A stretch of DNA of 33,188 nt, taken from contig JADFIY010000008.1 in assembly GCA_022566415.1 (NCBI GenBank), positions 1-33,188 of the forward strand, read 5' to 3'. The DNA is from Acidobacteriota bacterium. Lineage in GTDB: Bacteria > Actinomycetota > Acidimicrobiia > Spongiisociales > UBA5794. A program made the position numbers and the translations under genes. Below are positions 1-33,188 of this stretch, in pieces (position 1 is the first letter of the stretch; each line of letters begins with the position of its first letter). A model generated the notes under the pieces. It was not told the DNA's origin and ran no database searches. It saw only the letters and a program-made list of their open reading frames with translations.

Positions 1-29
1 AGTATGACTCATTTGTTCACTCTTTAGGC

Positions 30-938
30 TTACTGTCCCTTAAATGCTCGAAGTATATCGTTATACGTTACAAATATTATCAGGGTAAATAAAAGTACCA
101 TCCCCACTTGTTGAGCAATTCCACGCACTTTGACAGACAGAGGCGAACCCTTTATTTTTTCTATAGCCAGAAATACCAGATGTCCGCCGTCAAGAATCGG
201 AATGGGCAAAAGATTCAAAATGGCCAGGTTGACGTTGATCAGCACAAGGATGTAAAGAAACCACCTGATGTCGTTTAAGGCCGTCTTGTAAAGGACGTCG
301 AAAATACCCACGGGTCCGCTCAATTTGTCCAGACCGATATCCGAATGGCGGCTGAAAAGTGCGCCCAAAACATTTACGGTCATTACCACGACATCGTAGA
401 CTTGATTTAATGGGTTGATGTACTCGAGCCATAATTTTCTCTCGATAACTAAACCGAAACTTGGTGTCGTATCCCCTTCGGTGGTGATTACAACACTTTC
501 CGGTTTCATAGGAAATCCGATTTTCTCTCCGTCGCGTTCAATCGTTACCTCGATTAACTTTTCGGGATACTTTTCGAGGTAACGGGAAATTGCGTAGGAC
601 GTATATATGGCCGCTCCGTCCAATGCCAGGATTCTATCGCCAGAGAGCAGGCCGGCGCGAGCGGCGGGGGAATTTTCATAGAGGCGGTCTATTACCATCT
701 GTTCGGCTGGAATTACGCCGATTTTGCGCAATTTATCTGCGCCGGAAAGCAGCGGGATGATCTCGATGTCCAAAACCTGGTTGTCGCGCTCGACCTTGAG
801 TATCGTTTGCGGTTTTCCGTCAGGTGTGCGGCCTGATCCGGTGACAAGCGCTTGCTGCAAGTCGGTCCAGAATCTGATAGGGTTGCCGTCGATTTGCAAA
901 ACGCGGTCTCCGGCCAATAGACTCGACTGGAGAGCAGG
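30..938 (-). CDS. rseP: RseP/site-2 protease (M50) C-terminal fragment: PDZ repeats plus NLLPIPILDGGHLVF motif; N-terminal HExxH part absent; in-frame chimera with nrdJ
   Basis: Translation ...LLAGDRVLQIDGNPI...NSPAARAGLLSGDRILALDG...LSGPVGIFDV...NLLPIPILDGGHLVF... is typical of RseP PDZ and second metal-ligand regions. AT content is visibly higher than in the rest of the window. Confidence 0.8.
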   Translation of the reverse strand, partial: PALQSSLLAGDRVLQIDGNPIRFWTDLQQALVTGSGRTPDGKPQTILKVERDNQVLDIEIIPLLSGADKLRKIGVIPAEQMVIDRLYENSPAARAGLLSGDRILALDGAAIYTSYAISRYLEKYPEKLIEVTIERDGEKIGFPMKPESVVITTEGDTTPSFGLVIERKLWLEYINPLNQVYDVVVMTVNVLGALFSRHSDIGLDKLSGPVGIFDVLYKTALNDIRWFLYILVLINVNLAILNLLPIPILDGGHLVFLAIEKIKGSPLSVKVRGIAQQVGMVLLFTLIIFVTYNDILRAFKGQ

Positions 939-1463
939 GGACTCGACGTTCTCGCCTGTCTCCGGATCCACGAACCAGAAACCTTGCGCCGTACCCTCGA
1001 TGCCGTACTGATGGTGGAGCCCGGTGTTGAACCACTGCGGCGAGTTCGGTGCCGCCATCTGGTGCAGAAGCATGTAGGCGATCTCGTCCTCGAATGCCTT
1101 GGCATCGTCCGCCCCGGCGAAGTACCCGTGCTGCTCTCCCCACCAGCGCCACGTGGTCGCCAGCCGATTGATGACCTGACGCGCCGAGGTCTCCGGACCG
1201 ACCACCGGGTTTCCTTCATCGTCGACAATGGGCTCACCATCTTCGTCGAGGTGGGGAACGCCCGCCTTGCGGAAGTACTTGGAGACCATGATGTCGCCGG
1301 CGACCTGTGACCAAGCAGCGGGAATCTCGGCATCCTCCATCTCGAAGACCACCGATCCGTCCGGGTTGGTAATCCGGGAGTCCCTTGTCAGCCACTCGAC
1401 GTTTTGGTAAGGGTCCTCGCCGGCATTCGTAAACCGGCGCTCGATCTGCAACCCCTTGTTCAT
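939..1463 (-). CDS. nrdJ: Vitamin B12-dependent class II ribonucleotide reductase, N-terminal fragment (truncated at chimeric junction)
   Basis: MNKGLQIERRFTNAGEDPYQNVEWLTRDSRITNPDGSVVFE...QVINRLATTWRWWGEQHGYF...LLHQMAAPNSPQWFNTGLHHQYGIEGTAQGFWFVDPETGE matches the NrdJ N-terminus. SD-like GGAGG upstream of the ATG at 1463. Confidence 0.87.
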
Positions 1464-1517
1464 CGGTCCTCCCTCGGCCGGGGCTTCGCCCGGTGTTATC
1501 CACACAATTACCCACCA

Positions 1518-1533
1518 CCACTAGATGTTGGGG
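1518..1533 (-). promoter_or_regulatory. Putative NrdR box 1 (CCACTAGATGTTGGGG)
   Basis: 16-bp near-palindrome of NrdR-box type upstream of nrdJ, paired with a second box 16 bp away. Confidence 0.75.
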
Positions 1534-1549
1534 TAGGGAAGCGAAAGAA

Positions 1550-1565
1550 CCCCTAGATCTAGCGT
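1550..1565 (-). promoter_or_regulatory. Putative NrdR box 2 (CCCCTAGATCTAGCGT)
   Basis: Second 16-bp NrdR-like palindrome; centre-to-centre distance 32 bp (about 3 helical turns), typical of tandem NrdR boxes. Confidence 0.75.
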
Positions 1566-1568
1566 GCT

Positions 1569-1592
1569 ACACGAGTGTAATTACACGCGTGT
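1569..1592. other. 24-bp near-perfect palindrome ACACGAGTGTAATTACACGCGTGT overlapping the nrdJ -10
   Basis: Perfect inner 12-bp palindrome GTGTAATTACAC; one mismatched pair over 24 bp. Confidence 0.6.
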
Positions 1593-1602
1593 GTTCCGTC
1601 AA
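1574..1602 (-). promoter_or_regulatory. Candidate housekeeping-sigma promoter of nrdJ: TTGACG-N17-TACACT
   Basis: On the minus strand -35 TTGACG (1597-1602) and -10 TACACT (1574-1579) with 17-bp spacing; NrdR boxes lie just downstream. Confidence 0.6.
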
Positions 1603-1760
1603 CTACTTCATTCGCTCCTGTGACGCGACTGCCCCGGCCGATGTTTCCGCCGGTCGGGGAAGCTGCACTATTTGTAGACCACGCGCTCGCTGTGGGCAAG
1701 CGGATACGCTCGGTGTTTTTCGCGATGGCGAGAACGTTTTCGCGACCAGGCCTTTGCGCC

Positions 1761-1904
1761 GGCCTCCGGCCTCCGGCCTCCGGTCTCGGGCCAGCGGGAA
1801 CTCCGGATTCGGGATTCGGGAGCTGGGAGCTGGGAGCTGGGAACTGGGAACTGGGAACTTGCGACTTGCGACTCGTGACTTGCAACTCGTGACCCGCGAC
1901 TCAC
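1761..1904. repeat. Heptanucleotide tandem repeat array (GGCCTCC units, then CTGGGAG/CTGGGAA/CTTGCGA/CTCGTGA units)
   Basis: Runs of 7-bp units read directly from the sequence; abuts the stop codon of the MFS gene (1901-1903, minus strand). Confidence 0.88.
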
Positions 1905-3331
1905 ACTCTCGCTTCCCTGGCGCGCTCTTCGAGTATGCCTTCGATCTCGACGATGTCGCCGGGGCAGGTTTGCGACGCCTTCCAGTAGCAGAACCCGGTG
2001 GGGAGGAAGAACACCTGGAAGACGGAAAGACCGAGCGCCCAGTTGAACGGTGGAGGCACCGCCCGCTCGATCGCCGTCGCGGTGGCGGCGGTGGCGGCGG
2101 CACCCAGCGAGCGGCCAAGCCCGTTGACCAGGTTCCCCATCCCGTAGACCGTGCCGCGGTGCTCCGGCAGGTTGACGTCGGTGATCAGCGCAAACCAGTT
2201 GGGAGAGTCTGCCGAGGTCAAGGCGAGAGCGAGGATCGCAGCGGCGAAAGCGGCACCCACCCAGGGGTTGGTCACCAGGCTGCGCAACACCTCGCCGATG
2301 AGGACCACCGTGCTCGCTCCTTCGGTCACCTCGAGGCCGCGCAGCGGGATCCAGAAAAACGCAAGGAAGAAGGGGATCGCGGCGAGGATGCCGAAGGCGG
2401 ACAGGAGGGCGCGCCCGCGCAATGTCCGCCGTTGGAGCCGGTCACCGAGATGCCCGAACAGGATCGAGAACAAGGCCCCCACGGTGAACAGCGTCGCAAA
2501 CAGGCCGCCGACGCGCGTGCCGGTTGCTGGGCCGTAGCCCTCGGCGATGACCTTTTGCTGGTAGAGGAGCGGGACCCAGATCAGCGAGCCGTAGGCGATC
2601 TGAGCGGTGAGGCCCTGCAGGATCAACCACAGGTTGGTTCGGCGTTGCAGCAAGGAGGGGAGTTGCGAGCGATCGATGTGGTACTCGTAGTCGCCTCCGG
2701 CCTCGTAGAGCGCGGCCAGCGCCGGCTCCTTGTAACCGCGCGGGGCCTCGAAGGTCGGGATGTACAAGAGGGCGAACAGGAACCCGGCGGCTGCGATTAC
2801 GACCAGCGGGATCCGGAAGTTCTCCGCACCCAACTGGGAGGCAAGCAGTGCGCCGACCACTCCCCCCACCCCCTGCGAGATGCCCCAGAAGCTCATCGCA
2901 AAGCCCCGTCTTGCCGGTCCAATGAAATCGGAGATGACCGAGAATGCGATAGAGGCGATCGACCCGAGCCCGACGCCGACCACCATTTGCCACAGCGCGA
3001 GTTGCCAGATGTTGTCCGCCGTAGCCGATAGCAGGGTTGCCCCCGACCAAATGATCGTTCCCCAGAACAGGAGTGGCTTTCGCGATCGAGCGTCCCCCGC
3101 GTAGCCCCAGACGACTGCGGTGAGGGCGGTGACGAGGATGGTTACTCCCGATAGCACGCCGATGGCGACCGCCGACGTGCCAAGGGAGTCGGAAACCGGC
3201 AGCACCATCGACGGCAGCATCACCAGCGCCGCGTTGTCCAGCGAGGCGAGGATGACGAACACGACGACCGTGTACGCGACGTGTGTAGGACCGCCCCACC
3301 AGCTGGGATGTCGAATTCTCACGGTGGCCAC
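1901..3331 (-). CDS. MFS transporter
   Basis: 476 aa with many hydrophobic helices; WGYAGDARSRKPLLFWG and FGHLGDRLQRRTLRGRALL resemble MFS loop motifs. Confidence 0.85.
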   Translation of the reverse strand: MATVRIRHPSWWGGPTHVAYTVVVFVILASLDNAALVMLPSMVLPVSDSLGTSAVAIGVLSGVTILVTALTAVVWGYAGDARSRKPLLFWGTIIWSGATLLSATADNIWQLALWQMVVGVGLGSIASIAFSVISDFIGPARRGFAMSFWGISQGVGGVVGALLASQLGAENFRIPLVVIAAAGFLFALLYIPTFEAPRGYKEPALAALYEAGGDYEYHIDRSQLPSLLQRRTNLWLILQGLTAQIAYGSLIWVPLLYQQKVIAEGYGPATGTRVGGLFATLFTVGALFSILFGHLGDRLQRRTLRGRALLSAFGILAAIPFFLAFFWIPLRGLEVTEGASTVVLIGEVLRSLVTNPWVGAAFAAAILALALTSADSPNWFALITDVNLPEHRGTVYGMGNLVNGLGRSLGAAATAATATAIERAVPPPFNWALGLSVFQVFFLPTGFCYWKASQTCPGDIVEIEGILEERAREARV

Positions 3332-3346
3332 GACCCGGTGTCCGGG

Positions 3347-3604
3347 TCAGCTTGTGGGACCGGACTCGGGGCTCTCTGGATCCATCGACTCGACCGGGGG
3401 TGACGTGACCGGCGCCGGTTGCTCTGACGTCTTGCCGAACGGAGCCCACCAGGCCATCACAAGGCCGAGAACGATCCCGAGCAGCGGCAGGATCCATAGG
3501 AAGTCGCTGTGCAGCGGGATCACCCCCCACAGGAACAGCGAGATACCGAGTAGGAAACCGAAAAGGAACCCGGAGATCACGCCGAGGATGGGTCTGCCCT
3601 TCAC
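3347..3604 (-). CDS. Small membrane protein (85 aa, two predicted TM segments)
   Basis: VKGRPILGVISGFLFGFLLGISLFLWGVIPLHSDFLWILPLLGIVLGLVMAWWAPFGKT...; GTG start overlaps the upstream TGA (GTGA). Confidence 0.65.
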   Translation of the reverse strand: MKGRPILGVISGFLFGFLLGISLFLWGVIPLHSDFLWILPLLGIVLGLVMAWWAPFGKTSEQPAPVTSPPVESMDPESPESGPTS

Positions 3605-4155
3605 GGCTTTCTCCTTCCTGCGGCCAGGGTACCGGCGCCGGCGAGAACCGTGACGGCAGCAGCACCGACAGCGACGCCGCCGGGACTCCCGGAGATGGAA
3701 ACGGTGACGACTGCTTCGCAGACGGTCCCGCCGTGGTTGTGCCAGGCGGTCACTTGCATTCCGCCGGTTCCTTGTGGGGTGAAGTCCGGCAGGTCGTAGG
3801 TGTACTCGCCGCCGGCGCTGACCTCTTTCGTGGCTCCGACCCACCCCACGATCTGCCAGGAAAGGCGGGGTAGCCGGATCACCACGCCGCCCTCGAAGGG
3901 GATCTCCTCGTCGCTGGGTTCGGCGGCGGGGCCGAGGTCGCCGCTGTAGCCAATGGTCGCCGACAGCGGTGCCTCGAAAACGTCGCTCCTGGGGCGGGCG
4001 GCGTCGAGGATCCTGTCGGTGGACTTGTCGGGGAACGTGGCCGAGCCGCGGCAATCGCCCCGAGTTATCTCGGCCACCGCCGGCATCGCCAGGACGCCGA
4101 CCAAGACGACGCTGAGCATCCCGAGGACCAATACGGTGGCTGCACGTCGGTGCAT
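3601..4155 (-). CDS. Exported/membrane-anchored hypothetical protein with signal peptide and C-terminal hydrophobic segment
   Basis: MHRRAATVLVLGMLSVVLVGVLAMPAVAEITRGDCRGSATFPDKSTDRILDAARPRSDVFEAPLSATIGYSG... Confidence 0.65.
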   Translation of the reverse strand: MHRRAATVLVLGMLSVVLVGVLAMPAVAEITRGDCRGSATFPDKSTDRILDAARPRSDVFEAPLSATIGYSGDLGPAAEPSDEEIPFEGGVVIRLPRLSWQIVGWVGATKEVSAGGEYTYDLPDFTPQGTGGMQVTAWHNHGGTVCEAVVTVSISGSPGGVAVGAAAVTVLAGAGTLAAGRRKP

Positions 4156-4231
4156 GGCTACCTTCCGATCTTCCGCCTGGGACGACTCTACGGCTTGGCG
4201 CCCTCCGCTGCCGGTATTCTCCGCGGCGCCT

Positions 4232-6037
4232 ATGGACGAGCTCACCCCATCGTGGCAGCCGACCCAAGCCATGATCGCCAATGCCAACGTGACCGCGTTG
4301 ATGGCCGATGCGGGCTTCAGGTATTACGAAGAGTTGCACCGCTGGTCGGTCCTTGACCCGATGGGGTTCTGGGGAACGGTCATCGACCGCCTCGGGATCG
4401 TGTTCAGCCAGTCACCGGACACCATCGTGGACGGTACTGCCGAGCATCCGATCTGGCTTGGCGGAGCCCGGATGAACATCGTCGACTCGTGTTTCACCGC
4501 GGGGTCCGATCGCACCGCGGTTGTGTACCGCCGGGACGGAGAGAACAACGGGGTCAGTTATCAAGAGCTACAAGCCGAAGTGGCACGATTCGCCAACGGT
4601 CTCTCCGACCGGGGAATCGAGCCGGGGGATCGGGTGGCGTTGGCGATGCCGATGACGATTGAATCCGTCATCGCCTATCTGGGCACGGTTGCCGCCGGAG
4701 GGGCCGTGGTCTCGATCGCCGACTCGTTCGCCGCCGACGAGATCCGCACCAGGCTCCGGCTCACCGACCCGGTGTTGATGATCACCCAGGACCAGCTGAT
4801 CCGCACCGGTCGCGTGTTTCCCATGTACGACAAGGTCGTGGAGGCAGGCGCCGATCGCTGTGTCGTGGTAGAGACCGGCGCAGACGTTCGTCTTCGCCGA
4901 CAAGACATTGCGTGGAGGCACTTCCTGAGCGACGACGCAACGCTCACCACCGTGCAGCAACACCCGGCCGCCCATACCAACATCCTGTTCTCCTCTGGCA
5001 CCACCGGGGAGCCGAAGGCGATCCCGTGGACCCACGTCACCCCGATCAAGGCAGCCATGGACGGGAGATACCACCAGGACATCCACGCCGCAGACGTCGT
5101 TGCGTGGCCAACCAACCTGGGATGGGTGATGGGGCCATGGCTGATCTACGCCACGCTGATAAACGAGGCCACCTTTGCGCTGTACGACGACGTGCCCACC
5201 GGGCGTGGCTTCGTCGAGTTCGTCGCCGATGCCGGTGTCACCGTGCTCGGGCTGGTCCCTTCCATCGTCTCGGTGTGGCGATCTACCGGCGTGCTCGACG
5301 ACGCGCCCTGGTCCGATGTCAGGGTGTTGTCGTCGACCGGAGAGGCGTCGGCACCTGACGACTACGACTGGCTGATGAACCAAGCAGGGGGTGTCCCTGT
5401 CATCGAATACTGCGGTGGCACCGAGATCGGCGGAGGGTATATCACCGGCACGGTGATCCAGGATGCCATCGCCGCCACCTTTACCACGCCGACGCTCGGC
5501 ATCGACATCCGCATCCTCGACGATGCAGGAGCCGAAGCCGATACCGGGGAGCTGTTTCTGGTCCCACCGTCGATCGGGATGTCGCAAGATCTGCTCAACC
5601 GTGACCACGACGCGGTGTACTACGAGGGAGTCCCACAAATCGACGTGCCGCTCCGGCGTCACGGCGACCACATGCGCCGGCTACCCAATGGGTACTACCG
5701 GGCCCTTGGCAGAGTCGACGACACCATGAACCTGAGCGGGATCAAGGTTTCGTCTGCCGAGATCGAGCGGGCGATCTCCGAGATCGACGGTGTGGCCGAA
5801 ACCGCCGCGATCGCCGTCTCGCCGCCCGACGGCGGTCCGAGCCGGCTGGTGGTGTATGCGGTCCCGGCCGACCCGGCCGCTGCCGACGCCGACCGGTGGA
5901 AGCAAGAGATGCAGGAGGCGATCCGGTCGCAGCTGAACCCGCTGTTCAAGGTCAGCGAGGTGGTGATCATCGATGAGCTGCCCAGGACCGCGTCAGCCAA
6001 GGTGATGCGACGGTCATTGAGGGAGTCTCACCAATGA
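4232..6037 (+). CDS. Acyl-CoA/acetyl-CoA synthetase-like AMP-forming ligase
   Basis: ANL motifs ILFSSGTTGEPKAIPWTH, YCGGTEIGGGY, YYRALGRVDDTMNLSGIKVSSAEIE, LPRTASAKVMRR. Confidence 0.88.
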   Translation: MDELTPSWQPTQAMIANANVTALMADAGFRYYEELHRWSVLDPMGFWGTVIDRLGIVFSQSPDTIVDGTAEHPIWLGGARMNIVDSCFTAGSDRTAVVYRRDGENNGVSYQELQAEVARFANGLSDRGIEPGDRVALAMPMTIESVIAYLGTVAAGGAVVSIADSFAADEIRTRLRLTDPVLMITQDQLIRTGRVFPMYDKVVEAGADRCVVVETGADVRLRRQDIAWRHFLSDDATLTTVQQHPAAHTNILFSSGTTGEPKAIPWTHVTPIKAAMDGRYHQDIHAADVVAWPTNLGWVMGPWLIYATLINEATFALYDDVPTGRGFVEFVADAGVTVLGLVPSIVSVWRSTGVLDDAPWSDVRVLSSTGEASAPDDYDWLMNQAGGVPVIEYCGGTEIGGGYITGTVIQDAIAATFTTPTLGIDIRILDDAGAEADTGELFLVPPSIGMSQDLLNRDHDAVYYEGVPQIDVPLRRHGDHMRRLPNGYYRALGRVDDTMNLSGIKVSSAEIERAISEIDGVAETAAIAVSPPDGGPSRLVVYAVPADPAAADADRWKQEMQEAIRSQLNPLFKVSEVVIIDELPRTASAKVMRRSLRESHQ

Positions 6038-6088
6038 AGCCGATCGCGGTCGTGAGCAACGACTTGACCGTTGGCGAGTCGTGAGCCG

Positions 6089-7030
6089 ATGACCGAGAGC
6101 GGCATGATCTCTCGGGAGGCGATCGAGAGCAGCTACCGCGTCATCCAAGGACATATCCGGCGGACTCCCACGATCGGCCTTGATCCAAGCGACCTCGACG
6201 TCGCCGCCAAACAGATCACACTCAAGCTCGAGCACCTGCAGCACACGGGATCGTTCAAGCCCAGAGGCGCCTTTGCCAATCTGTTGCTTCGAGACGTGGG
6301 TTCAGCCGGTGTCGCCGCCGCATCCGGAGGCAATCACGGCGCTGCGGTCGCTTACGCTGCCCGCAAGCTCGGGATCCCGGCGCATATCTTCATTCCATCG
6401 GTATCGCCACAGGCCAAGGTCGATCGGATCCGCGGCGAAAGGGCGAAGCTGACGATCGTCGGCGACCGCTACCACGAGGCGCTGCGGGCCTGCGACGAAT
6501 TCGTCGCCGAGACGTCTGCTCTCAGCGTCCATGCCTACGACCAACGGGAGACGATCCTCGGGCAGGGTTCGATCGGCCTCGAGCTCGACGAGCAGGTTCC
6601 CGACCTCGACACCTTGCTCGTATCGGTGGGCGGCGGCGGTCTCATCGCCGGTATCGCCGCCTGGTTCACCGGCAGCGTCAGGGTGATCGGGGTCGAGCCG
6701 CGCCTCTCTCCGACGCTCGCGATGGCTCTGGAAGCGGGGGCGCCCGTGGATGCTCCGGCCGACGGTGTCGCCGCCGACTCGCTGGCACCGCTTCGGGTTG
6801 GGGAGCTGGTGCTCCCGATCGCCCAGGCCCATGTCGCCGAGGTGATCCTGGTCGACGACGAGGAGATCATCGCCGCCCAAAAGCGGTTGTGGGACGTCGC
6901 ACGTGTGATCGCTGAACCCGGCGGCGCCGCAGCTGCTGCTGGGTTGCTGTCGGGCGGGTACACACCGGAGCCGGACGAGCACGTCGGCATCCTGGTCAGT
7001 GGCGCCAACACCGACGCCGTCGCCTTCTGA
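6089..7030 (+). CDS. PLP-dependent threonine/serine dehydratase family protein
   Basis: KLEHLQHTGSFKPRGAFANL (PLP-Lys motif), AASGGNHGAAVAYAARKLG, SVGGGGLIAGIAAW. Confidence 0.88.
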   Translation: MTESGMISREAIESSYRVIQGHIRRTPTIGLDPSDLDVAAKQITLKLEHLQHTGSFKPRGAFANLLLRDVGSAGVAAASGGNHGAAVAYAARKLGIPAHIFIPSVSPQAKVDRIRGERAKLTIVGDRYHEALRACDEFVAETSALSVHAYDQRETILGQGSIGLELDEQVPDLDTLLVSVGGGGLIAGIAAWFTGSVRVIGVEPRLSPTLAMALEAGAPVDAPADGVAADSLAPLRVGELVLPIAQAHVAEVILVDDEEIIAAQKRLWDVARVIAEPGGAAAAAGLLSGGYTPEPDEHVGILVSGANTDAVAF

Positions 7031-7033
7031 CAC

Positions 7034-7249
7034 CTACTCGTCCTCCTCCGGACCGGCAAGACGAAGTCTTTCGACGAGGTCGCCGAAGTGGTCCGGCTGG
7101 TTGATGAGCTCAGCCGTAAAGTCGGGGCTTTGACGGTGCCGGTCGGGATGCTCGTTGGTCTCCGGCCAGCCTATCGAGCTGCGGATCGTGCTGCCTGACC
7201 GGGCGCTCCCGTCAGGGAAGAGTCCGCCGTAAGGCGGGATGAGGATCAT
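7034..7249 (-). CDS. Small hypothetical protein (start uncertain; may extend to 7321)
   Basis: MILIPPYGGLFPDGSARSGSTIRSSIGWPETNEHPDRHRQSPDFTAELINQPDHFGDLVERLRLAGPEEDE fills an otherwise empty gap; no clear RBS. Confidence 0.42.
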   Translation of the reverse strand: MILIPPYGGLFPDGSARSGSTIRSSIGWPETNEHPDRHRQSPDFTAELINQPDHFGDLVERLRLAGPEEDE

Positions 7250-7353
7250 GGATGGTGGTGACTTGGACCACTTGGGTGCACTTCGAAGTCCGACTGGTCG
7301 GCCAAACTGAACCGCGCTCATAGGATGGGCGCACAGGAAGGAGGCCGGGGCAA

Positions 7354-8238
7354 GTGACCGATCGTCCGTACGCGGCTTTGCGCGATCGGCTCGTTGGGTT
7401 CAGCGGTGTCGTCATGCTGCTCGGCATGGCGGAGACGGGAAAGACCGAGCTTGCCAAACTGATCGTCGCCGACGCGATCGCCTCCGGCACTTCGGTCGCC
7501 TTCGTCGACGGGGACGTTGGATCGAACGTGGCCGGTCCTCCGGCGACGACGGGGCTCAAATACGTTTCCGACGTCGCTGATCTCGATCCTTCGGTTGCGC
7601 CCGTCGAGATGAGATTCGTCGGGTCGACGACGCCTCAGGGGGTGGTGCTACCACACGTGGTGGCCGTAGCGACGTTGGTCGAAGTGGCTAGACCGAACGC
7701 TGAGCTGATCGTTGTCGACACATCTGGAATCGTGGCCGGGGTCGTCGGGCAGACCCTCAAATACCACTTGTGGGAGCTGATCCGCCCCGACCTCGTGATC
7801 GCGCTGGAGCGCGGGGAAGAGCTGGAGCCCATCATCGGGATGCTGCGCAGGTTCCTTTCGGCGAGAATCGCCACCGCCGAACCCGCAGGCGAGGTCATTG
7901 CTCCCTCTCCACTCGAGCGCCGGGAGCGGCAATCCAAAGCGTTCGCCGCCGCCCTGGCGCCACCGCTGCAACGGTGGCGGGTGCAAACCACGGTCTTTGC
8001 CCCGACGCTCCCCGACGGGTTCGATCCGTCCCGGCTGGATGGGATGCTGGTTGGGGTGCTCGATGATCAAGGCCGGTGCCTTGGCCTCGGCGTATTGGAA
8101 CACGACGATGACGTCCTCAGGGTGGCGACACACCACGGCGATTCCATGCGCGGCCTCAGACTCGGATCAATGCGAGTCGATCTGGAGACCTTCGACACGC
8201 AGCGGGTCCGGCTCCGCCAGCTCATCTTCGGGATTTGA
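7354..8238 (+). CDS. Clp1/Grc3-like P-loop protein (candidate polynucleotide 5'-hydroxyl kinase family)
   Basis: Walker A GMAETGKTELAK, VAFVDGDVGSNVAGPPATTGLKY, VVDTSGIV, lid-like SPLERRERQSKAF; AGGAGG SD before GTG. Confidence 0.65.
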   Translation: MTDRPYAALRDRLVGFSGVVMLLGMAETGKTELAKLIVADAIASGTSVAFVDGDVGSNVAGPPATTGLKYVSDVADLDPSVAPVEMRFVGSTTPQGVVLPHVVAVATLVEVARPNAELIVVDTSGIVAGVVGQTLKYHLWELIRPDLVIALERGEELEPIIGMLRRFLSARIATAEPAGEVIAPSPLERRERQSKAFAAALAPPLQRWRVQTTVFAPTLPDGFDPSRLDGMLVGVLDDQGRCLGLGVLEHDDDVLRVATHHGDSMRGLRLGSMRVDLETFDTQRVRLRQLIFGI

Positions 8239-8322
8239 GAGTCACGAGTCGCAAGTCACAAGTCGCAAGTTCCGAGTTATCCGGTGGCCGGTTGCCGGTG
8301 GCCGAGTTTCCAGTTCCCAACT
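8239..8322. repeat. 12 consecutive 7-bp units directly after the stop codon (GAGTCAC GAGTCGC AAGTCAC AAGTCGC AAGTTCC GAGTTAT CCGGTGG CCGGTTG CCGGTGG CCGAGTT TCCAGTT CCCAACT)
   Basis: Direct parsing; begins at the base after TGA (8236-8238). Confidence 0.9.
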
Positions 8323-8347
8323 GATTCGATCGACCCACTGCCAAAGG

Positions 8348-8427
8348 GGATGGCCCAAGTTACCCTTGCAGTCGGTCCCCGCACTTCCCCGAACGAGGTA
8401 TGGCTGCTCCGGCACCTTGGGCCATCC
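8348..8427. other. Large intergenic inverted repeat: 12-bp perfect arms GGATGGCCCAAG / CTTGGGCCATCC with 56-nt loop
   Basis: Arms at 8348-8359 and 8416-8427. Confidence 0.7.
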
Positions 8428-8555
8428 ACCGACGACCATACGGATTGGCGGCCGCCGGTTCAAGCACCCTGTTTTAGTCAAAGACGGGCTGATTTCTGTT
8501 CGCGGCGTTGTTCACTTGAGCCTCGATGGACCTAGCTGGGTGTCGGGGACCGAGG

Positions 8556-8597
8556 TTCTCCACATACCCACAGCAATCCACAGGTCCTTGTGCACAA
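8556..8597. promoter_or_regulatory. Cluster of DnaA-box-like 9-mers (TTCTCCACA, CAATCCACA, TTGTGCACAA)
   Basis: Near-matches to TTWTNCACA or actinobacterial TTGTCCACA within ~42 bp; functional role unproven. Confidence 0.35.
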
Positions 8598-8619
8598 CAC
8601 CATGTCGACAAGTTCTTCA

Positions 8620-8639
8620 GACCGCTTTTTCGCGCGGTC
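8620..8639. terminator. Hairpin GACCGC-TTTTTCGC-GCGGTC in intergenic region
   Basis: 6-bp perfect inverted repeat, 8-nt loop. Confidence 0.4.
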
Positions 8640-8659
8640 GCCCGGGCGGGGCGCAGCCA

Positions 8660-8702
8660 GAGCGGGAAAAATGCTCAACTTCTGTCAAGACGACCGGTCG
8701 CC
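8660..8702. repeat. Dispersed ~43-bp intergenic repeat, copy A (GAGCGGGAAAAATGCTCAACTTCTGTCAAGACGACCGGTCGCC)
   Basis: Highly similar to 22921-22963. Confidence 0.8.
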
Positions 8703-8776
8703 GGCCTCCGGCCTCCGGCGACGGTCAGTCGGCAAACTGGGGATGGGCAACTGGGAACTGGGAACTGGGAACTCGG
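8703..8776. repeat. Heptanucleotide array (GGCCTCC then CTGGGAA-type units) ending just before the mshA-like stop
   Basis: 7-bp units by eye: ...AACTGGGAACTGGGAACTGGGAACT. Confidence 0.8.
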
Positions 8777-8779
8777 CAC

Positions 8780-10021
8780 CTATCTGTCCGCGCTCTTCGC
8801 GATGTCTTCGTAGAGATCGCGTAGCCGATTAGCGGCGGCCGGCCAGGAGAAACGCTTGGCGAACTTCGCGGCTCCGTTTGCTAGCTCTGCCTTGAACCTG
8901 GGGTGGTCGAGGATGGCGGTGATGGCGGCCGCAAACGATTTTGGCTCGTGGCCATCTACCAGGAGTCCGGACTCGGTATCGGCGACGGTATACGCCAGCC
9001 CCCCGACTCGGGCTGCTACCACCGGCAGACCACACGCCTGCGCTTCGACCGCCACCAGGCCGAACGATTCGGACCGCGACGGCATCACCAGCACGTCGGC
9101 GGCCCGGTAGAAGTCGGCGAGCTGATCGTGGGGTTGCGGTGGGACGAAATGTACGCGGTCGGAAAGGCCGAGATCGACGGCCAGGTCGCGGAGGTGGTCG
9201 ACTTCTTCGGTGCCGTCCTCCCCGCTGGGACCGCCTACGATCACGAGTTGGGTTTCGCCCTCTCCTGCGGCCACCGCCGATGGGATCTCGCAGAGCATCC
9301 GCACCGCGATGTCGATGCCCTTGTGCGCCTGGATCCGTCCTACAAACAGCGCGATGGGCTCGGCACCGAGCCCGATGCGGAGCCGGGCTAGGTCACGATC
9401 TCCTGGTGTGAACAGTCGATGATCGACCCCAGGGGGGGAAACGAACAGCCGCTCCGGGCTGGCGCCGTAGTGCTCGAGGAGATCATCGAACTCATACGGG
9501 GTGGCGGCGACCACACAGTCGGAGAGAGCGATGACCTCATCCTCGGTGCGCAGTCGCGCCGCGCTCGACCGCGGCTCGTCGGTCCCATGCGCGGCATCCT
9601 TCACCCGGCCCAGCGTGTGGAACGAGTTAGCCAGCGGAAGGCCAAGCGCTTGTTTGACCAGCACCCCCGCCCAGCCCGACAGCCAGTAGTGGGAGTGCAC
9701 CACATCGAGTCGCTTCCGATTGCGCCTCGTCCAGTCGACGATCCCGTCCCCAAAGGCGCCGACGTGTTCGATGAGTTCCGCGATCGGCAAAGGCTGTCGG
9801 GGACCGGCATCGATGTGGACGACGCGGTAGCCGGGCACCGGTTGCACCACCTCCGGTTGGTTTGGATCGGTGCGGCGGGTGAACACGACCGCGTCTATGC
9901 CCATCGAAGCCATGGTCGCGGCCAGCTCGTCCACGTAGACGTTCATTCCGCCGGCGTTGCCGATCCCCGGCTGGTTGAGCGGCGAGGAATGCATGGCAAC
10001 AAGGGCGACCTCCCTGATCAT
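8780..10021 (-). CDS. mshA: MshA-like D-inositol-3-phosphate glycosyltransferase (GT4)
   Basis: MHSSPLNQPGIGNAGGMNVYVDELAATMA, VVHSHYWLSGWAG, SFHTLGRVKD, SRSESFGLVAVEAQACGLPVVAARVGG. Confidence 0.85.
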   Translation of the reverse strand: MIREVALVAMHSSPLNQPGIGNAGGMNVYVDELAATMASMGIDAVVFTRRTDPNQPEVVQPVPGYRVVHIDAGPRQPLPIAELIEHVGAFGDGIVDWTRRNRKRLDVVHSHYWLSGWAGVLVKQALGLPLANSFHTLGRVKDAAHGTDEPRSSAARLRTEDEVIALSDCVVAATPYEFDDLLEHYGASPERLFVSPPGVDHRLFTPGDRDLARLRIGLGAEPIALFVGRIQAHKGIDIAVRMLCEIPSAVAAGEGETQLVIVGGPSGEDGTEEVDHLRDLAVDLGLSDRVHFVPPQPHDQLADFYRAADVLVMPSRSESFGLVAVEAQACGLPVVAARVGGLAYTVADTESGLLVDGHEPKSFAAAITAILDHPRFKAELANGAAKFAKRFSWPAAANRLRDLYEDIAKSADR

Positions 10022-10923
10022 GCGAATGTCCCTTCGATGCGGTAGAGCGGTCTGGGTGCTGCGCCCAGTCGGAACTTATAGGCCTCATCTCCTTTGAGCA
10101 GATCGAGTCGCACGGTTTGTCCTGCGATCAACGTCTCGATGACCGTTGCCAGCAACACGATGCCAGGGGATGCCACCGCCGCCTCTGGTGTGTAGGCCGA
10201 GTTGTACAGGAAGTATCCGTCGTCGCGGTCGAAGGCGAAGGCGGCGGCGACCGGCCCTCGCTTGGTGACCAGGAGGTCGATCGTGGCTCCGGCGTAGCCG
10301 ATGAGGTCGGCGAAGAACGCCTCTCGCTCCTTCGACATGAACCCGCCCTTGCTACCAGGGGCGCTGCGGTGCATCTCGGCGAACAAGGTCACGGCTGCCC
10401 GGTCGGATCGTCGCTCCAGCGAGGCCTCTCCCAGGATCGCCGAGAACCGGCGCCGTTTCCTTCTGACCTCGTGGCGGTCCTTCTTTGGCAAAGCGGCGAG
10501 CCACGCCTCGGGATCGTCTGGGAGGTCGATCACCGAAGTCATGGACTCGCCGGCGGAAGTGAAGCGATGACCCCCTGCCTTCAGGGCGTCGCGCAGAACC
10601 GAAGCAGCCTCCTCCGGAAGGCTGTCGAACGAAAATCGGTGTCCCGGAAAAGCCTCCGAGACGGCCTCCAGTGCCACCCGCGGGTCGCCAAGAGGGCTGT
10701 GGTAATCGGTTAAGTCGGCGTCGCCACAGAACATCACCGTGCCGTCGGAAACTCGGAGTGGCAGACCCCCCGTTGCTGCGGCGGCCAGCGCCAGGCGATC
10801 GGCGCCGGCCTGGTGGCGCCACCAGGTCTCCAAAAAGGCACTTTCGGGGAAGGGACCTGTGCCGACTGCGATCGGGGGGTGCGTGAACGGCTCGTTGGTC
10901 CACTCGCTGGACACGGAGGTCAT
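10018..10923 (-). CDS. GNAT/CelD-like (FemAB-type fold) acetyltransferase family protein
   Basis: KKDRHEVRRKRRRF...LFAEMHRSAPGSKGGFMSKEREAFF...AAFAFDRDDGYFLYNSAYTPE...LDLLKGDEAYKFRLG; ATGA overlaps both neighbours. Confidence 0.78.
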   Translation of the reverse strand: MTSVSSEWTNEPFTHPPIAVGTGPFPESAFLETWWRHQAGADRLALAAAATGGLPLRVSDGTVMFCGDADLTDYHSPLGDPRVALEAVSEAFPGHRFSFDSLPEEAASVLRDALKAGGHRFTSAGESMTSVIDLPDDPEAWLAALPKKDRHEVRRKRRRFSAILGEASLERRSDRAAVTLFAEMHRSAPGSKGGFMSKEREAFFADLIGYAGATIDLLVTKRGPVAAAFAFDRDDGYFLYNSAYTPEAAVASPGIVLLATVIETLIAGQTVRLDLLKGDEAYKFRLGAAPRPLYRIEGTFA

Positions 10924-11846
10924 GCGCGGATGACCGCGCCGACCGGCCTCCCCCCTCCGAGCACCGTCGCCTCGGCGACCTCCGACAACGCCTCGCGCGT
11001 TGCGTCGGAAATGAGACCCAGCTGGTCGGCGGCGGATACGGCAGCCGCCACTGCAGCACCGTTGTCTCCGGTACGCGCCTTGGTGGCAATCCCGACGCCG
11101 TGGCGGCCGAGACCGATCGTCCCTAGGGCGCCGACCTTGACCGGTCCACCCCACCAGCGGCCGAGTAGGCCTTCGGGACGCTCGTTGTCCGCAACCAGCG
11201 AGGGAAATCGGGCGACCGCATCTGCGGCCATGGCGAACCGGTTGTCGACGGTCAGCCTGGCAAACGCCAGTGCCAGGCCCTTGACGGTTCCCCTCGCCGC
11301 TTGCGCACCGCAGTGGTCGACCCCCGCCGGAGTGGCGGGGACGCCGGTGACGTCGGCGATCAACTCGACGATCCCGACCTGGAGAGGATGGTCGGGCTCG
11401 AGGTAGGTCTCCGTCGGCCAGCCGGCTGCGACGCAGGCTGCGAGCATCCCTGCATGCTTGCCGGAGCAGTTGTGAAAGATCGATCGCGGGTGGCGAGCGC
11501 CCCGTTGTTGCCGTAAGGCCGTAGCGCCCACGGAGAACGGCCACGCCGGCGGTGTCTGCAGCGCAGCCTCGTCGAGCCCTGCTGTCCCGAGGATGGCGCG
11601 AACGGTGGCGAGATGCACCGGCCAGCCGCCGTGGCTGGCACAGACGACCGCGAGGTGCTCGGGTGGGATCTGGAGCCCGGCTTCAATAGCGATTGTCGCC
11701 TGGAAGGGTTTGACCGCGGATCGGTAGTACATGGGGTGATCGGGGTCGCCAGAGCTCAGCAGCTCGTTGCCGGCCGCATCCACTGCGTACACGTCGACGT
11801 CATGGATCGCTTCGCCCAACCCGGATCGGACGATGACGAGGCGCAC
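10920..11846 (-). CDS. L-asparaginase II family protein
   Basis: RSAVKPFQATIAIEAGL...VVCASHGGWPVHLATV...FHNCSGKHAGMLAACVAAGW...VDHCGAQAARGTV. Confidence 0.85.
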   Translation of the reverse strand: MRLVIVRSGLGEAIHDVDVYAVDAAGNELLSSGDPDHPMYYRSAVKPFQATIAIEAGLQIPPEHLAVVCASHGGWPVHLATVRAILGTAGLDEAALQTPPAWPFSVGATALRQQRGARHPRSIFHNCSGKHAGMLAACVAAGWPTETYLEPDHPLQVGIVELIADVTGVPATPAGVDHCGAQAARGTVKGLALAFARLTVDNRFAMAADAVARFPSLVADNERPEGLLGRWWGGPVKVGALGTIGLGRHGVGIATKARTGDNGAAVAAAVSAADQLGLISDATREALSEVAEATVLGGGRPVGAVIRA

Positions 11847-11851
11847 CGCGG

Positions 11852-12394
11852 CTACCGCTCCTTGAGGACGTCCCCGGCGTCGACGAGGCCTTCCTTGTAT
11901 CGACGCGTCACCTCAGCGCTGATCACGTCGTAGACGTCGTACACGCTGCGTCGCTCCCGAGAAACCATGCGCTCGGCGTCGGTCAGCGTCGCCTGGATGG
12001 TGATCAGCTCAGCATCGTCCAGCGAGGGCAGGTGGGCGAGGAAGTCATCTTGCAGGATGAGGTCGACCGGATGCCGCTCGTCTCCACCCGAGTCCGGAGG
12101 CTCCAGCGAAAGCTGCTTGGGGATCGGGCTCCGGTGGGTGCCGCCCACCTCTTTGGCGAGGATCTGTGGCAACGCTTCGATCAGTGATCTGGTCTCTTCG
12201 CCGGAGCGGCGTCGCAGCTCGAAGGAGAGCAGATCCATCCTGCCGTGAAGCATCCTGCGGTAATAGGAGAGTTCGGTGTCGAGGTCGTCGAGCACAGCTC
12301 GTCGTTCCCGGAGCTGGTCCATTGAGAGCGATTCGAGATCTGCGATGTAGGCCGGATCGACGACTTCGTCAACGCGGCGTCGGCGCGGTTCCAC
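11852..12394 (-). CDS. RsiG-like (WhiG anti-sigma type) protein with two degenerate c-di-GMP-binding signatures
   Basis: D(TEL)S(YY)R(RML)H(GRM)D in helix 1 and E(RMV)S(RE)R(RSV)Y(DVY)D in helix 2, matching E-x3-S-x2-R-x3-Q-x3-D except at the Q (and E/D) position; C-terminal RRYKEGLVDAGDVL. Confidence 0.75.
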   Translation of the reverse strand: MEPRRRRVDEVVDPAYIADLESLSMDQLRERRAVLDDLDTELSYYRRMLHGRMDLLSFELRRRSGEETRSLIEALPQILAKEVGGTHRSPIPKQLSLEPPDSGGDERHPVDLILQDDFLAHLPSLDDAELITIQATLTDAERMVSRERRSVYDVYDVISAEVTRRYKEGLVDAGDVLKER

Positions 12395-12416
12395 TGCTCG
12401 ACTCCCTTTCCGATTA

Positions 12417-13565
12417 TCAGGAACAGTAGTGGCGGACGGTCGGGTAGGGGTTCACAGCCACCCCATTCGGCCGGATCTCGAAGTGGACATGCGGTGAAGT
12501 GAAGCGGGCGTTGCCGCTGCTGCCGAGGTAGCCCACGATCGTTCCGGCGCTGACCCGTTGTCCGGATGAGATATTGGTGGGATGGCTCTCCAGATGGGCG
12601 TAGTAGTAGGTGATTCCGTCGTCCCCGTACACGTGGGTAGACACACCGCCGAGGCTGTTGGACGAGAAGCGCACCGTGCCATCGACGACCGCGACGAGGG
12701 GAGTGTTGCGGCTGTTGAACATGTCGACGCCCTTATGTGTTCGCCCCCCCGAGCGCGGCGCCCCCCAGGTGTTGATGAACGAAGCCCCGCCTAGCACCGG
12801 GCACTGGAAGCCGGGGGTTGCCTCGGGAGGGAGACCCCCGGCTTTTCCGCTCTGGCCGGCCACGCGTGCGGCTTCCTCGGCTCTGCGGCGGGCTTCGGCC
12901 GCCTGGAGCTCCCTGCGCTCCTTGGCAAGGCTATCGATGGCCGCCCTTTCGGCGGCGGTGGCGCTGGCGTACGTGGCGCGGGCCTGCTCGGCCAGCTCGC
13001 CGGTGCGTTCGACGAGCACGGCCGTCTCGGCCTCGAGGGCTTCTACCTCGATGCGCTGTTCGTCGAGGTCGAGGCTGAGCCGATCCATCTCGCGAGACAC
13101 CGACTGGAGGCGGTCGAGATCGGCGAGGTCGCGGCTCGCCGCGTTATCGATGAGGACCTGGGAGATGAGCAGATCCTGGATCGAACCAACCTCGAATGCG
13201 GTGGTCACGATGGTGCGGCCTCCCGAGATGTAGGCCTCGATGACGAGATCTCTGGCGATGACCTTGAGTTCGGCGACCTCGCCCTGATAGGCCTCGATCT
13301 TGTGCTCGAGGAGGCCGATCGTGTACACGAGGAACTCCCTCTGGGAAGTGACCTCCTCGAGGGCGAGCAGCGCTGCCTCCAGGTCATCCTGTGACTGTTC
13401 CCAGGCGCCCAGGGCGTGCCCCGCCTCGTGTCGAGCCGTATCCAACCGGTCCTCGGCGCGTTCCACATCTTGCTCGGTCTGCGCAGACGCGCCAATCGGG
13501 ACGGCCGCCATCAGGGCGAACATCACGGCGACCACCACGGCGCGCGAAAAGCGCGAAATCATCAT
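12417..13565 (-). CDS. M23-family peptidoglycan endopeptidase with N-terminal coiled coil and signal peptide
   Basis: RTHKGVDMFNSRNTPLVAVVDGTV and SPHVHFEIRPNG motifs; long Glu/Ala-rich coiled coil. Confidence 0.9.
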   Translation of the reverse strand: MMISRFSRAVVVAVMFALMAAVPIGASAQTEQDVERAEDRLDTARHEAGHALGAWEQSQDDLEAALLALEEVTSQREFLVYTIGLLEHKIEAYQGEVAELKVIARDLVIEAYISGGRTIVTTAFEVGSIQDLLISQVLIDNAASRDLADLDRLQSVSREMDRLSLDLDEQRIEVEALEAETAVLVERTGELAEQARATYASATAAERAAIDSLAKERRELQAAEARRRAEEAARVAGQSGKAGGLPPEATPGFQCPVLGGASFINTWGAPRSGGRTHKGVDMFNSRNTPLVAVVDGTVRFSSNSLGGVSTHVYGDDGITYYYAHLESHPTNISSGQRVSAGTIVGYLGSSGNARFTSPHVHFEIRPNGVAVNPYPTVRHYCS

Positions 13566-13617
13566 GCGAGCCCTCAGGCTACAACTCGGCCCGAGAAATA
13601 CGGCATGCCACCACCGG

Positions 13618-14607
13618 CTAGGACAACAGGAGCACGCTCATCCAGAACAGCGGCGCAGACAGGAAGACCCCGTCGATCGGGCTGAGATGTCCGGGAGCGC
13701 GTTCGGTGTGGACGACTGCGCCGGCCCGGATCAGTGATCCGAAAGCGCGCCCGGCAATGAGACCGACCGCAGCAGCAACGGAGGAGAAGAGGCCGGTGGC
13801 GAGGTCGATCTCCGGTGCGAGCAGCCCGATCAGCACTCCTGCGACGATCGATCCGACAAGGGTTCCGACGTTGGGATCGAGCGTTTGGCCACCGTATAGC
13901 GTGGTGGCCAGCGCAGCGAGGATGCCTGCGGCGACCACGAAAGTGAAGGCGAGCACGGTCATCGTCGAGATCATGCGCAGCAGCACGAGGGCGCCGGTGC
14001 CGGTGGCTGCGATGACGGCAACGGTTGCTGTTGCGCCGATGGCGGTGACATCGCGCTGGTTCTGGTCGAATATGGGCCAGGCGACGGAGACGACCATGGC
14101 AGCCGCCACGGCGCCGGCCCACCCGGCGAGGCCCCATGCGTATGTGGCAACGCCGGCGGCCGGTGGCGCGATGATCAGCGCGTAGACGTTCAGCCGGGCC
14201 TGGTTGCGGTCGTCCGTCTCCGCCAGATCCCAGATCCAGGCAAGTGCTCCGCCGACAGCGACCACGACGAACCATTCGATTGAGATCCAGGTGGCGATGA
14301 AGAGAGCGGCCAGAAGGATGAACGACAGCACGTTCTCTGCGGGATCGGCGGCCGCCCTCTCTGCCACGTACTCTCCACCAGACACCGGGGGGATGATGGC
14401 GACTTCGTCGCCGGCGCTCACCTTGGTGGCCTTGTCGGCCGGTTCGCCATTGACCCAGACCCGCGCTGCGGCCAGCCCGTCGGCGAAGTCCGCTCCATAG
14501 TTGGCGACCGCCTGGTCGAGAACCTCGCCCACCGTCGTGGCGTCGACGGTGACCTCGGACACGCCTGCGCTCTCTCGGAGCCCGGCAAAGAGCCGGAGTG
14601 TTGCCAT
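13618..14607 (-). CDS. MoaD/ThiS-like ubiquitin-fold domain fused to CdsA-like multi-TM domain
   Basis: Residues 1-78 MATLRLFAGLRESAGVSEV...VAIIPPVSGG are MoaD-like; residues ~88-329 are membrane helices ending GSLIRAGAVVHTERAPGHLSPIDGVFLSAPLFW. Confidence 0.72.
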   Translation of the reverse strand: MATLRLFAGLRESAGVSEVTVDATTVGEVLDQAVANYGADFADGLAAARVWVNGEPADKATKVSAGDEVAIIPPVSGGEYVAERAAADPAENVLSFILLAALFIATWISIEWFVVVAVGGALAWIWDLAETDDRNQARLNVYALIIAPPAAGVATYAWGLAGWAGAVAAAMVVSVAWPIFDQNQRDVTAIGATATVAVIAATGTGALVLLRMISTMTVLAFTFVVAAGILAALATTLYGGQTLDPNVGTLVGSIVAGVLIGLLAPEIDLATGLFSSVAAAVGLIAGRAFGSLIRAGAVVHTERAPGHLSPIDGVFLSAPLFWMSVLLLS

Positions 14608-14621
14608 GGCCGGAAGGGTAG

Positions 14622-14741
14622 TGAGTCGCGAGTCGCGAATCGCGAGTCGCGAGACAACGAGTCGCAAGTCGCAAGTCGCAAGCCGCACGTCGCACGTCGC
14701 ACGTCGCACGTCGCACGTCGCACGTCGCACGTCGCACGTCG
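14622..14741. repeat. Heptanucleotide array (GAGTCGC/AAGTCGC units then 8 perfect copies of CACGTCG, 14686-14741)
   Basis: Direct read; located immediately upstream of the moaD-fusion start codon. Confidence 0.93.
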
Positions 14742-14757
14742 AGAGGTTTCGCCTCTC
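14741..14757. terminator. Hairpin GAGAGG-TTTCG-CCTCTC at the end of the repeat array
   Basis: 6-bp perfect stem, 5-nt loop. Confidence 0.4.
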
Positions 14758-14828
14758 CAACGTGGAGGCGGAGGAAGCTCAGGGAGCCGGAGTGGCTTGA
14801 TGAGCTCACCTGGCGGGCAGACGAGAAA

Positions 14829-16088
14829 CTATCCCACGGTTCCCGTGCACTCGCCGAAACCAATGGTCGGGGCGCCCTCGGATGCGCAGCGACCCCGGAT
14901 GATGACCGTGTCGCCGTCTCCGAGGTAGGTGAGCTCGGAGCCGTCGGCGAGCGTGATCGGCTCGTTCCCGTTCTTGGTGATCTCGAGCAAGCTGCCGAGC
15001 GTGCCCGGCTCCGGCCCGGAAACGGTCCCAGATGCGAACAGATCGCCGGCGCGGACGGTGGCTCCGTTGACTGTGGCGTGAGCGAGTTGCTGTGGCATCG
15101 TCCAGTACATGGCTGCGAAGCCGGTGCGGGTCACCACGGTCCCCCCCTCGGCGCCGTTCGGGATGACCTCGACCTCGAGCCGCAGATCGACCCCGGTGTG
15201 CCCATCGGTGCGTAGATAGTCCAGCACATTCGGCTCCTGGTGCGGGGGGTCCACTCGATACGGGGCCACCGCATCTAGCGGAACGATCCACGGCGAGATC
15301 GACGTCGCAAAGGACTTGCCGAGAAACGGTCCAAGCGGCTGGGACTCCCATGCCTGGATATCACGGGCCGACCAGTCGTTGACCAGGCACATCCCGAAGA
15401 TGTGCTCCTCGACGTCGCGTGCAGCCAGCGGCTCGCCGAGCGCGTTGCCGGTGACGAACCCCACCTCGAGCTCGAAGTCGAGTGCGTTCGAGGGACCAAA
15501 GGCCGGAGGTCCACCATCCGGGCCGCGACGCTGTCCGGTGGGTCGGCTGATCGGCGTGCCGGAGACGACCACGGTGCCCGCCCGACCGTGGTAGCCGACG
15601 GGGAGGTGACGCCAATTGGGGAGCAGGGGCTCAGCATCCGGTCGAAACAGTCGGCCGACGTTGGTGGCGTGGTGGATCGACGAATAGAAATCGACGAAAT
15701 CACCGACCTCAATCGGAAGGTGCATGGTGACCTCACGTTGGGCGACAAGGGCCGTGTCGGCGATACCGGTCCCTGCGACCTCCTCGTTTCCTTGACCGAG
15801 GAGCTCCGCAACCCTGGTGCGTACCGCGGTCCACGCCGGTCGACCCAGAGCCAGGAAGGGGTTGAGGGACGGGGCCGAGAACACTCCATCGGGCAGAGCG
15901 AGGGCGTCGAGCAAGCCCGCTCCGGCTACTTCATTGAGGTCGAGGATCGACTCGCCGATCGCCACCCCGGGCCGAGGTTCGCCATGTTCGCCGCTGAACA
16001 CCCCGTATGGCAGGTTTTGGATCGGGAAGCCGGAGCCCTCCGGCACCTGCACCCACGATCGGGCGCTCGCCGGTACGACGTAGGTCAC
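14829..16088 (-). CDS. fahA: Fumarylacetoacetase
   Basis: FPIQNLPYGVFS, DFYSSIHHATNVGRLFRPD, LPVGYHGRAGTVVVSGTPI, FELEVGFV, VNDWSARDIQAWE; GTG start overlaps upstream TGA. Confidence 0.93.
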   Translation of the reverse strand: MTYVVPASARSWVQVPEGSGFPIQNLPYGVFSGEHGEPRPGVAIGESILDLNEVAGAGLLDALALPDGVFSAPSLNPFLALGRPAWTAVRTRVAELLGQGNEEVAGTGIADTALVAQREVTMHLPIEVGDFVDFYSSIHHATNVGRLFRPDAEPLLPNWRHLPVGYHGRAGTVVVSGTPISRPTGQRRGPDGGPPAFGPSNALDFELEVGFVTGNALGEPLAARDVEEHIFGMCLVNDWSARDIQAWESQPLGPFLGKSFATSISPWIVPLDAVAPYRVDPPHQEPNVLDYLRTDGHTGVDLRLEVEVIPNGAEGGTVVTRTGFAAMYWTMPQQLAHATVNGATVRAGDLFASGTVSGPEPGTLGSLLEITKNGNEPITLADGSELTYLGDGDTVIIRGRCASEGAPTIGFGECTGTVG

Positions 16089-17032
16089 GGGAGGTAGCCG
16101 AGCTCGGCCAGCTCTTCGACCGGCTGCTCGAATTCGCAGCTCCCGTAGGCGACCAAACCGTGGCTGCGAGTCTCGCCGATCGTGTTCGGGCCGATCCGCT
16201 TCCCCTGCCACACGACTCCGGCGAAGCTGACCTCGAAGGAACCGGGCTCGGTGTCGGCGATGATGGCCTCGACTGTCGGTACACCCGCTCCCTCCCTGGC
16301 GGCGACAGAGGCGGTCAGCAGGTTGACGAATCCGTGGCGCATCATGTCGAGGTTCTCGTCGTAGTGCCGAATGGGGTGGTGGAGTCCTGCGGTCGTCTTG
16401 AACGGCAGATCGTGTTCGGTGCAGGCGACGATGAACCCGGCGACCTCGTCGGTGGATGGAAAGTCCTCAGGGGACAGCCCGCCACAGCGCAGCTTGGCCC
16501 CACCCGGGCGAAGCACCTCGCTCACGACCGCAGCGATGGCGCGCACGGTCGCCGGGATCGAGCCGTCGCGAGGGACCTCCAGAAACGGGACGACGGTTTC
16601 GGCGATCGAGGCTGCCGTGGTGAACAGCCGTTCGATCGCTTCGATGTCGGACCCAGCCGCGATCCGTGCTTCGGCAAGGTCGACTGTGGCAGCCGGCTCC
16701 ATCTCGGCGTGGAACGCCGCTGCCGCGGCGGCCGACGCGGCCGGGTCGGTGTCGAACACGACCCCGATCGGCCACGGCGCCTCGCCGCGGTCCATCGTCG
16801 CAACGAGGACCCCGGCGAGTTCCTCGAGCCGGGTGGCAGAGCACAGGAAGCGCCCGGCGATCCATCCCTGCGCCGAGGCGCGGGCCGCCCGGTAGCCGGC
16901 CACAGCATCGGCCATGTCGCGCGAGGCCGGTGGGAACAGCCCGGCATAGTCGATCAGGCCACGGAACATTTCTTGCCGGGCGTCTGGGATGAGAACCGTC
17001 ACCACCGCCACCCCAACCGTTCCTGCGGACAT
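16085..17032 (-). CDS. Conserved protein of unknown function in the tyrosine-degradation operon (start uncertain: 17032 or 17047)
   Basis: Open frame between hmgA and fahA with KLRCGGLSPEDFPSTDEVAGFIVACTEHDLPFKTTAGLHHPIRHYDE; translationally coupled to fahA. Confidence 0.75.
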   Translation of the reverse strand: MSAGTVGVAVVTVLIPDARQEMFRGLIDYAGLFPPASRDMADAVAGYRAARASAQGWIAGRFLCSATRLEELAGVLVATMDRGEAPWPIGVVFDTDPAASAAAAAAFHAEMEPAATVDLAEARIAAGSDIEAIERLFTTAASIAETVVPFLEVPRDGSIPATVRAIAAVVSEVLRPGGAKLRCGGLSPEDFPSTDEVAGFIVACTEHDLPFKTTAGLHHPIRHYDENLDMMRHGFVNLLTASVAAREGAGVPTVEAIIADTEPGSFEVSFAGVVWQGKRIGPNTIGETRSHGLVAYGSCEFEQPVEELAELGYLP

Positions 17033-17060
17033 ATGAGCAGTTGGCATCGGACAGGCACGG

Positions 17061-18227
17061 TCACCGGCCGCCGAGCCAGGTCCAGGCGTAGTCGTCCTCC
17101 TCGGCGTCCCGCCCACCCGGGCCAAGCTCGAGGGGTCGGAAGGTGTCGATCATGACGGCCAGCTCTTCGGTCGCCTCGGCTCCGAGGCTGGCTTCGACGC
17201 TACCGGGCTGGGGGCCATGGGTGTGGCCCGCAGGGTGCAGCGAGATCGACCCGGCCTCGATCCCGGATCCCTTGCGCGACATGAAGCTGCCGTCCACGTA
17301 GAAGATCACCTCGTCGCTGTCGACGTTGGCGTGGTTGTACGGCGCCGGGATCGCCTTTGGGTGATAGTCGAACAGACGGGGCACGAACGAGCACACCACC
17401 ACATTCGGCGCTTCGAACGTCTGATGCACCGGCGGGGGCTGGTGAACTCGTCCCGTGATCGGCTCGAAGTCGTGGATGGAAAACGTGTATGGGTACAGGC
17501 ACCCGTCCCAGCCGACCACATCGAAGGGGTGGTTCTTGTACACGAACCGCGTGGTGCCGGTCTTGGTCTTGACCAGTACGTCGACGTCCTCGCCCTCGAC
17601 CTCGAGGAGGTCGTTGGGTCCGTGCTGGTCGCGCTCGCAGTACGGAGAGCGCTCCAGAAACTGGCCATTGCGCGACAGGTAGCGACGAGGCGGCCCAATG
17701 TGTCCCGTCGACTCCACGATAAGCGCCCGCATCGGCTCTTCCGCATCATCGATCACCCAGCGGTGGATCGTGGACGCTGGAATGATCACATAGTCACCGG
17801 AGGTGAACGGTACGGTCCCGAAGGTGCTCTCCAGCGTGCCGGAGCCCGCTTCGACATACACCAACTCGTCACCGACGGCGTTCTTGACCAGTGGGCTGTC
17901 CTCGCTTCCTGTGAAGTAGGAGATGCGAACGTCGCCGTTCGCCAGCACAGTGTGACGCGAAGTCACGGGGTCGCCGCCCGCCTTGAGCTGATGGGTGCGG
18001 AAGTGGCGTGGCTTGAGCGGGTGGTTGGGGGTGAGCTCTTGGTCTTCGATGTCGACCGGTTCAATCGCCTGCAGCGCGGTCGGTAGATACTTGTGGTAAA
18101 GCAGCGATGAGTCGAAGCTGAACCCCTCTTCGCCCATCAACTCCTCGGCAAACAGGCCACCGTCGGGGTTGTTGAACTGGGTGTGCCGCTTCGGTGGGAT
18201 CTCCCCGACACTGCGGTAGTAGGGCAT
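17061..18227 (-). CDS. hmgA: Homogentisate 1,2-dioxygenase
   Basis: MPYYRSVGEIPPKRHTQF...RFVYKNHPFDVVGWDGCLYPYTFSIHDFEPITGRVHQPPPVHQTFE; AGGAG SD upstream of the ATG. Confidence 0.92.
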   Translation of the reverse strand: MPYYRSVGEIPPKRHTQFNNPDGGLFAEELMGEEGFSFDSSLLYHKYLPTALQAIEPVDIEDQELTPNHPLKPRHFRTHQLKAGGDPVTSRHTVLANGDVRISYFTGSEDSPLVKNAVGDELVYVEAGSGTLESTFGTVPFTSGDYVIIPASTIHRWVIDDAEEPMRALIVESTGHIGPPRRYLSRNGQFLERSPYCERDQHGPNDLLEVEGEDVDVLVKTKTGTTRFVYKNHPFDVVGWDGCLYPYTFSIHDFEPITGRVHQPPPVHQTFEAPNVVVCSFVPRLFDYHPKAIPAPYNHANVDSDEVIFYVDGSFMSRKGSGIEAGSISLHPAGHTHGPQPGSVEASLGAEATEELAVMIDTFRPLELGPGGRDAEEDDYAWTWLGGR

Positions 18228-18248
18228 CGTGATTCTCCTGTTGCGTCT

Positions 18249-18264
18249 CTCCCCCACAGGGGAG
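18249..18264. other. Inverted repeat CTCCCC-CACA-GGGGAG upstream of hmgA (possible operator or hairpin)
   Basis: 6-bp perfect arms in the hmgA/hppD divergent region. Confidence 0.35.
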
Positions 18265-18365
18265 GGCGGCTGTTCTCGAGCGCCATGGTACGCAGCCGTC
18301 GCCGGCCCGAGACCCTGCTGCGTTGGGGGGTGGCATAATCGGGGAGAACTCGCGTGGAGGAGCAC

Positions 18366-19475
18366 ATGGACGCCGATCTCGAGGTCAGAGCCAAGGAATT
18401 CGCCGCCAAGGACCCGTTTCCCTTGCAGGGTTTTTCTCACCTCGAGTGGTGGGTCGGCAACGCCTACCAAACGGCGATGTTCTTCAGAAACCTGCTCGGG
18501 TTCTCCATCGTCGGTTACCGTGGACCGGAGACCGGAGTCGCTGAGACCAGCTCCTACCTGGTCGAGTCGGGCGCCATCCGTTTCATCGTCACCGGCGCCC
18601 AGGTTCCGGAGCACCCCGTCGCCGAGCATGTCCTTCTCCATGGTCCTGGCGTCAAGGACGTGGCGTTCCTGGTGCCAGACGCCGAGGAGGCGTTCGAGCT
18701 TGCTCTGGATCGCGGAGCCGAGGTCGCCTACAAACCGTTTGTCACCGAGAGCGATCGTGGCAGGGAGGTTGCCGGCGGCATCAAGGCCTACGGCGAGACC
18801 ATTCATTCGCTTGTCGAGCGCGACGGGCTGTTCCCCGACTTCGAACCCCGCGACGACCCTATCGCGGTCTCGGCGGGGTTGCACACCATCGACCACGTGG
18901 TGGCCAACGTCGAGAATATGAATGAGTGGGTCGACTGGTACGAGCAGATCTTCGGCTTCACCATGCTCAAGCACTTCGATGATGAGGCGATCTCGACCGA
19001 GTACACCGCCCTCATGTCCAAGGTGATGTGGGACGGGGAGGGGATCATCAAACTCCCAATCAACGAGCCGGCAGCTGCCAAGAGGCGGTCCCAGATCGAG
19101 GAATACTTGATGTTCTACCGCTCCGCTGGGGTCCAGCACATTGCGATGGCGACCGACGATCTGCAGACGACGATGGAGGATGTGCACGCCCGCGGATTGG
19201 AGACCATCCACGTACCGGATGGGTACTACGACGAAGCCAAGGTCCGAGTCCCCGACCTCGATGCCGACTGGGACCGGATCATGGCCAATCGGATCCTCGT
19301 CGATGCGGACGAGGGCGGGCAGCTGCTCCAGATGTTCACCAAGATGCTCCAGGACCGGCCCACGGTGTTCTTCGAGCTCATCGAGCGGCGTGGTGCCACC
19401 GGATTCGGCCTCGGCAACTTCAAGGCGTTGTTCGAGGCGATCGAACAGGAGCAAGAGAAGCGGGGAAATCTGTGA
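18366..19475 (+). CDS. hppD: 4-hydroxyphenylpyruvate dioxygenase
   Basis: TIDHVVANVENMNEWVDWYEQIFGF, GVQHIAMATDDL, TVFFELIERRGATGFGLGNFKALFEAIEQEQ; GGAGG SD. Confidence 0.95.
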   Translation: MDADLEVRAKEFAAKDPFPLQGFSHLEWWVGNAYQTAMFFRNLLGFSIVGYRGPETGVAETSSYLVESGAIRFIVTGAQVPEHPVAEHVLLHGPGVKDVAFLVPDAEEAFELALDRGAEVAYKPFVTESDRGREVAGGIKAYGETIHSLVERDGLFPDFEPRDDPIAVSAGLHTIDHVVANVENMNEWVDWYEQIFGFTMLKHFDDEAISTEYTALMSKVMWDGEGIIKLPINEPAAAKRRSQIEEYLMFYRSAGVQHIAMATDDLQTTMEDVHARGLETIHVPDGYYDEAKVRVPDLDADWDRIMANRILVDADEGGQLLQMFTKMLQDRPTVFFELIERRGATGFGLGNFKALFEAIEQEQEKRGNL

Positions 19476-19494
19476 GCGACGCCTCCGGCGTCGC
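19476..19494. terminator. Hairpin GCGACGCC-TCC-GGCGTCGC directly after the hppD stop
   Basis: 8-bp perfect stem starting at the base after TGA. Confidence 0.55.
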
Positions 19495-19568
19495 CGTGTT
19501 ACGCAGTGCGTGTTACGAATTCGTGATACCTAATACGTAGGACGCACCAAGCAGCTCGATCGGATCAC

Positions 19569-20480
19569 ATGGCAGCCGAAGATCAACCGTTCATTGAGAT
19601 TGTCGAGGTCGGGCCTCGCGACGGGCTGCAAAACGAGGATGCGATTCTCGACGCGCCGACCAAGGTGGAGTTGATCCGTCGTCTTGTAGCCGCCGGGACG
19701 TCGCGGATCGAAGTGGCATCATTCGTGCACCCCGATCGGGTGCCGCAGATGGCAGACGCAGAGACGGTCGTTGACGGGCTCGGTCCCAGCCCCGATGGGG
19801 CGTCCTACATCGGGCTGGTTCTGAATCGCCGCGGCCTGGATCGTGCTCTCGCCACCACGGTCGACGAGGTGAACTTCGTGGTCGGGGCGTCGGAGGGGTT
19901 CAACGCCGCCAATGCCGGGGTGTCGCCGAACGAGACGATGCGGGACATCGAAGCAATGCTCCCAGATGCCAGCGACGCCGGGAGGACGACGAGTGTCACG
20001 ATTTCGGTCGCATTCGGTTGCCCATTCGACGGGGAGGTGTCGGTCGACGCTGTGGTCGAGCTGGCTCGTCGGGCCGCGGAGAGCGGAGCCGGCGAGATCG
20101 CGCTCGGCGACACGATCGGCGTCGCCGTCCCCACCCAGGTGACCGCCACCATCGAGTCCATCCGACCGGTTGTCGGCGATGCGGTGTTGCGCTGCCACTT
20201 CCACGACACTCGCAACACGGCCACAGCCAACGCAGTGGCCGCGTACCAGGCGGAGATCTCGGTGCTCGACGCCTCGGTGGGCGGTACCGGGGGCTGCCCG
20301 TTTGCCCCCAATGCGACCGGCAACGTGGCAACGGAAGACTTGCTGTACCTGTTCGAGCGGATGGGGGTCTACACCGGTATCGACCACGAGGCGACGATTG
20401 CCACCGGCCGCTGGCTCGGCGAGCAGCTCGGCAAGGACCTGCCCGCCGCGGTGGCACGGGCAGGCTGGTGGCCGGAGTGA
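19569..20480 (+). CDS. mvaB: Hydroxymethylglutaryl-CoA lyase
   Basis: EIVEVGPRDGLQNE, EVASFVHPDRVPQMADAE, CHFHDTRNTATANAVAA, VGGTGGCPFAPNATGNVATEDLLYL. Confidence 0.92.
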   Translation: MAAEDQPFIEIVEVGPRDGLQNEDAILDAPTKVELIRRLVAAGTSRIEVASFVHPDRVPQMADAETVVDGLGPSPDGASYIGLVLNRRGLDRALATTVDEVNFVVGASEGFNAANAGVSPNETMRDIEAMLPDASDAGRTTSVTISVAFGCPFDGEVSVDAVVELARRAAESGAGEIALGDTIGVAVPTQVTATIESIRPVVGDAVLRCHFHDTRNTATANAVAAYQAEISVLDASVGGTGGCPFAPNATGNVATEDLLYLFERMGVYTGIDHEATIATGRWLGEQLGKDLPAAVARAGWWPE

Positions 20481-20702
20481 GTCGCGACTCGTGAGTCCGT
20501 CTCCTGGTCCGTTCTGAGCTCGACCATCTCGCATGATGACGAGTTCGCGAAGGACCTCGTGATCTTCAAGGTCGCCAGGGTCTCAGGGGGGTCATCGACC
20601 GGGACGTTCAACCTCTCGCCGGGGACCTACCAGGTCATCTGCACGATCCCGGGTCATTTCGTCGTCGGCATGGAAGCGACGCTCCACGTCGTCGAGGGTT
20701 GA
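20481..20702 (+). pseudogene. N-terminally truncated cupredoxin (plastocyanin-like) remnant
   Basis: Open in mvaB frame after its TGA: ...EFAKDLVIFKVARVSGGSSTGTFNLSPGTYQVICTIPGHFVVGMEATLHVVEG*; C/H/M copper-site spacing retained, expected first His replaced by Lys, no plausible start. Confidence 0.7.
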
Positions 20703-20718
20703 CTTCGATCCGCCTCGG

Positions 20719-21759
20719 TTACCCAACCGGGAGGGGCAGGTAGTAGGTGTGGCCGAGCGTCAACCATTCCGTGACCATCTCGCGGAACTCGGGCCCGAAC
20801 GGATCAGACCCCCGAAGGCGCATCGTGCCCCGTCGGATCATGAAGTCATCGGGAGCCAGTTCCCCGCCGATCCGGAACTGATGCTCGGCGGCGTCGGTGT
20901 ATCCGGACTGGTACAGCCACCAACCCAACCCGAAATGGGCGCGGGCGGCCTGGGACCCTGTCGACGCTGGGGCCACCTGCGCACGCAGCACATCTTCAGG
21001 CTTTGGTGGCAGCTCCCCCCGCACCCAGCTGCGCAGCAGAGCCATCTGCTCGTCGGTCGAAACGTCGGCGTATTTGCCGCCCTTCTCGGTCGTGAACGCA
21101 ACGTCGTTTGGTCGGGCGATTCGCCCTTCCTCGTCGATCCACACCACGGTCGGGACATTCACCATGTTGTAGAGCTCGCCGAGGCGGTGCTCTTCGTCGA
21201 TCAGGCTCGGGTGTGTGGGCGACGCCCGCTCGATCCACGGTCGGGCATCGGCGGCCCGATCCACCGCGGCGGTGATCACCACGAGCCCTTCGTCATCGAG
21301 CTCCGAATACAGAGCCTGCCACCCGGGCAGGTCGTAGCGGCAGCCTCACCAGGACGCCCACGCCGCCAGCAACACCTTCGATCCCCGGTGCTCCGACAAT
21401 GAGTGGAGTTGGCCGTCGAGGTCGGGGAGCGTGAAGTCCGGAGCCTGCAACGCTCCGACGGTCTGGTCATAGAGATCGAGCGGCGGGCCGAGGTAGGCGG
21501 CACCGTGCTCCTTGGATAGCGCCAACGGTCGCCGCAGCAGATCCGCCAGAGTTTCCAAGTGCATTGCCCCATTGCTCACCAGGCCTTGATGGTCGGCGAT
21601 TGGGATGCACACGTCATCCTTGCAGAGGCCCTCCGGCTTCAACTCCCAGCCCAGGGCTGCCTCGACACCCGCGGCGCCGATCCAGACACCGTCTTGATCG
21701 ATCGTGGTCTCGACCTCCGTCGGGCGGCCGACATCGAGCAGCATGAACGAGGTCATCAC
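20719..21759 (-). CDS. Thioredoxin-fold/redoxin protein with in-frame UGA at the redox-active Cys position: candidate selenoprotein
   Basis: Two collinear ORFs (21346-21759 and 20719-21282) share one frame, separated only by TGA at 21346-21348: ...GSKVLLAAWASW-[UGA]-GCRYDLPGWQALYSELDDEGLVVITAAVD...VPTVVWIDEEGRI... Confidence 0.78.
21316..21343 (-). promoter_or_regulatory. Possible SECIS-like stem-loop immediately 3' of the UGA (CUGCC...GGCAG)
   Basis: 5-bp perfect stem starting 3 nt after the UGA, extendable with GU pairs; not verified by folding. Confidence 0.35.
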
Positions 21760-21789
21760 CTGATCCTACGATCTGCACCCCGAGACGCC

Positions 21790-21912
21790 GGAGTGGGAAC
21801 TGGGCTGGCCCCGGCTACCGGCCACCGGCCTCCGGCAGGCCGGAAGGAGACGAGCTGCGTCGGGTCGGGCCGGTGACCGGGACTTGGAAACTGGGAACTC
21901 GGAACTCCCCCA
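21790..21912. repeat. Heptanucleotide array (GGCTACC GGCCACC GGCCTCC; CTGGGAA-type units)
   Basis: 7-bp units by eye at 21790-21835 and 21871-21910. Confidence 0.75.
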
Positions 21913-21962
21913 GGATGGGTGGAGAAACGGAGGGAGAACCGGATACAACTACCCTCCGATCC

Positions 21963-22814
21963 ATGCCTCTCCCTATCTCGTTTCTTTCTGATTTCGGGCA
22001 CGACGACGAGTTCGTTGGTGTGGTGCACGGCGTCATTGCTCGCATTGCCCCCGATGTTCTGGTGATCGACATCGGGCACGACTTCCCGAGGGGCGACGTG
22101 CAGACGGCCTCGCTTGCTCTGCTGCGATCGGTCCAATACCTGCCTGAGGGAATTGCCCTTGCCGTCGTCGACCCAGGGGTGGGGACGGATCGGCTGGCGA
22201 TCGCGGCAAGGACACCGTGGGGCGTCTTCGTGGGACCCGACAACGGGGTGTTGGCGCCGGCCGTGGCGATGGTCGGAGGCGCCGATCTCATCGTTTCTAT
22301 CGAAGCGGCCGAGTTCCGTCTGCCGGTGCACGGCGCCACCTTCGACGGGCGTGACGTGTTCGCCCCTGCGGCTGCGGTGCTCGCCTCAGCAGAGGCGGAG
22401 ATCACCGATCTGGGTCCGTCGGTCGATCCAGGCCAGGTGGTGCCGATGATGATCCCGCTGGTCGAGGAAGACGCCTTCGGCGCCATCCAGGGTGAGGTTT
22501 TGTGGGTCGACCATTTCGGCAATGCCCAGACCAACGCCACGCCGGACGATCTTTCTTCGATCGGGCTCGAGTCGGGATCTGAGGTGAGTGTGATCATCGC
22601 CGGCGCCGAGCAACGTTTGCCGTGGGTCGACACATACGCCGATTCGCAACCGGGCGACGCGCTCCTCCACGTCGACTCGTACGGACAGATCGCAGTGGCG
22701 GTGAGGGATGGACGCGCCGACGAGACCTTCGGCCTCGGGGTGCGGACATCGGTGACCTTCCGCAAGCCCGTCGACGACGACGAGCTCCATATCGTCGCCG
22801 CTGACGACGACTAG
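21963..22814 (+). CDS. SAM hydrolase/halogenase-fold (DUF62) S-adenosyl-L-methionine hydroxide adenosyltransferase
   Basis: ISFLSDFGHDDEFVGVVHGVI, AVVDPGVGTDRLAIAARTPWGVFVGPDNGVL, LWVDHFGNAQTN. Confidence 0.9.
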   Translation: MPLPISFLSDFGHDDEFVGVVHGVIARIAPDVLVIDIGHDFPRGDVQTASLALLRSVQYLPEGIALAVVDPGVGTDRLAIAARTPWGVFVGPDNGVLAPAVAMVGGADLIVSIEAAEFRLPVHGATFDGRDVFAPAAAVLASAEAEITDLGPSVDPGQVVPMMIPLVEEDAFGAIQGEVLWVDHFGNAQTNATPDDLSSIGLESGSEVSVIIAGAEQRLPWVDTYADSQPGDALLHVDSYGQIAVAVRDGRADETFGLGVRTSVTFRKPVDDDELHIVAADDD

Positions 22815-22831
22815 CACCCACGACCGACCAG

Positions 22832-22895
22832 AGGCTCCGCAAAAAATAGGGAGCGATCCGGTGTGTGTTGGAAAGGCCGTTGCGGAGCCGTGGCC
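22832..22895. repeat. Intergenic palindromic repeat copy 1 (GGCTCCGCAA ... TTGCGGAGCC GTGGCC)
   Basis: 10-bp perfect inverted repeat; near-identical to 23092-23156. Confidence 0.82.
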
Positions 22896-22920
22896 TGAGC
22901 GGCCCGCCGCGAAGCGGCAT

Positions 22921-22963
22921 GAGCGGAAAAATGGCTCCATTTCTGTCGAGACGACCGGTCACC
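22921..22963. repeat. Dispersed ~43-bp intergenic repeat, copy B (GAGCGGAAAAATGGCTCCATTTCTGTCGAGACGACCGGTCACC)
   Basis: Matches copy A at 8660-8702. Confidence 0.8.
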
Positions 22964-22976
22964 AATCGGTGCGGCG

Positions 22977-23072
22977 CTACGGCGCCAACCCTGTAGTTGC
23001 CAGCTTCACGGCAAACGCAGCAACGATCAGGACCACCAACCCGAGGACGACGAAAGCGGTGAACGGCCGCAT
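22977..23072 (-). CDS. Candidate 31-aa single-TM microprotein MRPFTAFVVLGLVVLIVAAFAVKLATTGLAP
   Basis: ATG-to-TAG ORF encoding one strongly hydrophobic segment with a basic residue near each end; below the ORF track's length cutoff. Confidence 0.5.
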   Translation of the reverse strand: MRPFTAFVVLGLVVLIVAAFAVKLATTGLAP

Positions 23073-23091
23073 CTCGGCGACGATAGCCCTT

Positions 23092-23156
23092 AGAGGCTCC
23101 GCAAATAGGGCACGATCCGGTCTGTGTCGGCGAAGGCCATTTGCGGAGCCGTGGCC
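23092..23156. repeat. Intergenic palindromic repeat copy 2 (GGCTCCGCAAAT ... ATTTGCGGAGCC)
   Basis: 12-bp perfect inverted repeat, 32-nt loop. Confidence 0.82.
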
Positions 23157-23161
23157 CGAGC

Positions 23162-23265
23162 GTCTTCAGTCTTCAGCCCTCAGCCCTCATCAAGACAAGA
23201 GGTCCCTCGCCGGTCGACCCCGACTGACGACCCTTGACTGATGACTGTCGACTGATGACCGGCCT
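23162..23265. repeat. Heptanucleotide arrays (GTCTTCA x2, GCCCTCA x2; CTGACGA CCCTTGA CTGATGA CTGTCGA CTGATGA)
   Basis: Direct parsing of 7-bp units at 23162-23196 and 23224-23265. Confidence 0.85.
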
Positions 23266-23273
23266 GCCGACTT

Positions 23274-23290
23274 GAGGCGCCAAGCGCCTC
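23274..23290. terminator. Hairpin GAGGCGC-CAA-GCGCCTC just upstream of rex
   Basis: 7-bp perfect stem. Confidence 0.45.
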
Positions 23291-23306
23291 GGTAATGTGT
23301 CCGACG

Positions 23307-23930
23307 ATGGCAAACATCCCACCTGCGACCGTCGCCAGGCTTCCCCTATACCTGCGGAGTCTCGCCTCGCTCCCGTCCGACCGGCCGACCTGTTCATCGG
23401 AAGAGCTCGCCCAGATCGCAGGGGTACAGTCGGCTCAAGTGCGCAAGGACCTCTCCCTGGTCGGGCTTCGGGGTGTGCGCGGCGTCGGCTACGACATCGA
23501 CGGGCTCCGCCTCCAGCTCACCAGGCTCCTCGGGCTCGACCACGAGGTTCGAGTCGTCATCGTGGGTGCCGGCAATCTGGGAAGGGCCCTCGCCGATTTC
23601 GCCGGCTTCCGTGAGTGGGGGTTCACCATCGTGGGTCTCGTCGACAACGATCCCGCCAAGATCGGCACCACGGTGGCGGGCGTACCCGTCAACGCCCTGT
23701 CCGACCTCGATCGCGTCGTCGGCGACGGCGAGGTGTCTATCGGCATCATCGCCACCCCACCCGGCGCCGCCCAGGACGTTGCACAGCGGCTTGCCGATAC
23801 CGGGATCCGCTCCATCCTCAACTTCGCCCCGACCGTGTTGCGTGTCGATGGAATCGAGGTGCGCCGTGTGGACCTGTCATCCGAGTTGCAGATCCTGGCC
23901 CACCACCTCCACGGACCAGGTGCACTCTGA
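23307..23930 (+). CDS. rex: Redox-sensing transcriptional repressor Rex (start 23307 or 23295)
   Basis: VARLPLYLRSLASL...CSSEELAQIAGVQSAQVRKDLSLVG..GVRGVGYDIDGL...VVIVGAGNLGRALADFAGF. Confidence 0.93.
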   Translation: MANIPPATVARLPLYLRSLASLPSDRPTCSSEELAQIAGVQSAQVRKDLSLVGLRGVRGVGYDIDGLRLQLTRLLGLDHEVRVVIVGAGNLGRALADFAGFREWGFTIVGLVDNDPAKIGTTVAGVPVNALSDLDRVVGDGEVSIGIIATPPGAAQDVAQRLADTGIRSILNFAPTVLRVDGIEVRRVDLSSELQILAHHLHGPGAL

Positions 23931-23948
23931 GAGCTCTGATCGACTCGA

Positions 23949-24422
23949 CTACTCGGCGACGTCTCGCTCGTAGCGGTCGAGGGCGAGGACGAACATGACG
24001 AAGAGGATGAACGCCGCGATGGCCATCGCGATGGCCGGTACCCGCACCTGCAGGGCGTTTAGGCCTTCGATATCCGCGGGGCGGATCCCGCGAGGCGCGT
24101 AGACGGTGAACAAGATCCCTCCGATTGTCAGCCAGCCAAAGGCAGCGGCGCCGACGACGAGGAACCCCAATCGGGATCCCAGGTTGGTGGATAGCACGAG
24201 CCAGATGGCACCGATGAAAGTGGCAACGGCCGCGATCGCAACGGTCACCCCCCGCATCATGACCGAGAAGTCGGTCAGCTCACCGGCGTCGTCGACCCGG
24301 TTGTAGACCCTGCCAACGAGTTCTTGCGCGGTCTCCCGCACGAACGGGATCATGGCAAGCAGAATCGCGAGCAGACCGAGTAACGCCAGCCACTCGAGCC
24401 TGCTCGCTCCACGTTGGTTCAT
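23949..24422 (-). CDS. Membrane protein of unknown function, last gene of the respiratory operon
   Basis: Four hydrophobic segments; TGATG overlap with the upstream cytochrome c gene. Confidence 0.7.
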   Translation of the reverse strand: MNQRGASRLEWLALLGLLAILLAMIPFVRETAQELVGRVYNRVDDAGELTDFSVMMRGVTVAIAAVATFIGAIWLVLSTNLGSRLGFLVVGAAAFGWLTIGGILFTVYAPRGIRPADIEGLNALQVRVPAIAMAIAAFILFVMFVLALDRYERDVAE

Positions 24423-26044
24423 CACAACGTCCTCTCGTACAGGGCGATCAGCAAGATGTCATCCGCAGTCAGCGAGGCTCCCCAACCCGGCATTCGTCCA
24501 GTGCCGATCCCGTTGACACCGTAATTCGCCGCACTTGCCGATCCCTCGATGACGAACTCGACATGATCTTCGAGGGCCGGGAACTGCACGAGGGTGCGCC
24601 CGTCGTTGATGGCTGGTGCCCAGGCGCCCCGACCGGGGCCGACCTCGAACGTCGAACCGGCGCTGTAACCACCGGTGTGGCACCGGGCGCAAGTGCTGTT
24701 GAACAACCCGACGGCCCGGGTGGCGTCCTCCACGGAAACCGGCGCACCGGCCCGTTCACTCATGGCGGCAGCAACCTCGTCGAAGTCGACGGACCACGGC
24801 ATCAGCTCGGCGGACTGGTTCAGGAATTCGAGGCCCTCGAGCAATGGCTCGAGAAAGTCATCCTCCTTGTCCGCCTTGATTTGGATGAGCAGCAGGTCGC
24901 CCTTGAGAGCTTCAAGCATCCGTTCGGCAGCGTCGAGGTCCGGGATCGGGATGCCGGCGTCGTCGGTGTTGGTAAAGGCGTTTGTCGGATCGAAGGCAAT
25001 TTCGTATGCCTGTTGCTGGATGCGGTTCGCAGTTCCGTCGGCGTTGAACGCCAGCTCGGTGAGCTGCTCGTAGGAGATGTCGGCGATTTCGGTCAGACGC
25101 GGCTCGATGCCATCGGTGAGCCCATCGCGATCGGTGTCGAGGCCGGGCTCGTCGCAGGTGGTGAGGGCGAGCTTCGCCGACTCCGGTGTGCAGGTGCCTG
25201 CTCCTCCCATCAGGTCGAGCATCTCGTCGGTGAGGCCGCCGGTGACCTCGATGATGGCCTTGGCGTCGGTGACGTCGTCGATCCGTGCCTGCTGACGGTT
25301 GATGCGCACCTGGGTGGCTGTTTCTCCGGTCTCGACCCGCAGCACCGCCGCGGTTACCCGTTTGTCGGTCTTGGCAACGACATCAGCCTGCGGAATCTGC
25401 CTGGAGCGGATGTAGGCGATCACCTGATCTATCTCCTGCGATGTCATCGCGCCGCCCCCGAGGAGGCCGTTCGCCGGCATCGGGGTGCCCCGGCGCCCGT
25501 ACTCGACCACGAACTCGACCTCGCTCTCGTCGAATCGGTACAGCACGTCGTTGAGGGACGGCACCAACCAGGCCGACTCCACCCCGCTGCGTGGCTCGAC
25601 AAACTGGAAGACTCCGCCACCAAGGTCTTCGCCGTGGCATTCGAAGCACTCGAACTGATGGAACCACCTGTCGCCCTCGTCGATGTCGAGCTCGCTGAGC
25701 GTTTCGATCGCATCCGCCTGGCGATTGGCTTCGTTGAACGCGTACCACGGCAGCAAGATGGCCATGCCGGCTGCGGCGATCACCGCTGCCCGCAGCACTC
25801 TGGTGGTGTGCACGTTCTCCAACTCGTCGTCGGACATATACGGCGTCTGATTCAGCGGCAGACGCTCGCCGGTCGCAGACCGAGACCGGCGGCTGTTGAC
25901 GAACAGGTATGCCAACCAGGCGAGAAGTGCCACCATCACGAGGATGAGGACAACCGCCCCGATGCCGAAGCCGCCGCCCGTCGACGTAACTTCCGGTTGA
26001 GCCGCGGCGAAGACGATGAGGCGTGAGTTCAGCGCCTCAGACAC
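24422..26044 (-). CDS. Membrane-anchored diheme cytochrome c with Ca-binding-like insert
   Basis: Two CxxCH motifs (CFECH, CARCH); N-terminal TM segments; DTDRDGLTDG motif between the heme domains. Confidence 0.85.
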   Translation of the reverse strand: MSEALNSRLIVFAAAQPEVTSTGGGFGIGAVVLILVMVALLAWLAYLFVNSRRSRSATGERLPLNQTPYMSDDELENVHTTRVLRAAVIAAAGMAILLPWYAFNEANRQADAIETLSELDIDEGDRWFHQFECFECHGEDLGGGVFQFVEPRSGVESAWLVPSLNDVLYRFDESEVEFVVEYGRRGTPMPANGLLGGGAMTSQEIDQVIAYIRSRQIPQADVVAKTDKRVTAAVLRVETGETATQVRINRQQARIDDVTDAKAIIEVTGGLTDEMLDLMGGAGTCTPESAKLALTTCDEPGLDTDRDGLTDGIEPRLTEIADISYEQLTELAFNADGTANRIQQQAYEIAFDPTNAFTNTDDAGIPIPDLDAAERMLEALKGDLLLIQIKADKEDDFLEPLLEGLEFLNQSAELMPWSVDFDEVAAAMSERAGAPVSVEDATRAVGLFNSTCARCHTGGYSAGSTFEVGPGRGAWAPAINDGRTLVQFPALEDHVEFVIEGSASAANYGVNGIGTGRMPGWGASLTADDILLIALYERTL

Positions 26045-26900
26045 AGAACGGGCCCTGCGGGTATTGCGCCGTCTTGTTCTTGGAACGAGCGGTCTCGACG
26101 ATCACTCCGGTCTGGATGATGAGGTCGCCGGCGTCGTTCACTTCGACTCCGAATCGGTCGAGGTTCCTCGGGGCCGGTCCTGCTTCATATTCCCCGTGGA
26201 TGTTGTACTTGGAGCCGTGGCAGGGGCACTCGAAGCCCTGCGATGGAACGCAGCTCGGCACCCGGCAACCAAGATGGACACACTTCTGCCACAAGGCCAT
26301 GACGCCGACGCCGTCGGCTTCGCCACCGGCAATGACGAACGGGGTGTTTTCGAACGAGGACCCTTCGAGCTGGTCGAGATCGAAGGTGACGAGCCAGGAT
26401 TGGGCGGACGCCCTGAACAGCGGGACGACGGCGCCGGCGACGCTGATCTCTCTCTTGATCTCCTCGAGGTTGCCGACGTTGACCGGTGAACCGAACCCAC
26501 CCCTCAGCTTCGGCCAGATGAAGGCAAGGGAGGCGAGCGCAAACTGGAGAAGGAACAATCCGAACACGGCGAGGAGCGCCCGGTTGAAGAACTGCCGTCT
26601 GGTGACGTTGTATTCAGCGACGGTGACTTCGATTTGATCGGTGAGCGGGTCGGCCGTTGCCTCCGGTGGCGCCTCGACGACGGTGGCAACGGCAGCAACC
26701 GTGACTTCGTCGTCGGCGGCCTGTTGCTCGGCCTTCATGGCTCGCGACGCCTCGTCGGCCTGTCTCGCCTTGACGTCGAGCTCTTCGACGGTAACCGGCC
26801 CTGCCGAAGGGTCGCGCCTGAAGGCGACCGCGAAGATCCCGAGCACGGCGAGCGCTCCGGTGATGAGGATGCCGATGATGAAGATGCTTGTTGCGTCCAT
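26037..26900 (-). CDS. qcrA: Rieske 2Fe-2S protein (QcrA-like)
   Basis: CVHLGC...CPCHGSKYNIHGEYEAGPAPRNLDRF. Confidence 0.92.
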   Translation of the reverse strand: MDATSIFIIGILITGALAVLGIFAVAFRRDPSAGPVTVEELDVKARQADEASRAMKAEQQAADDEVTVAAVATVVEAPPEATADPLTDQIEVTVAEYNVTRRQFFNRALLAVFGLFLLQFALASLAFIWPKLRGGFGSPVNVGNLEEIKREISVAGAVVPLFRASAQSWLVTFDLDQLEGSSFENTPFVIAGGEADGVGVMALWQKCVHLGCRVPSCVPSQGFECPCHGSKYNIHGEYEAGPAPRNLDRFGVEVNDAGDLIIQTGVIVETARSKNKTAQYPQGPFCV

Positions 26901-26903
26901 GTC

Positions 26904-27830
26904 CTAGTCGAGAATCGTCAATAGGTCGTCGAAGAAAATGCCGTCTCGCCATGGGAACACGAAGTTGAACCCGGGTCCCCTGAAGAAGGAGCCGAAGATG
27001 GTGAGGATCGCCGCCGCGACAATGAAGAAGGTGAAGATCATGATGGCCAGCTTGCGGTCGGAGGGCCGGATCGACGGGTTTCGGTCCACATAGGGGATGA
27101 ACATCAGCGCGATCAGGCCGAACGTTGGGATGAACACTCCTGCCACCATCGGGTCGAAGTAGGCCAGCAGCTCCTGAAGCCCGAGGAAGTACCACGGCGC
27201 CTTGGACGGGTTCGGCTGCTCATTGAAGTTGGCGAACTCGAGGAGCGGTGCGTCGACGAAGATCGAAACAGCAGTCAGGACCACCAGGATCACAAGCAAC
27301 GCCACAAACTCGATCGCCAGCAGATGTGGCCAGACGCTCACCTTGTCCGTCGGTTCCCGCTTGACCTGCTGGATCGCTCCCGCTTTGACGACGGTGAGCA
27401 GGCGCTGGGTGCGAACTCCCTCGGGAACCGCGGGGGCGGGAGCGGGGGCTGTGGTGGTCGGCGGCGGGGCGGTGGCAACCGCGGTTCCCCCACCGGCAGG
27501 GGTGGCGATGGTCGGGTCTGGTAGCCCGTCGTGCTTGGCCCTTGCCCGCGTCGCGCGCAGCAATATTGCCTCCGGCACCCCGGTCTCTACAGACAAGGCA
27601 GCGACGTCGATGCCGCCGTTACCTGATGCAACCGGCGGCGCTGCCGGTGCGGTCTCGGGAGGGGCAGGGGCAGGAGCTGGTTCGGTTTCCGCAGGAGCCG
27701 GTTCGGCCGGCGACGATGCTGCAGGAGCTTCCCCGGTCATCTCGGCGAGTACCTCTTCGACCGGGCGACCTTCCGCCTTCGCTCTGGCCTCTGCCGAGCG
27801 CCGCAGGATGTCTTCTGGGATGTCGGCCAC
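26904..27830 (-). CDS. Cytochrome b C-terminal half (subunit IV-like) with N-terminal mini-domain repeats and Pro/Ala linkers
   Basis: NPSKAPWYFLGLQELLAYFDPMVAGVFIPTFGL is subunit IV-like; GGAGGAGCCC-GTG start; N-terminal repeats DIPEDILRRSAEARAKAEG.. and GVPEAILLRATRARAKHDG.. Confidence 0.85.
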   Translation of the reverse strand: MADIPEDILRRSAEARAKAEGRPVEEVLAEMTGEAPAASSPAEPAPAETEPAPAPAPPETAPAAPPVASGNGGIDVAALSVETGVPEAILLRATRARAKHDGLPDPTIATPAGGGTAVATAPPPTTTAPAPAPAVPEGVRTQRLLTVVKAGAIQQVKREPTDKVSVWPHLLAIEFVALLVILVVLTAVSIFVDAPLLEFANFNEQPNPSKAPWYFLGLQELLAYFDPMVAGVFIPTFGLIALMFIPYVDRNPSIRPSDRKLAIMIFTFFIVAAAILTIFGSFFRGPGFNFVFPWRDGIFFDDLLTILD

Positions 27831-27840
27831 GGGCTCCTCC

Positions 27841-28617
27841 TTAGAGCGGACCGGATACGCCGCCGTCTTTACGCACCCGCCAGAAGTGCACGGACATGAA
27901 CAGCACGATGATGAACGGGAGGAACAACACGTGGAGCACATACCACCGCAGCAGCGTGTCCGCTGAGATCTGCACCCCCCCGATCAGAGCGAAACTGACG
28001 CTATCTCCGAACACCGGCGCATACGACCCCATCGTCGAACCGACGGTGAAGGCCCACAGCGCCAGCTGATCCCACGGGAGTAGGTAGCCGCTGAACGACA
28101 GCAGCAGCGTCAGCAGCAACAGGATGACGCCGACGACCCAGTTGAACTCCCGAGGTGGCTTGTAGGCGCCGTGATAGAACACTCGCGTCATGTGGAGGAA
28201 CACAGTCAGCACCATGAGGTGCGCTCCCCACCGATGCATGTTGCGCACGAACTGGCCGAAGGCGACGTCTGTAGCAAGCGCCTGGATGTCGATGTACGCC
28301 TGGGGCGACGTTGGCCGGTAGTAGAACATGAGGAAGATCCCGGTGATGGTCAGCACCACGAACAGGAAGAACGACAGGCCCCCGAGGCACAGGGTGTAGG
28401 ACAGGCGGACCCCATGCCGCTTCACCTTGACCGGGTGCAGGTGGTACATCACGTTGTTCATCACCACGTAGGAGCGGTTCCTCGGTGTGTCCGAGTACCC
28501 ACCTCGAAACGGTGAGCCGGGCCGGAAGATCGAGGTCCACACCTGGCTGGAGCGAAACTGCTCGGACAAATCGTTGAGCAGCCCGGTGATCCCTCCGTTG
28601 CCGTTACCTTCCGCCAC
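27841..28617 (-). CDS. qcrB: Cytochrome b N-terminal half (b6-like QcrB)
   Basis: [87 protein letters not shown] motif as in b6. Confidence 0.92.
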
Positions 28618-28650
28618 CTGTTCCCTCTCTGGTTCCTGGCTGTTTCACGT

Positions 28651-29097
28651 TCAAGTCCGCAATCCGTACGCGTACCCGTTCTTGAAGTCTCGTTGCCCGG
28701 TATCCAATTCCCATGGTGCGTTGGTGAATTCGACCGCATTCTCGGCGAGCGAGCCGGCGAACTTACCGAGGCTGATCACCCCGGTCGGGCAGCGGTCGAC
28801 GCACAAGGCGCACCGGGTGCATTCGTCCTCGTCGACGATGAACACGCCTTGGTTCTCTGCGTCGTCGGCCGGGTTGTCGACGTTCGCTGCCTCGGCGATC
28901 ACGTCGACGGACAGGTAGTGGATGCACTTCCATGGGCAAATGTCGACGCAGCCCTCGCAGAGGATGCATTCGGCCTCATCGATGTGCAGGAACTGCTTTG
29001 GTTTCACCGCCGCGGTCAGGTAGTCCCCTTCGACGGCGGCGAGCTGATAATCGTCGCGCATCGGCGGTATCTCGAACCAAACATCACTCTTCGCCAT
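28651..29097 (-). CDS. 2x[4Fe-4S] ferredoxin-like protein in the respiratory operon
   Basis: CILCEGCVDICPWKC and CTRCALCVDRCPTG. Confidence 0.88.
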   Translation of the reverse strand: MAKSDVWFEIPPMRDDYQLAAVEGDYLTAAVKPKQFLHIDEAECILCEGCVDICPWKCIHYLSVDVIAEAANVDNPADDAENQGVFIVDEDECTRCALCVDRCPTGVISLGKFAGSLAENAVEFTNAPWELDTGQRDFKNGYAYGLRT

Positions 29098-29669
29098 CAG
29101 TCCTCCACGCGGATGGGTCGGCCGTATTCGGAGATTCGCTGCGGCTTCGGCTGGTCCTTCTTCTTGTCATAGTTCTGCCAGAGGACCATGGCGGCGGCCA
29201 CCACGATCAGGGTCGTGAACGCGTACCCGCCGACGACCATGTCCTTGAACGTCTCGTAGGTGATCGTGAGCTCATTGCCGAGCACGAGGACGGGCGGGAT
29301 GGTGAGGAGGGTCCTCGCCGATGTCCACTCCAGCGGACCTTGCGCCAGCGTCAGCATCTGATTGGGGATGACGCCGAACACGATGATCATGAGAGCGGTG
29401 AACAGGCCGGCACCCAGGGTCGCCGTCACCCAGGTCAGCGGGCGATCGTAGACAAAGGCCAACGTGGCCCCAGCCATGGCAAGCAGCACCCCGCCCAGCG
29501 CGATGTTCTGGGCGATCGTTACCCATAACCAGCCGCGTGGGACCAGCGAGTACACCTCGGCTCCGAGGTCGTCCAGCACCGGCGCCTCGGTGGCATGCAC
29601 GAGCCATGAGCCGACGATGACGGTGACTAGGCCAATCGCAATCGCGGCCAAACCGATGCCGAGCTTCAC
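29097..29669 (-). CDS. Four-TM membrane protein of unknown function, first gene of the respiratory operon
   Basis: 190-aa hydrophobic ORF; TGATG overlap with the ferredoxin gene. Confidence 0.72.
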   Translation of the reverse strand: MKLGIGLAAIAIGLVTVIVGSWLVHATEAPVLDDLGAEVYSLVPRGWLWVTIAQNIALGGVLLAMAGATLAFVYDRPLTWVTATLGAGLFTALMIIVFGVIPNQMLTLAQGPLEWTSARTLLTIPPVLVLGNELTITYETFKDMVVGGYAFTTLIVVAAAMVLWQNYDKKKDQPKPQRISEYGRPIRVED

Positions 29670-29812
29670 TCGATCGCTCAGTGGATCCTCCTCCTGGTCT
29701 GTGCCAATTGTATAGCCGGTTCGAAGCAGCGGAAATCATCGGCACACTCTCGGTCCACGCGAGGCTCGCGGCTAGGCTTTCGCCCGCCGCGATGGAGCCG
29801 GAATGAGACGAC

Positions 29813-31756
29813 GTGGAGGGCAGCGGGCACGTGACCGCGGACATCGACGCTGGAGAGAGCGCAACCGGGTCGATGGATTCCGGTGAAGACGGCGCAGGTG
29901 GTCGCGTCGTCGGAGCCCACCTGACGCTGGCGATCCTGTTCTTCATCGTCGCCATCATCGGGGCGACCATCGCCGCCTACCAGCTCGCCGTTCCCGGGTC
30001 CCTCGACGGCATCGCCTTCCTGTCCTATGGCCGGCTCACCCCGATCGTGACCAGCCTGTTCCTGTACGGATGGTTGACCCTCGGCTTCCTCGCCGCCGTG
30101 CATCACGTACTCCCTCGCGTCGCCGGACGGCCGCTGGTCGCCACGATCACGGCGCACCTCTCGATGGCGCTCATCGCTATCGGCGTGGTGGTCGGCTCGA
30201 TCGGCATCGCCTTCGGCCAGAGCGAGGGCCGCCCCTACCTCGAGATGCCGCTCTACGCCGACGCCCTCATCATCGTCGGGTTGGCCCTCGCTGCGTTCGT
30301 GGCGACGAGGAACGTGGCGCCAAGCAGAGAACATATGGTTCCTGCTCAGTGGTACATGCTCGCTGCTACGTGGTGGGCGGTGCTCGCCGTCCTGATCGGC
30401 AACGTGCCAGGAGTCACCGGATTCGCCGGTGCCATGCAAACCGGATTTTTCCGGGCTGCCATAACAGGCTTCTGGTTTGCCGCAGCCGGAATCGGGCTCA
30501 TCTACTACCTCATTCCCCGCATCGTCGGCACCCCCGGCCCGATGCGGGCATCGTCGTTATCCGCCCTTGGGTTCTGGTCGCTCGCCGTGGTGTGGGCATC
30601 CACGGGTCCTGTCATGTTCATCTACGGCCCAGGGCCCGGCTGGTACGAGACCGTTGGCGTCGCCTTCTCGATTGGCCTGCTCGTTCCGGTGCTGATCATC
30701 GTGGCCGACTTCTTTGTTGCTATGCGCGGCCAGTGGCTCCACGTCACCGAGCGGGGGCTCCTCTCCTTCATCCTTCTCGGTGCTTTCCTCTTCGTGCTCA
30801 TCCCGGTACAGAACCTCACCCAAGCACTGCGCACGTCGAGTGCCGCCGTCCAATTCACCGAGTGGGTACCCGCCGCCGATACCCTCGCCTACGTTGGCGC
30901 TTTTTCGCTGTGGCTGTTCGCGCTCGCCTACGACATCAAGGGACCCGGTGCCGCCGGCACCGAGAGAGCAACCTGGCATCTGCGATTGTCGCTGGTCGGG
31001 CTGTTCATCATTCTTGCTGCGATGTGGATGGGCGGCGCCGTCACCGGATTCACCTGGGCGGCCGGGGCCAATTCGGGGGAGTTCACCTCGTTCGGTGACG
31101 GATGGGCGCAAGTCGACAACGCCCTTGCTCCGTATCTCAGCATCCGGGCTATCGGTACCGGTTTCTTTGCCTTTGCGCAGATCCTCCTCCTTTCCGTCGT
31201 CATCGGGCGCTCTAGGAAGGACGCCCCGCTTGCGGTGACCGAGGTCCCGCCGCTCGATCTGGATATCGCGGGCGAGCCCGGGTCGCCGTCGTGGATATCG
31301 TTGCGATTCGGTGTGGTGGCGCTGTTCTTCTTGGCCCTCGTGTTGACGGTGCTGCTCCCCTCCTTCGACCCCGAGGTGGATAACGGTACGGTCCTCGGCG
31401 ACCGTGATCGGGTGTACCCCGAGGGCTCTACGGTTGCCGCGGGGCGCGCCGTCTACATCCAGGAAGGGTGTTATTACTGCCACACCCAGGAGGTGCGGCC
31501 GATCATTACCGATGTCGGGCTGGGCCAGGTGAGCCGGGCCGGCGACTATGTCCACGAGACGCCGGCGCTCCCAGGTGTGGAGCGTCTCGGGCCCGATCTC
31601 ATGCACGTCGCCGGCCGCTACTCCAACGCCGGCGTGCTGAAGTCCCGGCTCATTGATCCTCGCGGATCGCGCTCGTGGTCGATCATGCCGTCGTACGAGC
31701 GGTTGTCCGACGAGGATCTTGATGCCCTGACCACTTATCTGATGTCGCTGAGGTAG
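29813..31756 (+). CDS. CcoN-like/CcoO-like fusion; CcoN scaffold apparently without heme-copper ligands, CcoO domain with intact heme c motif
   Basis: LSYGRLTPIVTSLFLYG, GFFRAAITGFWFAAAGIGLIYYLIPRI, STGPVMFIYGPGPGW, FTEWVPAADTLAYVGAF align with CcoN ligand motifs but lack His; EGCYYCHTQEVRPIITDVGLG...SIMPSYERLSDEDLDALTTYL is CcoO-like. Confidence 0.85.
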   Translation: MEGSGHVTADIDAGESATGSMDSGEDGAGGRVVGAHLTLAILFFIVAIIGATIAAYQLAVPGSLDGIAFLSYGRLTPIVTSLFLYGWLTLGFLAAVHHVLPRVAGRPLVATITAHLSMALIAIGVVVGSIGIAFGQSEGRPYLEMPLYADALIIVGLALAAFVATRNVAPSREHMVPAQWYMLAATWWAVLAVLIGNVPGVTGFAGAMQTGFFRAAITGFWFAAAGIGLIYYLIPRIVGTPGPMRASSLSALGFWSLAVVWASTGPVMFIYGPGPGWYETVGVAFSIGLLVPVLIIVADFFVAMRGQWLHVTERGLLSFILLGAFLFVLIPVQNLTQALRTSSAAVQFTEWVPAADTLAYVGAFSLWLFALAYDIKGPGAAGTERATWHLRLSLVGLFIILAAMWMGGAVTGFTWAAGANSGEFTSFGDGWAQVDNALAPYLSIRAIGTGFFAFAQILLLSVVIGRSRKDAPLAVTEVPPLDLDIAGEPGSPSWISLRFGVVALFFLALVLTVLLPSFDPEVDNGTVLGDRDRVYPEGSTVAAGRAVYIQEGCYYCHTQEVRPIITDVGLGQVSRAGDYVHETPALPGVERLGPDLMHVAGRYSNAGVLKSRLIDPRGSRSWSIMPSYERLSDEDLDALTTYLMSLR

Positions 31757-31759
31757 TCG

Positions 31760-32857
31760 ATGGCCGAATCATTCGACGAACTCGAATCCAGCATCGGCGT
31801 ACCCGCTGATCTCCTGCAACGCGCCGCCGCCGCCAGGGCAGAGGCAGACGGTAGGACGACGGAGGCGATCATCGCCGAGTGGTCGGGCGGAGAACCTCCT
31901 GTCGCGGCGCCTGCACCGGCCGCAGGCGGAGAGACCGAACCGACCGCGGATGCGGCCGGATTGCCGTCGGCCGAGTCGTTGATCGGCGAGGCGCTGGTGA
32001 CGGCGGCCGCCGAAGCCAAAGGGATCCCTGCGTCGTTGACGGAACGATCTGCCAGGGCGCGGGCTGAGGCAGACGGCGTTTCGGTGGAACAGGTCATGCG
32101 GGACTGGGTTGTGGAGGCCGGGTTGGCGACGGCCGAAGTTGCCGCAGCTGCGCCGGCTCCAACGACGCCGGAGCCGGCGGCGACCCCAGCTGTGGCTCCG
32201 GCATCGCCCGCCGCAGCAACCCCCGCAGTGGAAGAGCCCGCCGCGCCGGCTGTCGAAGTGCTGCCACCGACGGTGCCGGTCGATGAGGCAGCCGACGAGG
32301 AGGAAGTGGAGCAGCGCATCAGTCGATACCCAGCCTGGCTGGCGGCGGTGCTGGTTGTAATTCCGCTGCTGGCGGCGCTGTACGTCGTTGTGGTTCCGAA
32401 CCAGCCGATTTGCGGAAGCGCCGGTCAGCTCGCCGTCGATCCGGCAACTGGGCTCGCCGCCAACTGTGACGGGTCGGCGTTCGGCGAGCACGAGGCCAGC
32501 AACGTCCGGTTCGGCGCCGAGATCTTCGCGGCCTCCTGTGCCGTCTGTCACGGCGCCACGGGGGCCGGCGGGGCAGGCCCAGCGTTGGCCGGCGGCGCCG
32601 TGCTCGAGACCTTTCTCGAAGGTGCGTGCCAGTCGCACATCGAGTGGGTGACGCTGGGCTCTGCCGGCTGGCCCGATGCAACCTACGGGGCGCAGAACAA
32701 GCCGGTCGCCGGCGGAATGCCTTCGTTTGGGCGCCTCACCGAGACCGAGTTGGCCCAGGTGGTGCTGTACGAACGGGTTGCGCTCGGTGGCGAGGACGAG
32801 GAAGCTGCCGAAGAAGAATGCGGATTCGCCGAAGAGGGCGAAGCCGCCACAGGCTGA
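31760..32857 (+). CDS. Membrane-anchored monoheme cytochrome c with two N-terminal mini-domain repeats on Pro/Ala-rich linkers
   Basis: CAVCHGATGAGGAGPALAGG; TM RYPAWLAAVLVVIPLLAALYVVVV; repeats GVPADLLQRAAAARAEADG.. and GIPASLTERSARARAEADG.. Confidence 0.85.
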   Translation: MAESFDELESSIGVPADLLQRAAAARAEADGRTTEAIIAEWSGGEPPVAAPAPAAGGETEPTADAAGLPSAESLIGEALVTAAAEAKGIPASLTERSARARAEADGVSVEQVMRDWVVEAGLATAEVAAAAPAPTTPEPAATPAVAPASPAAATPAVEEPAAPAVEVLPPTVPVDEAADEEEVEQRISRYPAWLAAVLVVIPLLAALYVVVVPNQPICGSAGQLAVDPATGLAANCDGSAFGEHEASNVRFGAEIFAASCAVCHGATGAGGAGPALAGGAVLETFLEGACQSHIEWVTLGSAGWPDATYGAQNKPVAGGMPSFGRLTETELAQVVLYERVALGGEDEEAAEEECGFAEEGEAATG

Positions 32858-33024
32858 TCGCAAGTCGCAAGTCGCAAGTCGCAAGTCGCAAGTCGCAAGT
32901 CCCAAGTCGCAAGTCCCAAGTCGCAAGGGATCAGTGACCCAAGCCCGGTAACTGGGAACTGGAAACGAACTGGGTTTCCGGCCACCGGCCACTCGGAAGT
33001 GGGGACTGGGAACTGGCAACTCTG
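32858..33024. repeat. Heptanucleotide array starting at the base after the stop codon: TCGCAAG x6, then alternating TCCCAAG/TCGCAAG, then degenerate units
   Basis: Ten heptamers at 32858-32927, then ...CTGGGAA/ACCGGCC-type units in apparent 7-bp register. Confidence 0.92.
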
Positions 33025-33068
33025 CACACCGAGATACGGGTGCCCAGCCGGCATCTATTCTCGTCACT

Positions 33069-33188
33069 ATGAACCCGCAGGTCCTCGTCGTTGGAGGCGG
33101 TCCCTCAGGAGCGTCCTCCGCCTACTGGCTGGCCGACCGCGGCGTGGATGTCCTTCTCGTTGAGAAGAAAACCTATCCGCGCGAAAAG
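33069..33188 (+). CDS. FAD-dependent oxidoreductase, geranylgeranyl reductase-like N-terminus (runs off window)
   Basis: MNPQVLVVGGGPSGASSAYWLADRGVDVLLVEKKTYPREK: GxGxxG dinucleotide-binding motif. Confidence 0.8.
   Translation, partial: MNPQVLVVGGGPSGASSAYWLADRGVDVLLVEKKTYPREK

Follow-up and report, generated by a model that had tools for sequence, protein, structure and literature searches.

Histidine ligands are what defines the heme-copper oxidase superfamily, and the locus described here raises the question of what a protein of this superfamily could be doing when none of them is present. In the window (the whole stretch of DNA that was analyzed, 33,188 nucleotides in length), the ORF at 29813-31756 on the forward strand, which has a GTG start and encodes 647 residues as listed, specifies a CcoN-like protein fused to a CcoO-like cytochrome c and, judged from its sequence, is homologous to cbb3 oxidase yet fails the features that define that enzyme. 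Translation probably begins at the GTG of 29831, giving 641 residues, since GGAGG lies 11 bases upstream of it and the pattern (V)T.(D/E) is conserved there in relatives; the residue numbering used throughout follows the 647-residue count of the initial annotation. The gene and the codons at issue are as follows.

29813..31756, forward strand: ligand-free CcoN fused to a mono-heme CcoO-like cytochrome c (Pfam COX1 and FixO, PDB alignments, fold search)
30047..30049, forward strand: codon 79, Val, at the low-spin heme b ligand column (CcoN H60; HMMER and MAFFT)
30455..30457, forward strand: codon 215, Ala, at a CuB ligand column (CcoN H207; HMMER and MAFFT)
30611..30616, forward strand: codons 267-268, Val-Met, at the CuB ligand pair (CcoN H257-H258; HMMER and MAFFT)
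30875..30883, forward strand: codons 355-357, Ala-Asp-Thr, at the HVH motif (CcoN H345 and H347; HMMER and MAFFT)

The CcoN-like part spans residues ~32-460 and the CcoO-like part residues ~491-647, matching Pfam COX1 (92.5 bits, residues 32-448) and FixO, the CcoO family (81.8 bits, residues 536-640). The resemblance to CcoN across the helices, first drawn by eye, is upheld by the COX1 match, by alignments to PDB chains, in which CcoN (3mk7, 9g6b and 8smr, E about 1e-15) is the best relative and CcoO chains are also among the nearest, and by a fold search. In the latter, CcoN chains take the first six places among the PDB matches of the predicted, low-confidence model (E 7e-9 to 4e-8, target TM 0.63-0.66), ahead of NO reductases and A-type oxidases. 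The AlphaFold model was built on a four-sequence alignment and is poor (pLDDT 44, pTM 0.44); it cannot place side chains, and it supports a predicted CcoN fold but not side-chain detail. The initial annotation had further expected automated annotation to name the protein a cbb3 oxidase, an outcome less certain than it had supposed: in Pfam, COX1 and FixO pass their cut-offs, but in NCBIfam no model reaches its cut-off with the 647-residue protein. The ccoN, ccoO and fused CcoNO models score far below theirs (e.g., 104 vs 583 bits), and even the best match, to fused CcoNO (PRK14485 / NF011053), has 191.6 bits against a cut-off of 1080.

The ligand columns were located with HMMER alignments to five solved CcoN chains, and MAFFT alignments agree with them. 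In the numbering of Pseudomonas stutzeri CcoN, H60, H207, H257, H258, H345 and H347 are replaced by V79, A215, V267, M268, A355 and T357, respectively, exactly as the initial annotation had proposed for all six heme and CuB histidines. Low-spin heme b is thus without both of its His ligands (V79 and T357), and the His of heme b3 (A355), which together with a low-spin heme ligand makes up the HVH motif, is absent along with the three of CuB (A215, V267 and M268). The cross-linked tyrosine of the active site (CcoN Y251) is replaced by Trp, and Tyr occurs at this column in none of 53 ligand-free relatives. A replacement ligand was sought in these 53 sequences, and every His, Met, Cys or Lys column stays below 60% conservation; histidines that had been named as candidate ligands elsewhere in the chain, such as H36, H97/H98 and H115, accordingly have no column at or above that level. 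Catalysis of oxygen reduction by such a ligand-free CcoN would, by known chemistry, be impossible. The CcoO-like part is different in that it does retain its CYYCH and IMPSY motifs, as had been noted, and the CXXCH is kept in 49 of 50 relatives.

The absence of ligands is a property of a large group of proteins. Relatives are present in 38 of the 50 genomes of the family and in 115 of the 138 genomes of the order, which is not the distribution of a degenerate sequence in a lone genome, and none of the six His is present in any of the 53 aligned Actinomycetota relatives that fall outside the canonical group, which represent several families and classes. Beyond the order, ligand-free relatives come from families f12, f13 and f15 of the same class and from f64, f68 and f94 of the same phylum. 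All six His are found in the relatives from f74, f75 and f83, and the recovery of these sequences demonstrates that the alignment detects the ligands where they are present. (Beside the six-His CcoN relatives of f74 and f75 lie CcoO-like proteins with five CXXCH motifs, at L109:10338-12359 and L117:7388-9319, respectively.) Two relatives from Verrucomicrobia (loci L024 and L025) retain the H60 column only. Whether ligand loss marks a conserved clade had been left to a phylogeny, and the tree does separate the six-His from the ligand-free sequences (SH-aLRT 97); a topology with a single ligand-free clade excluding Verrucomicrobia is not rejected (AU p 0.72), which the tree does not prove. A single chain unites CcoN and CcoO in f1, f6, part of f4 and f13; in f2, f3, part of f4, f5, f7 and f8, CcoN, CcoO and a CcoP-like protein have a gene each, arranged in this order like the genes of a ccoNOP operon. 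The cluster is present also in the ~1-Mb genomes of family f12, which is probably Actinomarina. WhiB genes place the host genome, in which no 16S was found, in Actinomycetota; its class is probably Acidimicrobiia and its order probably UBA5794, which has been described as the sister order of Actinomarinales (PMC12008989).

The reading frames are intact and without internal stops in nearly all relatives, and an independent assembly (JACZST010000021.1) carries a 98%-identical protein. Against this 98%-identical relative dN/dS is 0.13 for the CcoN part and 0.17 for the CcoO part, compared with 0.09-0.11 for the neighboring ferredoxin, cytochrome b and TM190, values indicative of purifying selection on the ligand-free CcoN-CcoO gene. 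Even so, no other subunit has diverged as far between genera as the CcoN-like part, whose median identity is 33% vs 80% for cytochrome b, as is expected of a scaffold that has no active site. What is maintained is a 12-helix scaffold with the invariant residues G73, R74, W255, W277, R340, T349 and W415; no strictly conserved charged residue within a helix was found in the wider set of relatives.

The setting of the gene is equally constant. It is followed by the gene of a membrane-anchored cytochrome c and preceded by a divergent operon for a menaquinol bc complex, the components of which are listed here with the basis of each assignment.

31760..32857, forward strand: membrane-anchored mono-heme cytochrome c, 365 residues, CcoP-like by position (Pfam Cytochrom_C, conserved neighbor)
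29097..29669, reverse strand: TM190, small conserved membrane protein, first gene of the divergent bc operon (synteny)
28651..29097, reverse strand: 2x[4Fe-4S] ferredoxin-like subunit (Pfam Fer4; two CxxCxxCxxxC motifs in 50/50 loci)
27841..28617, reverse strand: cytochrome b, b6-like (Pfam PF00033; the only Cytochrome_B match of the genome)
26904..27941, reverse strand: PetD-like cytochrome b C-terminal subunit with an N-terminal extension (Pfam PF00032)
26037..26900, reverse strand: Rieske iron-sulfur protein (Pfam PF00355; motif in 44/46 loci)
24422..26044, reverse strand: diheme cytochrome c subunit, 540 residues (Pfam Cytochrome_CBB3/Cytochrom_C; two CXXCH in 42/46 loci)
23949..24425, reverse strand: p158, small membrane protein at the end of the bc operon (synteny)

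A bc-type complex alongside the gene had been recognized in this window, and the divergent operon in fact adjoins the CcoNO-like gene in all 45 loci checked in the order, an arrangement found in f12 as well. In many loci the cluster is flanked on one side by a geranylgeranyl-reductase-like gene and genes of complex I, on the other by a Rex regulator; here the Rex-type redox-sensing repressor adjoins the bc operon at 23295-23927 on the forward strand, and it has the same position in 33 loci. The 2x[4Fe-4S] ferredoxin-like subunit of the bc complex is conserved in 50/50 loci. The two operons also share a motif of ~38 residues (for example, IPEDILRRSAEARAKAEGRPVEEVLAEMTGE), two copies of which are in the N-terminal extension of the PetD-like subunit (27465-27830, reverse strand) and two in the N-terminal part of the CcoP-like cytochrome (31799-32134, forward strand). 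A search of the whole genome gave only one other match, in an antitoxin-like frame (E=0.27), and the motif faintly resembles ribbon-helix-helix antitoxins. Its presence in both operons hints that their products may be in contact.

The initial annotation had suggested a check of the genome for a separate catalytic oxidase, and this check found a single set. The only other COX1 of the host genome belongs to a canonical caa3 COX1/2/3/4 set, on contig C43, with COX2 fused to cytochrome c; no bd oxidase was found in that genome, and the caa3 genes and the CcoNO-like gene are on different contigs. In 78 high-quality genomes of the order, an A-type COX1 is present in 65 of the 66 that have the protein vs four of the 12 that do not (Fisher p 1.8e-7, with no correction for kinship). 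G048 is the sole high-quality genome that has the protein but no detected A-type oxidase, and gaps in the MAGs could account for it as well as for the four genomes with an A-type oxidase that appear to be devoid of the protein. In two genomes, G099 and G100, cytochrome b is present, no oxidase was detected and the protein is absent. In two others, a second COX1 of lower score (G111:C8 and G116:C196) is accompanied, at a distance of a few kb, by a cytochrome b of its own.

The two sets of genes are physically joined in some relatives. At locus L098, ctaC, COX1, COX3, COX4 and CtaG sit between the CcoN-like and the CcoO/CcoP-like genes, such that the ligand-free CcoN-like protein (9092-11218, reverse strand), which here has a C-terminal cupredoxin domain, is within a caa3 operon. 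In Verrucomicrobia (L024 and L025), the gene order is ActC-D-E-F, CcoN-like, CcoO-like, cytochrome c, COX1 and COX3 (L024:5459-16799). A module of the same kind is found beside A-type oxidases with two types of complex III, which suggests that it is a bridge between them.

On balance we consider it probable that the protein belongs to a cbb3-derived CcoNOP module, free of heme b and equipped with c hemes, that bridges the bc complex to caa3. An ancestral cbb3-type (C-type) CcoN-CcoO-CcoP set would have lost every heme b and CuB site, leaving as the redox groups of the module only the c hemes of the CcoO-like and CcoP-like parts. Electrons would pass from menaquinol to the bc complex (Rieske protein, then diheme cytochrome c), from there to the CcoP/CcoO-type c hemes and then to caa3; the CcoN-like part, devoid of metal, would anchor the module in the membrane and offer a docking surface. 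In a bc-caa3 assembly the module would serve as a bridge or as a docking subunit, and it would be the constant partner of the divergent bc complex. We infer the physical association, the electron route and its direction in bc-CcoNOP-caa3 from genomics. A wider version of this proposal can be offered only tentatively, namely that a metal-free heme-copper fold is an obligate and ancient subunit by which an A-type oxidase is linked to complex III, whether to the bc complex, as in Actinomycetota, or to alternative complex III, as in Verrucomicrobia. The c hemes would then be the sole redox groups, the shared cytoplasmic motif would join the parts, and the membrane part might have a function of its own.

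Other roles have to be weighed against the bridge. The module might serve the bc complex alone, in a structural or assembly role, with CcoN as an anchor or stabilizer of the CcoO heme domain and electrons leaving to a soluble or other carrier. In the order, the strict linkage is indeed to the bc operon and not to the cox genes; L098 and Verrucomicrobia are the only cases in which cox genes are part of the cluster. These are, however, two independent cox-adjacent arrangements, and the co-occurrence of the protein with A-type COX1, together with its absence from the two genomes that have cytochrome b and no detected oxidase, makes a role confined to the bc complex unlikely. It is less probable still that the CcoN-like part has a redox-free membrane function of its own, for example as a proton path or quinone site. 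The 12 helices and their invariant residues have been maintained over very long evolutionary times, and alternative complex III offers a precedent in its cofactor-free NrfD-like subunits (PMC8076601), but a part that is the least conserved of all the subunits, and in which the wider set has no strictly conserved intrahelical charge, is not what such a function would predict.

That heme or metal is bound by new ligands, in a protein still catalytic as an oxygen or NO reductase or acting as a sensor, would be in keeping with the retained heme-copper oxidase fold, and is made very improbable by the His, Met, Cys and Lys columns, all of which are below the 60% level in the 53 relatives. As for a decaying gene or an assembly artefact, the low overall identity among the relatives is what one might expect of it; the intact frames, the 45/45 neighborhood, the dN/dS of 0.13 and the independent 98% assembly leave it practically no credence. 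Pseudogene, frameshift and lone-genome readings are ruled out by the intact frames, the relatives, the dN/dS and the independent assembly.

The bridging module can be compared with several known systems. Its homology and fold, its mono-heme CcoO domain and its N-O-(c) gene order are those of the cbb3 oxidase CcoN-CcoO(-CcoP) (e.g., 3mk7), whereas the ligands of heme b, heme b3 and CuB and the active-site Tyr are not there, and the CcoP-like partner has one CXXCH where CcoP has two (ccoP model, 21.5 vs 180 bits). Subunits I and II are in a single chain as in the fused CcoNO family, from which the protein differs by its score under the cut-off, by its absent ligands and by the split genes of relatives in other families. 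The bc1-cbb3 supercomplexes (8smr and 6xkw) likewise partner a bc complex with a CcoNOP set, a partnership predicted here from synteny and the shared motif, but in those CcoN reduces oxygen, while in the present case there is no active site and caa3 is encoded separately. A further parallel is the verrucomicrobial L024/L025 cluster, in which a CcoN-like protein without a complete heme/CuB site lies between complex III-type genes and an A-type oxidase, although it has alternative complex III rather than bc, keeps the H60 column and has separate CcoN and CcoO.

No published account of a ligand-free CcoN was found in the open literature that was searched. A widely conserved branch under selection beside complex III, with no ligands, shows that the heme-copper fold can be put to use without its chemistry, and it points to a new type of connection of complex III with caa3 in abundant uncultured Actinomycetota. 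MAGs with "caa3- and cbb3-type" oxidases have been reported (PMC8357290). In genomes such as these, calls of "cbb3 oxidase" made at family level from COX1-domain matches, and read as a sign of microaerobic respiration, can be mistaken.

Two other ORFs of the window are unusual. One, at 33-1505 on the reverse strand, combines the N-terminal domain of a class II ribonucleotide reductase with PDZ and M50 peptidase domains; it lies at the end of the contig, where GC is lower, and is possibly a chimera. The other, at 7354-8235 on the forward strand, encodes in a bacterium a CLP1-type P-loop protein that resembles polynucleotide kinases.
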